A stretch of 64,000 bases of DNA from Metallosphaera hakonensis JCM 8857 = DSM 7519. GTDB lineage: Archaea > Thermoproteota > Thermoprotei_A > Sulfolobales > Sulfolobaceae. This document shows, in pieces, positions 1 through 64,000 of this stretch. The position numbers were made by a program, and so were the translations under genes. The notes beneath the pieces are model-generated. The model saw only the letters and a list, made by a program, of their open reading frames with translations. It searched no databases and was not told the origin of the DNA. How positions within the stretch are numbered: the stretch's first letter is position 1; each line of letters starts with the position of its first letter. The DNA is taken from positions 186,001 through 250,000 of the forward strand of contig NZ_CP029287.2 in NCBI RefSeq assembly GCF_003201675.2, given 5' to 3'.

Positions 1-556
1 CGTAATATGATAGAATTGAGCCCAGAAGGGTCGGGGTTCCACCCAGTAGATACATCATGAAAAGGAAGGAGTAGTTAACTTTCCCAGTTCTCAGGAAAGG
101 CGAGAGGATGGGAAACCCTTCGGTCACGTTCTGTAGGGTTAGCCCAGCGACCAGGGGGACAACCACTGAGACCAAACCTATCCTTAGGGAACCTCCTATA
201 GCTAAGCCCTCAGTGAAATTCTGTAGTCCTATGCCCAGGGACACAACCAAGGACAACACTTGAGCGTAGTTACGTTCCTTGGCGCTATCCAACCTCATGG
301 CGGAGTACAGGTGAAATCCCAGATAGGATAGGACGAACGGGGCCATGAGGAGAAGTGAAAGGTAGATCTTTCCCTCCACTAGGACGTAAGTCCCAGAGAA
401 TAGGTCCATGATAAGATAGATCAAGATTCCCAGTCCAAGTCCCATTAGGAGTTGAGCTCCTTTCGGTGAGACCCCTTTGTAGGCAATGGGAAACGTAAGG
501 AAGATGGAATACGCTACAAGGAGGGACATCAGCATTAACTCCGTAAATTGATTCAT
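1..556 (-). CDS. ZIP-family divalent metal transporter (3' end beyond window)
   Basis: The first 185 residues of a membrane protein are visible; the gene continues past base 1. Hydrophobic helices alternate with short loops. The helix motif QNFTEG (residues 112-117) and the related QNVTEG (142-147) match the HNxxEG-type metal-binding motifs of TM4 and TM5 of ZIP (SLC39/ZupT) transporters, with Gln replacing the first His in both. ZIP proteins move Zn2+, Fe2+ or Mn2+ into the cytoplasm; the metal cannot be predicted here. The start at 556 is supported by a TATA-like TTTATAAG on the minus strand around 583-590, giving a leaderless transcript. The family is fairly certain, the substrate is not. 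Confidence 0.75.
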   Translation of the reverse strand, partial: MNQFTELMLMSLLVAYSIFLTFPIAYKGVSPKGAQLLMGLGLGILIYLIMDLFSGTYVLVEGKIYLSLLLMAPFVLSYLGFHLYSAMRLDSAKERNYAQVLSLVVSLGIGLQNFTEGLAIGGSLRIGLVSVVVPLVAGLTLQNVTEGFPILSPFLRTGKVNYSFLFMMYLLGGTPTLLGSILSYY

Positions 557-971
557 GGCCACACTATGATAATCCTCAAGGCTTATAAATTTACGCCTCA
601 TCGTAAAATTACCACGTGAATTCTTGATTGGAAGGGGAAAGTTCAGCATTTCAACTTGGTCACCAGGAACCGAATGAGCAAGGGAAGGTCGAGCCATGGA
701 AACCGCTCACATGAGACAAGAGTGAAAATCGTGTTGAAGGGGTCACGTACATTTAAGAGAGAAAACAAAGTTATCTCCTTTGACAAAGTCCCTCCGTAGC
801 AAAAATACGGAGTTCTTTAGACTGATCTTATATTGCGTCTTTCGTGGTTGTAAAGTTAAGCTTAAGGTTCCAGTATCCTGAACAGGAGGCGCTTCACGTG
901 ACTGAATACCTTTCGACCTGTAAGATATTTCATCGTCAATCTTTTAATCAGACTATCCAATCCCTTACTTT
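557..971. promoter_or_regulatory. Divergent intergenic region with two promoters
   Basis: This holds the minus-strand TATA-like box for the ZIP gene (about 583-590) and a plus-strand box CTTTTAATC at about 941-949, some 25 nt before the MFS start at 972. I see no gene, repeat or structured RNA in the remainder. Confidence 0.5.
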
Positions 972-2108
972 ATGAAAGGGATAACCGTGGGATGGTTTGG
1001 AACTTTCCTTCAATTGACGGTCAGGTTGAGCTGGGGGGTGATCGTGGTTCCCATCTCGAGGATCTTGAACCTGAATCCGGTTCAGATGGGCCTAGTGGCG
1101 ACCTTCTTCTACATAGGATACGTGGTGTTCTCTGTTCCCTGGGGTCTTATCATAGATAGGATAGGTCCCGTGAACGCTATGATCATCTCGTCCGTTCCCT
1201 TGATTGGCTTAAATCTGCTTCTCTTCTTTGAAATTAGCTATCCGCTCCTCTTGACAGTGTATTTGATCGAGGGTCTAATAGCCTCAGCCATATTTCCTTC
1301 AGCCATGAAGATCGTCTCAGTTCTTCACGGTAAGGATAGAAGGTTGACCTTTTACGTGGCCCTCCTTGAGAGCGCTTCGCCTGTAACCATACTAACGTTG
1401 AGTTTCCTGGCAGGCCTCCTCCTAGATTTATGGAAGTTCTTCTTCCTGGGAATGGCCATCACGTTCTCGGTGTTCAGCTTAACCGCCCTCTCCCTGAAAA
1501 TAAGGGTGGAGCCTAACCCCGTGAGAAGGTCCTTCACAGTGATCTTGAGGAAGGACATCTTCTTGGCAACATTATTGAGATTGGGGGAACTCTGGGCCAC
1601 ATGGGGAACGACAACCTGGATATTTTCAATGCTGATCCTTTACAGAGGTGCCCCTCCAGGACTCTCCACTGTGTTCCTGGGACTCTTCGGGTTAGGGCAA
1701 TTGCTCGGAATATTATCTGTGGAGAGAGTGGTTGAGAGATTAGGAGATATTTCCGTGATTATGATAAATTTAGTTGGTTTCATTATAATATCGTTACTCA
1801 TAGTCGTCTCTCCCCTAACACTGGTCTTGGTGGAGGCGCTCTTCTTAGGGGTCTGTTCCTTCGCATACAGACCCCCCACGGATTCCCTCATCATGAAAAT
1901 CGCCGGAGTTGGAAGTGCCGCGACATCCATAGGTTACGCTAACGCCGTGTCCCAGATCGGCACCATGATAGCTCCAGTGCTCGTGGGGGTGATTCTCTCC
2001 ATTACAAGAAGCTTCGCGATCTCCATGTTCGGGATAGACACTGGATGTGTGGTTGGGATAATCGCCTTGATGATCCTGAGAGGTGGTTTGAAAAACGGTG
2101 ATAGTTAA
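972..2108 (+). CDS. MFS transporter
   Basis: A 378-residue integral membrane protein with about 12 predicted helices. The loop after TM2 carries the MFS signature in the form GLIIDRIGPVNA (residues about 58-69), equivalent to the canonical GxLxDRxGRR motif. The size is typical of a single-domain major facilitator. It stands alone with its own leaderless promoter, so context does not suggest a substrate. Family assignment is firm; the cargo is unknown. Confidence 0.75.
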   Translation: MKGITVGWFGTFLQLTVRLSWGVIVVPISRILNLNPVQMGLVATFFYIGYVVFSVPWGLIIDRIGPVNAMIISSVPLIGLNLLLFFEISYPLLLTVYLIEGLIASAIFPSAMKIVSVLHGKDRRLTFYVALLESASPVTILTLSFLAGLLLDLWKFFFLGMAITFSVFSLTALSLKIRVEPNPVRRSFTVILRKDIFLATLLRLGELWATWGTTTWIFSMLILYRGAPPGLSTVFLGLFGLGQLLGILSVERVVERLGDISVIMINLVGFIIISLLIVVSPLTLVLVEALFLGVCSFAYRPPTDSLIMKIAGVGSAATSIGYANAVSQIGTMIAPVLVGVILSITRSFAISMFGIDTGCVVGIIALMILRGGLKNGDS

Positions 2109-2445
2109 AATCAGCCTCTTTCGGGCGATTCAATGTGCATCGTTTTCCCCATATGTAACGTTTAACACTCCCACTATACAACAAAGAGTGTGACCTCAAG
2201 AAGGTCCTCAGCACTCCTTTTCTCCCTTGGAACTTGAGAAAGTATATAAGATATGATCTATATTGAAGGTATACTTTCAGATTTAGGGTGGATTCGTGTC
2301 GTATTAGTTGTTCTATAATAACTTTTCTATCATCAAAATATTATATTGTTATTTAAAGGTTCATCTCGGGCAATTTTATTTTTCGTCTAGTTTTAATGAG
2401 CTCATTTAGCAAAATGGCTTTAATCCTCTATGTTGAGAATATTCA
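2109..2445. other. Intergenic region, promoter of the CBS gene
   Basis: AT-rich spacer. A TATA-like GGCTTTAATCC at about 2412-2422 lies about 25 nt before the CBS-protein start. Nothing else recognised. Confidence 0.4.
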
Positions 2446-2823
2446 ATGGCACTGGAAATAAAGCATAGGAGACTTACCAAGCCCCTTCTCGCAGAGCCTG
2501 GTAACACAGTTAGGGAATTAGTGGAGAACATGAGGAGGGAGCAGAAACTTATTGCCCTCATAGTTGACGGAAAATCGGTAATAGGAACCATAACCGTAGA
2601 GAAATTAGAACGTCTCCTATCCAAGGGCTTCGATGGACCGGTTGTAAACGTGATGAACCGGAACGTGGTGACGGTATCAGGGGAAGAAGACTACCTGGAT
2701 TTGTTGTCCCTACTCCTTAAAAACAAACTTGACTGTCTCGTGGTTATGAAGAAGAACAAGGTGAACGGAGTTCTAACTCTCCACGACATTCTATACGCAA
2801 TTCAAAAGAGCGCGGTGCTTTGA
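2446..2823 (+). CDS. Tandem CBS-domain protein
   Basis: A 125-residue protein made of two CBS motifs (about residues 8-58 and 68-120) with no fused catalytic domain. The second repeat shows the usual pattern of MNRNVVTVSGEEDYLDLLSLL followed by GVLTLHDILYAI. Stand-alone CBS pairs bind adenine nucleotides or SAM and act as energy or ligand sensors, often on a partner protein; no partner is evident nearby. The start ATG follows a TATA-like box by about 25 nt. Family call is secure; role unknown. Confidence 0.75.
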   Translation: MALEIKHRRLTKPLLAEPGNTVRELVENMRREQKLIALIVDGKSVIGTITVEKLERLLSKGFDGPVVNVMNRNVVTVSGEEDYLDLLSLLLKNKLDCLVVMKKNKVNGVLTLHDILYAIQKSAVL

Positions 2824-3132
2824 CCCTAAGTTAAATTTTTGTACTCTTTGTTATCAAAAAAGAGATCGTGTTCATTTATTGGTAATTAATACTGAGTTCT
2901 CAGAGTCCATGAGACTTAGGGGAACCTAGAGCGGTCAACCTGATGTAGTCCGTTTCATTGAGAATGACGTTATTTTAATGTAATGGGAATCACTTGGGCC
3001 CTGGGTCTCTGAAAAACCTTAGTTTACGTGAGAAGATCCTGGCAATCAAGGAGAAAATCATGAGAAGATTTGCGAAAACTACCTAATCTGGACGATCTCG
3101 TGGTTCTATACAGTCTCTCTATCAGTCCAACA
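2824..3132. other. Intergenic region between convergent genes
   Basis: About 310 bp between the CBS gene and the 3' end of the resolvase gene. A T-rich stretch just after the CBS stop (about 2834-2870) could serve as a terminator. No ORF or repeat recognised. Confidence 0.3.
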
Positions 3133-3549
3133 TTAAACCAACACGGTGTCCTCTCTCGTCTCCTTCGCCCAATGCACTTTTTCAGCAAATAGTTCATCCA
3201 TGGGCTTACTGTTCTCGATAGTGACGTTCACGTCGGTTATCTCGCTTACTACGACGTATCTCCACTCCCTTATCTTCTTGAACTTCACGGCTATCATGGG
3301 GACTCCACGCATTGGAAACATTGAAAGGAAACCCATCAATTTCGCTACCTGCAACGATCTTACCTTAACCTTTTCCTCCCACGTGCTCTTAACCTCAATG
3401 GCCAAGAGAACCTCTCCCTTAGTGGCAAAAACGTCAGGCAAAGGGTTACTGGAGGAGTTAGATGTTGGGATCCTAACCGAGTTGAATCCGGCCTCCCTTA
3501 GAATAGAAACGAGCTCCCTCTCAGCGTTTCTTCCCACGTCTTTGTTCAT
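3133..3549 (-). CDS. hje: Holliday junction endonuclease Hje
   Basis: A 138-residue archaeal Holliday-junction resolvase. The nuclease core residues are in place: Glu10 in GRNAERE, Asp39 in PLPDVFA, and Glu52/Lys54 in AIEVKS, the E-D-ExK arrangement of the Hjc/Hje fold. The segment [19 protein letters not shown] resembles Sulfolobus Hje more than Hjc. Hje acts as a dimer on four-way DNA junctions during recombination. A longer reading frame is open to 3645, but Met at 3549 matches the family N-terminus ([14 protein letters not shown]) and has a TATA-like box about 25 nt upstream on the minus strand. All core residues are retained, so it is probably functional. Confidence 0.88.
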
Positions 3550-3967
3550 GCCTTTATTGTTACCTAAAAATAGTAAAAAGGAGATTGGCACATTACCCGA
3601 ACTTCCTGTATTATCGTGGGGAATGATAGGCCTTAAGGGTGGCAAGAAGGTTAGAACAAAAAATTATTCACTCTCTCTACATATGTAATTAGAAGTAAAT
3701 ATTATGCCCGTGGAGATTATCCGAAAATTAGGTGGTAGAAAGGGGCGTAACAATTAAGGTGAGAAATTCTGTTCGTGACGTTGTCCAGGTTAAGCAAAAT
3801 TGAAATATTATCGTGACTATAATATTTCATTTCATGTAATTATGTATAAAATTTAACTATAACGAGTAATATAATCTATATTCTTCAGATCATATAGAAA
3901 TAATTGTACAATTTTGAGATAAATTTTTCAATGCCCCTGGCTGAGGAGGATCTCGAGGAGGCGTACG

Positions 3968-4498
3968 TCAATTGATCGCGATCTTAGTCCTGATCCTGGT
4001 CAGGAGTACCTCGAGGTCGCGATAGAGGTTCAGGAAGAAGACCTCCACGACCTCTCCCCTCTCGGTGGTCGAAGAGGCCACGCCTTCCCTGATCCTCACA
4101 CCGCTCCCCTCCACAGGTAGTCTCGCAGCGCTCACTCCCTTGACCAGGACGTCCTTCCTCGAGGACCACGCCCTGTCCCCCATGAGCTTGTCCTTGGGGA
4201 AGGAGAACTTGAGGTCGCTGAGGTTCGCTAACCCTACCTTGAAGTCCCTCACCAGGTTAGTTTTCCTCTCCACAAGGTTGCATACCTTATGACCGTAGTA
4301 GGCTTTGCCCCGCTTCATGCCCCAACTCCCCCTGTACTTCCTTGAGGTCGCGAAGTGCTTGAGCTTGTTGACCGAGTGGGCCATGAGGGATAGTTCGTCT
4401 GGGAACCGGGTCTCCCTTATGTCAAGGGAGATCTTCTCGAGCCCTGTCTGGAGGCTCCTCTTTCCTGGATAGGCCTCCCGGAAGAACGTGTCCATCAC
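3968..4498 (-). CDS. IS5-family transposase, C-terminal ORF (OrfB part)
   Basis: A 176-residue frame carrying the catalytic core of an IS5-type transposase. The first acidic residue lies in VMDTFFREAYPG, the second in LMGDRAWSSRKD, and a Glu follows in RGEVVEVFF, consistent with DDE order. It overlaps the upstream ORF by 4 nt and lies in the -1 frame relative to it; the join is at the A6 run near 4528-4533. On its own it lacks the N-terminal DUF772-like domain, so activity would require frameshifting or transcriptional slippage. Otherwise the element is disabled. Confidence 0.7.
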   Translation of the reverse strand: MMDTFFREAYPGKRSLQTGLEKISLDIRETRFPDELSLMAHSVNKLKHFATSRKYRGSWGMKRGKAYYGHKVCNLVERKTNLVRDFKVGLANLSDLKFSFPKDKLMGDRAWSSRKDVLVKGVSAARLPVEGSGVRIREGVASSTTERGEVVEVFFLNLYRDLEVLLTRIRTKIAIN

Positions 4499-4917
4499 GT
4501 AGTACTCTTCGTACTCGTCGTTTTTTCTCTCCCCACCTGCAGTTCGAAGCCCTTCTCTTGGTACCTTTTTATGACCTCATCAAGTGAGTTGAGCTCGACC
4601 ATGAGCGTGGTCCACATGACCTCCTCTCCCTTCACGGTCTCATGAAGCTTCTTGTAGAACAGGAAGACCGTGCTCTTGGGAGGTACCTTCTCCCCAAGGA
4701 ACTCCCTGAACTTCTGACTATCCCTTATCTCCCCCTCCAGGTTGTTCCAGGATATGTCGTAGACGTACTTGATCAGGAGGGTCTTGAAGAGCAGGATCAC
4801 GTCCCACTTGGGCTTCCTGCGGTAGAGCGACTCCAACCTCTCCCTGAACTTCTCCCACGGGAAAACCCCATTCGCCTTCAACAGGACGTCCTTCTCGGTA
4901 TGGAGCACCTTTTCCAT
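4495..4917 (-). CDS. IS5-family transposase, N-terminal ORF (OrfA part)
   Basis: A 140-residue frame from the ATG at 4917 (MEKVLHTEKDVLL); an in-frame extension to 5019 has no family support. It contains the DUF772-type N-terminal domain of IS5 transposases, seen as KPKWDVILLFKTLLIKYVYD followed by a segment ending FREFLG. It ends after GFELQVG, just past the A6 run where the frame of the catalytic half diverges by -1. Read through with a -1 slip, the sequence continues smoothly into the catalytic half. Confidence 0.7.
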   Translation of the reverse strand: MEKVLHTEKDVLLKANGVFPWEKFRERLESLYRRKPKWDVILLFKTLLIKYVYDISWNNLEGEIRDSQKFREFLGEKVPPKSTVFLFYKKLHETVKGEEVMWTTLMVELNSLDEVIKRYQEKGFELQVGREKTTSTKSTT

Positions 4918-5152
4918 GATATTACCTCGACCCAATCCCCTATTAATATTACCCTCAAATTGAGGTTCCGACCTAGACGACCCGTTCAACTCGTTCAGAG
5001 AATTTATTGCCCCCTGCATAATTATTTAAATTAAATTCGTTAACCCAGATTATATTGTTCATCACGATTATATTTAGTGCATAATAACATGATTCGAAAT
5101 ATTATAGTTATAATAATATTTCAATTTTGCTTAACCTGGACAACGTCTCGTC

Positions 5153-5370
5153 TTAAGAAATTTAAACCTTAAGCCCCGAAAGCACAGACCAGAGGAAATC
5201 GCCTTCGCCCTCGCGGCTTACGTGATGGGAGTGCAGGTCACCAAGCTCAAGATACCTCCCTCCACTTTGTATTATTACATCAAGAAACTCGGGATCAAGA
5301 GGAGGAAGGACGCGAGGCCGAGATGTCCGTCCTGCAACTCGGACCGCGTGGTCAGGAACGGGGGGTACCC
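5153..5370 (+). pseudogene. IS1-family transposase, N-terminal fragment
   Basis: The open frame encodes an HTH-like segment (KHRPEEIAFALAAYVMG) followed by the InsA-type zinc ribbon beginning RCPSCNSDRVVRNG. It stops at the IS256-family insertion at 5371. The second Cys pair of the ribbon (YRCKVCGRTF) is found beyond that insertion, at about 6714-6743, in the matching frame. No convincing start codon is visible before GTG 5222; the 5' end was probably altered when the IS5 element landed just upstream. Confidence 0.7.
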
Positions 5371-6674
5371 CAAAACATGGTGTACAAAAATGGTTGGAAA
5401 GGTGGTAAAAAATGAAGAGTAATATTAAAGGGAGAAAAGAGGAGGGTGATACCATGAACGCGTCAGTTGAGAGCATGCTCAGCGAGTTCCAGGAGAGTGG
5501 AGTAAAGGACAGCCTGAAGAAGTTGGTGGAGGACGCGATCCAGGAGGTCATGAAGGCGGAGAGGGATCAGTTCCTCAAGTCGCAGAGGGAGAGCGGAGAG
5601 AGGAACTACGGCAACGGGTACTACGACAGGCAGTTCAACGTGTTGGGCATGAGCTTGAACCTACAAGTTCCAAGGGACAGGAAGGGCCAGTTCAGGTCGT
5701 CGATACTCCCAGACGCGTGGAGGAGGTCGGGGGAATACGACGAGCTCGTGATCAAGCTCCTGGCGAAGGGATACTCCAAGGAGGAAGTGAGGGAAGTGCT
5801 AAGGGAGGCTGGAGTGACGGGGACCGCGGTGGACCAGATAGCATCTAGGATGGCGCAGTTCATGAAGGACTATAGGACCAGGGAGATAGGGGAGGAGACC
5901 TTCGCCGCGTTCATGGACGTGTATCACGCGAAGGTCAGAAACGAAGCGGGAAAGATAGTTACGTACTCGGTCTACTTGGTGCTGGGGGTGGACTTCGAGG
6001 GAAGGAAGACCGTGCTCAACCTGACCGTGAGGGAGGGAGCGGAGGACCTCAAGGGATGGAACGAGGTTTTGCAGAACCTCGTGGAGAGAGGCCTCTCCCG
6101 CGTTTCCCTCTTCGTCACGGACGACTTCAGGGGACTCCACGAACTGATCTCCAAGTACTTCTCCTCCTCAAGGCATCAGCTCTGCCTGGTGCACTTTGAG
6201 AGGGACCTGTACAGGAACCTACCCAAGGAGGACGCGAGCTCCATCAAGGAGCACATGAAGGATCTCAAGACCTGCAGGGACGCGGAATGTGGTAGGAAGG
6301 TCGTGGGGGAGATCTCCGAGTTCGTCTCCAAGAGGAGAGCAAGTTACGGCAAGTACATAGCGGAGAGAGCTGAGAACTATGTGGCCTTCCTGAACTACCC
6401 CAGGGAAGTTAGGACCTCAATCTACACCAACAACAGTTGTGAGTCGTTCTTCTCCTACGTCGCCAGGAACGAGAGGTCCTTGAGCTACTTCTCCTCGCAG
6501 GAGTCGCTGGACACTACTCTCTTCGTCATAGCGTCGAACCTGGAGGAGCACTGGGAGAAGCACGTGAACTCTGCAGTGAAGTCACACAGCTATAGGCTCA
6601 GGCAGATCTTCGAGGTGCAGTTCAATGGAGGCGAGTGAGATGAAGGTTTATAAGTCATTGTACACATTTTTCTC
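5371..6674 (+). mobile_element. IS256-family (Mutator-type) insertion sequence
   Basis: About 1304 bp holding one full transposase gene. The ends show an imperfect inverted repeat around the core TGTACAA (5381-5387 and inverted near 6657-6663). The flanks GGGTACCC (5363-5370) and GGGTACTC (6675-6682) form an 8-bp direct repeat with one mismatch, as expected for IS256 elements. Deleting the element and one repeat joins the two halves of the surrounding IS1 transposase in frame, which fixes the boundaries. Confidence 0.8.
5454..6638 (+). CDS. IS256/Mutator-family transposase
   Basis: A 394-residue transposase of the Mutator type. DDE residues are seen in AAFMDVYHAKV, FVTDDFRGL and the C-terminal NNSCESFFSYVARNE. 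The start at 5454 is chosen because GAGGAGGGTGAT precedes it with good Shine-Dalgarno spacing; the in-frame ATG at 5412 has no such site. No internal stop or shift is seen, so this copy may be active. Its closest described relatives should be the Sulfolobus ISC1332-type elements, judging from size and family. Confidence 0.85.
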   Translation: MNASVESMLSEFQESGVKDSLKKLVEDAIQEVMKAERDQFLKSQRESGERNYGNGYYDRQFNVLGMSLNLQVPRDRKGQFRSSILPDAWRRSGEYDELVIKLLAKGYSKEEVREVLREAGVTGTAVDQIASRMAQFMKDYRTREIGEETFAAFMDVYHAKVRNEAGKIVTYSVYLVLGVDFEGRKTVLNLTVREGAEDLKGWNEVLQNLVERGLSRVSLFVTDDFRGLHELISKYFSSSRHQLCLVHFERDLYRNLPKEDASSIKEHMKDLKTCRDAECGRKVVGEISEFVSKRRASYGKYIAERAENYVAFLNYPREVRTSIYTNNSCESFFSYVARNERSLSYFSSQESLDTTLFVIASNLEEHWEKHVNSAVKSHSYRLRQIFEVQFNGGE

Positions 6675-7391
6675 GGGTACTCTCGGAACGGTTCGTCAAG
6701 AGGGAAGAGCAAGTACAGGTGTAAGGTCTGCGGGAGGACCTTTTACGGAACTGCGAGTCACAGGATGAGCAGGGAGCAGAGGGAGAGAATCTTGAAGGAG
6801 TACACCAACAGGATGAGCTTGAGGGGAATATCCAAGGTTGAGGGAAGGCCCTTGACCACGGTTTACAGCTTAGTGAAGAGGGTCGGCTTGAGGGCATACG
6901 TTAACCTGTTGATCCTGCAAGAATTGAAGGCCTTCAGGGCGAAGCTTGGAGTCATAGACGAGAGCTGGACTTACGTACACGTGAGACGCGGTCCTAGACG
7001 ACAGAACCTCTGGATCTGGAACGCCCTGGTCGACGGAGTTCCCTTCTTCGTCACCGGCGACAGGGACTACAACACCTTCCGCTTCCTCTGGAGTTCTCTT
7101 CCCAAGTGCGAGGTCAACTACACCGATGCCTACTCAATCTATCAGGTCCTGGATCACCACGTCGTAGGCAAGAAGTACACCCACACCGCGGAGAGTTACA
7201 ACTCGTTCTGTAGGTCGCACTTAGCTCGGCTAGCCAGGGACACGAAGGCCGTCAACAGGAGCAGAGGGATGACGGACTACAGCCTGGCCCTGTTGAACGT
7301 CATGAACCCGCATGTTTTCTCGGACGAGGAGACTCCCTTGAACCTGGCCTATTTGAGGGGAGTACAGCATATTAGAGAACATCTGATATAA
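6675..7391 (+). pseudogene. IS1-family transposase, catalytic C-terminal fragment
   Basis: The continuation of the N-terminal fragment at 5153-5370. It carries the second zinc-ribbon Cys pair (YRCKVCGRTF), an HTH (SLRGISKVEGRPLTTVYSLV) and an IS1-type DDE domain: Asp in GVIDESWTYV, Asp in NYTDAYSIY and Glu in TAESYNSFCRSHLARL. An internal ATG at 6765 could give a 208-residue product, but it would lack the zinc ribbon. The reading frame itself is undamaged; the gene is broken only by the IS256 insertion. Confidence 0.75.
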
Positions 7392-7487
7392 TTTTACAGG
7401 TAGTTATCGAATAAGATGACTGCATGAGAACACTCCCCTCCTATAACTTCAAATAAGCTTATGACCTATAGTATGTATATATCATGT

Positions 7488-7727
7488 ATGAAAACCATAA
7501 TGATAAGGGACGACGTGTACAAGAAATTGCTTGAGATAAAGGGAGACAAAAGCTTCAGCCAGACCATTGAAGAACTGATAGATGAGTCGTTGAGCATAAG
7601 AAAGAGAAAAATTGAAAAATACTTTGGGGTTCTAAATGAGGCTGAGGCTGAGGAACTGAGTAAAGAAATTAAGGAAATGAGGAAGAGGAACGATGAGGAT
7701 CTTACTAGAGAGCTCAGCGGTAATTGA
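7488..7727 (+). CDS. vapB: VapB-type antitoxin
   Basis: A 79-residue protein beginning MKTIMIRDDVYKKLLEIKG, the N-terminal strand and helix of ribbon-helix-helix antitoxins, followed by a charged C-terminal tail expected to wrap the toxin. An upstream in-frame Met at 7461 is less likely because a TATA-like CTTATGA lies about 27 nt before 7488. It overlaps the PIN-domain toxin gene by 35 nt, the usual VapBC arrangement. Such antitoxins normally repress their own operon. Confidence 0.75.
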   Translation: MKTIMIRDDVYKKLLEIKGDKSFSQTIEELIDESLSIRKRKIEKYFGVLNEAEAEELSKEIKEMRKRNDEDLTRELSGN

Positions 7728-8070
7728 ATATTTAAAGGGAAATAGAAAGGTGAAAGAAGTTATGGATAATGCCGAAGATTTTTACATTAGCTCATTAAGT
7801 GTTTATGAAATATTACTGGGTAAAGTTAATGAAAATAAAATATTTAATTTTCTATCTGCGTTCAAGATTTTGAATGTTAACATGAAAGACTCCATAATAG
7901 CGTCGAGAATTTATAAACGATTGAGAGATAAAGGTAAGTTAATAGGATCTTTCGATATATTAATGGGAGCTCAAGCTATCAATAGAGATATGACCCTTGT
8001 TACTAAGGATACAGATTTTCTAAGGATAAAAGAAGAACATGAAAATTTTAAGTTATTGATGCTTTCATAA
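7693..8070 (+). CDS. vapC: VapC-type PIN-domain toxin, first catalytic Asp replaced by Glu
   Basis: A 125-residue PIN-domain protein. The N-terminus reads RILLESSAVIEYLKG where the family has ILLDSSAxIEYLKG, so Glu6 occupies the place of the first metal-binding Asp. The remaining acidic positions are present: Glu39 in VYEILLGK, Asp88 in SFDILMGAQA and Asp106/Asp108 in VTKDTDF. PIN toxins are Mg2+-dependent RNases. The Asp to Glu change may weaken activity. The gene overlaps vapB and shares its promoter. Codon usage is more AT-rich than in nearby metabolic genes, typical of a mobile toxin-antitoxin module. Confidence 0.75.
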   Translation: MRILLESSAVIEYLKGNRKVKEVMDNAEDFYISSLSVYEILLGKVNENKIFNFLSAFKILNVNMKDSIIASRIYKRLRDKGKLIGSFDILMGAQAINRDMTLVTKDTDFLRIKEEHENFKLLMLS

Positions 8071-8179
8071 AATGATTATCATTCATCAACGCCTTAATTC
8101 ATTCATGAATTTATGGGAATTGGGTTTTATTTTTCCTAAGTCAAAGAGATAGGAATTATTTTAGCTATCTTCGTTATAA

Positions 8180-8308
8180 TGCTTTGTGGATTACTTTAAT
8201 TTTTATCAAGGCAAACGTGAAACCTACTTTTAAATTAACGTGTGATTTAGAATTTAAGAAAAATCTATAAGCTTAACACCTGAGAAATTTGAAGCGATCC
8301 ACAAAGCA
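8180..8308. repeat. Family A miniature inverted-repeat element, copy 1
   Basis: A 129-bp segment that starts TGCTTTGTGGAT and ends with its inverse ATCCACAAAGCA. A second copy sits at 16299-16424 with the same ends and similar interior (ATTTAATT, GTGATTTGGAATTTAAG and AGCTTAAC-type blocks). It has no coding capacity. The arrangement is that of a non-autonomous MITE; I do not recognise the parent transposase in this window. Confidence 0.65.
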
Positions 8309-8343
8309 TCGCTACAACTAATCGCTCTAATATATTTTTTATT

Positions 8344-8430
8344 GTTAAACATGAGTTGTGGATTACCAAGTTTTTTAGCGCCTCTTGGAGTAATAAAGCT
8401 CTCGTAGTTAAACATGAGTTGTGGATTACC
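8344..8430. CRISPR. Two-repeat CRISPR-like unit
   Basis: Two identical 24-nt repeats (8344-8367 and 8407-8430, each beginning GTTAAACATGAG and ending GGATTACC) flank a unique 39-bp spacer (8368-8406). Repeat and spacer lengths match Sulfolobales CRISPR loci. No third repeat is visible on either side and no cas gene is in the window. An 11-nt core of the repeat (TTGTGGATTAC) also occurs at the end of the adjacent family A element, so an origin unrelated to CRISPR is possible. Confidence 0.4.
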
Positions 8431-8479
8431 CGAACTTGGAAAATTTTACGTGATAAGAACACTTCAGGTACAGGCTAAG

Positions 8480-8548
8480 TCATAAGTTCCAATAAGTGTT
8501 ATCCTAAACTACTCTCATCCCTCGGCGAGGACTTATCAAGGAAATTAT
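8480..8548. repeat. Family D mini-element, decayed copy
   Basis: The left part (AAGTTCCAATAAGTGTTATCC) and right part (GGACTTATCAAGGAAATTATC) match the two ends of the 68-bp family D elements at the right spacing but with many changes. It lies just upstream of the MFS promoter. Confidence 0.35.
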
Positions 8549-8596
8549 CTTGTTATGTCAGGTAAGTTTTTAACAATGATCCCACGTTGTGGTTTC

Positions 8597-9724
8597 ATGA
8601 ACGGTAAAATAACTCTCCTTACGCCTTATTGGTTCCTCCTGTTCACCATAGGGTTCGGTTGGTTTTTGATTGCCCCATTGGTGCCCGACGTAATATCAAC
8701 TTTTCACGCGTCCCTAAATCAAGCCATACTGCTCATATCCATTTACGGTTACGCTGTGGTAATCGTAGGCCTAATTGCAGGGTTCATATCCGCCAAGTTC
8801 TCCGTGAGACTATCTCTTTACGTTTCCGCGGTCCTTACTCTAATCGGTTTCCTGGGAAGGATATTTTCAACGACTTACCTCGATCTACTTCTCTTTCAAA
8901 CGATCTCAGCCATAGGTTATCCCATGGCCATAGCTCCAGTTGGAGGAGTAGTGGAAAGCGTTATGCAGGGTAGATCCCACACCTTGATTGGGGTCAGCGT
9001 GGGGATACTCTTCGGGGGGATGTCAGCTGGATCCCTCCTGGGTCCCTATTTCTCTGGGCTGAACTCAGCGTTTTTGGCTTCCTTTATCCTCTCGATTGTC
9101 TCCCTGGTCTTGGTTTTCTCCCTTGTTAGGAAGTACACTAACGTCCAGGTCCAGAGATCCTTGAGGGGAAGCTTCGCTCCCAGGATGATATTGAACTGGT
9201 ATGTGGGGCTGGCTGTGGCGTCGCTATCTGTGGGACTTGGAGGAATAGCTTCAGAGATGCTGGGCCTTCATCACGTTCCCAACGCGGAGTTCGTGGGGGG
9301 AGAGGCCAGCAGTTTAACTTTCATAGGATCTGCGGTGGGAGCAATAGTCCTCCCCACCTTGTTTGAGAATCTCAACCGAGTTAAGTTGGGATTGATCGTG
9401 AACGGATTCATGACCCTGGTTTCAGCCGTGATTATTGCGTACACTCTGGTTAATCCCATTAGTGTAGATTTGATCCTGGCCTCATACTTCCTCTACGGCT
9501 TCTTCGGTAACTCCCTATGGTCAATGTCCTTGGCCTCCCTCAATAAGTTCGTAAGTGATCCCTCAAGATCTGGGCTGGCCACTTCAATGTTCAGCGTGGT
9601 CTCAAACCTGGGAGTCGCCCTAATCCCAGGATATTTGGGAGGTCTTTTCGTCCAGGGAGAGCCGGGGATAATTTTCGTGGGGACAGTGGAGGCGGTGGCT
9701 TTCATCCTCTCATTCTTTCTCTAG
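8597..9724 (+). CDS. MFS transporter
   Basis: A 375-residue polytopic protein with about 12 helices, of nitrate/cyanate-transporter-like MFS type (pattern: WFLIAPLVPDVISTFHAS near the N-terminus). I place the start at 8597 rather than the upstream Met at 8555 because GTTTTTAAC (8565-8573) lies about 25 nt before 8597, giving a leaderless message. The 3' end overlaps the convergent DUF1028 gene by 15 bp. The substrate cannot be told. Confidence 0.72.
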   Translation: MNGKITLLTPYWFLLFTIGFGWFLIAPLVPDVISTFHASLNQAILLISIYGYAVVIVGLIAGFISAKFSVRLSLYVSAVLTLIGFLGRIFSTTYLDLLLFQTISAIGYPMAIAPVGGVVESVMQGRSHTLIGVSVGILFGGMSAGSLLGPYFSGLNSAFLASFILSIVSLVLVFSLVRKYTNVQVQRSLRGSFAPRMILNWYVGLAVASLSVGLGGIASEMLGLHHVPNAEFVGGEASSLTFIGSAVGAIVLPTLFENLNRVKLGLIVNGFMTLVSAVIIAYTLVNPISVDLILASYFLYGFFGNSLWSMSLASLNKFVSDPSRSGLATSMFSVVSNLGVALIPGYLGGLFVQGEPGIIFVGTVEAVAFILSFFL

Positions 9725-10522
9725 ATCTATTTTTCGACCCAGTAACTTCTCCAGGGCTCCGATCCCTATTTTGTCCCCCGTGAAATTACTTTCAAAGTTA
9801 TTGATTTCGACCCACGATCTTAGATCCTTGAACCCTAGCCGTACTAAGGCATCTCTTATTTCGCTCTCAAATCTCTTGACTTCTACTAATTCATCCCTCA
9901 TGAACGTTGATTCCCAGAGATCGAGAAGCTCTCCCAACCTTTGCAGAGGATTCTCGTGATCGTCAACCCTTAAGTCAACGTATCTTCCCACAGCCATGGG
10001 CCCGGTTTCAGCGTCGGACTCCTTTACGATTAGTATGGCAGCGCTCTGTCTACCTCTTCTATCTCCCCCCTTACTCTCTCCGACCCTCAAGGCATCAAGG
10101 ATTTTCCTCTGAATTGGTCCCCTGGACTCCGCTACCTTAGCCATGGCCTCAAGTACTTCCTCTCCCGCGAGAATATTCCCTTGGACCGAGTAGTTGTTCC
10201 CAATGATATGGCCCGCATATTCATGGCACTTCTTTCCCGTGAAGGCGTAGGCGTTACCCTTAGAGTCCACAACTCCAAGCTGTCTCACTTCCCTATTTGA
10301 GTCGGCCTCAACGAGTCTCATCACGACTTCCTTGGCATCGTATTTCTCAAGGAGGGAAAGTCCCTCAGGCCCATACCTGGTGTTAGCGAAAGCTTGGGTT
10401 GCGATCGCTCCCACTCCAGGTTTAGCCCATGGGACCACGGCACCCGCTGCAAGATATTTGCTCGCTACTCCTACTCCCCACGCTTCCTGGTTCGGATCGA
10501 ATATGACAATGGAGAAAGTCAT
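9710..10522 (-). CDS. DUF1028 family Ntn-hydrolase-like protein
   Basis: A 270-residue protein with the conserved DUF1028 N-terminus (TFSIVIFDPNQEAWGVGVAS and GAVVPWAKPGVGAIATQAFAN), followed by GNNYSVQGNILAG, another family hallmark. The fold is related to N-terminal nucleophile hydrolases; the biochemical role is not established. A C-terminal extension (about residues 215-270) looks like a peptidoglycan-binding-like helical tail seen in other archaeal members. It overlaps the convergent MFS gene by 15 bp at the 3' end. Confidence 0.78.
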   Translation of the reverse strand: MTFSIVIFDPNQEAWGVGVASKYLAAGAVVPWAKPGVGAIATQAFANTRYGPEGLSLLEKYDAKEVVMRLVEADSNREVRQLGVVDSKGNAYAFTGKKCHEYAGHIIGNNYSVQGNILAGEEVLEAMAKVAESRGPIQRKILDALRVGESKGGDRRGRQSAAILIVKESDAETGPMAVGRYVDLRVDDHENPLQRLGELLDLWESTFMRDELVEVKRFESEIRDALVRLGFKDLRSWVEINNFESNFTGDKIGIGALEKLLGRKIDLEKE

Positions 10523-10881
10523 GCTATTCTCATGAAACCTGAGCTAAAATCTTTGAGCCCAATGAAGCTACAGTACTCATGATTCTTCACGAATCTCCAT
10601 TGAACTGCCATGATTCTCTCCGCACCGTCTCCTAGATCACATTCAGTCCAGATCTTTCAAGAGACCACGAAATTACGATTACGAGCACTAGTATTTCTGA
10701 CAAGTTCTCAGCTGGGGACAAGTGATGTCTAGGTCATATACTTACTGAAACTGCTAACGTCAAGTTCCAGGTCAAATGTAACGTGTTTCGTGAGAAATCA
10801 CACTGCGATATCCAGGATCACATGAATCCTAGGCAAATAAAAAATATTTAAACTCTATTATTTATCAAAACTGATGACCAC
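10523..10881. other. Divergent intergenic region with a family D element
   Basis: Contains the family D element at 10689-10756 and, at about 10846-10856, the TATA-like ATATTTAAACT that serves proC. No further ORF seen. Confidence 0.5.
10689..10756. repeat. Family D mini-element, intact copy
   Basis: A 68-bp palindromic element starting TAGTATTTCTGACAAGT and ending with an inverted relative of it (CTTACTGAAACTGCTA). It is flanked by the dinucleotide AC on both sides. A 68-bp copy with a nearly identical interior lies at 53433-53500. Confidence 0.75.
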
Positions 10882-11700
10882 ATGGAAGTCCTGAGCGTTT
10901 TAGGGACGGGGACCATAGGATCCAACGTAGTGAGGGCGGGTTTAGCCTTAGGCTACAGAGTTATTGCCACGGGGAGATCAGAGAAGACCTTGCTGAAGGC
11001 TAAGGAGATCGGAGCCGTAGCTCTCCGTGATAACGCGTCTGCGGTGTCCCAGGCCGACCTGATAGTCATAAGCGTTAAACCTCAGCACTTTACCGAACTC
11101 ATTAAGTCAATACCTCGAACCTTCTGGAAGGGAAAGACCGTGGTCTCGGTGATGGCGGGAGTCAGACTTGATACCTTAAGTGAGGCCATAAGGGACGCCA
11201 ATCTGTTCAGGGCAATGCCTAACGTTAACGCGGTGGTGAACATGTCAGCTACCGCCCTCTCTGGATCTTCCGCAGGAAAGGACGTGGTTGAGGCATTATT
11301 TAGACAACTGGGAGTTGTATACTGGATCACTGAAGACCTAATGGACGTATGGACGGCACTGGTTGGAAGCGGACCTGCCTTCATCTCCGAAATTGTGGAT
11401 GGATTGATTTTGGGAGCTGTTGCGTCCGGCATGCCGAGGGATATAGCTCACTCAGCGGTCCTTGACATGCTGAGGGGAACGGTCGAGAATTTGAAGGCCC
11501 ATAGGGGACACCCCATAGAGGTCAGGGATTACGTTACGACACCTGCCGGGACAACCATCAGGGGACTGAAGGCCATGGAGGAGAGGGGAGTTAAGGCAGC
11601 ATTAATCGAGACCATTGAGGGTTCAAGCAAGAGGGCCTCTGAGCTCGGGAAGATCGTGGACGAGAAGATCAGGAGGGAGTTGTTGGACGCCGAGAGATAA
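10882..11700 (+). CDS. proC: Pyrroline-5-carboxylate reductase
   Basis: A 272-residue reductase that converts 1-pyrroline-5-carboxylate to proline with NAD(P)H. The N-terminus has the Rossmann motif LGTGTIGSN (Gly8, Gly10, Gly13). The mid-part reads VVSVMAGVRLDTL and FRAMPNVNA, as in ProC, and the C-terminal dimerisation domain shows GSGPAFISE and the motif TTPAGTTIRGLKAMEE. The length is normal. The start ATG follows TATA-like ATATTTAAACT by about 30 nt. It is monocistronic. Confidence 0.92.
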   Translation: MEVLSVLGTGTIGSNVVRAGLALGYRVIATGRSEKTLLKAKEIGAVALRDNASAVSQADLIVISVKPQHFTELIKSIPRTFWKGKTVVSVMAGVRLDTLSEAIRDANLFRAMPNVNAVVNMSATALSGSSAGKDVVEALFRQLGVVYWITEDLMDVWTALVGSGPAFISEIVDGLILGAVASGMPRDIAHSAVLDMLRGTVENLKAHRGHPIEVRDYVTTPAGTTIRGLKAMEERGVKAALIETIEGSSKRASELGKIVDEKIRRELLDAER

Positions 11701-12015
11701 GGGGAGTTTTCTGCGTTTAGTATCAAGACTTCCTTTCCCTCATAACTCCGATTCCGTGTTAAGGACTGTGGAAGCTGGTGTCTATGGTTCCCACATTTCC
11801 ATACAACTATGTTAAGTGCCATTCATCCCTGGGCTTAGGGTTTGTTGGAAACCTGACTCACCGTAAGGATTAATCGTGGAACCATGTGAAGGCCTAAAGG
11901 ATTTACCAATGTGACTTTCTTTAGGGGTTCGTATCTGATATTTCTAGAACTCCTAGTAACGCGATTTAAACGTTAATTTGATAGTATGAAAAAACGCAGG
12001 ACGGCAGATTGCCCC
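11701..12015. other. Intergenic region between convergent genes
   Basis: About 315 bp between proC and the 3' end of the CHAD gene. I see no ORF, clear repeat or structured RNA. Confidence 0.3.
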
Positions 12016-12654
12016 TCAATACTGGGACAGCATGCCCTTTACGTGCCTGAATTCGTGATTGGATAGTAGAATCTCCCTCAATGAAGCCCTAGCCTTCTCC
12101 CTAATATCCTCTAAATCAACGTTGTGTCTGGGCTTTAGACCGTTACACACCTCCCTGTTCATCCTGTCCCTCTCCTCTCCCATGATCCTGGATATCTCCT
12201 TCAGATTTTCGCTAGGTAAATTCAGGCTATCTCCAAGTATTCTAGCCGTTCTGATCTGCTTCCTTAGACCGTGGAAGTCGTTCACCTTATCCAGTTCCAT
12301 GAAAATCTTGATTAGGTTCCTCATCACTAGAAACCTGGAACCGTAGAGCTTGGGAAGCCTCTTCAAGGTAACCTTTTCGCGATCCACTTGGTCCAGTAAT
12401 TCCTCCCTAGGTACCTTTGGACATCCGTGAACGTCGTAATCCCTTACCTCTCCCAGGCGCCTCAGAATCCCCTTGGAGATTCGTATCACGTCATAGTTCA
12501 GGTGAAGGGGATAGGTTACCTGGACTATCACCGCATATTTCCTCAGCTCAACTCTAGCCTCATGGACCTGCTCGGGAGACCTACCCTGAACAAGGAGGAA
12601 GTTCTCCAGGTGTTTGTTAGCGTACTCCTCAGGCCTCAATTCTCCTCCCAACAA
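12016..12654 (-). CDS. CHAD-domain protein
   Basis: A 212-residue all-helical protein. The motif VHEARVELRKYAVIV near residues 34-48 and LGEVRDYDV later match the CHAD domain (conserved histidine alpha-helical domain), whose basic surface binds polyphosphate. It is the last gene of a tightly packed operon with sixA, ppx and two thymidylate-kinase-type genes and overlaps its upstream neighbour by 26 nt. Context with an exopolyphosphatase supports a polyphosphate-related role; the exact function is inference. Confidence 0.75.
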   Translation of the reverse strand: MLGGELRPEEYANKHLENFLLVQGRSPEQVHEARVELRKYAVIVQVTYPLHLNYDVIRISKGILRRLGEVRDYDVHGCPKVPREELLDQVDREKVTLKRLPKLYGSRFLVMRNLIKIFMELDKVNDFHGLRKQIRTARILGDSLNLPSENLKEISRIMGEERDRMNREVCNGLKPRHNVDLEDIREKARASLREILLSNHEFRHVKGMLSQY

Positions 12655-13258
12655 TCCTAGCGATTTCGTCCCTTACCACCTCGTAATCCCTACTTGTGTC
12701 CACTATGGTATCAGCTTCCATAACCTTCCTCAAGTGAGCCTGAAACGCCTCCAGATAAGACCGATAGGACGAGAACAGGTCCCCATTGATACAGATGTCT
12801 ATTCCCGATCCAAAGGGATCTAAGACCCCCTTCTTCCTAAGTATCCTCCTCATTATCTCGTCCGGATTCGAGATCAGTCCCAGTGAGATGTTGGCCTTGG
12901 GAAGGGCGCTAAGAACGTCTCTCATCCACTCCTCCTCTAAACCTCGGGTTAGCCCCCAGGCCATTAACGTGGAAACGTAGCCGTCAGCTAGAGCAATGAA
13001 GCCGGCCTTAACCATGGGCCTAACAACGTTCTCCACCTGGTCCGCAATGTCCGTAACGTAGGCCAGGAAAAGGGTCCTCCTTTGGAACACGATATCTCTC
13101 TTCCTTCTGGAAATGGGCTCACCCATGAGCTTGGACATTCCAAGCCCGAAGGTCACGACCCCGTACCCCTGTTCCTCGAGGAAGTTCTTGAGAGCGTTGG
13201 AGTGGTATGTCCTCCCAGATCCCTCCGACCCCTCCAAGGCTATTATCTTTCCTTCCAT
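12629..13258 (-). CDS. Thymidylate-kinase-like protein with degenerate P-loop
   Basis: A 209-residue P-loop kinase paralogue of the preceding Tmk. The Walker A segment reads [11 protein letters not shown] where an active Tmk has [11 protein letters not shown], so the phosphate-binding Lys is replaced by Arg. The LID and DR-type motif are also altered ([15 protein letters not shown] instead of [10 protein letters not shown]). It overlaps tmk by 16 nt and the CHAD gene by 26 nt. It is probably not a standard thymidylate kinase and may be a non-catalytic partner or act on another substrate. Confidence 0.72.
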
Positions 13259-13881
13259 AATACCTCGCCTACCCTCTCCCTAATCTCAATTTGGATCTCC
13301 CTCGGGGACTTGTTTCCGTCGATTACCACGAAACCCTCTTCCTGGGCTACCTTATCGTAGACCTCCAATACCATTCCCTGGTATTTGAGGAAACCCTCCT
13401 CCGGCTCCAGGTCAGGGAAGACGTCAGCTCCAGCCTCCTGAGGCTTGATACCCCTCTTGCTTTCCTTTAGTCTGGAGAGCGCAACCTCAGGGGTTACCCT
13501 AATGAAGAATGTTATCTCAGGTTTCAGGGCGTAGGAGTACAACCTCTTAACCCAATCCATGCTGACCCCCCTCACCGAGTCCCTAGCGTAGGCTGTGTAG
13601 TAATATCTATCGGAGACCACCGTGAAGCCCGTCGTATACATGGGGAGGATCAGTCTCTCGTATCTATCGGCGAAGTCGGTGGCGTGAATCAGGCTGAAGG
13701 TCAGTGGGGTTAACAGGTTTTTCTTCTTGGCCTCCTTTATGACCTCGTGGATCCAATCGCTTGAGTTCCACTCCGTGAGGTAGACGTCAGTCCTGGACTC
13801 GAGCCAGTCCTTGAGGAGCTTCGCTTGACTCGACTTACCTGATCCATCTATTCCCTCAAAGGCAATTACATGACCCTTCAT
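13243..13881 (-). CDS. tmk: Thymidylate kinase
   Basis: A 212-residue enzyme that phosphorylates dTMP to dTDP with ATP. Walker A is intact ([14 protein letters not shown], residues 8-21), followed by the DRY-type motif [14 protein letters not shown] that positions the nucleotide. Length is standard. The start overlaps the ppx stop by one base, and the stop overlaps the next gene, so translation is probably coupled. Confidence 0.88.
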
Positions 13882-15143
13882 TAGTACACACCCAGGGGAT
13901 ATCTCTTGATCACGAGCCTCACTACCTTGGAGATCTCCTCTATCTTGTCAGGTTTCCCGTCAACCCCGAACCTCTGAACGTCCTTCTTCTTAAGCTTCTC
14001 GTTGGCCCCCTTGCATATTAGACTCACGTAACCCAGGTCCCTCTTCAGGAACCCCGGAAACAGGGACTCCTGCAAGTACTTGTAACACGCGTTAAAGGGG
14101 TCCTCCCACCCAGACTCCATGAAGACGTGGGAGATATACGCTGAGATCCCTGCCAATTCGCTTCCAGTGAGTTTCTCAGCCTCCAACCTAATTCCCTCGG
14201 GAGAGGGGATCCCAAAGGATTGGGAGAACGTCTCCAACCAGGATTCCCTCAACCGGGTTAGGGAGAGCTCCTCTCTCTCCATCATTTTCCCCTCTCTCAT
14301 CCCGAACTCCGATATAATCATGGTAGGGGCGTCAAATAAATTGAGCAACTCTTCAATTACCAGAACTGCAGTCTTCACTGTGACTGACCTCTCAACCCCT
14401 ATTCCTGGCAACTTGGCTATCTCCTCGTCGCTCATTGCCCAAAGGCTCTTGCCCAGAGACCTGACCTGAGTTGAGGGGATCTGAAAGCCGTGGACGTGCC
14501 TGAACTTGATCCCCGCCATTCTCATGAGGAATCTCCCTATGGACCTGACGTTGCCTCCCGATCCAACTAAGGTTGGGGGAAGCCAACTGGGTAAAGAGTA
14601 GAGGTAACCCCTAATCTCTTTCCTCATCTCCTCCTCGTTTTTGAAGGCCTTCCTTAACCTGAGCGCTCCAAGGGGGAAATGGAAGACCTTCCCCATTTCC
14701 CTCCCCCTCACGTAAATTAGTTCCAGGGATCCTCCCCCTAGCTCAAACACCACCCCGTCTGTGATGGGGAGGGAGTTTATGGAGCCCAGGGCTGCGAGCC
14801 TACCCTCCTCCTCACCTGAGACTATGTTCACGTCCCATCCCAAGGACTTGGAGAGCCTCTTGGCGACCTCCTCCCCGTTTCTGGATAGACGGAACGCGCT
14901 CGTCCCAAGGGGGTAAACGGTCTCCACTCCTCTCTTCCTGAGGACGTACCTGAACTTGGCCAAGACCCTTTCAGCTTCCACAATCTTCTCCTCCTTGATC
15001 TCCCCTCCCTCATCAACTCCATCTCCGAGCCTAGTGAAGTCCTTCATGCTTCCTAGTGTTCTAAAAGTGTTCTCTGAAAACTGTTGAAAGACCGAGAGCC
15101 TAATGGAATTGTAACCCAGATCTATGACGGCCTTCTGATCCAT
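13881..15143 (-). CDS. ppx: Exopolyphosphatase, Ppx/GppA family
   Basis: A 420-residue ASKHA-fold phosphatase. Phosphate-1 motif [10 protein letters not shown] (residues 7-16), catalytic segment SGEEEGRLA (about 108-116) and phosphate-2 motif [12 protein letters not shown] (about 138-149) are all present; the C-terminal HD-like helical region is short, as in archaeal Ppx. It releases terminal phosphate from polyphosphate, an inorganic store and metal-stress buffer in Sulfolobales. It directly abuts sixA upstream and tmk downstream. Confidence 0.88.
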
Positions 15144-15614
15144 CTAGATCAGCTTCATTACCTTCTGGGTTAGAAGTAGCTCCAGGTTACTCTTATTCTC
15201 AACTGGATCAATTTCAATAACGGCCAGGCCACCCCTCTTAATCTCCACGTCCCCTGAAACTAGGACTTTCACAAGTTTCGAGAGTTGGGGCTCATGTCCC
15301 ACGATCAAAATTGTACCTTGTTGGCCCTTAAGTTTCTCCACGAGCGGAGCCGGGTCCTTGTCTGGAAGAAGTTCCTCTGTGGTCTCTGCCTTCAGGTCAA
15401 GTCCCATTTCGTCCAAGATTATCTCAGCCGATTGAACTGCCCTCAACAAAGGGCTCACTAGGACTTGTTCGGGTTCATATCCAAGTTCCTCCAGAACGTT
15501 GGCAACTCTTCTCATTTGCTTCACTCCTTTCTTAACCAACTTTCTATCCTGATCAACAATACCCTCTGTTTGGGGTTCACTCTCTCCGTGTCTAACAATT
15601 AGAAGTATAGTCAT
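15144..15614 (-). CDS. sixA: SixA-like histidine phosphatase
   Basis: A 156-residue member of the histidine phosphatase superfamily, with the catalytic RHGE at residues 8-11 and the second His in VGHEPQLS. SixA proteins dephosphorylate phosphohistidine or small phosphate esters; the archaeal substrate is unknown. It is the first gene of the ppx operon. A TATA-like CATTATATAG around 15636-15645 (minus strand) lies about 25-30 nt before the start. Co-transcription with ppx and CHAD ties it to phosphate metabolism. Confidence 0.82.
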   Translation of the reverse strand: MTILLIVRHGESEPQTEGIVDQDRKLVKKGVKQMRRVANVLEELGYEPEQVLVSPLLRAVQSAEIILDEMGLDLKAETTEELLPDKDPAPLVEKLKGQQGTILIVGHEPQLSKLVKVLVSGDVEIKRGGLAVIEIDPVENKSNLELLLTQKVMKLI

Positions 15615-15797
15615 GTGGAAGATATGGAGAACCTCTATATAATGTTTTGTCTTTACATGGGGCTCAAAAGTTACTGCAAATCCATTTGATATGGTTTAAT
15701 AGTCCTCTCCTCCGGTTGCAAACCAAGGTTCGTTGGAGACCTAGAGAGAGTTACCTCACGTATCTCTCATCTTAGGTAAGGCAATAAGATATTTCTT

Positions 15798-16199
15798 CTA
15801 AGGCTTGAACACCATATCGTATATCAGGACTATGGCTACTACCGTGTAGATTAAGGAAAGAGGCCTCATCTTTCTAAGGAAGGAGTTCAGGTCATCAACG
15901 TATGTCAGTCTCCAGTGATAGATCTCTCCCAGGAAAAGTACGGGAATCATGAAGAAGGCCGGATATACCCACGTGGGATAACCCAGTCTGGACCACATGT
16001 AAACTCCAGAGAGAGCCATTGCAAGAAGAGATCCCCACTCCACATAGACCAACCTCCTATATCCTACAAGGAAGCTCTTGTCCCTAATCTTGGTGAACTC
16101 CAGGAGGTAGTAAGCTCCGGTGGTCAGGCCACCCCAGCCTATTAGACCTAGCATATGGATCGTGAAGGCAATTTGATATAGCATACAAGTTCTTATCAT
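15798..16199 (-). CDS. Small four-helix membrane protein
   Basis: A 133-residue protein with four predicted transmembrane helices; the first helix contains FTIHMLGLIGWGGL and the second LLAMALSGVYMW. Histidines in helix 1 and in the third loop (GEIYHWRL) resemble DUF2269/CopD-like membrane proteins that bind haem, but this is weak. The start at 16199 or at the internal Met 16184 are both possible. Function unknown. Confidence 0.6.
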   Translation of the reverse strand: MIRTCMLYQIAFTIHMLGLIGWGGLTTGAYYLLEFTKIRDKSFLVGYRRLVYVEWGSLLAMALSGVYMWSRLGYPTWVYPAFFMIPVLFLGEIYHWRLTYVDDLNSFLRKMRPLSLIYTVVAIVLIYDMVFKP

Positions 16200-16298
16200 A
16201 CGTTCAGTTAATCAATTTGTTAAGTTAGTTCTTACATTATGCCTTTACCTGACCTCGTGATGGATTGTAAGCGTCTATTTTACTGTTGACTATTGAAC

Positions 16299-16424
16299 TG
16301 CTTTGTGGTCTACTTCAAATCTTATCAAGGTTAACGTCAAATCCTAATTTAATTCTACGCGTGATTTGGAATTTAAGGGAAATCGAGCTTAACTCCTAAG
16401 AAAATTGAAGAGATCCGCAAAGCA
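16299..16424. repeat. Family A miniature inverted-repeat element, copy 2
   Basis: A 126-bp segment with ends TGCTTTGTGG and CCGCAAAGCA, the counterpart of the copy at 8180-8308. Interior blocks TTATCAAGG, GTGATTTGGAATTTAAG and GCTTAACTCC are shared with small changes. It lies between two minus-strand genes. Confidence 0.65.
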
Positions 16425-16502
16425 CGATTAGACGTAATCCTCAGATGGATTGGGGAGGACATAGAGAGCGATCACGCTCTTTGCCTGATTGTGTTCACGA
16501 CC

Positions 16503-17285
16503 TCACTTGATTACGTGATTCCCGAGGTCTCCGCTAATTATAAGTTCTGACATTTTCTTTATCTGTGGAAGTATGGGCATACTGCTCATTTCCTCTGAGA
16601 ACTGAAAGATCTCCTCGGAGAAGGGGATCAACACCCCTAGTTTGAGGTTTGTCCTCTCCATTACGTGATTCAGTATCCTCTCGGCCTCCGCTTCTTGTCC
16701 CGGAGGAATCATGTTAACAAACATGCCCAAGGGGGAACCGAGCTTAGAACGATCCTCAGCTCTCCTAATATAGGCCACCGTCTCCTCAGCTAACCTCATA
16801 TGTGCCGTAAGTACGTAAAACCTCACCACTTTTCTATCCGGATAGAGTTTGAGGTACACCTCTACTTCCGTCTGAACTAAGGGGTTATCATGGAAAATTA
16901 AGCTGGGGTTATCAACTATGGAGAAATCGTGCGGAAACGATTTCAATATGTCCTCAATGACGGCCTTGAATCTCTCCTTGAGTGAGGCGTCATTAACCAA
17001 TTTCTGAATATCGGTCTCATGCCTCGTCCCATCTCCAGATATTTTTACAACTGTCACGGTCCCTTTACCGAACTTGAAGTGGCTTACGGGTTTGATATTC
17101 AGTCCGTCAATAACGGAACTCAATACGCCCGGTTCCTCTATCCCGGCAAGCTTGGAGGAGTAGCCCACGTTGTCCCTATCAACCAGGAGAACCCGTAAGC
17201 CGGAACTGGCTAAAGCCAGTGTTAGATTCATTGAAATTGTTGACTTCCCTACGCCGCCCTTAGCACTTTGTATTGATATCCTCAA
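16503..17285 (-). CDS. Orphan ParA/MinD-type ATPase
   Basis: A 260-residue P-loop ATPase with the deviant Walker A KGGVGKST (residues 9-16) and the following LVDRDNVGYSSKLAGI that equals the switch region of ParA/MinD. The second half includes the A'-type motif FSIVDNPSL. ParA proteins position DNA or protein cargo through ATP-dependent dimerisation. No ParB-like partner or SegB-like gene is adjacent, and the neighbours are repeats, so the cargo is unknown. Confidence 0.75.
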   Translation of the reverse strand: MRISIQSAKGGVGKSTISMNLTLALASSGLRVLLVDRDNVGYSSKLAGIEEPGVLSSVIDGLNIKPVSHFKFGKGTVTVVKISGDGTRHETDIQKLVNDASLKERFKAVIEDILKSFPHDFSIVDNPSLIFHDNPLVQTEVEVYLKLYPDRKVVRFYVLTAHMRLAEETVAYIRRAEDRSKLGSPLGMFVNMIPPGQEAEAERILNHVMERTNLKLGVLIPFSEEIFQFSEEMSSMPILPQIKKMSELIISGDLGNHVIK

Positions 17286-17565
17286 TTTACAACAGTAATT
17301 CTTTCACAATGAATCCATATAAAGTTATCATTTGGCATATTTTTAAACATTGAAAGATAATAGTTGCTGGTCGGCTGCGGAGACGGTAGACGGTTCTGAA
17401 AATAGTAATGTCCTGTCGAAATCAGGCGATAAAAGTTGGCGAACTGTCGTGTTTATTGGGAGATTAGGTCTCATAAACGGCTTACAGAACTTAGTCTTTT
17501 CCTTGGCCCTCTTCATCACAAAATCGAAAGTTCATTAATATCCTCCTCACTCTCAAGATTTCATG

Positions 17566-17612
17566 TATAGATGTGTAAGTAGAGTTAATTTAAGGTGAGA
17601 TACCCAACTATA
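17566..17612. repeat. Family C 47-bp hairpin element
   Basis: Starts TATAGATGTGTAAG and ends CCCAACTATA; the ends can pair over about 11 positions. The flanks (TTTCATG before, GCTAGTAGTTCC after) are also shared by other copies, so the true unit may be about 70 bp. Confidence 0.6.
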
Positions 17613-17725
17613 GCTAGTAGTTCCCTGTCATAGGAACCTGTTTCTATCCTTGTTTCAATAATTCTCATGATTATTTGTTGTGACGTAGGGCTTTAAAGAG
17701 GATAAGACGCGATTCGCAATTCTTT

Positions 17726-17858
17726 TGAAATTCAATTTATTTAGAGAAATAAAATGAATTTACCTGAGTATTATCTCATTGACTAGGCTAAGATCCACGG
17801 TTCACGGTTTCCTTTATTTGACCCGTCTTGACCATAATAACAACTCACGATTGACACC
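17726..17858. repeat. Family B ~135-bp element, copy 1
   Basis: Shares the left block TTTATTTAGAGAA, the block AAATGAATTTA and the right end ACGATTGACACCTGAAT with copies at 19938-20073, 30354-30484 (inverted) and 41479-41614. The two ends are imperfect inverted repeats of an AATTGCGAATT-type core. Non-coding. Confidence 0.55.
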
Positions 17859-17956
17859 TGAATATTCTCTCCTGATATAGAAATGTAAAGTCTTTTCAAG
17901 AAAAATACCCAACTATACCTGTGGGTCTGTGTGACGTTCTGTCATAGTTCATTTTG

Positions 17957-19741
17957 TCATGGGGTCTCGGGTTTGTCGACCTCCTCGCTCTCCTCGGAGC
18001 CTTCTGCTTCTACTAGTTCATTAAGGGCCAAAATCAGATTGGCCTGGGCGAAAGCTTGGGGGAAGTTACCGGTGAAGAGCTTCCTCTCAGGGTCTATATG
18101 TTCCCCAAGGAGATAGGTTCCCCTACTCGCCTCTAGAATACCGGATAAGGTCGCCTTGGCCTCATCGAGCCTTCCTAGCCTAATGTATACCCTCGCCAAC
18201 CAGAGGGAAGCAAGGGTGAAGGGGTACTTCGCCTCCCCTAGAAAGTCCCTTCTGTATCTCTTGGCTTGTCCCTTAACCACCAGTTCCTCCTCGATCTTCT
18301 TCAAGGTCTTGAGAAAGGTATCGACTTTCACATCAACGAAACCGTACAGTGGTAGAGTGAGAAGTGCTGAGTCCACCTCGTCGCTACCTGGTTTCTTAAC
18401 GAACATATCCCTAATCCCGTTCTCCATGATCCAGTCCTTCAATTCGTTTCTTATCTCCTTCCACCTGTTTTCCCTATCTACGACTTTCATGAGCCTTCCT
18501 GCACGCTCTAGGGCAACCCACATCATTACCTTGGAATGAATGTAGTGGGCCTGAACGCCTCTCTCCTCCCATATGCCTACGTCTTCTAGTTTCCAGTTTT
18601 CGGACACCCAGTCAGCTACGTACTCTATGACGTCGAGGTGATTCTTTACATAAGAGGAGTCCCCTGTGAACACGTAATACTTATACATTGCGTCCATGAA
18701 GAAACCCTCCAAGTCCAGTTGAAGTTGGGCCGCAGCCGCGTTCCCTACCCTGACCGGTCTAGAGTTCATGAAACCTGAAAGCCAGGGGATCTCGATCTCC
18801 TTGGGAGGAACCGATCCGTCAATGGCGTAAAGTGGATAGAGAAAGGGCTTAGTGGTAAAGGAAACCATCCTGGATAGGAACTCCACTATTCTCCTGGCCT
18901 CCAACGTGTACCCTGCCGATATTAAGCCCTCTGCTATTATGGAGGAGTCCCTGACCCATGCGAAGCGGTAATCCCAATTCCTGGTCCCTCCCTCCACTTC
19001 CGGTAGAGACGTGGTTGGTGCAGCCACCACGGCCCCGGTGGGGTTATACAGTAAGCCCAGGAGGATTCCCACGGACGTTTCGTAGGCTTTCATCACCTCC
19101 TCCCCTTGAAAGCCCGGTATGCTCAGCTTGGCCATCCTTCCTCTCCCCTTTCCTCTCCTAAGGATGTTCCTCCAATAGTTCACCGTCCTATCCACTCCTC
19201 CCTCTACGTTAAATCTCAACTGCGACTTTCCGTAGATACCGAACCTCTCGTCACTGAAGTGTCCCAGGAAAATGTAGCCCTCCCCTGAGACTACCCAACC
19301 GTCACTTTCCTCGATCACCTGGGGAAAGATAAAGTGGAGCTCTAGGAACTCGGAGTTCTCTGGGTTAACCATCTTGTAGACCCAGTTTCCCAGTTTGTAA
19401 ACCTTGGCCTTCACTCTCCCGTAGTCGAAGACAGGGTTCACCTTCACCTTAAGGGGAGTCTTGGCGATTACCTTTCTCACGAAAGAATGCTCTCCTCTCA
19501 GTAGGAGATCGGTGATCTCTGATCCGTCCTTCATTACTGTCCGCAAAACGTTAGGGACAAGGTATTCCTGTTCAACGACCTCCCCAGAGATCGAGAGCGA
19601 ACCGGCCCTCTCGTCTAGGAGATACCCGAAGACCGAAGGGGAGTCGTATCTGGGAAAGGTCAGCCAAACCACGTCTGTTCCAGAGATCAGTGCCCCTGTG
19701 AACTCGTTGTTGATACAGAATAACCTGGAAGTGAAGTCCAT
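17957..19741 (-). CDS. Glycoside hydrolase family 15 (glucoamylase/trehalase type)
   Basis: A 594-residue GH15 enzyme with an N-terminal beta-sandwich (about 1-210) and a C-terminal alpha/alpha barrel. The barrel shows RNWDYRFAWVRDSS, the general acid Glu in GIWEERG (about residue 391) and the catalytic base Glu in LLGEHIDPE (about 546). GH15 members in Sulfolobales hydrolyse maltooligosaccharides or trehalose; the sequence alone does not decide. No signal peptide, so it is cytoplasmic. The start at 19741 is preferred over a TTG at 19762 because a TTTATTATTT box lies about 26 nt upstream. The acidic C-terminal tail (EAEGSEESEEVDKPETP) is unusual. Confidence 0.85.
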   Translation of the reverse strand: MDFTSRLFCINNEFTGALISGTDVVWLTFPRYDSPSVFGYLLDERAGSLSISGEVVEQEYLVPNVLRTVMKDGSEITDLLLRGEHSFVRKVIAKTPLKVKVNPVFDYGRVKAKVYKLGNWVYKMVNPENSEFLELHFIFPQVIEESDGWVVSGEGYIFLGHFSDERFGIYGKSQLRFNVEGGVDRTVNYWRNILRRGKGRGRMAKLSIPGFQGEEVMKAYETSVGILLGLLYNPTGAVVAAPTTSLPEVEGGTRNWDYRFAWVRDSSIIAEGLISAGYTLEARRIVEFLSRMVSFTTKPFLYPLYAIDGSVPPKEIEIPWLSGFMNSRPVRVGNAAAAQLQLDLEGFFMDAMYKYYVFTGDSSYVKNHLDVIEYVADWVSENWKLEDVGIWEERGVQAHYIHSKVMMWVALERAGRLMKVVDRENRWKEIRNELKDWIMENGIRDMFVKKPGSDEVDSALLTLPLYGFVDVKVDTFLKTLKKIEEELVVKGQAKRYRRDFLGEAKYPFTLASLWLARVYIRLGRLDEAKATLSGILEASRGTYLLGEHIDPERKLFTGNFPQAFAQANLILALNELVEAEGSEESEEVDKPETP

Positions 19742-19937
19742 TAAAGCCGTAAAAGTCCCCAAAATAATAAACTGTTTGGTGATCTCTCCAGTGAGGTCGC
19801 GTTATCTTTACAATGTATTTTGTGAGTCAGGTAAGCAGGACAATTCAGTTTCGGGACATCTCAGGACATGATACTATTTATGATCAAATAAATCGATCTA
19901 AAAAGCTCATCAAGTAGATCAGGCAACCCACGCCTTC

Positions 19938-20073
19938 ATTGCGAATTCAGTTTATTTAGAGAAGTAGAATGAGTTTAATTGGACACTCCTCGTATTTGAG
20001 GCAGGGACTCACACTTTACAATCCCCATTATTTGATCTATCCATGCCATAACTATAATTCGCAATTGATACCT
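19938..20073. repeat. Family B ~135-bp element, copy 2
   Basis: Begins ATTGCGAATTCAGTTTATTT and ends AATTCGCAATTGATACC, which are imperfect inverted repeats. The interior contains CATTATTTGATCTAT, also in the copy at 41479-41614. Confidence 0.6.
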
Positions 20074-20099
20074 GAATCTCCCAATAGATCTCTAGATCT

Positions 20100-20537
20100 T
20101 TACCTTCTCTTTTTCTCCTCAAATAGTTTTTTTGAGTAGTCTAATATCTCCTCTGCCATCTTTAGCGATTGTTGCGCGTCGTATTCTGAATAGAGTATTT
20201 CTGGAGGAGTGTTAGTTTCCTCATCACCATACATGGATAATTCTCTTTCCTTTCTCAAAGACCTTGAGTATGACGCGAAAACCTCTATTCTTTCCTTAAA
20301 CCATGAAGGGAACTTGTCAAGGTTATCCTTCAATACGGGACCTACGTCATGGAATTTGGGTGGTTCCACATTAACTATTCTTAAGCAAGCCTTAAGTGCA
20401 AGTTCCACTACCTCTTGACATAATCTTACCGTAATGTTGTACTTCTTTCTTTCGAGTTCTAGTTTAGCTAATGCAAATCTCTCTTCAGCCTGAGAAATGT
20501 ATGATTGTGCAACTGAATCAAAGTTCAACCGTATCAC
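20100..20537 (-). CDS. HEPN-domain protein (toxin of HEPN/MNT pair)
   Basis: A 145-residue helical protein with the HEPN pattern: SYISQAEERFALAKLELERKKYN, then VRLCQEVVELALKACLR and KFHDVGPVL. The Rx4-6H RNase motif of active HEPN toxins is not obvious, so this copy may use the His in KFHDVG or be inactive. It lies downstream of and overlaps by 20 nt a minimal nucleotidyltransferase, the usual HEPN/MNT toxin-antitoxin order in which MNT adenylylates HEPN. Confidence 0.78.
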   Translation of the reverse strand: MIRLNFDSVAQSYISQAEERFALAKLELERKKYNITVRLCQEVVELALKACLRIVNVEPPKFHDVGPVLKDNLDKFPSWFKERIEVFASYSRSLRKERELSMYGDEETNTPPEILYSEYDAQQSLKMAEEILDYSKKLFEEKKRR

Positions 20538-21009
20538 CGAATTTCGAGTCCTTCTTCAATACCCAATACCACTTTTTACCTTTTTTCACCCTTTCAGCTC
20601 CCAATTCCTCAAGTCTTTTACTCAATCTTCGTAACACGTTGGTGAAGAAGTCATCCTTGTCGTAGAGTACAATTGCGTCATATACCATGTCCAGGTAAAG
20701 AGGGGAGATCCTTTCCGCCTCTTCAGGGGTCTTTAACATTGGTGAAAGAGAAACGTAGTATCCCTTGTGCCAGAGTTCGTCAAGGTTCAACTTGTCCTCA
20801 ACTCTCGTCTCGAACAACCTAATTCTCTTGAGCATACTGTCCTTTGGTAAATCTTTTATCACGATTAGTAAGTCCACATCGCTATCATTTCTGTTGTCTC
20901 CTCTCGCGACGCTACCGTACAGTACCACCGAGATCAGGTCTTCTCCAAATTCCTTCTTCATTATTTCGACCATTTCATTGAGCAACGTGCTGTAGGGTTC
21001 CTTCAACAC
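20518..21009 (-). CDS. Minimal nucleotidyltransferase (MNT antitoxin)
   Basis: A 163-residue protein with the polymerase-beta-type core YGSVARGDNRNDSDVDLLIV: Gly32-Ser33 and the metal ligands Asp44 and Asp46. MNT antitoxins transfer AMP to a partner HEPN toxin and silence it. A C-terminal extension (about residues 100-163) with PLYLDMVYDAIVLYDKDDFF is typical of archaeal MNTs. It pairs with the HEPN gene that overlaps its 3' end. Confidence 0.82.
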   Translation of the reverse strand: MLKEPYSTLLNEMVEIMKKEFGEDLISVVLYGSVARGDNRNDSDVDLLIVIKDLPKDSMLKRIRLFETRVEDKLNLDELWHKGYYVSLSPMLKTPEEAERISPLYLDMVYDAIVLYDKDDFFTNVLRRLSKRLEELGAERVKKGKKWYWVLKKDSKFGDTVEL

Positions 21010-21559
21010 GTGAATATGATGACCTCCTAATCTAAAAATATGATGTTGTGCTTCTCTGGGTTCTGATCTCAGGATTTTGTATTTTATCCTTAATTTTAGC
21101 TAATCATTGTTCTTAAGAACTACCCTAGTGTAAAAAATCCGCGGAATTGCCATGTAATCAGGGAATAGTCAACTATCCCAAATGGGAGATGATAAATGAG
21201 GTCTTATGGGGATAACTAACGTAAACATAACACCAGTTCCCGATCAACGGGAAGACTCCCTCATATAGATGTGTAGGCTACATTATTTTCAGGCGTAGTA
21301 CACAACTATACTCAGCAGTGTTAACAAGGCATAGCTCAAAGACCTAAGTAGTCACCCAGCAATTTATCGCTGAACTAATGGAGCTAAGTGGTCCAATCGT
21401 TTCGGACATAAACCTGTAATGTGAAGGTCGGTAAACCGAAATCCGCGAATCAACTCAAGTTCGGTGAAGGGAGAAGCTCAGTTTAGGTTATCCATAAAAC
21501 TAATTTGGCCATCTTTGCTTTTGAGAAAACTTATTACTTCCTATGGTTAAATTATAAGT
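21010..21559. other. Intergenic region with a family C unit
   Basis: About 550 bp. The only recognised item is a family C unit at 21264-21310. The TATA-like AACTTATTAC at about 21527-21536 probably serves the DUF973 gene. Confidence 0.45.
21264..21310. repeat. Family C hairpin element
   Basis: Begins TATAGATGTGTAGG and ends CACAACTATA. It is somewhat diverged from the other copies but keeps the pairing ends and the central TTTTCAGG. Confidence 0.5.
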
Positions 21560-22378
21560 ATGGCAACTCCACAAGAATTGGAAGGAATTTCTAGGTTAAG
21601 GGGTGGAATTGCATTCGAGTTTTTAGCAGCTATTCTCTCCATAATAGGTATTATTCTTTTCATCGGCGGATTAGCTGGAATTGTAATTGGAGCTGTGCTG
21701 TTAATTATCGCATTTATTGTGGCCATAATAGCCTTAATCAGGTTATATAGAGGGTTCTCCAGACTGGAACAATACGTCCCGAACATGGTTTTAGGTAAGA
21801 TTGGGGTGATTCTCTCGGTTATACCCTACCTGAACTTCATAGGTTACATCTTAATTGGCATAGCCCTATACTTCATTGGAGATAAGTACGGGAACGGAAC
21901 GCTGAAGACTGGTGGTATAATTACGGCTATACCGTTCATTAACTTCATTGGATTAATAATATCATATATAGGATTAGGAGGAATAAATTTCGCATCTGTA
22001 CCACCCTCTACGAGTTACCCATCTCCTGGTACCGGACCTGGATCGACTTCCTATGGACAACCCTACGGTCAAAGCTCCCCTCCTGGACAGCCCCAAGGTG
22101 TCTCAGTTTATCAGGTGGGGCAGGGAGTTCTTAGGGGAAACGTAGCCAACTTCACCCTATATTCCTCAGGCCAAACCAGGATTGAGAGAGCTACCTTAGA
22201 AGCTGTGGACACCTATGCTGTCAGCGTTAACCCCATATTCCTGAATTCAGGGAACAACGCAATATCAGTAAACTTCTCCACGATCCCCTCAAACCTAGTT
22301 CAGGGAGGAGTGTACAGGATAAAGTTAGACCTAGATAACAACACATCGGTTTACGTTACAGTGATCTACAACCCGTGA
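21560..22378 (+). CDS. DUF973 family membrane protein
   Basis: A 272-residue Sulfolobales-type protein. The first 150 residues hold about four hydrophobic helices (for example FLAAILSIIGIILFIGGLAG). A flexible stretch rich in Pro, Gly and Ser follows (about 150-185), then a compact beta-rich domain with VGQGVLRGNVANFTLYSSGQ and repeated Asn residues. This architecture is characteristic of DUF973, whose function is not known. Membrane-anchored with an exposed C-terminal domain is the simplest reading. Confidence 0.75.
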   Translation: MATPQELEGISRLRGGIAFEFLAAILSIIGIILFIGGLAGIVIGAVLLIIAFIVAIIALIRLYRGFSRLEQYVPNMVLGKIGVILSVIPYLNFIGYILIGIALYFIGDKYGNGTLKTGGIITAIPFINFIGLIISYIGLGGINFASVPPSTSYPSPGTGPGSTSYGQPYGQSSPPGQPQGVSVYQVGQGVLRGNVANFTLYSSGQTRIERATLEAVDTYAVSVNPIFLNSGNNAISVNFSTIPSNLVQGGVYRIKLDLDNNTSVYVTVIYNP

Positions 22379-22534
22379 GGACATAATCTTTTGTTAAAAG
22401 TTGAGGGTTAAGTGGGTGGAAAGCCTCACCTTTTAAAGGTGAAGTTCCACGGCTCCATTATGTTAACTCTTTCTTAAATTTCCCTTAATAGCAAGGAGGG
22501 GTTCTCTAACCCACTCGACTACTCACAGATAGGT

Positions 22535-22760
22535 TAGTACTTCCGAAAAGTTTAAAACATTCTGTAATGATCTAGAAGAATGGAAAATTTAGTAGGGGCT
22601 TGCGAGATGGAAAAGGACGTTAAGGTGAGGGAGAATGAGGCTTCCGAGTATAGATGTGTAAGAAACGTCGATTTCAGGTAAAATACGCAACTATAATTGA
22701 TAGTCCCAAAATACTTGGGGCTAGATAAAATTGAGTGTTCATAACTTTCCGGAAATACTA
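22535..22760. mobile_element. Family E: 226-bp IS630-derived MITE, copy 1
   Basis: The left ~105 bp match the start of the IS630 element at 33914-34962 (TAGTACTTCCGAAAAGTTT, then the transposase start ATGGAAAATTTAGTAG); the right ~47 bp match its other end (CTTTCCGGAAATACTA). The middle is a family C unit (22649-22697). The flanking dinucleotide is GT on both sides. It is an internal-deletion derivative mobilisable in trans. Confidence 0.8.
22649..22697. repeat. Family C hairpin element inside a family E MITE
   Basis: TATAGATGTGTAAGAAACGT at the start and CGCAACTATA at the end, between the two IS630-derived ends. Confidence 0.65.
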
Positions 22761-22868
22761 GTGATGTGGACCTGAATCGATGGGGGGAACCTCTAATCAC
22801 GGTGAAGAAGAACCCAGGTGAAACATGTTAGAGACATTTTTTATAAGTGATCATGAGCAGGATACCCC

Positions 22869-23684
22869 ATGACAAACGAAATCGATTTCACAATGCCCAT
22901 AACCAAGTCTGGAAAATCACAAACAGTTTTCCCTCCACCCTGGTACTACGGGGTCACATACATTGCTTCCCACGTTAAATTGGAGGGGGCGGACAACGTC
23001 ATACCGAGCTTCATGAAGACTGACGGAGAGGGCTGGGTTTACATAGCCGAGTTCATCTCCACGGCCGAGGCTAACTGGGACTACATGTACCAGGAACCGG
23101 ATCTCGTCCAGTATATGGAAGGAGCAATAGGACTGAAAGTTGAGTATAAGGGTAAGAACTACCTGTATTTCCCTTTCATGTGGGTGGATAAGGACTGGGC
23201 TCTCGTTAGAGGTTGGCTAGACGGATATCCCAAGAAGATCGCCAACATAAGGATGACCAGACTTCACCCGCTTCTCCCCAAGTACAATAAACCGGAACCA
23301 GGTCTCAAGATGGGCGGTTACGTTACTAGAGGGGGCGGGGTCATGGTTAGGCTCAGGGTCGAGTTAAAGGACAGGGCGGACTCGCTACCGTTGAGGAACT
23401 TCGGTCCCTTCATAAACGTTAGAAGATTCGCCTCAAGGGGAGACAACGAGGACGACGTCTACGAAGTGGTGAGCAGGCAAAGAGACGAGAGTAGATACGG
23501 CGAAATATGGAAAGGTGAGGCTGAGGTGGAGCTTCAAGGATACGTCAATGACGAATTGCAGTCCTTGTCGGTAGAGCAAGTTTTGGGAGGGTATTACTAC
23601 ACGCTTTACTTTAGGGTAAGCAAAACCGTCCTAGTGGATAAAATCAGAAAACAAGTGGAGAAGGTAATTGGAGGCGGTGACTAA
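22869..23684 (+). CDS. Acetoacetate decarboxylase family protein
   Basis: A 271-residue protein of the ADC fold. Hallmarks are [12 protein letters not shown] near the N-terminus and [12 protein letters not shown], where Lys122-Lys123 correspond to the paired Lys of acetoacetate decarboxylase that forms the Schiff base. ADC-like enzymes decarboxylate beta-keto acids, but the superfamily also includes hydratases and aldolases. Its position beside an aromatic ring-cleavage cluster fits a role in processing ring-cleavage products; this is inference. A TATA-like TTTTTTATAAG lies about 30 nt before the start. Confidence 0.75.
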
Positions 23685-23762
23685 CAAGAGCACCCCAAGA
23701 AAGAGACTACCTCAATCAAGATGATTTGCCCCTGGCTCAGTTTCAAGGATACCCAAATCCCT

Positions 23763-24377
23763 TCATATGTTGATGTTTTTTGATACGTATTTCATGATTT
23801 TCTTTTGGGCGTTCCTCCAGTGATACAGGAACGTAACCTTACTTACTCCCAATACCCTAGCTAGGTCCTCCGCTTCCACGTCTCTAGGGTAATTCAAGTA
23901 TCCCCTGTTTAAGGCCATCCAGAAAACTCTCCTCTCCATTTCCGTCAACGAGGGGAAATACGGTACGTAGTCCTCTTCGCTAACCGTGGTTATCTTTCCC
24001 AGGGATGACAGCTCGTTTAAGATCTCGTTCATTGCGCTTCCTGTGGTGACAAAGGTCCAGAACTCCTCCCCACCTCTATTGTAATTTCCAAGAATTAAAA
24101 CCTCCCTTGAATACAGTAGACCCGCCACGGATCCGTGAAAGACGTTCAGGAAATCCAGGAGAGTGGATTCCCTAGTCTCGTAGACCCTGTTCACCTTTCT
24201 CACGGACTTATGTTCCCTCATCTTGGTCCTTAACTCCCTGGAGGATGAAATCAACCAGCTCCTGAGGTATCCTCGATCAGGGTAGACCTCTAAATTGATG
24301 GTCACCGTACCATCCTTTACCTCTGACGTCCAGCATCCCTCATGTCTCACGCCAACTGTAACTCTCTTAAGCGCCAT
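23763..24377 (-). CDS. HTH_10 (bacterio-opsin activator type) regulator
   Basis: A 204-residue regulator whose C-terminal 55 residues form the HTH_10 domain: PSLTEMERRVFWMALNRGYL, then DLARVLGVSKVTFLYHW. The N-terminal ~140 residues would be a ligand-sensing domain without a recognised family. It is divergently transcribed from the MFS gene of the aromatic cluster across a 92-bp intergenic stretch, so it probably controls that cluster and itself. Confidence 0.8.
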   Translation of the reverse strand: MALKRVTVGVRHEGCWTSEVKDGTVTINLEVYPDRGYLRSWLISSSRELRTKMREHKSVRKVNRVYETRESTLLDFLNVFHGSVAGLLYSREVLILGNYNRGGEEFWTFVTTGSAMNEILNELSSLGKITTVSEEDYVPYFPSLTEMERRVFWMALNRGYLNYPRDVEAEDLARVLGVSKVTFLYHWRNAQKKIMKYVSKNINI

Positions 24378-24469
24378 TTACCATCATTTATAATGTAGTT
24401 TATACTGTTATAACCTTATACTTATAATGTTTCAATATTAAACTAGTTTGATATAATGGATTAATTACC
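24378..24469. promoter_or_regulatory. Divergent promoter region with short direct repeats
   Basis: The repeat TTATAATGT occurs twice (about 24390-24398 and 24423-24431), one copy overlapping the minus-strand TATA-like box of the regulator gene. A plus-strand box GATATAATG lies near 24450. The repeats are candidate operator sites for the HTH_10 protein; this is inferred only from position. Confidence 0.4.
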
Positions 24470-25963
24470 GTGAACATCCTGACAATTATGACAGAAAAAT
24501 CGGTAAAGGCCGGGGAGATCATAGCCCGAATGGATAGAATACCCATATGGTCGCTGTCGTACATTTTTATCGGAATTCTGGGGATGGGTTTCCTCTTCAC
24601 TTTCTTCGACATTTTCGACATCAACGTGTCCTTCATTCAGACTGCACTGACCATATTTCACGTGAGTAGTCCCTCCTCACCTGAAATTGGGGTTCTACTG
24701 GGACCAGCGGTACTTCTGAACTTGATAGGTTACATTGTGGGTTCCCTTCTCTTATCGCCTCTCTCAGATAGGATAGGAAGGAGGAACATGTTAATGATAA
24801 CCATGGCCATCACGGGACTAGGAAGCTTATACAACGCCTTGTCCAATGACTATCTGAACTTCGTGTCGGCTAGGATCGCGACAGGCGTGGGAGTGGGAGC
24901 TGATCTGGCCATCGTCAACACATACATAGGAGAGGTCGCCCCATTGAACGGTAGGGCTAAATACACTAGCTTCGTGTTCCTCTTCTCTACCCTTGGTGCA
25001 GGGCTCGGATTGTGGCTCGGTCTTCTCTTGACCACCCCACCAGCACCCTTTCCCCTTGGTTTACCCTTTGCCCTTGGAGGATCGGGTTTCCTTGCGGTGA
25101 ACGGGTGGAGAGTCATGTACGGAATAGGAGCGCTATTGGCACTCATTGGCCTGGTCTTAAGGTTTAACTTACCGGAATCTCCACGTTGGTTGATATCTCG
25201 GGGTAGAATAGGGGAGGCAGAAGCAGTGGTCAGGTATATGGAGGAGAGGGCATCCAGGAAGTTAAAGAACCTACCACCTCTGCCCACGGTGATTTCGCCG
25301 TACGTGGTGGAGAGACTCACCTACTTGGAATCGCTGAGGGCCGTGATAGCAGATAGGAGATATGCCAAAAGGTTGGCAGTCTTGATACCCATGTGGTTCT
25401 TTGGCTATATGACGGTATACGTGTTGGCTGCGGGTCTAACTACGGTTCTAGCGTCTCTGGGTTACCCACCACCCGAGGCCGGGATCATAGCTTCCTTTGG
25501 TGATATAGGCTTCATCCTATGTGCTCTAACCATAATGTTCGTTGGCGATAGGCTTGAGAGGAGTAGGTGGACCGTGATATCAGTGGCGTTCACAATCCTG
25601 GGTGGGGTAATCATTGCTCTAGCGAAGACCAACCTACCATTATCCTTCATCGGATCGTCAATACTCTTTTATGGATTTAATCTGTGGGTCCCAGTCTCCT
25701 ACGCTTGGAGCGCTGAAAGCTTTCCCACTAGGGCAAGGGCCACGGGCTTCGCCTTAACTGACGGTCTAGGTCATATAGGCGGGGGTATAGGGACAGTCGT
25801 AGTAGCGTCGGTCGTAGCCTCGCTAGTGGCGGGAGGCGTGACCAGTGGACTGGCAATTGAGGTATTCCTCCTGATAGCATCATTTCAATTGATCTCGGCC
25901 ATAATAGCTGTAACCCTGGGTCACAAGACAGCAAATAAGAGGTTAGACGAAATATCTCCGTGA
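24470..25963 (+). CDS. MFS transporter (sugar/aromatic acid porter type)
   Basis: A protein of up to 497 residues with 12 predicted helices. Family motifs are SDRIGRRNMLMI after TM2 and the ESPRWLISRGR sequence at the end of TM6, typical of the sugar porter / aromatic acid:H+ symporter groups. The start may be GTG 24470 or ATG 24488; the latter has better spacing to GATATAATG. The stop overlaps the flavin-reductase start, indicating an operon. Import of an aromatic acid is plausible from context. Confidence 0.8.
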   Translation: MNILTIMTEKSVKAGEIIARMDRIPIWSLSYIFIGILGMGFLFTFFDIFDINVSFIQTALTIFHVSSPSSPEIGVLLGPAVLLNLIGYIVGSLLLSPLSDRIGRRNMLMITMAITGLGSLYNALSNDYLNFVSARIATGVGVGADLAIVNTYIGEVAPLNGRAKYTSFVFLFSTLGAGLGLWLGLLLTTPPAPFPLGLPFALGGSGFLAVNGWRVMYGIGALLALIGLVLRFNLPESPRWLISRGRIGEAEAVVRYMEERASRKLKNLPPLPTVISPYVVERLTYLESLRAVIADRRYAKRLAVLIPMWFFGYMTVYVLAAGLTTVLASLGYPPPEAGIIASFGDIGFILCALTIMFVGDRLERSRWTVISVAFTILGGVIIALAKTNLPLSFIGSSILFYGFNLWVPVSYAWSAESFPTRARATGFALTDGLGHIGGGIGTVVVASVVASLVAGGVTSGLAIEVFLLIASFQLISAIIAVTLGHKTANKRLDEISP

Positions 25964-26439
25964 GTGGGAAAATGGAGGTCATATCCGAGGAACTTAAGGG
26001 CCTCATGAGGAGGTTTCCCTTAGGAGTTGCCGTAGTAACAACAAAGTGGAGAGATAAGCTAGTGGGCATGACAGTGAACACGTTTAACTCTTTATCCATG
26101 AGTCCTCCGCTGGCGCTTTTCTTAGCAGACAGGACCAGGGGGAACGATGTACCCTTCAGGGAAAGCGAGTTTTTTTCCGTTAATCTTACGGACGACAAAG
26201 ACATTCTGAATACGTTCGCCGTCTCCCCGGTTGAGACCAGATTCAGAAAAATGAAATATGAACTGGAGGAAGGAGTCCCTGTGTTAACCGAGGCGTATGC
26301 TTACATGATCTTGAGGAAAGTGCAAGTGATAGATGTGGGTGATCACTCTATCATTGTGGGAGAGGTGATCAAGACAAGGATGGTGAGAGATGCTGACCCG
26401 CTAGTGTATTACGACAGAGACTACAGGAAGATCTGTTAG
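25960..26439 (+). CDS. Flavin reductase (HpaC-like)
   Basis: A 159-residue flavin-reductase-domain protein: GLMRRFPLGVAVVTTKW at the start and MTVNTFNSLSMSPPLALF, both typical of HpaC/flavoredoxin-like reductases. It supplies reduced FAD to a two-component monooxygenase. The start GTG overlaps the MFS stop by 4 nt. The likely partner HpaB lies about 1.4 kb downstream on the same strand. Confidence 0.82.
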   Translation: MSGKMEVISEELKGLMRRFPLGVAVVTTKWRDKLVGMTVNTFNSLSMSPPLALFLADRTRGNDVPFRESEFFSVNLTDDKDILNTFAVSPVETRFRKMKYELEEGVPVLTEAYAYMILRKVQVIDVGDHSIIVGEVIKTRMVRDADPLVYYDRDYRKIC

Positions 26440-26470
26440 GGTTCGGACTTCATTGAATTTTCATGAATTT

Positions 26471-26602
26471 CTATCCAATCCTCGGCCCTTGGACTTCATT
26501 AAAGTCACGGGGCATTACCCCATTCATCCCTGTCCGTCCCTTTAGCGGGGTAACCCCAACCCACTTCCGCGGAACGTCGCGGACGTGAGGAAACCCGCAC
26601 AT
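26471..26602 (-). pseudogene. Possible TnpB (IS605 OrfB) 3'-end remnant
   Basis: The minus-strand frame ending at the stop 26471-26473 reads VPRKWVGVTPLKGRTGMNGV near its C-terminus, reminiscent of the tails of archaeal IS605 OrfB/TnpB proteins. The DNA holds GGGGT/CCCC stem-forming segments as in IS605 right ends, where the guide (omega) RNA is encoded. No catalytic TnpB sequence remains. It is a low-identity pattern match, so confidence is modest. Confidence 0.4.
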
Positions 26603-26830
26603 CTTGCATAATATTTTGCCACCTTTCGGGAAGTCCATCCATATCTGGTAGCAAGCTTTCTAAGAGATATTTTGCATATAAAGTATATAAATTTCACAGC
26701 TTATTAGTAACTGTTAGCAACGGCAGAGAGGCCGTAAGGTCAATCCTTTTTAATAGAGTGTGAACTTGAATTGTCCGTATGAAATCCTCTTTTTCCATGG
26801 TATTGCAAGTTGCAGACCACTAACTCTATC

Positions 26831-26895
26831 TAAATTTCCAGTTAATATATCCTAAGCACCCCCTGTCGCTAGCTAAGAACTTATCAGAATCACTA
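26831..26895. repeat. Family D mini-element, decayed copy
   Basis: Left block TAAATTTCCAGTTAATATAT and right block AAGAACTTATCAGAATCACTA match the two ends of family D at the expected spacing (65 bp). Confidence 0.5.
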
Positions 26896-26968
26896 AATAC
26901 TCGATCATGTCCGACACTTTAACCTGTTTGATGTAAACCTAATAAAATTCGTAATTAAACTTAGTTTC

Positions 26969-27886
26969 ATGACTGATCTAAACGTGTTAAGGCTTTCCCA
27001 CGTGTGCGTTAGGGTAACGGATCTTGATAGGGCAGAGAACTTCTACGTTAACCTCCTGGGATTCGTAGAAACTGAAAAAGACGGAGACTACCTATATCTG
27101 AGGGGGATAGAGGAGGGACAACATCACAGTCTGGTACTCAAGAAGGCCAGTTCGCCGGGTCTATGTTACGTTGGGTTTAGGGTTAAGGGAATGGATAAAG
27201 TAACCGAGTTTTCAAGGACTCTTAAATTCAAGGAGAAAGGGGTGGAAAGTGCACTCCTCACGGAATCGCCCGGAGGAATTCCTCTCCTCTTTTACGAGGA
27301 CATGGAATACGTGGGGGACATGAGGCTAAAGTTCCACCTTCACAAGGGAGTCTCTCCCGTGAGGCTCGCTCACGTAAACTTCTTGGTAAAGGACCTGGCA
27401 CGAGAGGAGAAGTTCTTTAGGGAATTGGGATTCATTGAGACCGAGCATTTCCTCGACAACACCGGAAGGAAGACTGTGTCTTGGCTTACGAGGAGGGGTA
27501 ACTCCCACGAAATAGCCGTGGCCGAATCCAGTAGGAACGTACCGGGATTTCATCACGAAACCTATTACGTTCACGATGTTAAGGAAGTGGTGAAAGCTGC
27601 GGACATACTGTCGTCCGTGGGATACTGGGACAACTTGGAGAGGGGTCCTGGAAGACACGGCGCCACGGAGGGCTATTACGTATACCTCAGGGACCTCGAT
27701 GGAAACAGAGTTGAGTTCTTCACGGGGGACTACGAAGTTCTTGACCCAGACAAGTGGAAGGTTGTGGAGTGGACCCACGATCAATTTAGGTACAGAAGCG
27801 ACTTTTGGGGTAGACCTATCCCCGACTCCTGGTTAAAGGAGTGGATGCCGGTGGAGGACCTAAACGGTGAGCTAAGGAGGTGGTGA
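26969..27886 (+). CDS. Extradiol ring-cleavage dioxygenase (catechol/homoprotocatechuate 2,3-dioxygenase type)
   Basis: A 305-residue two-domain VOC-fold dioxygenase. The C-terminal domain has the facial triad His135 (RLAHVNFLV), one of the His pair at 195-196 (GFHHETYYV) and Glu249 ([10 protein letters not shown]), with His230 in PGRHG as the usual second-sphere catalytic residue. It opens catecholic rings next to the diol using Fe(II) or Mn(II) and O2. It is followed by hpaB with a 2-nt gap, so substrate hydroxylation and cleavage are coupled in one operon. A leaderless TATA-like box precedes it. Confidence 0.85.
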
Positions 27887-27888
27887 CA

Positions 27889-29355
27889 ATGATAAGGAAG
27901 GGAAGAGACTACATTGAAAGTATAGAGAGGAACCCGCCCGAGACCTATTACGAGGGCGAACTGGTGAGGGATGTAGTCCATCACCCAGCTTTCAAGGTCC
28001 CCGTGAACACGGTGGCAAGTTATTACGACCTCCACTGGAAGGAGGAAGCCCTCAGGACGTATAACCGAGATGTGGGGGAGGAGACGAGTATAAGCTTGGT
28101 TAGGCCGAAAAGCAAGGAGGAACTACTCAGGTTAGGAGAGGGCTTAGTGAAGATATATGATTTCTATAGGGGATTTTTCGGGAGGAGTCCGGATTACCTA
28201 AACCTCTGGACCATGGTGTTCTTCGCTCACGCGGAGGACTATTTCGGAAAACACTTCGGTTCCAAGTTCATGGAGAACGCCATGGAGATATATCGCGAAT
28301 CAGCCAAGAGGGACCTATTCTACACCCACGCTATCGTGGCCCCAATGTATGATAGGACAAAGCCACCCTCACAGTGGGATGACCCTTACATACAGATCGG
28401 TATCACCGAGGAGAGGCCGGAGGGAGTGGTGGTGAGAGGTGCAGCCATGATTTGCACCGCTGGCCCATACTCTGAAATGCTCTGGTATTTGCCCAACATG
28501 AGAAGGGACTCCGATCCCAGATATGCCCTCTATTTCTCCATTCCCACTACAACCGAGGGAGTGAAGTTCATCTCAAGGAGGGGATTTCAACCGAGAGAGG
28601 GGGGAGAGTTTGAGTATCCGATCTCATCTAGATGGGACGAAGCTGACGCCATCCTGGTTCTAGATAACGTTCTAGTGCCCTGGGATAGGATAATATTCTA
28701 CAAGAAGCCGGAGCTCATAGAGGACCTAATGTGGCACACAGTGTCACTCAGGGGATGGTTCAACTGGCATTTCATGATACAGCACTACTCAAGGTTAAAG
28801 TTCCTTGCAGGGCTAGCTATGACCGTAACTGAGGCCGCTGGAACCAACGCCTTCATTAACGTTCAGGAGAAGATTGGAGAGATCCTACTATACGTTGCTA
28901 TGAATGAGGCAGCCCTATACGGTTCCATCGCTAGAGCACAGGAGTTACCCAATATTGTGAGACCTGATCCTTACATCTCCATTTCAGCAAGCCACTTCAA
29001 TATGAAGGCAGTACCTAGGGCTAATGAGATCCTTAGACTAATCACAGCTGGAGCGTCAATTCCAATTCCGGCCGGGGCTAAGGACTTCACCAATCCCCAG
29101 GAGAGAGCTTACCTGGAGAAGTACATGGCTATGAAGGGGTTAGACGCTCTGGAGAGAGTGAAGACCTTCAATCTGCTCTGGGACGTGATAGGATCCGAGG
29201 CCGGGATGAGATACGAACAATACGACAGGTTCAGCAGAGGGGATCCAACAATTAGGTGGGCCCAGACTTACACCGAAGTCTTCAAGGATAGGAAGGAACA
29301 ATTCACGAAGTTGGTGAAGGAAATCCTAGATCAGATGCCAAATCCTAAAGCCTGA
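27889..29355 (+). CDS. hpaB: 4-hydroxyphenylacetate 3-monooxygenase large subunit type (HpaB family)
   Basis: A 488-residue FADH2-dependent monooxygenase of the HpaB family, seen in [20 protein letters not shown] and the C-terminal [20 protein letters not shown]. It lacks the [4Fe-4S] Cys ligands of the related 4-hydroxybutyryl-CoA dehydratase, so it should be a true flavin hydroxylase acting ortho to a phenol OH. I choose ATG 27889, with AAGGAGGTG about 6 nt upstream, over GTG 27880. Its probable reductase is the HpaC-like protein at 25960. The real substrate (4-hydroxyphenylacetate, phenol or another) is uncertain. Confidence 0.87.
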
Positions 29356-29753
29356 CTAGATCAAGGTGAGAGGAGTGGTACCCAAGGTTTTTGGAGACGT
29401 GGCCTGTGATGTTTTAACTATCCGCCTCCTAGACTAACTGACCTCTCACCAACTTTCTTGCTTCCCTCATTACTGAGGTTACCCCTATGGACCGTGATCA
29501 AGTCCCGTATACTCGTGGTTCAATCCTTAAAGTACTGCAGGGTTCTGAGACTCGGGGTAAAGAGGTTAGCTGGGCTCATAAAAAATACTTTCGTGAGGAG
29601 GAATCAAAAGCTTTCCAAGAGGAGGAAGAAGCCGTAAACTGTTATACGAACTGCCAAATAATGTATATAAATTAAAATTTTAGGAATTAATGAAACAGAA
29701 TGGTTTTCGTATATTATTACTGTTTCCAAATCTTGGAAAAGATATATAATTAA
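29356..29753. other. Intergenic region between convergent genes
   Basis: About 400 bp. Several frames give short Lys/Arg-rich peptides (29487-29675) that could be a transposase scar, but I recognise no family. Nothing else supported. Confidence 0.3.
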
Positions 29754-30152
29754 TCAGCTTCCCTTACTACTCCCTTCCAGTAGTTCCTTTAGTAGTTCAT
29801 CAATCTTATCCGAAATTTCCTTAACTTCATACTTGGGGAAATTAGTGGTTATCACTTTTTTAGTCTCCTTTACAACACTAATCAAATCCGCAAGTACTTG
29901 CTCCTTTTTGCTATATCTACTGAAGTCTGGTTCAAAGCCGTTGTATTGGTACTCACGAAGGTTAAAAGCATAATTCACAAGGTTTATGATATCGATTCCT
30001 ATTTTCCTTAAGTCTTGAGCTAGACCGTACATACCGTGAGTAGGAACTATGTGAGCCTTCCTTTTAATCCACTCCCTCTCTTGATCGTCCTTAGCTAGGT
30101 TGAGAAGTTTCTCCTCATTAATTATCAACAACACACTCAACAACGCTTTCAC
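29754..30152 (-). CDS. PaREP1/HEPN-like protein, start unclear
   Basis: A 132-residue helical protein with AKDDQEREWIKRKAHIVPTHGMYGLAQDLRK, like the His-containing middle of PaREP1/HEPN-type proteins of crenarchaea. The same frame stays open upstream to about 30220 and encodes KEGFTRNSAGKAFSAVKALL, the expected N-terminal helix, but no ATG, GTG or TTG is seen there except GTG 30152. The true start may be lost or non-standard. Stand-alone PaREP1 proteins have no established function. Confidence 0.5.
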   Translation of the reverse strand: MKALLSVLLIINEEKLLNLAKDDQEREWIKRKAHIVPTHGMYGLAQDLRKIGIDIINLVNYAFNLREYQYNGFEPDFSRYSKKEQVLADLISVVKETKKVITTNFPKYEVKEISDKIDELLKELLEGSSKGS

Positions 30153-30353
30153 TGCGCTAAAGGCCTTCCCTGCAGAGTTCCTAGTAAACCCTTCCTTCCA
30201 TAAACTGAGTGAGAGAAGGAGGTCCGATAAGCTTTAAATTACTCTGGCTTCAACGTAATCTTCTCCAACCTTATAAAGATCTTTTTCCATTATTATTTAC
30301 TTTTAGTCACACTTAATATGATTACCTTCGACATGTCTTTGTCGGACGATTCG

Positions 30354-30484
30354 GGTGTCAATTGTGAATTGTAATTATGACAAAAATAGATAAAAAAGGA
30401 AATTGTTGAGCACGAATCCTCACCTATCCCACGAGAATGTTCAATTAAATTCGTTCTATTTCGATAAATGAACAGAATTTGCAG
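30354..30484. repeat. Family B ~135-bp element, inverted copy
   Basis: Begins GTGTCAATTGTGAATTGTAA and ends CAGAATTTGCAG, the reverse complement of the other copies, with the block AATTAAATTCGTTCTATTTC near its right end. Confidence 0.55.
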
Positions 30485-30521
30485 TGAAGACCTGAATCGC
30501 GCGGGGATATCCATCCCTCGC

Positions 30522-30589
30522 TAGCGTTTCTTGTAAGTTATTAACCAGGGGCTAGAGGTGTTTAGGGTAAATATTTCCTGGAAATACTA
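30522..30589. repeat. Family D mini-element, intact copy
   Basis: A 68-bp element with ends TAGCGTTTCTTGTAAGTTA and TATTTCCTGGAAATACTA. The flanking dinucleotide is GC on both sides. Confidence 0.7.
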
Positions 30590-30687
30590 GCGAGAGTCCT
30601 CCTCCCCCTTGAAACCTCAATGAATATATACTTTACTATACGTAAACCTTAAGGAAAGTTCATATTCTTAGAATACCAGTTTAATAT

Positions 30688-30885
30688 ATGCCTGAAAGTT
30701 TGATAGTGAGGGATCCTAAATATTTAGGTAAGTTCATTGCAGTGGATAGGGAATTCAATATTATAGGTTACGCTGATTCCAGGGAAGAGTTAGAAAGAGA
30801 GTTGAATAAAAAAGGTTATAGTATAGCCGATTACGATATAATATATGTCCCTAAATCCCTCAAAAAAGATCCTGAAAGCTATTGA
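30688..30885 (+). CDS. DUF5678-like small protein
   Basis: A 65-residue protein: PKYLGKFIAVDREFNIIGYA, then a helix EELERELNKKG and a final YDIIYVPKS strand. This matches the DUF5678 pattern of short archaeal proteins often encoded next to an aspartic protease. The following gene overlaps it by 41 nt in another frame, so the two are translated from one message. Function unknown. Confidence 0.65.
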   Translation: MPESLIVRDPKYLGKFIAVDREFNIIGYADSREELERELNKKGYSIADYDIIYVPKSLKKDPESY

Positions 30886-31288
30886 TTTTTCAGATTTTTA
30901 CGAAAATAAGATTCCCTTGCTTCAAGTTGAGTTAGAGTGTCCTAAAATCGAAAGAGGGAAAATTGTTTTAGGTCTCATAGATACTGGTAGCAAGTATACG
31001 ATAATTAATAAGCATGTAGTGGAAGACTGTTTTACGAAAGATGACCTAAAAACAAAGTATGCTGATAGGGTAATGATTAATAATAAGGTATATGAAAGAT
31101 ACTCCTTTAGATTTACGTTTCCTCAGTTGGACAATATAAGTGAGATATTCAACGCTGCAATTATGGAGTATAACCTGTTCCCTGAAGAGTTAGTGCCGAG
31201 CGTTGTCTTGGGCAGAGAAGACTTCTTGAAGGGGGTAATAATATGCATGTACAAATCTGAGTGGATAGCGATATATAAGGAATTTTAA
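30845..31288 (+). CDS. Retropepsin-like aspartic protease
   Basis: A 147-residue protein with a single aspartic protease motif, VLGLIDTGSKYTII (Asp46-Thr47-Gly48), followed later by the hydrophobic-hydrophobic-Gly segment SVVLGREDFL expected of a retropepsin half-barrel. One DTG per chain implies a homodimer, as in retroviral proteases. No transposon or viral gene adjoins it. The overlapping DUF5678 gene upstream makes a conserved-looking two-gene unit. Substrate unknown. Confidence 0.7.
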   Translation: MSLNPSKKILKAIDFSDFYENKIPLLQVELECPKIERGKIVLGLIDTGSKYTIINKHVVEDCFTKDDLKTKYADRVMINNKVYERYSFRFTFPQLDNISEIFNAAIMEYNLFPEELVPSVVLGREDFLKGVIICMYKSEWIAIYKEF

Positions 31289-31445
31289 CCTTCGGAATTT
31301 TGTGAGCGATATATATCTTTTGTATATTTGGTATAAAATGGATAAAGATAGTATGTGAAAGGTTTCGAATACTGCTTAGATTTTGTTTTAATAGGGTTAA
31401 AGATATCAAAAGATCTAAGTGACGTAAAAGGGGGGATTCGGGAGT

Positions 31446-31494
31446 CTATTGCGAACTCAATTTATTTCAACAGACTTAGATAATAGAAATTGAT
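31446..31494. repeat. Family B element, left-end fragment
   Basis: ATTGCGAACTCAATTTATTT followed by AATAGAAATTGATTC resembles the family B left end; a right end is not found. Confidence 0.35.
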
Positions 31495-31560
31495 TCTACA
31501 TTTTCAGTAACACTGATGGGATCGAGCGTGAGGTAATATCATGGAATTATTAGTGTTGAC

Positions 31561-31622
31561 TAGTAGTTCCAGTAAGTATTTGCCCTAAAATCTGGCTGCC
31601 TAAGAACTTACCAGAAACACTA
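31561..31622. repeat. Family D mini-element
   Basis: A 62-bp element with ends TAGTAGTTCCAGTAAGTATT and AAGAACTTACCAGAAACACTA. The flanking dinucleotide is AC on both sides. Confidence 0.72.
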
Positions 31623-31668
31623 ACGTTCAGGGACCTAGCAAGATCAAGAAAAGGTGACGCCGACCTAT

Positions 31669-32610
31669 CTAGTTCCTCTTCCTAGTCGCCAACTCCATGA
31701 TGCCGATTATGGCGAAGGAGACGATCAAACCTACCGCCACATCCAATAGGATCGGGGGTATGGTTGGAGCGGGGGTTGTGGTGTCGTTAGCGGGTGGCGA
31801 GGGCGGTGGGGGCGGTGGGATGTACTCTATGACCCCGTTCACCGTCTTCATGTTGGGGGCGTTGATGTAGGGTTGTAAGGCACTGACGTTCATTATCACG
31901 TAGTCGTGGCTCCAGTGGACGATCGCCCCACCGCAGAGGGACACCTGCCCTGGGTACTTGAGGGGTACCGTGTTCACGGGCATCCAAGAGCCGTTGGGGT
32001 ACTCCACCAGTAGGTGGCTGAAGTTGAGGGGGGCGATGTAGAACTGGCTCACATTGGGGTTGTTGCCGAACTCCATGACCACCATGACTTGAGTGGCGTA
32101 GGTCATGGTGGTGTAGAGCCTGTACACGGTGTAGTTATCCATGAGGAACGTCCACACCGCCACCCCGTCCCTCAAGGAGGACCGGTAGATGGTGAAATTC
32201 ACGTTCTCGTTGTGGACCACCAAGACTGGTCCCAAGGGTCTGTAGGGGGCTACCTCGCTCTGGTTCTCGACGAAGTTGATGACCTTGGGGGTGTCGTTGG
32301 GTGCGGAGACCAACACAGTCCTAAACCACCACCACTGCACGAAGTTGAGGAAGACGTCTCCCGACGGGGCGACGCCCTCCTGCATGAAGGTCACGTTGTT
32401 GGAATTGTCTAGGTTAGACACCGCTATCCATATTCCTCTCAACCATATGCCGTCGTTCACGCTGGGGAACCAAGAAAAGTTCATCAAGGCACTGAAGCCG
32501 ATGACGGGGGGCGTGTCGAGGAAGAAGGCTGGGGTACTGTACTTTGTCGCACCCACGAGGATGTTAGCCTGCACCACACACAAGAGAAACAAGACCACGA
32601 GCCACTTCAT
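31669..32610 (-). CDS. Secreted, C-terminally membrane-anchored protein, possibly eqolisin-like
   Basis: A 313-residue protein with a signal peptide (WLVVLFLLCVVQANILVGA), many N-glycosylation sequons, a Pro/Thr linker (about 265-285) and a C-terminal helix VGLIVSFAIIGIMEL before a short basic tail. The body is beta-rich with WIAVSNLDNSNNVTFMQEGV and TQVMVVMEFGNN, placing a Gln and a Glu where G1 (eqolisin) glutamic peptidases have their pair. That match is weak. The gene is more GC-rich than its AT-rich neighbours. It faces the outside of the cell; an acid-stable hydrolase is possible. Confidence 0.6.
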   Translation of the reverse strand: MKWLVVLFLLCVVQANILVGATKYSTPAFFLDTPPVIGFSALMNFSWFPSVNDGIWLRGIWIAVSNLDNSNNVTFMQEGVAPSGDVFLNFVQWWWFRTVLVSAPNDTPKVINFVENQSEVAPYRPLGPVLVVHNENVNFTIYRSSLRDGVAVWTFLMDNYTVYRLYTTMTYATQVMVVMEFGNNPNVSQFYIAPLNFSHLLVEYPNGSWMPVNTVPLKYPGQVSLCGGAIVHWSHDYVIMNVSALQPYINAPNMKTVNGVIEYIPPPPPPSPPANDTTTPAPTIPPILLDVAVGLIVSFAIIGIMELATRKRN

Positions 32611-32770
32611 ACGTTCATTTTCGCCCTTAAGGTTTAAAAGAATTTTGGAGGAAATAGAATTTTCTTCAAAAAATAATTAGCTTTTAAAATGTAGCAGTTG
32701 TTCTATTTTCCCTCGGTAATACGGAATTCATGGTACTATCGAAAAAGTTTTTAGATTGATGTCTTGTTGA

Positions 32771-33352
32771 GTGGAAAGTGTGAAGTCCCAGAAAGAGAAC
32801 GAGCTGGACGTCGCGAGGAGCGAGTTCATCAGGGCCTTCAATTTCGTAACTGGGATACTTAGGATGAAGAGGCTGAGCAGGAAGGTCGCGTTGGGTTTAG
32901 CGCTCATGGTCTTGATCGGAGGAAGGGCAAGTATTAGGAACGCCTCCATCTCGTTCGGGCTGAACTACGCGAACTTGTTGAGGGCGCTGGAGCACCTGGA
33001 GGAAGCTTGGGGGAAGTACCTGGAGGCTTTGAGGGCGTTGATAGTTGGGCCGGTCGTGGTGATAGTTGACGACACCTTCGATCACAAGCTCTACTCCAGG
33101 GTTGAGAGCGTTGCCAGCAGGTACGGGAACTACTTCGCCTGGTGCTCCATGCACAAGGGGTACGAGTCCGGAGTGCAGGTCCTCACTGTGGCCCTGCACG
33201 ACTTGGGTACGGGAAGGAGCTACATGGTTGGGGCGTTCCCCTACGCCACGAGGAAGATGTGGGAGAGCGGGCAGGTGAGCGACTTTCGAACCAAGATCGA
33301 GATGGCTGCGGAGATGATTGAGGTCCTCAAGACCCGATTCCCCGTGGTAAGG
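32771..33352 (+). pseudogene. IS4-like transposase, 5' part
   Basis: The open frame from GTG 32771 encodes the N-terminal helical domain and the first catalytic Asp in VVVIVDDTFDHKLYSR. It runs into a 227-bp IS630-derived element at 33353, which adds a stop. The continuation is at 33580-33913. Confidence 0.72.
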
Positions 33353-33579
33353 TAGTACTTCCGAAAAGTTTAAAACGTTCTGTAATGATCTAGAAGAATG
33401 GAAAATTTAGTAGGGGCTTGCGAGATGGAAAAACGACGTTAAGGTGAGGGAGAATGAGGCTTCCGTATATAGATGTGTAAGAAGCGTCATTTTCAGGTAA
33501 AATACGCAACTATAATTGATAGTCCCAAAATACTTGGGGCTAGATAAAATTGAGTGTTCATAACTTACCGGAAATACTA
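33353..33579. mobile_element. Family E: 227-bp IS630-derived MITE, copy 2
   Basis: Nearly identical to the element at 22535-22760: ends TAGTACTTCCGAAAAGTTT and CCGGAAATACTA, with a family C unit inside (33468-33514). The dinucleotide GG flanks both sides. It interrupts the IS4-like transposase gene. Confidence 0.82.
33468..33514. repeat. Family C hairpin element inside a family E MITE
   Basis: TATAGATGTGTAAGAAGCGT at the start and CGCAACTATA at the end; two-to-three base changes from the copy at 22649-22697. Confidence 0.65.
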
Positions 33580-33913
33580 GGGTGGTGTTCGACTCCTGGT
33601 ATTGGTCGGAGAAGCTCGTGAAGGACAACGTGGTGTCTGAGCTGAAGTCCAACATGAGGCTCCTCAGGGTTAGGTCAGCGGAGGGAGAGGACGCGTTGGA
33701 GGTGGAGGGTCACCCCCACGTGGGAGATCTTCCTCCCGGATCTTACTTCGCTGACCTGACCCTGGGAGACCATGTCATTACAGTAAAGTTGTTGATACTG
33801 GAATATAAAGATAGCAGGCTCAACCTGTACACCACGGACCTGAACATGGAGGACGAGACGATCGAGGAGACCTGGAAGATCAGGTGGGAGATAGAGAAGT
33901 TACACAGGGACGT
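33580..33913 (+). pseudogene. IS4-like transposase, 3' part, truncated
   Basis: Continues the transposase: second Asp in VVFDSWYWSEKLV, and the YREK-like region WKIRWEIEKLHRDV with the third acidic residue. It breaks off at the IS630 element at 33914, whose other side does not resume the gene, so the C-terminus is lost. Confidence 0.7.
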
Positions 33914-33929
33914 TAGTATTTCCGGAAAG

Positions 33930-34469
33930 TTATGAACGCTCAATTTTATCAAGTCCCAAGTATTTTACTGCATTAAGGTTGAACTTGTAGTTATTTTCCG
34001 CGAAGAACTTCAGGATGCAGTCCCTCAGCTCGTCAAGCGAGCTGAAGAGCCTGTTGGACAGGTAAGCCTTGAGCTGTTTGAAGACGGCTTCCGCCAAGTT
34101 GAGCTCAGGGGAGTACTTGGGGATGTACTCCAGGTGTATCCCCTTCTTGGAGGAGACCTCCCGGACTCCCTGGGTCTTGTGGGGAGACGCGTTGTCCATG
34201 AAGAGGTAACTCCTACCCTTCCCGACCCTCCTCTTGAAGTAGCGCAGGAAGTACTTCACGGACTCGGAGTTGGGCCTGTCAGCAACTGTGAACACGACCT
34301 CCCCTGTCCACGCATTAACAGCGAGGAGGACGTAGGTCGAGGAGAAGCCCGTGTTGACCCTGAGGACTGGTTTACTCCCTCGTCTCGCCAGGACTCTTTT
34401 CACCAGGGTGCTGATCACGGCCCTGCACTCGTCGAAGAAGTACACCGCTTCGTCTGCCAATTCCTTCAC
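33930..34469 (-). CDS. IS630-family transposase, DDE part
   Basis: A 179-residue frame with the whole catalytic triad: Asp in VYFFDECRAVI, Asp in SYLFMDNASPHKT, and Glu in LNLAEAVFKQLK at the D35E spacing of IS630/Tc1-mariner enzymes. It begins with GTG 34469 inside the end of the HTH ORF. Joining to that ORF requires a +1 (or -2) change at an A7 run near 34470-34476. Catalytic residues are intact. Confidence 0.82.
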   Translation of the reverse strand: MKELADEAVYFFDECRAVISTLVKRVLARRGSKPVLRVNTGFSSTYVLLAVNAWTGEVVFTVADRPNSESVKYFLRYFKRRVGKGRSYLFMDNASPHKTQGVREVSSKKGIHLEYIPKYSPELNLAEAVFKQLKAYLSNRLFSSLDELRDCILKFFAENNYKFNLNAVKYLGLDKIERS

Positions 34470-34917
34470 TTTTTTTAAAATCGTCCCACTTCTCCCTTTC
34501 AGCCTTCACGTTTGTGGGCCTGGGCGTCACCAGCTCGTACCCGAGCTCGTGGACCAGCTCGTACAGCCTGGACTTCCTGTACTCCACTCCCCTCTTCAGG
34601 AGTACAACCTTGAGCGCCTTGACCGTCCAGAAGTCCTGCTCGATCCCGTAGTTCCTGGGCCCGTCCTCTAGGACCCTCTTCACATCCTCCTTCCCGGCCT
34701 TTCTGGGCCTCCCGGACCTGGGCCTATCCCTGAGGGCCTCTACCCCTCCCTTCCTGAACTTCCTCACCCACGTCCTCACCGTGGAGTAACCCTTGTTGAG
34801 GACCCTCGCGACCTCCACCTCCTTCATCCCGTCCACCACGTGCATCTTGACTGCTAGTATCCTCTCCCTCACCTTGACGTCCTTCTCCCTCTCGTAAGCC
34901 TCTACTAAATTTTCCAT
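34372..34917 (-). CDS. IS630-family transposase, HTH part
   Basis: A 181-residue frame whose first ~125 residues form the paired HTH DNA-binding region: VARVLNKGYSTVRTWVRKF, then DRPRSGRPRKAG and the winged segment TVKALKVVLLKRGVEYR. The C-terminal ~30 residues past the A7 run look like out-of-frame translation (RRSGVLLRRVQGRDQ), which supports the run as the junction with the catalytic ORF. Confidence 0.8.
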   Translation of the reverse strand: MENLVEAYEREKDVKVRERILAVKMHVVDGMKEVEVARVLNKGYSTVRTWVRKFRKGGVEALRDRPRSGRPRKAGKEDVKRVLEDGPRNYGIEQDFWTVKALKVVLLKRGVEYRKSRLYELVHELGYELVTPRPTNVKAEREKWDDFKKSEGIGRRSGVLLRRVQGRDQHPGEKSPGETRE

Positions 34918-35204
34918 TCTTCTAGATCATTACAGAACGTTTTAAACTTTTCGGAAGTACTAACGAGATAACCCTCTACACTCGGATAAGTTAGGCTGTG
35001 GAGGGACCCAGGATCATCAGGATTGATTGTTTTCAGTTCCTGTGAGACGCAGTTCCGTATTCCTTGACGGCTGAAGGGAGATCATCGTTCATTTAAAACA
35101 ATAAAAATCCAAGAAAAATTCAAGAAAAGCTCCCGCTTAGAATATAACACATGCTATGAAGCCCCTTGAAAGGAATTTATAACCCTGCTATAGATATATC
35201 TATT

Positions 35205-36620
35205 ATGAGGAGTGAGTTCTGGAAATACGTTCCAGTTCTTGCCTTTATATCCATCATGACTATGTACGTTGAGATGGTTGTCCTTCCCTCACTCCCTAAG
35301 ATAGAGAGCCAATTCAACGTTTCGTCCTCGGAAGGTTCATGGATACTCTCCTCGGAAACTTTAGCTGGAATGGCGCTGGCACCCTTCATCGGAAGGCTAG
35401 CGGACTCCCTTGGACGTAAGAGAGTCCTAATAACCATTTTGGGTGTTTACGTAGTGTCGGTTCTCTTCACTGCTTTGTCCCCCAACTTCACCGTCTTAGT
35501 GGCCTCAAGGGCAATTCAAGGGATCGGACTAAGTATTAACCCTTTGGCCTACACGTTGCTTAGGGAAAGGCTAAGTAATAGGGAACTCCCCATGGCTCAA
35601 GGCATAATTGCCTCAACCTTTGCTATTGGCGCCGCGGTAGCTCTACCCATAGGAAGCTACATATCGGAGTATTTTTCCTGGCAGTTCGCCTACATGACCG
35701 CGTTACCCCTGTTAATAGCCAGCATAGTGGCGGTATACCTGGTTTTACCCAGTTCCCAGGTGAGAACCAATGAGAGGATAGACAGCCTTGGAATAATCCT
35801 TCTCTCCATGGGCTTCCTGATGATCGGTATAGGTTTCACCGAGGCTCCATCGTGGGGTTGGACATCCTTGAGTTTCCTTTCCCTACTGGGTCTGGGAGTC
35901 GTCATCCTCCTAGCTTTCGCATTCCACATTGGTAAAGTGAATAACCCCATCATTAACCCCGAGGACTTCAAGAACCCGAACATAGCTGTACCCCTTCTCT
36001 CCTCCTTCATCACTGGGTTCGGGCTCTTTCTCACTTTTCAATCCCTCGTGTTCCTCTTCGAGTTACCCAGACCGGTGGGATACGGTTTCAACATCCTTCA
36101 GACCGGGGTTACCTTAGCACCAATATCCCTGGTCCTATTGGTGGGAGGACCTCTCTTCGGAGGTTTAGTCAACAAGATAGGTTACAAGAAGGTTATCATC
36201 TCGTCCTCTATAGCCTCTTCCATGACCCTCGGACTCCTGACGTGGGTAATAGGTAAGGTCGGTGTTGACTCACTCATGGGGGTTCTAGTCTCGGTCCTGT
36301 TTTTCATATCTGGAATGAACGTTACCAGGGTGACGTTGCTCTTGGCCTCATCTTCAAAGGAGAGGATGTCGTCCATGACTGGGACGAACACTTCCATGAG
36401 GCTCATGGGTAACACCCTAGGTCCCATCATAAGTGGATCCCTTCAGGATACGTTCAGGTATCCCCTATTCACAGGTTTCCTTGGAAGTATACCGCTCTTC
36501 ACCTTCATACCCTCAATTCAGGCGTTTCGGTTCTCTTTCCTCATTTCCATGGTTTCGGTGATTTGCGTGGTGATCCTAGCCACTAAAATCAGGGAGACCC
36601 CTGTGGGGGTTGGGGAGTAA
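35205..36620 (+). CDS. MFS multidrug efflux transporter (DHA2 type)
   Basis: A 471-residue protein with about 14 predicted helices, typical of the EmrB/QacA group. Motif A reads GRLADSLGRKRVLI, and motif C-like GIIASTFAIGAAVALPIGSYI follows in TM5, a hallmark of drug:H+ antiporters. Start 35205 is selected because AATTTATAACC lies about 25 nt upstream; an in-frame TTG at 35166 precedes that box. It exports unknown hydrophobic compounds. It stands alone. Confidence 0.8.
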   Translation: MRSEFWKYVPVLAFISIMTMYVEMVVLPSLPKIESQFNVSSSEGSWILSSETLAGMALAPFIGRLADSLGRKRVLITILGVYVVSVLFTALSPNFTVLVASRAIQGIGLSINPLAYTLLRERLSNRELPMAQGIIASTFAIGAAVALPIGSYISEYFSWQFAYMTALPLLIASIVAVYLVLPSSQVRTNERIDSLGIILLSMGFLMIGIGFTEAPSWGWTSLSFLSLLGLGVVILLAFAFHIGKVNNPIINPEDFKNPNIAVPLLSSFITGFGLFLTFQSLVFLFELPRPVGYGFNILQTGVTLAPISLVLLVGGPLFGGLVNKIGYKKVIISSSIASSMTLGLLTWVIGKVGVDSLMGVLVSVLFFISGMNVTRVTLLLASSSKERMSSMTGTNTSMRLMGNTLGPIISGSLQDTFRYPLFTGFLGSIPLFTFIPSIQAFRFSFLISMVSVICVVILATKIRETPVGVGE

Positions 36621-36745
36621 AGCGGGTGGAGTCTTAGAAGTAAGGCGGAGAAGATGTCCAATCTAGATCATCGGGATCGCGTTGAAAATTTTGCCATGAT
36701 CGGACTTGGGAATAGGTTATTATTGCCCACCTCCCATAACCAATC

Positions 36746-37288
36746 ATGGTTCAAGATCGCATTATTCCTCCATTCATCTTAGATAACCCCATAAGAAGGG
36801 CGATCTCTCCGCCAACTAAGATTGTGGAGAGATTTAGGGACGCGGTGAAACCGGGGATGGTTGTGCTGGACGTCGGATCTGGACCGGGTTTCTTCGTACC
36901 CATTCTTTCTAGGATGGTCGGGGAAAGAGGGAAAGTTTGGGCAGTAGATCCAGATCCCCGTGCAGTGGAGAGGGTGAAAGGGAGGGGACTAAACAACGTG
37001 GAGGCGGTAGTCGGTAGAGCCAACTCCCTCGATTTCCTTCAGGACGAATCCGTGGATTTCGTCTTCTCAAACCTTGTTCTATGCTGTGTAGTGGACCACA
37101 AGGGCTCCGTCAAGGAAATGTATAGGGTTCTAAGGAAAGGGGGAAAGGCGTACGTTAGCTCTAGGAAGGGAAGGGGAAAGGATCCCAGGAACGTATCTTG
37201 GAGTGAGTGGAGGGATCTCCTTTCCAGCTTCTCTAGAGTTAGGGAAGGTTCCTCTTTTCTTGAATGGTGGGCTCTGGTGGAAAAGTAA
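36746..37288 (+). CDS. Class I SAM-dependent methyltransferase
   Basis: A 180-residue methyltransferase with motif I VVLDVGSGPGFF (residues 39-50), motif II VWAVDPDPRAVERV and the post-motif SVDFVFSNLVLCCV. The substrate is not predictable. The stop codon TAA (37286-37288) lies directly at the right end of the adjacent TnpB element, whose insertion may have trimmed or replaced the native 3' region. Confidence 0.8.
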   Translation: MVQDRIIPPFILDNPIRRAISPPTKIVERFRDAVKPGMVVLDVGSGPGFFVPILSRMVGERGKVWAVDPDPRAVERVKGRGLNNVEAVVGRANSLDFLQDESVDFVFSNLVLCCVVDHKGSVKEMYRVLRKGGKAYVSSRKGRGKDPRNVSWSEWRDLLSSFSRVREGSSFLEWWALVEK

Positions 37289-37400
37289 ACTACCCCGCCC
37301 TCACGGACAGGGCTTTGGGGTTTCCAGTACCCTTCACGGAATACCTTCATCTCCCCTTCGGGCCGTTTACGGAAACCCGACCCGTACCTCTCGTTAAGGC
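37289..37400 (-). ncRNA. Predicted TnpB guide (omega) RNA region
   Basis: By analogy with studied TnpB elements, the guide RNA is made from the 3' end of tnpB plus the right-end hairpins, and its variable guide is the host sequence directly beyond the right end. The hairpin GCCCT...AGGGC lies within this stretch. Here the adjoining host sequence is the end of the methyltransferase gene. This is inferred from the family, not shown by the sequence alone. Confidence 0.45.
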
Positions 37401-38510
37401 ACGGGCTATGTTAATTGAGGCGTTCAAATCGCGATTATATATCATCCCGCATTTAGGACATCTGTATTCTCTCCTATCTGCACGGGTAACATGTCCACAT
37501 CTGTGGCAAGTCCTGGATGTGTTCTTAGGGTTGATGTAAATCACGTTAATGTCCTCGAGTTTTGCTTTATACTCTATCATACTTTGTAATTTTCTAAACG
37601 GTAGGGAGTGGAACCTCCTATTGAGCTTCTTCCCCCTCTCAAAGTTCTCCCTGATCCCCGTGAGCCTCTCCATAACAATCACTGGGGAGGGAAACTGTTT
37701 AGCGTATTCAACGATCTTCTTAGATATAACGTGAAGCTCGTGGTTCACTATCCTCCTCTCTTTTCCCCTAAGTCTCCTAACTACGTCAAGCCTCCTCTTT
37801 TCTTGGAGCTTTTTCCTGATGTTGAAGTACTTGTGCCTCACTTCCTTTATCTTAGAACTCCTAAAGAAAGTACCCTTGACGGGTTTGTCATTAACCAGCG
37901 CAACTACGGTAGCTAGGTTTCTTTTCCCCAAGTCTATACCTATAGCTGTTTGTGGCTTGTACCCCTTGAAGGGCTTCTCTAACGTGAAATATGCATACCA
38001 TTCCCCACCTCTCTTTACGAGTTCAACTTGTTGCAACGACCATTCATCTTCAACTAGAGCGTCTTCTATCATCTCCTCCTGTCTTTTACCGAACTGCACC
38101 GGGTACCAAGCTCCCTCTCCGTCAAGTTGAAGATATAACCAGTAAGGTGTTAGCTTGGTGTCCCTCTTCACCAGTTTGAATGCACGATAGTTCACACGTA
38201 TAGACACGCGATGTACATGGAACTCTCTTCCTTCGTTTTCCTTTACCAGTTCCACCGCTTTGTCCCTCGCGGTCTGCGTGAGCGTAGAAGACAGACCGAA
38301 CCTCATTCTAGCCTCCTTATACGCCTTCTCCTGAAGGAGCGTTTTATCCCTTATCTTAAAAGAAGCGAAGAACTTCACGGCCTTCCGATACTTCTCCAGG
38401 ACAACATTCAGTTTGTGTCTCTTCTCCCTATTAGGGTTCAGAATCTTACCCTGTATTGTTACCTTCACTTCCGCCTTCAGGGAACGTCCCAAAAATATTT
38501 GGTTTGCCAC
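37347..38510 (-). CDS. tnpB: RNA-guided nuclease TnpB
   Basis: A 387-residue TnpB/OrfB protein. RuvC residues are complete: Asp in AIGIDLGKRNLATV, Glu in VIVMERLTGIREN and Asp in MIYNRDLNASINIA. The zinc ribbon CHRCG...CPKCG sits between the last two (about residues 335-354). Related enzymes cut DNA guided by the element's own RNA and help retain or spread the element. A TATA-like TATAAATT at about 38513-38520 is close to the GTG at 38510, so translation may start a little downstream, for example at GTG 38468. The gene is undamaged. Confidence 0.85.
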   Translation of the reverse strand: MANQIFLGRSLKAEVKVTIQGKILNPNREKRHKLNVVLEKYRKAVKFFASFKIRDKTLLQEKAYKEARMRFGLSSTLTQTARDKAVELVKENEGREFHVHRVSIRVNYRAFKLVKRDTKLTPYWLYLQLDGEGAWYPVQFGKRQEEMIEDALVEDEWSLQQVELVKRGGEWYAYFTLEKPFKGYKPQTAIGIDLGKRNLATVVALVNDKPVKGTFFRSSKIKEVRHKYFNIRKKLQEKRRLDVVRRLRGKERRIVNHELHVISKKIVEYAKQFPSPVIVMERLTGIRENFERGKKLNRRFHSLPFRKLQSMIEYKAKLEDINVIYINPKNTSRTCHRCGHVTRADRREYRCPKCGMIYNRDLNASINIARALTRGTGRVSVNGPKGR

Positions 38511-38563
38511 TACAATTTATACTTAATTCCCCACCCTTGCGGATGGGGTCTCTGGTGTTAGAG

Positions 38564-38995
38564 ATGAGATGGGTCCACGGTAGCCGGGGATGGAAATGTG
38601 ACGAGTGTTACCTGGCCTTCACGAAAGGGATACAACATGAAAACTCCCTGGGCTGTTGGAAGATCGGCATACCGCTCTCGTCACTGAACGTAGATTTGGG
38701 GGACCTTCTAGTTCTTCTTGAAGAGATGAAAGTCCCTTGGAAGTTCTCCAGGTTCGCTTTTCCCGTCTCCGCGATGAGCAGGGGAATCCTTATAATTTAC
38801 ACGGGAAGCAAGGATGAGATGGAGAGGGTAATGGGGGAATTGGGACCTTTAATTAGAAGAGTGGGTTCCTTAGAAAGGAAGTTCTTTGATGTGTTCGTGA
38901 ACGTGGAATGGAAGGGAGGAATCAATTATAGGAGAGGGTGTCCAGAGTTCGACAAGTTCGGGGATTGGAGATCTTGGGGTAAGGAAACCCATTGA
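38564..38995 (+). CDS. Hypothetical protein with N-terminal CxxC
   Basis: A 143-residue protein from ATG 38564. It starts MRWVHGSRGWKCDECYLAF with Cys12 and Cys15 as a possible metal site and has SLGCWKIGIPLSSL afterwards. I do not recognise a family. The TnpB element lies immediately upstream, so the native promoter or first codons may be displaced; the frame is open further left only into IS sequence. Confidence 0.55.
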   Translation: MRWVHGSRGWKCDECYLAFTKGIQHENSLGCWKIGIPLSSLNVDLGDLLVLLEEMKVPWKFSRFAFPVSAMSRGILIIYTGSKDEMERVMGELGPLIRRVGSLERKFFDVFVNVEWKGGINYRRGCPEFDKFGDWRSWGKETH

Positions 38996-39167
38996 GCCTA
39001 GACATCTGGCCCTAGGAAATGGTCACTGGATATTGTATATTTTATCCGAAAATGATGTAATTAGGGTGTCTCCAGGAGATTGAAAACGAGTAACTTGCAT
39101 GACTATATACCCAAGTCTCCAGGAGAGGTCCTTTCTAGATCCCCTAACGATTTGAATTCTAACTGGG

Positions 39168-39581
39168 TTAGAACACTAACATCAATTCCCGTATTTTCCT
39201 TAACTTTCTCTTTTTTATGAGAATATCCCTATCAAAGGTGATGAAGGTTTTAGATCTAATAAGCGACGCAGATGCAATATGTAAGACGTCCAAAGTTTTG
39301 AGCTCCAGTCTAGGTAAGAGTTACAATGGCCTTGTAATAAGTCTATTCGAATCAAGTTCAATCACTCTAACCTCTGAAAGTTGTAAGGAATATAAGGTAG
39401 AGGCCCTTGCCTTTCTCTCATCTTTTAACTTTCTAGAGAAGAAGGAATCGAGTTCTAGATGCGTAATCTCCCCGGTAACCAGACCTTTCCTACCCTTCAA
39501 CTTCTTGGCCTTCTCGAAATTGACGTCTTGCTCCACTAGCGAAATAATTACGTTGGCGTCAACACAATTTAGGTCATCCAT
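39168..39581 (-). pseudogene. vapC: VapC-type PIN toxin with in-frame stop
   Basis: The frame starts with DDLNCVDANVIISLVEQDV, carrying the first PIN Asp, and continues through LDSFFSRKL. A TAA stop at 39321-39323 ends it after 86 residues. The same frame then resumes without shift and encodes LKTLDVLHIASASLIRSK and TFITFDRDIL, the missing C-terminal PIN half with the remaining Asp residues, ending at 39168. One nonsense mutation therefore inactivated an otherwise complete toxin. The antitoxin gene upstream is intact and overlaps by 8 nt. Confidence 0.82.
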
Positions 39582-39819
39582 ACCTTTCTTCCCTTAGATC
39601 CGACGCGTCAAGGTTCTCACACGGATAACCCTCCTTGAGCCACATCTCTACAAGTTTACGAACTTCCTCCTCTTCTCTTATCCTTCTCTCAATCTCAGCT
39701 CTCCCGTGCTCAATCATGATATTAATAGCCTCATTCTTTGACCTCGCGATCCCCAATGAGATCATTTTTTCTAATAGTTCAGCTACGTCCTTACTTACTT
39801 TTACTGTTATGATTGCCAT
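39574..39819 (-). CDS. vapB: VapB-type antitoxin
   Basis: An 81-residue ribbon-helix-helix antitoxin: MAIITVKVSKDVAELLEKMI and SKNEAINIMIEHGRAEIERR form the strand and two helices, with an acidic tail. It overlaps the broken vapC. With the toxin disabled it could still repress its promoter or neutralise related toxins. Confidence 0.75.
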   Translation of the reverse strand: MAIITVKVSKDVAELLEKMISLGIARSKNEAINIMIEHGRAEIERRIREEEEVRKLVEMWLKEGYPCENLDASDLREERYG

Positions 39820-40072
39820 GTGAGATCTTGGTATACCCTCTAATTAAAGGTTGATTTTGTTAGTTATTCGTGGGATTATGGTTAATATACAAGGAAACTT
39901 GCAGAGTAACCTAAAAGTGATCCCTAAGTGAACGATCGTATACCTCGACGAGATTTCCATACGAGATTGTTGAACTCTCAACGTTACTCATGGGCACATC
40001 TCCTAGGGACTTTGTTTAGTCGCAAAACACAGAAGCCCTCGTTCACACTGCTATCTTGACCTTCATAGGAAA

Positions 40073-41284
40073 TCAACAAAAACTTATCTGCACATTAAGT
40101 TTTCGCGATACACCTCTACATGCGAGGCCCTTCAAGAACCCCTTGATGAAGATAATTTTGATCCCGTAGCTCTCTATTATTGATAAAATATTCCTTATTA
40201 ACTTATCATCCTTATTCATATTAATATATGCGTCACTTAACGAAGACGCCACTAGAGGGAACAAAAACATCTCGTTAAATGGGTCTTGGTCAACAACGTC
40301 CTTTATCAGGGACATCACTAACTCCAATTTATTTACTCCCCTTAAGATGGAGTATAGGAGCGACCATTTCAACGTATTTTCAGGCCTAGATTCCAAGCTC
40401 CTGTATACGTCGAGGGCAATGTTTAAGTACCTATCTTCTTTATTGGCATAATATATTCCGAGCGAGGTTAATGCTAAAATAAACCTCGCCGTGAAATAGG
40501 TCTCCCTATCCTTTGCTCTACGTGACTTCTTGAAGTTCTCCACAAGGGACATTAGGTCGTTGAACGCCTGTTCCATCTCGTCCCTCTCATTAAAGGTGGC
40601 GTGATACATGGAGAATGCCTGATACTTCATTAATCTCAATTCGCTTCTGGATTCGGATATCCTGTTAACCATTTCTAAATAGTCCTTGTACCTCTCGTCT
40701 CCCATTTTCCTCAACGCTATTGCCAAGGATATCGCGTCCGTAATCAGCGCCTCTTCCTCCTTAACCCTCCTCAGCATTCTTATTCCCTCTTCCACGAGGT
40801 CTTTTCTGACTTGATCGCTCATGTTATTTAATACCAATTCCTGCAAGAACTGAGAATAAAGCCTCTCATTGGGATCCAATTTAAGGAAATCTTTTACAGG
40901 GTTGTAACCTGGCACTAAATACGCACATGATATTAAAATGTGAGGATCCAGTAGGGGGTCGAACTCGGGTTTACTTCCCATTATACATTGAGTTAACGTG
41001 AACACGTTAAGCTGATCCGCATCCTCTAACCTTCCTCGATATTTCCTTAGTATCTTGGTTGCGGAGTCCTTGTCCCCAGCTATGGCGTATATTTCAGCGG
41101 ATCTCAGCACGTGTATCTTCCTGTGGGAAGTCTTGTAGAGAACGTTGTTATAGTACTGGTTGAATTCGTCTAGAGTGGATTCGTTGGAGGTTAACTTATA
41201 CATGAAGTAGTAGAGCTCTATCTCCCTTCTTTCATAGATCGAAATTGGCTCAATGAGTGACTCCAGCTCTGCGAAACTTATCAT
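40073..41284 (-). CDS. Helical-repeat (TPR-like) protein of unknown function
   Basis: A 403-residue, almost entirely alpha-helical protein with repeated helix pairs, such as AEIYAIAGDKDSATKILRK and ALTSLGIYYANKEDRYLNIA. The pattern fits degenerate tetratricopeptide repeats, used for protein contacts. I do not recognise a specific family. It is monocistronic; flanking DNA holds no partner. Confidence 0.6.
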   Translation of the reverse strand: MISFAELESLIEPISIYERREIELYYFMYKLTSNESTLDEFNQYYNNVLYKTSHRKIHVLRSAEIYAIAGDKDSATKILRKYRGRLEDADQLNVFTLTQCIMGSKPEFDPLLDPHILISCAYLVPGYNPVKDFLKLDPNERLYSQFLQELVLNNMSDQVRKDLVEEGIRMLRRVKEEEALITDAISLAIALRKMGDERYKDYLEMVNRISESRSELRLMKYQAFSMYHATFNERDEMEQAFNDLMSLVENFKKSRRAKDRETYFTARFILALTSLGIYYANKEDRYLNIALDVYRSLESRPENTLKWSLLYSILRGVNKLELVMSLIKDVVDQDPFNEMFLFPLVASSLSDAYINMNKDDKLIRNILSIIESYGIKIIFIKGFLKGLACRGVSRKLNVQISFC

Positions 41285-41672
41285 GAACGCTCATTCTACG
41301 ATTAACTATTTATTCTTTGAGGGGGATTAGATATTCAGTTCAATTATGATAATATTAAGATGTAAAAAGTATTGAGGATTGGGTATCCCGAGGCGATTCG
41401 CGGATCATAGGGAGGGAAATTGGATTGGTTTTCGCTAGGGTAACGAAGTTAAACACTGTGACGTTAGAGAGGATGTCTTGGTGAATTCAGCTTATTTGGG
41501 GAGATAGAACGAATCTAATTGAACATCGTTGTGTGGACTAGACGGGGATTCCCGCATAACATTTTTCATTATTTTATCTAAATCCGCCATTATTACAATT
41601 CTCCATGGGCACCTGGATCACCTACGATCTCGAGATAACTACATTTTTAACTGAGAGAGGAGATTTATAACC
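41285..41672. other. Intergenic region with a family B element
   Basis: About 390 bp between divergent genes. It carries the family B element at 41479-41614 and the TATA-like CATTTTTAAC (about 41641-41650) for arsR. Confidence 0.5.
41479..41614. repeat. Family B ~135-bp element, copy 4
   Basis: Left end TTGGTGAATTCAGCTTATTT, then AGAACGAATCTAATTGAAC; right part CATTATTTTATCTAAATCC and the end CTCCATGGGCACC. Both ends align with the copy at 19938-20073. Confidence 0.5.
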
Positions 41673-42038
41673 ATGGACAATAGACCGCTCATAGCCGAAC
41701 TTGAATCGTTCTTCTCCGCGCTCTCGGATGGGACCAGGCTGGAAATAACCCTGTTCCTTAGAGACAGAGAGGCCACTGTACAGGAAATCGCCAATTCCTT
41801 GGGAAAGTCGCAATCCCTCGTCTCACATCACCTCTCATGTCTCAGGAACTGCGGAGTTGTGAAAGTTGAAAAGAAAGGAAAGTACTCAGTATACTCCATA
41901 AACGGAGATGGGGTCAGGAAAATCATAGATGAGGCGATTAACCACGTTAGCTCTCATAGCAAATCAATCCTTTCATGCGAGATCGTGAAGGGCGAGTTAA
42001 GGGATAAGGTACCGGAAACAATTAATGATAGACTTTGA
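41673..42038 (+). CDS. ArsR-family transcriptional regulator
   Basis: A 121-residue winged-helix regulator. The HTH reads ATVQEIANSLGKSQSLVSHH, followed by LSCLRNCGVVKVEKKGKYSVY. Cys residues in LSCLRNCG and in the C-terminal SCEIVKG could bind a metal such as Cu or Zn. ArsR-type repressors release DNA when the metal binds. A TATA-like box lies about 25 nt upstream of the start. No transport gene is adjacent, so the regulon is unknown. Confidence 0.8.
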   Translation: MDNRPLIAELESFFSALSDGTRLEITLFLRDREATVQEIANSLGKSQSLVSHHLSCLRNCGVVKVEKKGKYSVYSINGDGVRKIIDEAINHVSSHSKSILSCEIVKGELRDKVPETINDRL

Positions 42039-42399
42039 CGACATAACGTTTTCATCAGCAGGGACTCTGAAGAACGTATGGTCAACGAAATGTCGAATCC
42101 CGGGGTTGGATTGGCAAAATGTTTAGGGAACCTCGCTTCTCGTGACTCTATGTTCTCTTGTCCTCCACGACTCAAAACCAACGTAAATCTAGAAGAGAAC
42201 TTAGTTTCGCGCTAAAAACTAGAATGATCCTCAAATTCAATTGATCGTAAAGCTCAGGTAATCTTCAGATAAGATACTGTAATGTCGGGAAGCTATTCAC
42301 TTAAAAACCTTCGCTACATTATTCGAGGCCTCCATGTATAGATGTGTAAGAAACGTCATTTTTAGGTAAAATACATAACTGTGCCCGGTAGCTCCACAT
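42039..42399. other. Intergenic region with a family C unit
   Basis: About 360 bp between convergent genes, containing a family C unit at 42337-42383. Nothing else seen. Confidence 0.4.
42337..42383. repeat. Family C hairpin element
   Basis: Starts TATAGATGTGTAAGAAACGT and ends CATAACTGTG; preceded by GGCCTCCATG and followed by GGTAGCTCC, as in other copies. Confidence 0.6.
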
Positions 42400-43851
42400 T
42401 CATTGTCTCAACGTGGATATTTTTCCAATTAGTTTATATTTCGTATAATGCTCTCTCTCAAGCTGATCCAGAATCTTATTGAAATCTTCCTTGTTCATGC
42501 ACTTCTTCACCTTTTCCAACAATTGGACCACTCCGTCGTAAGCCTTGGCTCCAGCGGCTATCTTTACTTCGACGATCTCAAGTAAGATGTCCTTCAGTAT
42601 CTCTGGTTTCCTCTCACATATAACGTCCAAAAACTCTTGCCTGTAAATCCCGAAGCTTGGTTCCAGTACCTTCTCTACAAAGAGGTCCTTTAGATCCTCG
42701 TCAATGTTACCATAGAACGAGTATGCGGACCACAAGCTACCTTCTTTCAACAAATATTTTACAATCTTGTTAGATAATTCCCTATCCTGTGAGATCAAGT
42801 TCTTATAAGTCAAAGCTATTTCCTGAACCTGATCTTTCAGGTTCTCGTCGATCGCTCTCCTGATGTAAGCCTTGGCCTTATCGTAATCCTTGGTTTCAAT
42901 GTAATGTTGAATTATTGAAGTGTATTTCTTGTTCTCCTCAGCTACCTTCAGGGCTTCCTCTGGATCTACGAGCTTTAATAGATCAATCCTCATTGAGGGA
43001 TTCAGGTCCCTTTCCTTGAGAATCTCCTTTGCCTCGTCGTACATTTTGTTTTCGATTAGAAAATATACAATGTATCCAGCCGGTAAAATTTTCTTGATGG
43101 ATCTAAAGAACTCCTTATCTTGTTTAGCTCTGTCGAGTAAAGCGTCAATTAAAGGTTCGGTTAACTGGTGCTGATCCTCGCGTATTATTTTCCCCAGTCT
43201 TTCAATATCCTCATGTGATAGGTCCTTCTCCGCCAAGGCCTCCCCTATGGCCTCAAAGATTGGAGCGTCATAGTAGTCGTCCCTGTAATCGTCGTAGAAA
43301 CATCCGAAATGCTCACATTCTAGTACAATTTTTTCCAATAACCTAAATAAATCCTCTTTAGAAATGTTATTTTTAGATTTTTTAATAGTGTTGGCCATGT
43401 TCTTCACGGTTTTCTCGTCAACATTTCCGCGTTCGAAGACCTTGATGAAGGATCCGATTTTAACGTCCTTCTCGTCCTGTCCTATTAACGGTAATATTTC
43501 CTCTCCTTCCATGGCCTTGATTATTATGTCTATCAAATCATCTTTGCTCTTCTTTGTCAGTTTGCTCTTCAGCTCAGCTAGGTCCGTGACCTCGTCTTTA
43601 TTGTTCAAATAGAATAGAAGGAGCGCGACCACATGTTTACACTCTCCGCCCAAGGGACAACTGCACTCGTTGGACAAGTCTGAGAGCGATACAGAGGTAT
43701 GATATACTTCAGTTCCCAACACCTTTCCCTTCAAAACGTCCCCGTTTATGAAGGCCGTTAATACCCTGTTCTCCTCATAATATTCCCTCCCCTTGTCAAA
43801 CGTGGAATGACCGAATCGATCCAGGATTACGTTCTTATCGAGGGCTTTCAT
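42400..43851 (-). CDS. SWIM zinc-finger protein
   Basis: A 483-residue protein with a SWIM zinc finger near the N-terminus: SNECSCPLGGECKHVVALLL, with Cys63, Cys65, Cys71 and His73 as ligands. The rest (about 90-483) is helical and TPR-like. SWIM domains bind DNA or proteins and in archaea often occur in RadA-paralogue or helicase contexts; no such neighbour is present here. A TATA-like CTTAAATATTTG lies about 20-30 nt before the start. Confidence 0.75.
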   Translation of the reverse strand: MKALDKNVILDRFGHSTFDKGREYYEENRVLTAFINGDVLKGKVLGTEVYHTSVSLSDLSNECSCPLGGECKHVVALLLFYLNNKDEVTDLAELKSKLTKKSKDDLIDIIIKAMEGEEILPLIGQDEKDVKIGSFIKVFERGNVDEKTVKNMANTIKKSKNNISKEDLFRLLEKIVLECEHFGCFYDDYRDDYYDAPIFEAIGEALAEKDLSHEDIERLGKIIREDQHQLTEPLIDALLDRAKQDKEFFRSIKKILPAGYIVYFLIENKMYDEAKEILKERDLNPSMRIDLLKLVDPEEALKVAEENKKYTSIIQHYIETKDYDKAKAYIRRAIDENLKDQVQEIALTYKNLISQDRELSNKIVKYLLKEGSLWSAYSFYGNIDEDLKDLFVEKVLEPSFGIYRQEFLDVICERKPEILKDILLEIVEVKIAAGAKAYDGVVQLLEKVKKCMNKEDFNKILDQLEREHYTKYKLIGKISTLRQ

Positions 43852-43901
43852 TATTTAGTGTAATATTATACAAATATTTAAGGATGTTTGCTGATTAACG
43901 T

Positions 43902-43925
43902 TAGTGTTTCTGGTAAGTTCTTACA
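43902..43925. repeat. Family D mini-element, single end
   Basis: Twenty-odd bases equal to the right end (inverted) of the copy at 31561-31622; the other end is missing. Confidence 0.4.
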
Positions 43926-44163
43926 GGGAGTTGGATTCGATATTTTAAGGAGATTTTGAGATAGACCCCGGCAATCCATGACTCCAAGGAAGTAGAAATC
44001 TGTTCAGACGGGGAGTCACAGATAATGAGTGCGCGTGTCTCCCTTTACCTGAACAACTTCACCTCTTGCCTCCTTTGACTATTCAGGGAAGATCGGGTTA
44101 CCATCACGAACCTGCAGTGTCCTGCCGAGATAACGAATATCCCTGAGTATACCGAAGTCACGT

Positions 44164-44230
44164 TAGTAGTTCCAATAAATACTTACCCTAGACATACCTT
44201 GCTCCACATGAATGAGTTATCAGACATGTT
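44164..44230. repeat. Family D mini-element, decayed copy
   Basis: Left end TAGTAGTTCCAATAAATACT and block CCCTAGACAT are clear; the right end is degenerate (GAGTTATCAGACAT). Confidence 0.4.
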
Positions 44231-44263
44231 GGTTTTCATAAATGGTCATCTCTAGAGCGGAAG

Positions 44264-45205
44264 TTAGGGTCCAGAACCCCTTCTCAGTAACGAAAAGAGG
44301 TGGTCTAGGAAAACCTTTCTGTCTATCCCATATACTACGTTAACGTTTGGTTCCTTGCCCAGAACACCGAGGTAATCGATGATGGTTGCGCCTCTTGTTA
44401 AACAATCGCAGCTCTCCACGTCTACGAATTGTCTCTCCATCTCCGAAACAACCTTAGGATCTAGGGCGACAGCTGTGGTGATTAGGTCTGGGTGAGGATT
44501 TCCCTTCATTCTCTGCTTAGTCATCGCGAAGTTCCTGTAATGAGAGTAGAAGCTTAGATAGAGCCTACTCAATTCCGTGTCCATCTTCTTAATCTGTTCC
44601 CACTCGTCATTTACGGTGTATTGGGTTATGAGGTCCCAAGCCACCATTGTTAGGTTAAACCCCGCGTTGAAGACAAGTTTGGCAGCGTCTGGGTCGACCC
44701 AGATATTATACTCAGCTACTGGTGTGATATTTCCGTGACCGTGAATCGTCCCACCCATCACCCAAACTGCCTTGATTTTGTCCACTATGGATCTATCCCT
44801 CAGGTAGGCCATGGCCAAGTTGGTGAGAGGCGATATGGCGAGGAACTCAATTTCACCTGGATACCTGTCAGCCATCTCCAAGATGAAGTCCACCGCGTGT
44901 TTGTTCTGGGGTTTACTGGTAGAGCTCAACGGACTCTCTCCTACCCCTCCTTTGCCGTGAACGTTCTCAACGGTCCTAAACTCCTTCACGAGAGGTCTAT
45001 CCATACCAGGGTAAACCTTCACTTCCGCTCCGAAGAACCTCTTCGAGAATTCCGAGGCCCAAAGGGCATTCTGAACCTCCACGGGGAAGGAGACGTTTCC
45101 CTCAACTACTGTGATCCCGTGCACCGTAGCTCCACTGTGGAGGAGGAGAAACAGACTGAAAATATCATCCTCCGCTGTATCGCAATCTATTATGAAGTGT
45201 CTCAT
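44264..45205 (-). CDS. Nucleoside hydrolase (IunH family)
   Basis: A 313-residue nucleoside hydrolase. The Ca2+-binding motif [11 protein letters not shown] (Asp7, Asp9, Asp13, Asp14) opens the protein; [32 protein letters not shown] and a C-terminal loop complete the active site. The enzyme splits nucleosides into base and ribose for salvage. Purine versus pyrimidine preference cannot be assigned. It is monocistronic. Confidence 0.87.
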
Positions 45206-45579
45206 AATTATCTAGAGAAGTTTACCCTTTTAGATTGAACTCAGATAACGCAGGATAACTATCCCAAGGTTAACAAGTTCATATTACCTAATTACAATGC
45301 GGACGTCATTGGAATGGATATCCCGTCAATGTAGTTACTTCAGTATTCTCAGCAAATATTTACCCCAAGTACCCCACTCGTTAGCTAAGAACTTACGGAA
45401 TCATTATCAACACAACACGCCCATTAACTAGTGATTTTCTCAATTCTGATCAAAAATTCACAAGAGGCGATCTCACGATCTCCGTGCCTCGATTCATAGT
45501 TCTGGAATTAATCGAGTAAAATAACGTCACTTCCCTTTGAACTCTAGATCCATTAGTTTCGTGTTGCTTTGGACGCCCT
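45206..45579. other. Intergenic region with a decayed family D element
   Basis: About 375 bp. It holds a family D-like element at 45341-45406. Nothing else recognised. Confidence 0.4.
45341..45406. repeat. Family D mini-element, decayed copy
   Basis: AGTATTCTCAGCAAATATTT aligns with the D left end (about 18 of 24 positions over the longer block) and AAGAACTTACGGAATCATTA with the right end; length 66 bp. Confidence 0.45.
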
Positions 45580-46416
45580 TTATCCCCCAACCAATGTGCT
45601 TAGGACACCGCTAATCACCGCTAGTATCCCCAGGACCACCACTAGAATTAGAACCTTACCTGATCTCGCGAACTTCAGTAAAGCATCGATGAGCACGAGG
45701 CTAATCCCAGTTGCCACCACAACTGATATGAGGAGACCGGTCACGTTAACGAGGTGAAGAGCTTGAGCGACCTCCTGTTTACTGAATATTAGCGTAACGC
45801 CTATGGCTCCCAAAGCCGCAGGAATGAGCGATATAAAAGAGAGGCGGAACGCGTCCTCGGGTTTCACGCCCAGAAGTATGAGGGCCGAGGTGGTCATTCC
45901 AGACCTACTGACTCCAGGTAGAGCGGCCAGTCCTTGAGCTAATCCCACTAAAATCATTTCCCTTAAGCTCAGCTCTCTTAACCCCTTCCTGGGAACATAC
46001 CTTCTCCTGGAAATGTAGATCACCAGACCGTCCGCAAGGAGGATTAGCCCGAGGGCTATCATGGGCAATCCAATCACGTTAGAGGTCACCAAGTTCACCA
46101 CGAAGAGGAAAAGAGGTACTCCCACCAGCCCAGTTACGACGGTAACTGTGACGATGAACTTGAGCAATACGAGGTCTTCACTCGTCCCCTTCCCCACTAG
46201 GGCCTTGAACACCTTAAGGATCTCTCTCCTGAAATATATTATTGAAGCAAGGATTGTGCCCACTTCCATGAACAGTCCGAAGGAGTAAGCCACGGAGAAG
46301 GATATACCCAAAAGGAAAGTCGAAGCAATGAGCACTTGAGTTTTACTGCTAATGGGTAACCATTCGCTTATTCCCTGAACTAAACCCAGGATTATTCCCA
46401 CAAGTACGTAATTCAT
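45580..46416 (-). CDS. uppP: Undecaprenyl-diphosphatase / polyprenyl-diphosphate phosphatase (UppP/BacA)
   Basis: A 278-residue membrane phosphatase with about eight helices. Active-site motifs are QGISEWLPISSKTQ (residues about 14-27) and LPGVSRSGMTTSA (about 164-176), the paired signatures of BacA. It recycles polyprenyl diphosphate lipid carrier; in archaea the carrier is dolichol-type and serves N-glycosylation and S-layer assembly. A secreted phosphoesterase gene follows upstream on the same strand. Confidence 0.88.
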   Translation of the reverse strand: MNYVLVGIILGLVQGISEWLPISSKTQVLIASTFLLGISFSVAYSFGLFMEVGTILASIIYFRREILKVFKALVGKGTSEDLVLLKFIVTVTVVTGLVGVPLFLFVVNLVTSNVIGLPMIALGLILLADGLVIYISRRRYVPRKGLRELSLREMILVGLAQGLAALPGVSRSGMTTSALILLGVKPEDAFRLSFISLIPAALGAIGVTLIFSKQEVAQALHLVNVTGLLISVVVATGISLVLIDALLKFARSGKVLILVVVLGILAVISGVLSTLVGG

Positions 46417-46497
46417 GGGAGCTCATAATAACCCAGGGAATTAGGTTTTACACAAATAGAATAAGTAAAAAAAGTTGAATATATAGATCTATATATA

Positions 46498-48111
46498 CTA
46501 TTTATTTCTCCTCTCTAGGATGATACCGACCGCAATGATGATCAGGAAGACTGGAATTAGCAGGAAAGTGGAGTAATTCATGGAACCGCTATTAGTGACG
46601 TTACTCTGCCCCGAGGTAATCGCGTCGGCCTGTACGAAACTGCCTGGAAGACTGAAGTTCCCGAGCCCCTTTAAGTCATACATCTCCCTATAGGCAGTGT
46701 AATTGTTGTTGATGGTTGCAACGTATCCGTAATGTATGGGATATTGAAGAGGTATTGGGTAGGTCCAGTTACTTGGCGTCAAGATTATGGGTGACCTGGG
46801 GGAAGTAAATTGAAGTCCGTCCAGGATAGCCTGGGGACCGAATTCCTTCACTATGGGATTGAGGTATGGTAGATGCCAATTATAATCAATGAACGCCAAG
46901 ATGGAGTAGCCGGAGGCTGTGGAGTTGTCCACGAAACCTTCCTTAGCGTATGGGGATATCATGAGGAGTGGAATCCTCTGTCCCAGCGTGAAGTATCCCG
47001 GCATTACCTTGGAGATCGTGGGGGCATTTGCAAGCCCGAACCCATTTACGATGGGAGGCGGGACTTGATCGTAGTAGCCTCCTCCCTCATCGAAGGTTAT
47101 GAAAATTACAGTGGAGTTCCAATTGGGTCCACTCATGATGGAGTTAATCACGTCGGCAAGTGCCATCATAGCCAACGTTGTGTTAAAGGGAGGATGCATA
47201 TCGTAACCTGGGATGTGATTATCGTAACCTGCCGGGCCTGTGAACATGACGTAGGAAACTGCGGGGAGAGTTCCATTTCTAGCTTGCTCAATGAAGCTTG
47301 TGAGATCGTGATAGTGGGAGTTCCATTGATTAGCCCCCTTCAGGAGACTCACGGGAAGCGGAGCCGTGTTGTTATATCCCAGATATAGATCAGGAGACAG
47401 GATCTGATAGTCCCTGGAGTAACCGTACTCGTACCATCCCCAACTGACGTTGTTCTGTGAGAGCTCGTAGAGAATTGAATCGTTTAAGGGAATCAGCCCG
47501 AACTGCGGTGAGTCGCTTTCCACCTGAGTTGGAAAGCCCGTGATGTAGGCGATCCTGTTGGGAACCGTAACTGAAAGGGTTGGGGAGAAGTAGTTGTCGA
47601 AGAGCACGTACTCCTCGGCGTAGTCCCAAAGTAGGGGCACTTGTTCATATGAGATATAGGCTAAGGATTGGGGACCTGAACCGTTCACGAAACCGTTCAT
47701 TTTACCCCAGTTCCAGTCCTCATGATAGTTGGAGTAACCCTCCTCGGGATCCACCAGGACGGTGGTGTTCGCGTAATATGGATGAAGTTCTCCATTGGCT
47801 GTAGGTATGGAGATCCAAGACACGTTTCCCTTGTCCTTGATGAGAAGTGAGAGATATGATAAGTTATAGATGTAGTTAACAGGTCTCATTAAGGATAGTG
47901 TAATGTTGTTCTCTATCACGGGATAGCCAAAGGGATACGTGCCGAAAATACTATCGAAAGCGTGATTCTCGAGCTCAATAAAAACCACGTGTTTGATGGG
48001 AGTTGCCGTGGACTGAGTTCCAGAGATCGTTGAGACGGAAAGGATTGAGATTAGGACGAGGATTAAGGACATATATTTTAGGAATCTCATGGCTATAATG
48101 ACCATTTTCAC
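46498..48111 (-). CDS. Secreted phosphoesterase family protein (phospholipase C/acid phosphatase type)
   Basis: A 537-residue extracytoplasmic enzyme. An N-terminal signal segment is followed by HVVFIELENHAFDSIFG, the metal-site motif of the phosphoesterase (PF04185) family; later VIFITFDEGGGYYDQVPPP supplies further ligands. About 20 Asn-glycosylation sites are seen, and a C-terminal helix (FLLIPVFLIIIAVGIIL) ends in RRNK, so it is membrane-anchored outside. It could release phosphate from organic esters at low pH. The start may be 48111 or an internal Met at 48090. Confidence 0.8.
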   Translation of the reverse strand: MKMVIIAMRFLKYMSLILVLISILSVSTISGTQSTATPIKHVVFIELENHAFDSIFGTYPFGYPVIENNITLSLMRPVNYIYNLSYLSLLIKDKGNVSWISIPTANGELHPYYANTTVLVDPEEGYSNYHEDWNWGKMNGFVNGSGPQSLAYISYEQVPLLWDYAEEYVLFDNYFSPTLSVTVPNRIAYITGFPTQVESDSPQFGLIPLNDSILYELSQNNVSWGWYEYGYSRDYQILSPDLYLGYNNTAPLPVSLLKGANQWNSHYHDLTSFIEQARNGTLPAVSYVMFTGPAGYDNHIPGYDMHPPFNTTLAMMALADVINSIMSGPNWNSTVIFITFDEGGGYYDQVPPPIVNGFGLANAPTISKVMPGYFTLGQRIPLLMISPYAKEGFVDNSTASGYSILAFIDYNWHLPYLNPIVKEFGPQAILDGLQFTSPRSPIILTPSNWTYPIPLQYPIHYGYVATINNNYTAYREMYDLKGLGNFSLPGSFVQADAITSGQSNVTNSGSMNYSTFLLIPVFLIIIAVGIILERRNK

Positions 48112-48196
48112 TGAAATATTAAGAATATTCTACATAGCTCTCATAAAATATATAGATTATAGAGTCTCCGTGCATTAGTCAAGGTTAGGGGCTTTC

Positions 48197-48550
48197 CTAT
48201 TTATCCTCAACCTTTTCGAACTCCGGTCTACCGTTTCCGGGAATTACCCTCACCTTGTCGCCTATCTTCACCTTTCCCCTAACATTGGCATACAGTCTGA
48301 AGCCCTCCTTCATCTCTATGATGGCGTAAACTCCCTGTCCAAACTCAGTGAAGGAGAACACTGTCCCCTCCCCTGAGCTTATCCTGACCTCCAGACTTGA
48401 GCCGTGACATTTAGGGCATCTGTCCCTGGGATAGAAGAAATTATGCCCGCAGGAACAGTGAATGTAGGGGATTTTCCCAGATTTAAACTCCTCATACATC
48501 TCATTCACCCAGAACCATGGTGGTGGAGTGGGCCCTGTTCCACCCTCCAA
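48197..48550 (-). CDS. DUF35 OB-fold/zinc-ribbon partner protein
   Basis: A 117-residue DUF35 protein: an N-terminal helix (PWFWVNEMYEEFKSGKI), a rubredoxin-like ribbon (HCSCGHNFFYPRDRCPKC) and an OB-fold domain ending NGRPEFEKVEDK. DUF35 proteins bind thiolase-fold enzymes and help handle CoA substrates. The TTG start at 48550 overlaps the thiolase-fold gene by 50 nt but keeps the family's N-terminal helix; ATG 48499 would lose half of it. It forms an operon with the SDR and thiolase-fold genes. Confidence 0.82.
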   Translation of the reverse strand: MEGGTGPTPPPWFWVNEMYEEFKSGKIPYIHCSCGHNFFYPRDRCPKCHGSSLEVRISSGEGTVFSFTEFGQGVYAIIEMKEGFRLYANVRGKVKIGDKVRVIPGNGRPEFEKVEDK

Positions 48551-49667
48551 TTCCGTTCACTAGAACGTTGTCAACGCCTTTCACCTGTCTCCCCTCTCCC
48601 TTCCCGTTCAACTGGATCAACGCTTCCTCCAAGATCACTCCTCCGCTCATGTAAGCCGGCTGGCCTACGTTCAGTGACCCTCCGCCCGTGTTTATGGGGA
48701 TCTCACCTTGATATGTGAAGTCTACCTCCTCAGCGAACCTCCCTCCCTTACCCTTCTCCGCTAGTCCAACGTCCTCTATCTGTAGAAGGACCGTGATCGT
48801 GAAGGAGTCGTACAGTTGAAAACAGTCCACCCTCTCCAGGAGGGGTTTAGCGCCCCTAGAGCTCTCAACTGCGGGGGTCGAAACGATGTCGGGAAGCTCC
48901 GGGGGCATTTCAGGCCAGTGCGCCTCCCCGAAGTACTTTATTCTCAGAGGTCTCATATCCGAGTTTCTGGAAGATCTCCCCACAACGAATACGTGGAAGC
49001 CGTCCACTGGGTAAACTATTTCCAGGAGTCTTAATGGGGAACTTATCATCCTTGACGAGAGAACGTCCTTCACGGTAATCCTGTCCCTGTACATGGCTCT
49101 CTCGTTACCCGAAGCGTTAAACCTCTGCTTCACTGAGATCTCGGCCCTCTGCTCGTCGGTTGTGCCGAAAAGGTGAGAGTGCCTATTAGCCACTAACGCG
49201 TAATCCGTTACCGGATTCATGTCGTCATACACTCTGAAAAATTCGTCGAAGGGAGTGATCCTTATCCCCTGATAGGACCTATCCACGGAGTCAGCTGTAA
49301 CTTTCCTCTCGCGCACCGGGGAGGCCTTGCCTCCCACGATGAGAATGACGTTCTCTGCGTCTCCTGAGGATATGGCCTTCTCTGCCCTATATAGCATGGC
49401 TAGGGCTGAGGCCCCGCCGAAGTCCACATAATCCAGGAACCTGGGCCTTATCCCCAGATATTGAGCCAACTGGCCCGTGTAAAAGTGAAGGGTTAAATTT
49501 CCGTCGAAGGTACCGGGAAGGAACGTGGCAATGATACCGTCTACATCACCTCTGGACAGGTGGGCCATCTCAAGGGCCTTATCCACGGTGACAGACAGCA
49601 TATTGAAGGTGGATCCAGGATAGGTCTTTTGGATGGAGCTGGAGAAGCCCAATATCATTTTCCTCAC
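48501..49667 (-). CDS. Thiolase-fold protein lacking catalytic Cys and His
   Basis: A 388-residue thiolase-superfamily protein. The usual nucleophile segment (CASG type) reads VDFGGASALAM (about residues 81-91), with Gly in place of Cys. The C-terminal GHP motif is replaced by VGQPAYMSGG, removing the His. NTGGGSLNVGQ and the surrounding fold are kept. Such Cys-less enzymes with a DUF35 partner are known as retro-aldolases in steroid side-chain breakdown (Ltp2/ChsH2), so an aldolase or binding role is more likely than thiolysis. It is coupled to the SDR gene by adjacent stop and start codons. Confidence 0.75.
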   Translation of the reverse strand: MRKMILGFSSSIQKTYPGSTFNMLSVTVDKALEMAHLSRGDVDGIIATFLPGTFDGNLTLHFYTGQLAQYLGIRPRFLDYVDFGGASALAMLYRAEKAISSGDAENVILIVGGKASPVRERKVTADSVDRSYQGIRITPFDEFFRVYDDMNPVTDYALVANRHSHLFGTTDEQRAEISVKQRFNASGNERAMYRDRITVKDVLSSRMISSPLRLLEIVYPVDGFHVFVVGRSSRNSDMRPLRIKYFGEAHWPEMPPELPDIVSTPAVESSRGAKPLLERVDCFQLYDSFTITVLLQIEDVGLAEKGKGGRFAEEVDFTYQGEIPINTGGGSLNVGQPAYMSGGVILEEALIQLNGKGEGRQVKGVDNVLVNGIGGWNRAHSTTMVLGE

Positions 49668-50411
49668 CTAGAACGTTAACCCTCCGGTCACACCTATGAC
49701 CTCTCCAGTGATGTAGGAGGCCTGATCCGTGGCCAGGAATGCGACCAAGTTAGCCACGTCCTCAGGTTGACCTATCCTTCTGATGGAGAGCCTGTCCATG
49801 AACTTTTCCCTGACTTTCTCTGGAACAGTCCTGGTCATGGGGGTATCAATGAAGCCTGGAGATATGGCGTTGACGGTAACGTTGTACCTCCCCAGTTCCT
49901 TTGAGAGAGTCTTGGTGAAACCTATGAGTCCGGCTTTGGCCGAGGCGTAGTTAGCTTGACCCACGTTTCCGGTCCAGCTCAGTGAGGACATGTTGATTAT
50001 TCTTCCGTGTTGCTTGGATATCATTGAATCCACCACGTGTTTGGTCATGTTGAAGGCTCCGTAAAGGTGAACCTTGATTACTATGTCCCAATCCTCTCTG
50101 GTCATCTTAATGAGGAGATTATCCCTTATCACGCCAGCGTTGTTGACCAGTACGTCCACGTGATCTGTTCCAAGGTGAGACATGGCATTCTGAACGAAGC
50201 GACCGCAGGAGTCCCAGTCTGTAACGTCAAGGGGGAGGCCAACTACCTCCAGTCCTGAATTTCTCAATTCCTGGGCACTGGCCTCATAATTTTTGAGGTC
50301 GCCTATGGCTACCTTAAATCCAATCTCACCCAGTTTCCTGGATATGGCGAAACCTATACCGCTTGCCCCTCCCGTGACCAGGGCTAGAGCTCCTTTGTGT
50401 TGAACGCTCAT
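49668..50411 (-). CDS. Short-chain dehydrogenase/reductase (acetoacetyl-CoA or 3-oxoacyl reductase type)
   Basis: A 247-residue classical SDR. NAD(P)-binding TGGASGIG at residues 13-20, NNAGVIRDNLL, then catalytic Ser in NMSSLSWTGN and YASAK follow in order; the C-terminus ends ITGEVIGVTGGLTF as in FabG. I use ATG 50411, with a T-rich TATA-like box about 26 nt upstream, rather than an open extension to 50483. Probable role: reduction of a 3-oxoacyl-CoA, upstream of the thiolase-fold protein. Confidence 0.85.
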   Translation of the reverse strand: MSVQHKGALALVTGGASGIGFAISRKLGEIGFKVAIGDLKNYEASAQELRNSGLEVVGLPLDVTDWDSCGRFVQNAMSHLGTDHVDVLVNNAGVIRDNLLIKMTREDWDIVIKVHLYGAFNMTKHVVDSMISKQHGRIINMSSLSWTGNVGQANYASAKAGLIGFTKTLSKELGRYNVTVNAISPGFIDTPMTRTVPEKVREKFMDRLSIRRIGQPEDVANLVAFLATDQASYITGEVIGVTGGLTF

Positions 50412-50673
50412 GGGATAGAAAGGGACGCCTGAAAGTAAAAAACCTTGGGATGAAGACGTTGGAGCTGAGATAGTGAATTCCACATGATTTTCGTCTGTGT
50501 TGACTGAACCTTCGCTCTAGTTTCACTCAAACCGGTCGTAGTAACGTAACAAGAGAAATGGGGTGGTGAAGGAACAATGTTCCCGGCGAATCGCGATCCC
50601 TTTAAGACATAGGGTTGGCTCAAACTTCCTATTCGCGGTTCCTTGTTACAACACATGAGACTCCATTTTAAAA

Positions 50674-51948
50674 CTATATTATAAAAATAATGTATAGTGA
50701 AAGAAGTGTCGCCAAAAGTATAATTGGAGCAGTTATCAGCCCAACTTTTATGTAATATCTTGAAGACACCGGAATTCCGTATTTCCTCTGGATAGTATAT
50801 ATCCAAAGGAGCGTTGCCAGGGAACCTATTGGCGTGAATTTAGGTCCTATATCATTTCCAATTACATTAGAATAAATTAATGCTTGATTGTTAGGAATAC
50901 CATGAATGGCCAAAGCATTGATCATAACGGAAGGCATATTGTTCATAATGGCTGCCAGTAAAGCAGAGAAAAATCCAGAAAATATGATCGCTATGGGTTC
51001 TGGAAAAGCCACAAAGAACATGTAGGTCTTCTCTAACACATATGTTAATCCCTTACTTCCCATTCCGAAGACTACGATATACATGCCCAGGGAAAAGAGT
51101 ACTATTTGCCAAGGTGCGCCCTTAACTATATTTTTAACATTTATCCTCCTTTTCATGGCTATTATGGAAAGAACAACGCTAGATGGTACCGCTATAAAGG
51201 CTACTGGTATATTTAATATACTTGTTATTGAATAAGCAAAAATTATCATCGCTATAAAAGGAACAGCCAATTTTACCATAAAAGGATCTCTTGGTTTGAT
51301 TTTGTTTCCGGTAACGAACTTTCCATCTATCCGGCTCCCATAGATCTAGAGAATTATTCCTATTGTAACTGCTGTTGAAACAAGATAAGGTATAATCATT
51401 ATTTTAGCGTAATTAATAAAAGAGATTTCGAAATATGTAGCACTAACAATATTAACCAGATTACTCACGACCAACGGAAGACTGGCAGTGTCCGCAATTA
51501 GTTCCACTGCCATAATAAGAGGAATCCTTGCTTTATCAAAATTATTTTGTTTTAAAAAATGAATAATGATTGGAGTCATAACTAAAGCGGCGCCGTCATT
51601 GGCAAATATGGCAGATATCCCCGCTTCCAAGAGCATGATCAAGACTACAAACCTCCTTAAATCTCCATGAGCAATATTAGAAATCCGTTGTGAAGCATAT
51701 TCAAAGAATCCTGCTTCGTCTAATATTAAAGTCATTACAATGATTGAAATAAACGTGAAAGTGGCGTTCCAAGTTATGTTCCATACCACCTCTATGGTCC
51801 CGAATGTAGATATACCAAGGACAACTGTCAATAGGGCACCAAATAAAGCAGAATACCCTATTGGCAAGTTCCTGGGCTTTACTATGACCAAGAACAGTGT
51901 TATAATAAAAATAACTATCGAAATTATTAAGTACGTTAGATTCTGCAC
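50674..51948 (-). pseudogene. arsB: ArsB/NhaD-type arsenite permease with in-frame amber stop
   Basis: A 12-helix ion permease in one reading frame, broken by a TAG codon at 51346-51348. The first part (51346-51948) includes FANDGAALVMTPIIIHFL and the second (50674-51279) includes NNMPSVMINALAI and VIGNDIGPKFTPIGSLATLL, all hallmarks of ArsB/ArsB-NhaD permeases. Between them the frame stays open without shift (GKFVTGNKIKPRDPF). Sulfolobales are not known to use pyrrolysine, so TAG is read as a nonsense mutation, or a base error. The permease would expel arsenite. Confidence 0.8.
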
Positions 51949-52265
51949 CTAGATCCCCTGGCTCTAAACGCTGCGATTTCCTCCCTTGTATCAGGCAAGA
52001 GGTCCAGAATCTCAATAACTATTTTTGGGATTTCGTTGTTTATCCTATAATATTTCCACTGCCCCCTTTTTCTCTCATTAACTAATTTAAACGACTTGAG
52101 CTTGAATAAATGTTGAGAAATATTCGATTGGGAACCAGGTACTAATTCTTCCAATTCACATACACATAACTCATCGGTTCTCAACAAAGAGAGAATTCTT
52201 AACCTGGTTTTATCTGCTAGAACTCCCAAAAGGGACGACATCTCCTCATAGTTCAATGAAATCAT
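51936..52265 (-). CDS. arsR: Arsenic-responsive ArsR repressor
   Basis: A 109-residue ArsR/SmtB protein with the metalloid-sensing ELCVCEL motif in the recognition region, then the HTH PGSQSNISQHLFKLKSFKLV. It overlaps the permease gene by 13 nt and should repress this arsRB operon until As(III) or Sb(III) binds the Cys pair. The C-terminus ends RARGSRCRI with another Cys. Confidence 0.87.
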   Translation of the reverse strand: MISLNYEEMSSLLGVLADKTRLRILSLLRTDELCVCELEELVPGSQSNISQHLFKLKSFKLVNERKRGQWKYYRINNEIPKIVIEILDLLPDTREEIAAFRARGSRCRI

Positions 52266-52464
52266 ATTAGTGTATGATGATATACTAATTAAAAAATCAA
52301 CTGATTACAGATAGATTCCATCTGAAAACTCAACAATTGAAGGCATAAAACATAGTTGTGTTCTTCACCGAAAATTAAGTTTTCCACATCTATTGGGAGA
52401 AATCTTCTGTATAGTCATCGCGTTAATCAGAGTTTCTTCCGTAAAGATCATTGGTTGAAATATT

Positions 52465-52944
52465 CTATATATTTCCTTGATTTTTGCATATTTCATCAAT
52501 ATATTGCGTAAGTGCTCTCCTATAGTCCTCAAGGAAACCCTCATTTTTCCCCAAAATATACCTGAACATTAAGCAAAACGCCTCGTCCATTTTGTTTAAA
52601 CTAACCAACGTGAGGGAAAGGAAAAGGAGGGAGGACGGTTCCTTGGTTCCATGGAATAAGTTAGATAAAATTTCATAGCTTTCACGGAAATCGCCCACTA
52701 AACGTAGGGAACTAGCTAACTGAACCAAACACATGTCATGACGTTTCCCCGACACCCCCTTCCTTAAGGCCTCCCTGTATAAGGGTATCGCCTCCCTCTC
52801 CTTTCCCAAGTAATCCAGAACGTTTGCATATTCATAGACGATTCTAGGATCATCATTGAATTCTTCATATAATTTTCTAAAATAATCTTCTAATTCGTGA
52901 TCGGGTCTCCTATATCCTTCCTCTATCAATTTTTCTATATCCAC
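52465..52944 (-). CDS. Tetratricopeptide-repeat protein
   Basis: A 159-residue protein made of about three TPR units: RIVYEYANVLDYLGKEREAI, LVQLASSLRLVGDFRESYEI and LFLSLTLVSLNKMDEAFCLM. It resembles the TPR_5 type, a protein-interaction scaffold. It is monocistronic between arsR and a small ORF; no partner is apparent. Confidence 0.68.
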   Translation of the reverse strand: MDIEKLIEEGYRRPDHELEDYFRKLYEEFNDDPRIVYEYANVLDYLGKEREAIPLYREALRKGVSGKRHDMCLVQLASSLRLVGDFRESYEILSNLFHGTKEPSSLLFLSLTLVSLNKMDEAFCLMFRYILGKNEGFLEDYRRALTQYIDEICKNQGNI

Positions 52945-53094
52945 GGTTTATCCATACCATATAACATGGGAGATTTAATTTTCTTATCTATGATAACTCA
53001 ACCTGGGAAAAGAAGTATACGGATCGTGTTTTCCGTAGGAAGTTACGGTAGATATGGGATACTTTACACAGAAAGTCACCAAATTGCATAGTCT

Positions 53095-53244
53095 TCATTC
53101 GAGAGGTCGGCCCTCATTAAAGGACTTATGGGCGTCAGTCATCTCCCTTTTCACTTCTAGTAAGTCCTCCTTAAACTTCTCAATGTCCTCCTTATTATCC
53201 ATCTCTAAAAATCTATTTCCGTGTTTATCTTCAACAATTCTCAT
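53095..53244 (-). CDS. Small hypothetical protein, 49 residues
   Basis: A short frame starting MRIVEDKHGNRFLEMDNKED, then a charged helix KFKEDLLEVKREMTDAHKS. Its codon pattern resembles real genes, and the family-like opening (strand, turn, strand, helix) suggests a small regulator. No homologue recognised; no strong promoter seen. Confidence 0.45.
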   Translation of the reverse strand: MRIVEDKHGNRFLEMDNKEDIEKFKEDLLEVKREMTDAHKSFNEGRPLE

Positions 53245-53351
53245 GTAGATGAGATTGTCATAGGGATTGAAAGGGATATGGACGCGAGAACAGTGGTAGG
53301 AGTTTCGCGTCTTGGATAAGACGTTATGATAGCCATAGACTTAGTCCAGGG

Positions 53352-53871
53352 TCAATACGGTTTACCTTTACCCCACCCGTATTCGCTGTACACCTGTCCC
53401 TTCCCTAAGCCCAGAATCACGGCTTGCCTCACTAGTATTTCTGACAAGTTCTCAGCTAGGGAAAAGAGATGTCTAGGTCAAATACTTACTGGAACTACTA
53501 ACGTAAGGAACCGTGTTTTCAGGTAGCTTGGATATTTCATACCACTCCAGCGCTCCCGTCTTGTCCGACTCCCTTATTGAAGGCTCTCCCTTCCATCTGG
53601 TGCACTTAAAGAAAAAGTCCACCCGCTCCTGGTTCTCGAATCTGTGCATAGCATGGACCAGGGAGAGATCTTCCCCTTCTATCTCTATCCCCGCCTCTTC
53701 TCTAGCTTCCCTAACCATAGCTTCCTTGGCTGATTCCTTAGCTTCAACGTGACCCGCTACGACGCTCCACCAACCGTCCCTATAGCCCGTGTTCTTCCTT
53801 AACTGTAAAAGTATCTTGTCCCCCTTTAACAGGAAGAGGTGTACAGAAAGGATCTGAGGATATCTGTTCAT
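53352..53871 (-). pseudogene. Nudix hydrolase gene cut by a family D element
   Basis: The Nudix box is perfect: G40-x5-E46-x7-REAREEAGI (residues 40-62), so the catalytic part is intact. The gene is interrupted at codon Val of PENTVPYV by the 68-bp element at 53433-53500, which adds SSSSKYLT and a stop (53473). Beyond the element the native frame continues with RQAVILGLGKGQVYSEYGWG and stops at 53352. The shortened product of 132 residues may still hydrolyse nucleotide diphosphates. Confidence 0.82.
53433..53500. repeat. Family D mini-element inserted in the Nudix gene
   Basis: A 68-bp element nearly identical to 10689-10756: starts TAGTATTTCTGACAAGTTCT and ends TTACTGGAACTACTA. AC occurs on both sides. 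Removing the element with one AC copy restores the Nudix frame. Confidence 0.85.
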
Positions 53872-53976
53872 AATTTTGATTTCGTGTTAAGGAATTTAAA
53901 GGTTGAAGAATTCGAAGTACTCTATTTCTGAGCGACGACAGTAATATCGTCATTCCTCCAGGTCCATCCCTAAGTC

Positions 53977-54030
53977 TGGTGGAGTTTAATCCACCAGCTT
54001 TATTTTGATTTGGTAGAGTATATTCCACCA
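53977..54030. promoter_or_regulatory. Two tandem palindromes before the ATPase pseudogene
   Basis: TGGTGGAGTTTAATCCACCA (53977-53996) and TGGTAGAGTATATTCCACCA (54011-54030) are near-perfect 20-bp palindromes with starts 34 bp apart; the second directly precedes the ATG at 54033. They look like operator sites for a dimeric DNA-binding protein, possibly the ATPase itself. Confidence 0.6.
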
Positions 54031-54032
54031 GT

Positions 54033-55496
54033 ATGGACATAGAGGTAGCTTAGAGAATAGTAGCCGATCAGAGGGAAATGATGGAGGAGAAGCTTTCAAA
54101 CAATTATGTGAGAAGAGAGGTCAGAGGTGACATCTCTAAGTACTTAAGTTTTCCTAACGTCCTGGCCTTACTGGGGATAAGGAGGTCAGGAAAATCCACC
54201 CTGTCACTGATGCTTATGAAGGACTTGGGGAGAAGTTTGCTTACCTGAACTTTGAGGAGGAGATGCTCTACGGAGTCTCCACCAAGGATCTGAGAGATCT
54301 GGAACAGGCAATATATGAAGTTTATGGAACAGACGTGAATTACTTCGTTTTCGACGAAATCCACAACGTAAAGGGGTGGGAACTCTTTGTGACCAGACTA
54401 AAGGAGACCAAGAGGATAGTTGTGACGGGAAGTAACTCGAGGATGTTATCGGGTGAGCTGTCAACAGTACTCACAGGGAGGCACTTGGATCTCGTTCTCT
54501 TCCCTTTCTCTTTTAAGGAATACTTGCGTTTTAGGGGGGTCAGCGAAGATATCCCTCTCTCCACGAGACAGTGTCCGAAATGCAAATATTTCGGCGAAAA
54601 TATTGAAATGGAAACAGGGATTATTCTAGGTATAAGGTTGTATCTGGACAACCTGTAAACAGTCTATCGTTAGACTCCGTTCCCCGAGATAGATGATTCG
54701 AACTATGGGTAGAAAAATGATAAAAACACGAATATTCTCCACAATATAAATTGAATTTTTTACATTCCGGACATTCTCACGAGAGGGGTAGCTGGGATCA
54801 AGATCGAGTTAGGTAAGTACTTGGACACGGGAGGTTTTCCGGAGGCCCTCATGATAGGTAAAGAACAGGTGGATGTGATCTACAACGACATCCTCTTCAA
54901 GGATATAATGTTTAGATACAAAATCAGGGAGATGGAGAAGTTCAAAGACTTCTCCAGGAGTTTGATCTCCTACTACTCGTCGGAAGTGTCTTTGTCCAGG
55001 CTGGCTAAGATTGTGGAGGTTGATAAGAAGACCATCGATTTGTGGTCTTACGGCCTTGAAAACTCTTACTTAAACCTATTTCCTCCCCAGGTTCGGGGAA
55101 AAACCCAGGGAGAGATTAACTTTCAATAAGAAAGTGTATGTGGCGGACCCAGGGATTGTGTCGTGAGTTGGTTCGAAGTTTAAGGATGAAGGTAGAGTCA
55201 TGGAGAACGCGGTCTTCCTCAAATTGGCGAGGGACAATCAACTGAAGGGTTTATACTACATCAAGGGTAAGGACTTCGAAGTGGACTTTTACGATGAGGT
55301 GAACTCCAGATTGATCCAAGTAACCAGGGCATCCGACAAAGTGGATGAGCGGGAGATCAGGGGTATCGTGAAGGCCGAGAGCCTAGTACAAGCTAAAGAA
55401 CTCTTAATAGTGACTTACGATGTAGAGGGCGTTGAGAGGAGAGAAGGGAGAGAAATTAGGATGATACCCATCTATAAGTTCCTTCTCATGGGCTAA
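54033..55496 (+). pseudogene. AAA ATPase (AAA_14/DUF4143 type), decayed
   Basis: Fragments of one P-loop ATPase are spread over this stretch: Walker A GIRRSGKSTLSL, Walker B-like YFVFDEIHNVKG, sensor VVTGSNSRML, and the DUF4143 part with DTGGFPEALM and the C-terminal nuclease-like YYIKGKDFEVDFYDE. Damage includes a TAG stop at 54051-54053, one frameshift near 54226, a 209-bp element at 54569-54777, a second frameshift near 55105 and a TGA stop near 55165. Such ATPases are mobile, frequently lost genes in archaea. Confidence 0.8.
54569..54777. mobile_element. Family F: 209-bp MITE with 7-bp target duplication
   Basis: The element starts CAGTGTCCGAAATGCAAA and ends, inverted, AGAATGTCCGGAATGTAAA. 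CACGAGA flanks it on both sides (54562-54568 and 54778-54784). Deleting the element plus one CACGAGA restores the ATPase frame (PLSTRGVAGIKIELGKYL). No transposase for it is visible here. Confidence 0.85.
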
Positions 55497-55822
55497 ACTG
55501 AATAGAGGCTATGTAATTGGAGGAGACGAACAATGTTATCCATGAGAGAGGTCCACCCTCTTAACCCTGTAAAGATGAGGATAAAGACCATATGAGCTGA
55601 CCAAGTTCCACCTGACTAGGTTTGGTCTTCAAGGAAGTCTTCGTGATATTTCGGGTTTACCAAAATGGGAGCTAAACTTACTTTGAAATCAACGTTAAAC
55701 TCAGGGGGAACATGATGGGCTCAATGCAAGGGAGTTAAAGATATCCGTGGATACTAGGGTGTACACGGGGATACGATCCTCTATTCCCATCAAGTTAAAT
55801 ACTTCAGTTTCAACTTGATTTC
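55497..55822. other. Intergenic region upstream of htpX
   Basis: About 325 bp; a TATA-like AAGTTAAATACTT at about 55793-55805 probably serves htpX. No other feature seen. Confidence 0.35.
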
Positions 55823-56758
55823 ATGAGGGTCAAGCAGAAGCTGATCGTTAGCATGGTTGTAGCCCTTATCCTTACTGTACTTTCCGAGGGCTTGATCCTG
55901 TTAGTGTTATCCTCCCTCCTTAGGTTTCCGGTCCTCTTGTCCATACCAATTCTCTTCGTCTTCTGGTTAATTCAATGGCTGATTGCCCCATACTTGGTAG
56001 GCAGGGGAGGTTACGAGGTCCTACCGAGCGATCCCACGTATGGTTGGATCGTAGAACTAGTTCATCGAGTCTCCATTGCCTCCAAGGTTAAACCCCCTAA
56101 GGTATTCCTGGTGGACATGCCCTATCCCAACGCGTTCGCTTACGGAAACGCCCTGAGCGGGAGACGAATAGGAATAACTCTCCCTCTGCTCAGGATTTTA
56201 GACGAAGATGAGTTGACCTCAGTATTGGCCCACGAAGTTGGCCACATAAAGCACAGGGACGTTGAGATCGGAATGACCCTAGGGTTAATTCCCACCGCTT
56301 TGGGTTACATTAGTACCCTTTTAATGAACGTGGGATTCTTCGCCATCCTCCTCGCCGGAGATGAAATTGAGTTCCTGTTTGCTTTGCTAGCTATTGCCCT
56401 GGGGTTCGTACTTTTAATAGTGACCTTCACTCTTCAGCTTTTCGTCCTCTGGTTTAACAGACTCAGGGAGTCCTACGCTGACTACAACTCGTTCTCGGTC
56501 CTCGGTGAGGGATCCAAGGCCCTGGCGACGGCACTGGCTAAGATAGAGTTGTATATGCAGAAAATCAGACTAGATCCGTTCACCGGAATAATAGTTACCG
56601 CAGCCCCTGTCAGGGTTGAGGAGCAGGAACCTCTGCTTGTTGTAAGAGAGTGGTTACAGAAGAGAGTGAGCGTTCTTACCGATATCCTCTCTACCCATCC
56701 GCATCCGGCTAGGAGAGTTCAGATGCTGTATAGACTAATTAAGGAGAATTGGACTTGA
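55823..56758 (+). CDS. htpX: HtpX-like membrane zinc protease
   Basis: A 311-residue M48 protease. Two N-terminal helices are followed by the zinc-binding HEVGH (His137, Glu138, His141) in VLAHEVGHIKHRDVEIG, two more helices, and the third ligand Glu in LRESYADYNSF (about 215). It sits in the membrane and degrades misfolded membrane proteins. Catalytic residues are all present. Confidence 0.85.
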   Translation: MRVKQKLIVSMVVALILTVLSEGLILLVLSSLLRFPVLLSIPILFVFWLIQWLIAPYLVGRGGYEVLPSDPTYGWIVELVHRVSIASKVKPPKVFLVDMPYPNAFAYGNALSGRRIGITLPLLRILDEDELTSVLAHEVGHIKHRDVEIGMTLGLIPTALGYISTLLMNVGFFAILLAGDEIEFLFALLAIALGFVLLIVTFTLQLFVLWFNRLRESYADYNSFSVLGEGSKALATALAKIELYMQKIRLDPFTGIIVTAAPVRVEEQEPLLVVREWLQKRVSVLTDILSTHPHPARRVQMLYRLIKENWT

Positions 56759-57112
56759 ATAGGGAGCAGGTCTTCAAATCCTTGAGGACCATTCAAATGA
56801 AATGGTAAAATATCACTCTAAATTAGTGGATCCACGTAAGGTTATTGGGGATGTCCAGGAGTAACTGGATAAAAGTTTTGTTTCCTTTCATCTCATTTAA
56901 CTCATATCCTCCGTCAAAGATAATATGTCTTGCTGACCTCAAAGTGAATCCAAGAATAACTCAACCTCAGCGATTTCAAACTTTTAGGTAATCGAAACAG
57001 TCCCCTAACCCCTCTCATACGTTATGCGTATTTTCAACAACTCCACAAACGATTTAAACTTATTATTAATTCTTCCGTAAATATTTTAAACTTTGAGTAA
57101 ACAATTCCCCTG
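56759..57112. other. Intergenic region before an MFS gene
   Basis: About 355 bp; TATA-like AATATTTTAAAC at about 57080-57091 precedes the MFS start by 25 nt. No ORF or repeat recognised. Confidence 0.35.
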
Positions 57113-58429
57113 ATGGATTCAAATCCCTTTAGTAAGAACCTAGATAAGTTCTCTTGGTCTAGGGTTCACACCTACGCGTTCATAGCCTTTTCCGCTGGGT
57201 TCTTTTTAGAGGCCTACATTTTCGGCATGGCCCCCATAGCCAGCGGTTGGGTCTCGGTCCCCAAATTCCTCACAAGCACTCTCTTAGCTTGGGCACCACT
57301 TTGGCTCATAATAGGAATTATCGTTACTGGCCCACTCTCGGATAGATTGGGAAGGAAAACAATGTTTTACCCGACCATGTCCCTTTACGGTATTGGTGCC
57401 CTGGGACTTGTGTTCAGCGATACCTATTTTCTAATTCTATTGTTCCTGGCCCTCATGCTCTTCGCTGCAGGAGGCGAAATGAACACCATAATGGTGGCAA
57501 CCCATGAGATCATGCCCAGTAGGCATAGAAGTAAGGCCTTCTTCCTTGAGTTGAACTTCATTAACATAGGGGGCTTCGTCTTGGGCCTAATAGGATACCT
57601 GGTACAGAATCAATCCGTAGGGTTCCAAAGATTAATGATAGGTGTTACAGTTCTGATCGTCCTAATAATCTTGGTATACACGAGGATGAAAATTCCGGAG
57701 TCCATAAGATGGTTGGAAAAGCAAGGGAAAATGGAGGACGCGGAGAAGGAAGTCAAGAAATACTTCGGTGAAATTAAGGTAATCTCTCAGGACCAACTGA
57801 GGCCAATTGTCAGAGTTAAGAGGCTTCCAACCTCGTTTAAGCTGGCCGTGGTAATATTGGTGGCAGCGGCGAATACCATAGGTTATGGGTTAATGACCTA
57901 CGTGCTGGGTCCTTACTTCTTCTCCACTCAAACTCCTCTCATTATACTAGTTGCTAACCTAGCTGAAATGCTGGTGGGTTTCGTCATAGGGGCTCTCGCT
58001 GACGTACTCAGCAGGAAGTTATTGCTTCTCATCTCATTTATTGGAGCTACGGGTTCTACGTTCTTAATCATGGGAACAATACCGGAATGGAGCAGTAGCC
58101 TTCCCTTGTTCTACTCGTTACTCGTTGTACTGAACGTGTTTGTGGGAATATCCTATCTGACCGAGGACGCACTAAAAAGCGAAATTTGGCCTACGTTGAA
58201 GAGGGGAACTGTGACTGCCATAGCGAGGTTCATATCCATAGGTGCCTACATCCCAACCATTTACTTAACCAGTGGATTCACCATCTATCAATATATGCTT
58301 TTCAATGGCCTAGTGTGGGCTGTAGGAACAGTGGCAGCTATCCTATGGTTTTTGAAGGGATATGAGACTGGGAAAGGCGTCAACATAGATGAAATATCGG
58401 GGGAGACTGAAGGCACTCAGGTTAAGTAG
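57113..58429 (+). CDS. MFS transporter (sugar/metabolite:H+ symporter type)
   Basis: A 438-residue carrier with 12 predicted helices. Motif A reads GPLSDRLGRKTMFY, and the TM6-loop sequence KIPESIRWLEKQGKMEDAE matches the PESPRWL element of sugar and carboxylate porters. The C-terminal tail is hydrophilic. It is monocistronic with a leaderless promoter. Substrate unknown. Confidence 0.78.
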   Translation: MDSNPFSKNLDKFSWSRVHTYAFIAFSAGFFLEAYIFGMAPIASGWVSVPKFLTSTLLAWAPLWLIIGIIVTGPLSDRLGRKTMFYPTMSLYGIGALGLVFSDTYFLILLFLALMLFAAGGEMNTIMVATHEIMPSRHRSKAFFLELNFINIGGFVLGLIGYLVQNQSVGFQRLMIGVTVLIVLIILVYTRMKIPESIRWLEKQGKMEDAEKEVKKYFGEIKVISQDQLRPIVRVKRLPTSFKLAVVILVAAANTIGYGLMTYVLGPYFFSTQTPLIILVANLAEMLVGFVIGALADVLSRKLLLLISFIGATGSTFLIMGTIPEWSSSLPLFYSLLVVLNVFVGISYLTEDALKSEIWPTLKRGTVTAIARFISIGAYIPTIYLTSGFTIYQYMLFNGLVWAVGTVAAILWFLKGYETGKGVNIDEISGETEGTQVK

Positions 58430-58801
58430 GCGTGAGGTTTGCGCAAGTTAACGTTAAATTGTTGTTTTTAAGTCATCTAAATCATGTAGTTGATATGCTG
58501 GCCTCTGTATCTGCGGAGGGCTAAGGGCCATTCATAGATCAATTGAATTCAGTTAACTTGAAGAAACGTGACGAGCTTAGATGATAACCTGCATTTTGAC
58601 TAGATAGGGTACGTACTTTACGGTTTACTCCATTGGATCTATGCGATTCATTAATGGTGATATCAAGGGAACAATAATTGCCCGACAACATGCATGATCC
58701 AAATATAATTTCTAATCATAGGAGAGGGTGAGTACTTGAGAACGCTCCCCTTATAACCAAAGTCCTGATCAGGAAACTGTTTAAGACTCGTGGAATCCAT
58801 C
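58430..58801. other. Intergenic region between convergent genes
   Basis: About 370 bp between the MFS gene and the 3' end of the CDC48-N-like gene. I see no gene, repeat or clear terminator. Confidence 0.3.
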
Positions 58802-59593
58802 TCATTTTCTAAGGATATTACCCAACAACTTTGGGTCTGTTATTACTAGGAAACCCTCTCTATCACCTTCCTCAATCTTCCCTCCTTTGACTAGAATCAC
58901 TTTTAGATGGGGTTTCACCTCTGAGCTTTCGACATCCCGTATGGCCTCCTTGAGGTCTGAGTCCGATTCGGAAACACACCAGACGCTAACCCTGAACTTC
59001 AGATTATCGATTCCCTTCTCCGCCCTAATCACGGTTCCACTTAATGTAGTTGAGAATCCTAGCCCATCCAGCAAAGCCTTGACCAATAGGCATGGATCCT
59101 GGATCTCCCTAATTACAACAACCGTATCTTCGTTGACTACAACATGATCTCCTGGTTCGCAATGGGTTACAGTTAATTCAACCGGGATCTCCTTCCTTTT
59201 GAGAGGTCCAGATCCTGGGAGGGCAACGTTCACCTTAATCGACTCTCCAGTAGAAACCACATGATTGAAGAGAACTTCCCTCACATATTGCAAGAAGTCC
59301 TCATCAAACTTGAGAGGTACGCGGGGGGTTAGCTCTATCCTTTTCCCAGGTAATACTTGGATTTTCCTCACTTCGACCTCGCTTCCTGGAGAGAGGGACA
59401 GAGCCTTAATGAAGTCCTCATCAACCTTGATTTCCCCTTCCTTCACTCCACCTGAAGCGACTTTAAGAGGTAAAGAGTTTCCCACAACAACATAGTCTCC
59501 CTCTCTAATTCCTGCCCTTTTCATGGTGGACTTATTCATCCTGACCTTATTTCCTTCTCTCTTTCCCTCCACCAATATTAACTTAATTGACAC
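58802..59593 (-). CDS. CDC48 N-domain-like protein without an ATPase domain
   Basis: A 263-residue protein. Residues 1-85 resemble the double-psi beta-barrel of the Cdc48/VAT N-domain: VEGKREGNKVRMNKSTMKRA followed by GIREGDYVVVG. Residues about 85-165 look like a second beta domain of the CDC48_2 type. The C-terminal ~100 residues match nothing I know. There is no AAA module in the gene or next to it. It could be a free substrate or adaptor protein for Cdc48 or the proteasome. Confidence 0.6.
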   Translation of the reverse strand: MSIKLILVEGKREGNKVRMNKSTMKRAGIREGDYVVVGNSLPLKVASGGVKEGEIKVDEDFIKALSLSPGSEVEVRKIQVLPGKRIELTPRVPLKFDEDFLQYVREVLFNHVVSTGESIKVNVALPGSGPLKRKEIPVELTVTHCEPGDHVVVNEDTVVVIREIQDPCLLVKALLDGLGFSTTLSGTVIRAEKGIDNLKFRVSVWCVSESDSDLKEAIRDVESSEVKPHLKVILVKGGKIEEGDREGFLVITDPKLLGNILRK

Positions 59594-60012
59594 TCATGAT
59601 GTAGGATACATAGTTAAAGACTTTTCTTCATACTCAAACTTAGGTGAATCTAGGTCACGTTGCGATTGCCATTGGTTTCTATATAATAAATTAGAATAAT
59701 TGATCCAGGATCTAAGGATAAGGTCCAATAGTAGGCAGCGTCAAGGGGTTTAATCGCTTGTGGTACGCAATGTTTGTCCCCTCACGTTCCAGATGCGAAC
59801 GAACATTTCTTTACATAATTTACTCTATGAGACTAAAACTCTGCTAGATTGAAAGATAATAATTTCTAAAAGAGCTCAGAGACATCCATCTTAACCAATG
59901 CTTAAGATAATTTGGACTTTTGTCTTTTTATCAATTTTCCTCTTATCCGATTGAGAACAATTTGATTCAAAAAGTAAAGAGTCAAAGTGCACATTCACTC
60001 TCCTTCTAGAAT
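59594..60012. other. Intergenic region
   Basis: About 420 bp, AT-rich, between two minus-strand genes. Nothing recognised apart from the promoter of the CDC48-N-like gene near 59610-59625. Confidence 0.3.
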
Positions 60013-61266
60013 TCATCCTCCCCGGTACCACTTTTCAAGACTCTTTAAATCTATGAACTCGGCCTCTCCTCCCACCTTGGAGAATCCCCTGGCGAAAATG
60101 ATATACTTCTTTACATTCAACTCAAGCTTCTCGACCTTCCTAGTTAGTTGATACAGTACCCTTTCTCCGTCCACGTCGTCACTCCACTTACACTCTCCAG
60201 CTATACCTCCTCCGTAAACGTCTATCTCCACGTCCTTATACCAGGCTCTCTCCACTTTAACTTTGTAAACGTCATTGACGTATTCCCTACATATCCTCTC
60301 GAAGACTTTACTCAAATATTGGTGATACTCATCCCCGCCTATTTCATATACTCCCTCCTCTATGGAGCTAAGGTTAGGGTAAATAAACGTGAACCAGAAA
60401 GAAGTGAAGTTATCCTTGATATGGTATCTCGCACCTTTCTTTTGAGCCAGGGGGAACTCCTTTCCTACTATTCCGATCCTTTCAAGTTTCCTTAAATAAG
60501 ACGAGACCTCTCCACCTATCTTTATGTAATCCCTTATTTCTCCTAGGGTATTCTTCCCAGAAGCTATTCCGCGAAGTATCTCCTTATAAGTACCGGTCTC
60601 TGAGAACTCGTAACGTAGCATAAAGTCTATCTCATCCTTCACGAAGGAGTCAATCTGTTTCAACTCGTGATTAATCCAGTTCAAGAAAGGGGTCTTGGCC
60701 TTCAATATGTAGTAAGGAACTCCTCCTGCGAAGCCGTAGATTTCCACGGCATCCTCTAGGGATAAATTGAATCCCCTTAGGTCCTTGAACCTCAATTCCT
60801 TGAGCTCCATTGATGCGGTTCTCCTTCCGTAAAGGGGGCTTTTGTAAGACATTATGTCCTCCATTACAGACAGGGAAGAGCCCAACAACACTAGCTTAGT
60901 TCTACTCCCCCTCAAGGTTTCGTCAATTATTTTTTGAAATGTAGACAGAACGCTCGGACCCTCCTTTATCATGTAGGGGAACTCATCAATCACTATAACC
61001 CTATCTCTAAGGTAGTGGAAGATCGATTCCCAATCCTCCCTTATATACTTTAGGTCATGGAACTTGTTCTCAGCTAATTCCTTGAACCTTCTGAGGTTGT
61101 TCTTCTCCGTAGCTAAATAGTAGATAAACTCTCCCTTCAACGCATTTAGAACGAGGAAAGTCTTTCCTATCCTCCTCCTTCCGTAAATTATTATCAACTC
61201 CAAGTCGTCAGAAGTCAGTCTCTTTTTCAGGGCGTTAAGTTCTCTTTCCCTATCAACCATATTCAT
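60013..61266 (-). CDS. Archaeal AAA ATPase with C-terminal DUF234 nuclease-like domain
   Basis: A 417-residue ATPase: Walker A YGRRRIGKTFLVL (residues 28-40), Walker B DRVIVIDEFPYM and sensor LVLLGSSLSVMEDIM, then a winged HTH (NTLGEIRDYIKIGGEVSSYL) and a DUF234 PD-(D/E)xK-like end with VEIDVYGGGIAGECKWS. The start may be Met1 or Met3 (61260). Role unknown; these genes are frequent in mobile regions. Directly repeated sites lie over its start. The gene is intact. Confidence 0.8.
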   Translation of the reverse strand: MNMVDRERELNALKKRLTSDDLELIIIYGRRRIGKTFLVLNALKGEFIYYLATEKNNLRRFKELAENKFHDLKYIREDWESIFHYLRDRVIVIDEFPYMIKEGPSVLSTFQKIIDETLRGSRTKLVLLGSSLSVMEDIMSYKSPLYGRRTASMELKELRFKDLRGFNLSLEDAVEIYGFAGGVPYYILKAKTPFLNWINHELKQIDSFVKDEIDFMLRYEFSETGTYKEILRGIASGKNTLGEIRDYIKIGGEVSSYLRKLERIGIVGKEFPLAQKKGARYHIKDNFTSFWFTFIYPNLSSIEEGVYEIGGDEYHQYLSKVFERICREYVNDVYKVKVERAWYKDVEIDVYGGGIAGECKWSDDVDGERVLYQLTRKVEKLELNVKKYIIFARGFSKVGGEAEFIDLKSLEKWYRGG

Positions 61267-61294
61267 GAATATGATATTTTAGAATATGATATTT
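61267..61294. promoter_or_regulatory. Direct repeats at the ATPase promoter
   Basis: GAATATGATATTT occurs twice in tandem (61267-61279 and 61282-61294), spaced 15 bp, immediately upstream of the ATPase start on its promoter side. The repeats may be operator sites for autoregulation. Confidence 0.5.
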
Positions 61295-61748
61295 AAAATT
61301 ATGGACAGTGAAGACAGTGATGCCGTCATCTTCAAATTCCTTTACCGACCCGCAGTATTGAGGCTAAGGACGGCTCATCGTCTCTGGACTCGGCTCATGA
61401 CGTTTTCCTTTTTAAACGCATAAACCCTTAAGGGTAACGCTCCGTGATTCTAGAATAGGGAAGTGAACATCTAATGTGAGACCCTGGTGATCTCGGGGTA
61501 CTTAATTAACTCCTTAGCGTTACTCTACATATAGAAGACATCACGGACACGAAAACTAAAACACTCTAATTCATGTTGTCCTAACCTGTCGTCCTACCTT
61601 GTTGTCTTCGACATATCTACTGCTTATTATTTTCACTAAATACGTTTTAGGTACAATAGAAAATCTTTGAAGTCAATTTATATACCCATTAAACTTAATC
61701 TATCGAAAAGTTTAAACCTTAAGAAACAGAAGGTATAGTAGTGATACT
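61295..61748. other. Divergent intergenic region
   Basis: About 450 bp between divergent genes. TATA-like AGTTTAAACC at about 61707-61716 serves the UspA gene. Nothing else recognised. Confidence 0.35.
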
Positions 61749-62165
61749 TTGTACAAAAAGCTATTAGTTGGATACGATGGGTCGGATAACTCCAAGAGGG
61801 CTCTCCAGCACGCTATTCAATTGGCCAAACTCCACTCGGCCAAGCTTGTGGCAGTGGAAGCCATAGACATGGATCATTTCGTGCTGGAGGGATACTATAG
61901 GGAGGATCACGTAAAGATTAGGGAGAGAATCTCGACCCACACCCAGGAGATTAAGAGAATATCTCAAGAGAACGGGGTAGACATAGAGTTCAAGGTTGGG
62001 AGAGGACCACCGGATCTAGTTATCTCAAAGATAGCAGAGGAGGAGGACGTGGATCTCGTGGTTTTAGGGACTAGGGGTCATAGGGGGTTGAAGAAGGTAT
62101 TTCTCGGGAGCGTAAGCTCCGCAGTAGCTGAGAGAACCAAAAAGCCCATATTGGTGGTAAAGTGA
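61749..62165 (+). CDS. Universal stress protein, UspA family
   Basis: A 138-residue UspA-type protein starting at TTG 61749 (MYKKLLVGYDGSDNSKRALQ). The ATP-binding motif GTRGHRGLKKVFLGSVSSAV is complete, so it is of the nucleotide-binding class. It probably works as a homodimer in stress or energy sensing. It is monocistronic; a TATA-like box lies about 35 nt upstream. Confidence 0.87.
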   Translation: MYKKLLVGYDGSDNSKRALQHAIQLAKLHSAKLVAVEAIDMDHFVLEGYYREDHVKIRERISTHTQEIKRISQENGVDIEFKVGRGPPDLVISKIAEEEDVDLVVLGTRGHRGLKKVFLGSVSSAVAERTKKPILVVK

Positions 62166-62412
62166 AATAGATTATATGAGTAAGAGATATAGGAATGACA
62201 AGTGTGCTATTAACTGAAATTAAGGACTAAGGATATTGATTTTTAGAGGAAACTTAGTACTTGAGATGACTTGGTGAGCGAGCTCTGCTGAATACCATAA
62301 TGGGATAACCGCATGAGGAACATGAAAAGATATCCCTTCAATCTTCGCGAATTCCAGGCGAGGATTGATATTGAATAGGAGAATTCTGATCTAGACCTCA
62401 ATGTACTCACAC

Positions 62413-63909
62413 TTAAGTTTTGAGTGCTCTTCTTACAATCTTCCCGGAGCCAGTCTTGGGTATCTCGCTCACTATCCTGAACTCTCTAGGTACCTTGTAG
62501 GGAGCCAACCTCGCCCTGCAGAACTCCCCCAACTGTTTCACTATCTCCTCACCGAACCCGGGCCTAAGTTTGACGAAGGCAACAACTCTCTCCCCTCTGT
62601 ACTGATCCTCGATCCCCACTACAGCTGCCTCTTCCACTGCCGGGTGAAGATGTAACACTTCCTCAACTTCCCTGGGCATTACCTTGAAACCTGAGGTCAC
62701 GATGATGTCCTTTTTCCTGTCCAGAACGTAAACCCAGCCATCCCTTATCTCTCCCAAATCTCCAGTGGGGAGCCAGCCTTCCACGAACTCCACCATCCCC
62801 CAGTATCCCTTGACCACTTGAGGTCCCCTCACCTTTAGTTCCCCGTCTTCTGCTACAATTATCTCCGTGTTATAGACGGGAACTCCTGAACTCACCACGC
62901 CCATTTCGTTCACTGGTAACTCCCCAGAGTAGGGATAAGGCCACAAGGTTGCAGGGGAAGTAGTCTCCGTGAGACCCCAAGCCATGTATATCCATTGACC
63001 AACTCTCCTTCTCCATTCCTCCTCCAGTACCCTGGGCATGGGCATCCCTCCAGAGGACCACAGTCTCATGGAGGATAGGTCCTGATCCGAGAGGGAATTA
63101 AGCATTGCCCTATACGCGGTTGCAACGCTCATGGTAACCGTAGTCCTCTCCTTCTCCGCCGTGTCTAAGGCCAAATTAGGGTCGAACCTGAACGTGGCAA
63201 CTATTTGACTTCCTGAAAGAATTGAGGCAGTGACGTGGAACACCTGGCCCGTAATGTGAAAGAACGGGGCGATACCGAGCACTCTCTCCTCCTGAAACTT
63301 GAACCACTTCACGTAAATTAGGGAGGATGCGAAGAGGTTGGCGTGGGTTATTGGTACGCCCTTAGGTGTACCTGTGGTGCCTGAAGTGTACATTAAAACT
63401 GCTAGATCCTCGGGGAGTGGGTGGATTAATTCCCCTTTTCCAGACCTTAAGTTGAGCTCCTCATTGCAGTCCTGAATACCCCATTTCTCCCTGAACTCCG
63501 ATAGGTCGTGAAAGGTCTCAGGGTTAGTCCTGATTACCGGAACCCCTTCTGGCACTGAGGACTCGCAGGAGGCAATGACCAGTTTGGCCTTGGAGTTCCT
63601 GGCGACAAGCTCAAGCTCCCTCTCACTGTAAGAAGGATTCACAGGGAGCACTACGCCCCCTTTCATCCAAATTGCGTACTCAGCGATCAGAAACTGGGGT
63701 ATATTCTGGGTTGAGAGGACAACCACATCTCCTTTGGATATGTTCAGCTGGGAGGAGACAGAACTAACCATTTCCTTAAGCCTCTCATATGTTATTCTCG
63801 TCCCCAGGTAGTTGATCGCCATCTTATCTTGCGGAGCGGAATCAAGTATCTGCGTCTGAGGCCTGGTAAACTCGATCTCCTGAAGGAAAGGTCCCTTAAC
63901 CACAGTCAC
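62413..63909 (-). CDS. AMP-forming acyl-CoA synthetase
   Basis: A 498-residue adenylate-forming enzyme. The phosphate loop MYTSGTTGTPKGVP (about residues 173-186), the A8 hinge region with TGDLGEIRDGWVYVLDRKKD (about 382-401) and the catalytic Lys in PKTGSGKIVRRALK at the C-terminus are complete. It activates a carboxylic acid to the CoA thioester through an acyl-adenylate. The acid may be a fatty or aromatic acid. It is monocistronic in the visible DNA. Confidence 0.87.
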   Translation of the reverse strand: MTVVKGPFLQEIEFTRPQTQILDSAPQDKMAINYLGTRITYERLKEMVSSVSSQLNISKGDVVVLSTQNIPQFLIAEYAIWMKGGVVLPVNPSYSERELELVARNSKAKLVIASCESSVPEGVPVIRTNPETFHDLSEFREKWGIQDCNEELNLRSGKGELIHPLPEDLAVLMYTSGTTGTPKGVPITHANLFASSLIYVKWFKFQEERVLGIAPFFHITGQVFHVTASILSGSQIVATFRFDPNLALDTAEKERTTVTMSVATAYRAMLNSLSDQDLSSMRLWSSGGMPMPRVLEEEWRRRVGQWIYMAWGLTETTSPATLWPYPYSGELPVNEMGVVSSGVPVYNTEIIVAEDGELKVRGPQVVKGYWGMVEFVEGWLPTGDLGEIRDGWVYVLDRKKDIIVTSGFKVMPREVEEVLHLHPAVEEAAVVGIEDQYRGERVVAFVKLRPGFGEEIVKQLGEFCRARLAPYKVPREFRIVSEIPKTGSGKIVRRALKT

Positions 63910-64000
63910 TTCTATTCGCGTTAGCTATTAAGGTTGATGACCTTACGGTTAACACGTCGCTAACTTCGTCTCAACGTTTTCATACCACGAATCCACACGA
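63910..64000. other. Window edge
   Basis: About 90 bp upstream of the acyl-CoA synthetase. The minus-strand promoter should be here; no gene can be called. Confidence 0.3.

Follow-up and report, generated by a model that had tools for sequence, protein, structure and literature searches.

Does a small mobile element supply the stop codon of a Nudix hydrolase gene in Metallosphaera hakonensis JCM 8857 = DSM 7519 and, if so, what could have moved the element, and is the altered protein still an enzyme? The gene lies in the window analysed here, a stretch of 64,000 nucleotides of this archaeal genome. A preliminary description, made from the letters alone, had proposed that a 68-bp insertion ends the gene after eight additional codons, that the original C-terminus follows in frame just past the element, and that the insertion reshaped the gene but may not have destroyed it. 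To assess these proposals, we compared the locus with related genomes, collected the copies of the element, inspected the insertion sequences with similar ends and predicted the structures of the proteins concerned. The features of the window are compiled in Table 1.

The interrupted Nudix gene and its empty site

The present open reading frame runs on the minus strand from 53871 to a TAG at 53473–53475 and reads ...PENTVPYV-SSSSKYLT-TAG, in agreement with the preliminary description: the last eight codons and the stop fall inside the element at 53433–53500, while the preceding valine codon (GTT) takes its first two bases from the gene and its last one from the element. As a result, 25 C-terminal residues of the protein are exchanged for eight element-coded residues and a stop. 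The Nudix box GX5EX7REUXEEXGU, read from the sequence, is present as GHVEAKESAKEAMVREAREEAGI, the Pfam NUDIX match (8.8e-19) extends to residue 118, short of the break, and the frame is otherwise free of stops and frameshifts.

Searching 31 genomes of the family Sulfolobaceae in six-frame translation returned full-length Nudix orthologues (59–78% identity) in seven other family genomes, with an internal stop in one; a scan of genome contigs added the Metallosphaera yellowstonensis copy, identical in reading to the copy in genome G010. As anticipated for related Sulfolobales, all orthologues found keep the uninterrupted end PY(V/I)(R/K)(Q/K)A...Y(S/G)E(Y/F)GW, and its terminal GW is also present in two actinobacterial relatives. 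Orthologues ending in SSSSKYLT without an insertion had been named as evidence against the proposal; among those found in the seven other genomes, there was none.

The orthologue from the same genus provides the empty site, its DNA reading CCC-TAC-GTG-AGG-CAG-GCC as compared to CCT-TAC-GT-[68 bp]-GTG-AGG-CAA-GCC here. This identifies the target as C-GT-G with GT duplicated, and the insertion as exactly 70 bp, which leaves the old Nudix end out of frame. The 520 bp from 53352 to 53871 comprise the entire interrupted gene (450 bp plus these 70 bp), and without the element and one GT copy the gene reads on as VRQAVILGLGKGQVYSEYGWGKGKPY to a TGA at 53352–53354. The preliminary description was therefore right to place the old C-terminus just past the element and wrong to call it in frame, as the frame is restored only upon removal of the 70 bp. 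As the gene now stands, the frame is shifted and another stop comes after the TAG within the element, so that read-through of the TAG cannot reach the old C-terminus. TA as the duplicated pair, equivalent to a 66-bp insertion, was ruled out, since it would put the old C-terminus out of frame, and none of the orthologues shows TA in this position.

On the plus strand, an AAA-ATPase-like gene at 54078–55496 is seemingly split over several open reading frames and frames; it contains apparent foreign sequence near 54560–54820 and is probably broken.

Table 1 Features of the interrupted Nudix locus and of related mobile elements in the window.
Feature	Position	Strand	Basis or remark
Nudix hydrolase gene, present form	53473..53871	-	132 aa; Nudix motif intact; last 8 codons and TAG element-derived
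Stranded old 3' end of Nudix gene (...RQAVILGLGKGQVYSEYGWGKGKPY-TGA, from second base of interrupted triplet)	53352..53430	-	Out of frame with element present
68-bp MITE copy (TAGTA...TACTA)	53433..53500	- (strand of interrupted gene)	Genome copies; end-pattern search
2-bp target duplication, copy 1 (AC on +, GT on gene strand)	53501..53502	.	Flanks; same-genus empty site
2-bp target duplication, copy 2 (AC on +, GT on gene strand)	53431..53432	.	Flanks; same-genus empty site
Another 68-bp MITE copy	10689..10756	+	AC/AC duplication; intergenic
Diverged 68-bp relative, 65% identity	30522..30589	+	Sequence comparison
IS630-family insertion sequence, 1049 bp, probable transposase source	33914..34962	-	NF033545; ends; flanks; layout of other copies
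IS630 transposase, two overlapping frames across A7 run	34372-34917 and 33930-34469	-	NF033545 on frame-joined protein
~226-bp non-autonomous element, IS630-type ends, GG duplication	33354..33579	.	Left boundary uncertain by one base
Second 226-bp non-autonomous copy	22535..22760	.	IS630-type ends

Genome-wide copies of the 68-bp element

The M. hakonensis genome contains at least 43 distinct copies of the element with 73–100% identity to the copy in the Nudix gene, the number being a minimum because copies were collected by search and from genome stretches. Of these, 38 are exactly 68 bp long and the others 67 or 69 bp; the closest sister of the Nudix copy differs from it by a single base. 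The termini form imperfect inverted repeats of ~18 bp (TAGTATTTCTGACAAGTT / TAGTAGTTCCAGTAAGTA), and the consensus carries stops in five of six frames, with an open frame of 24 codons. Short, devoid of transposase coding capacity, bounded by inverted repeats and a target duplication, and present in many copies of fixed length, the element has the properties of a MITE. A degenerate pattern of the 18-bp ends (one mismatch allowed) occurred at 187 places, against six for the reversed control pattern, implying that older, more diverged copies exist as well.

Perfect 2-bp duplications flank 31 of the 43 copies, as compared to a mean of 7 and a maximum of 18 matches when left and right flanks were randomly re-paired (20,000 trials), and the match extends over 3 bp in only one of the 43. 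The duplicated pairs are AC, GT, GC, CC, AT, GG and GA, never TA. The target tends to C-NN-G: among the 31 duplicated copies, 25 have C on the left, 25 have G on the right and 19 have both. Given the 43 distinct copies and the lack of any orthologue ending in SSSSKYLT, the insertion into the Nudix gene is beyond chance; it is genuine and accounted for, as a MITE insertion of a familiar type.

The copies fold as imperfect hairpins of about -11 to -14 kcal/mol and mostly lie outside long open reading frames, features that might be expected of a functional structured RNA or a regulatory repeat instead of a transposon. However, elements with inverted repeats fold on themselves anyway, and the exact 2-bp duplications and empty sites contradict such a role. 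The copies are, moreover, scattered on either strand, also within transposase genes, and the element has no match in Rfam. We consider a function of this type highly improbable and treat the element as a MITE in what follows.

Searches of the other 30 family genomes returned one weak match only, and no match was obtained in plasmid and phage records. SM1–SM4, MITEs of Saccharolobus (Sulfolobus) solfataricus, occur in 25–44 copies (Redder et al. 2001, as cited in PMC10969869). Like these, the present element is short and non-coding, has inverted repeats and reaches tens of copies per genome; unlike them, it is abundant only in the M. hakonensis genome among the 31 of the family. SM1, which is tied to ISC1048, measures ~79–80 bp; the present element is 68 bp long.

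The window also contains a shortened copy of 62 bp with both MITE ends (31561–31622) and, at 43902–44230, two MITE-like ends on the plus strand (TAGTGTTTCTGGTAAGT at 43902 and TAGTAGTTCCAATAAAT at 44164), perhaps belonging to two broken copies.

IS630-type elements with similar ends

With respect to a possible source of transposase, the window harbors a full-length IS630-family element. Its frame-joined transposase matches NF033545 (E=2.2e-67; 227.6 bits, cut-off 100) and Pfam DDE_3, and the two-frame arrangement with the shared A7 run is repeated in other full IS630 copies, a layout that may reflect programmed frameshifting. The ends of the window element, TAGTATTTCCGGAAAGTT and TAGTACTTCCGAAAAGTT, are close to those of the MITE, and the 226-bp derivatives carry the same TAGTANTTCC ends as the IS630 element. 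Non-TA duplications of 2 bp accompany three of four full IS630 copies—the window copy itself has the non-matching flanks GT/AC—and five of seven copies of the 226-bp derivative. One of the latter (33354–33579) sits in an ISC1217-type transposase gene (32771–33355 and onward; Pfam DDE_Tnp_2), of which two intact copies elsewhere in the genome preserve the empty site AAGGGTGG, indicating that GG was duplicated upon insertion. The region 32771–33960 as a whole is nested mobile DNA, in which the 226-bp element breaks the ISC1217-type gene and the IS630 element follows directly.

Related insertion sequences in two further genomes, G013 and G014, measure 1044–1052 bp, have near-identical ends and encode transposases of 60–67% identity, with 2-bp non-TA duplications at 8 of 10 copies. 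We take them to be ISC1048, judging from their length; relative to such ISC1048-type IS630 sequences, the MITE lacks the whole transposase gene and internal sequence. The duplicated pairs at IS630 copies are GC, AC and GT in M. hakonensis and AC, GT, GC and CC in relatives. No TA duplication, the usual one for the IS630 family, was found at the copies in either; by transposase homology, the element at 33914–34962 is still a member of that family, one whose target rule differs.

G012 contains a 79-bp element with like ends, of which five or six copies occur in M. hakonensis. This family is distinct from the 68-bp family, yet both share a genome, and there is no evident similarity between its members and the 68-bp interior. 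In S. solfataricus, the counterpart of the IS630-type insertion sequence would be ISC1048, and that of the 79-bp-type element SM1. Members of the 79-bp family lie at genome positions 36150, 359462, 376208, 1679108 and 2482016 and are 81–87% identical to the G012 element.

Taken together, the 68-bp element is very probably a non-coding MITE that was inserted at codon 124 of the Nudix gene, presumably moved in trans by an IS630-family transposase. The transposase would recognize the similar ends and mobilize the MITE; the latter entered the C-GT-G site with duplication of GT, and the frame met by chance adds SSSSKYLT and TAG. The IS630 element of the window is probably the one that acted in trans: its ends resemble those of the MITE, both use 2-bp sites of the C-NN-G type, and they occupy the same genome. 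Since the likeness is confined to ~18 bp per end, with mismatches, while the 68-bp interior is unlike the IS630 element, the true partner could also be a related insertion sequence that is absent now. Derivation of the MITE by direct deletion from the IS630 element is unsupported, given that only the ends match. A further IS630-type transposase, at genome position 1848596–1849533, was rejected as partner because no matching ends were found nearby.

Studied members of the IS630/ISY100 (Tc1/mariner-like) group insert into and duplicate TA, as did 34 of 39 in vitro insertions (PMC2170065). The elements described here share the DDE transposase family and the 2-bp target duplication with that group. 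In contrast to it, the pair duplicated here is never TA, and TA begins the element's own ends, a pattern seen both in empty sites and in flanks. This may reflect an archaeal IS630 branch with a changed target rule, in which the terminal TA is carried in the element and the middle pair of C-NN-G is duplicated, a suggestion that we put forward tentatively and hold to be somewhat less probable than its opposite.

Consequences for the Nudix protein and other genes

AlphaFold2 modeled the full-length orthologue from the same genus with a mean pLDDT of 93, and the best fold match of this protein was the MutT/Nudix structure 4dyw. Its C-terminus is predicted to form a helix (122–133) and a strand (138–142) with a pLDDT of about 95, and both are included in the 25 residues lost. 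In the model of the truncated protein, the SSSSKYLT tail is disordered (pLDDT <50 at 125–132) and the remaining fold unchanged. However, predictions of truncated proteins tend to retain the parent fold, so the latter is no proof of stability. The models thus suggest that Nudix activity may be lost or weakened through the missing helix and strand, impaired function being the likelier outcome.

That the protein remains a working enzyme to which the element merely gave a new tail would fit the intact Nudix motif, the otherwise open frame, a Pfam match that ends ahead of the break and the unchanged fold. Yet the protein has lost the helix and strand that all of the Sulfolobales orthologues conserve, together with a GW end kept even by the actinobacterial relatives, and the tail acquired in exchange is predicted to be disordered. 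We hence regard a working enzyme as unlikely, and the preliminary assertion that the gene may have survived as doubtful: a mini-element was indeed inserted, as the copies and the empty site document, and the motif survives, but conserved structure was lost. This loss is rather what a recent pseudogene heading for decay would display, and we lean moderately towards that reading. The single-base difference from the sister copy indicates that the insertion is probably recent, which would explain why the gene, against expectation for a pseudogene, bears no other disabling change. Being known from one genome only, the insertion offers no measure of later selection.

Stops in five frames, together with a sixth frame that is open but displaced by one base through the 70 bp, imply that any insertion of the 68-bp element into a gene truncates it. 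Most copies interrupt no open reading frame of ≥80 aa. Judged from sequence readings, those that do lie within genes include copies in genes resembling those for a secreted protein (L039) and a glycosyltransferase (L063), and in transposase-like gene pieces (L032, L042, L058). At genome position 1289113–1290007 (L044/L197), the element lies at the extreme end of a 277-aa gene, replacing the final W by SISSKYST, while three homologues, from G030 and G014, terminate with YYW-stop; like tails have thus arisen twice. A preference for gene ends was rejected, as 5 of the 43 copies end an open reading frame of ≥70 aa, as compared to 2 to 8 at shifted controls from the same loci.

Small mobile repeats inside genes are known from ERIC/RU-1 and the Rickettsia palindromic elements (PMC2759123; reviewed in PMC10969869). 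As with these, the 68-bp element adds or replaces protein ends and can supply stops, although sequences and hosts are unrelated. Moreover, Rickettsia palindromic elements insert in frame and stay open, whereas the 68-bp element always truncates.

The Nudix gene represents a well-documented instance of a tiny mobile element recoding a protein end, with the exact empty site known; as a transposon truncation of a gene it is clean yet ordinary. For annotation, it advises caution, as SSSSKYLT-like C-termini in this genome are transposon-derived. Mildly unusual is that the IS630-type elements here duplicate the central pair of C-NN-G, with the terminal TA travelling along as part of the element. The common C-NN-G, non-TA duplications tie the MITEs to this IS630 branch and raise the question of how its transposase chooses targets.
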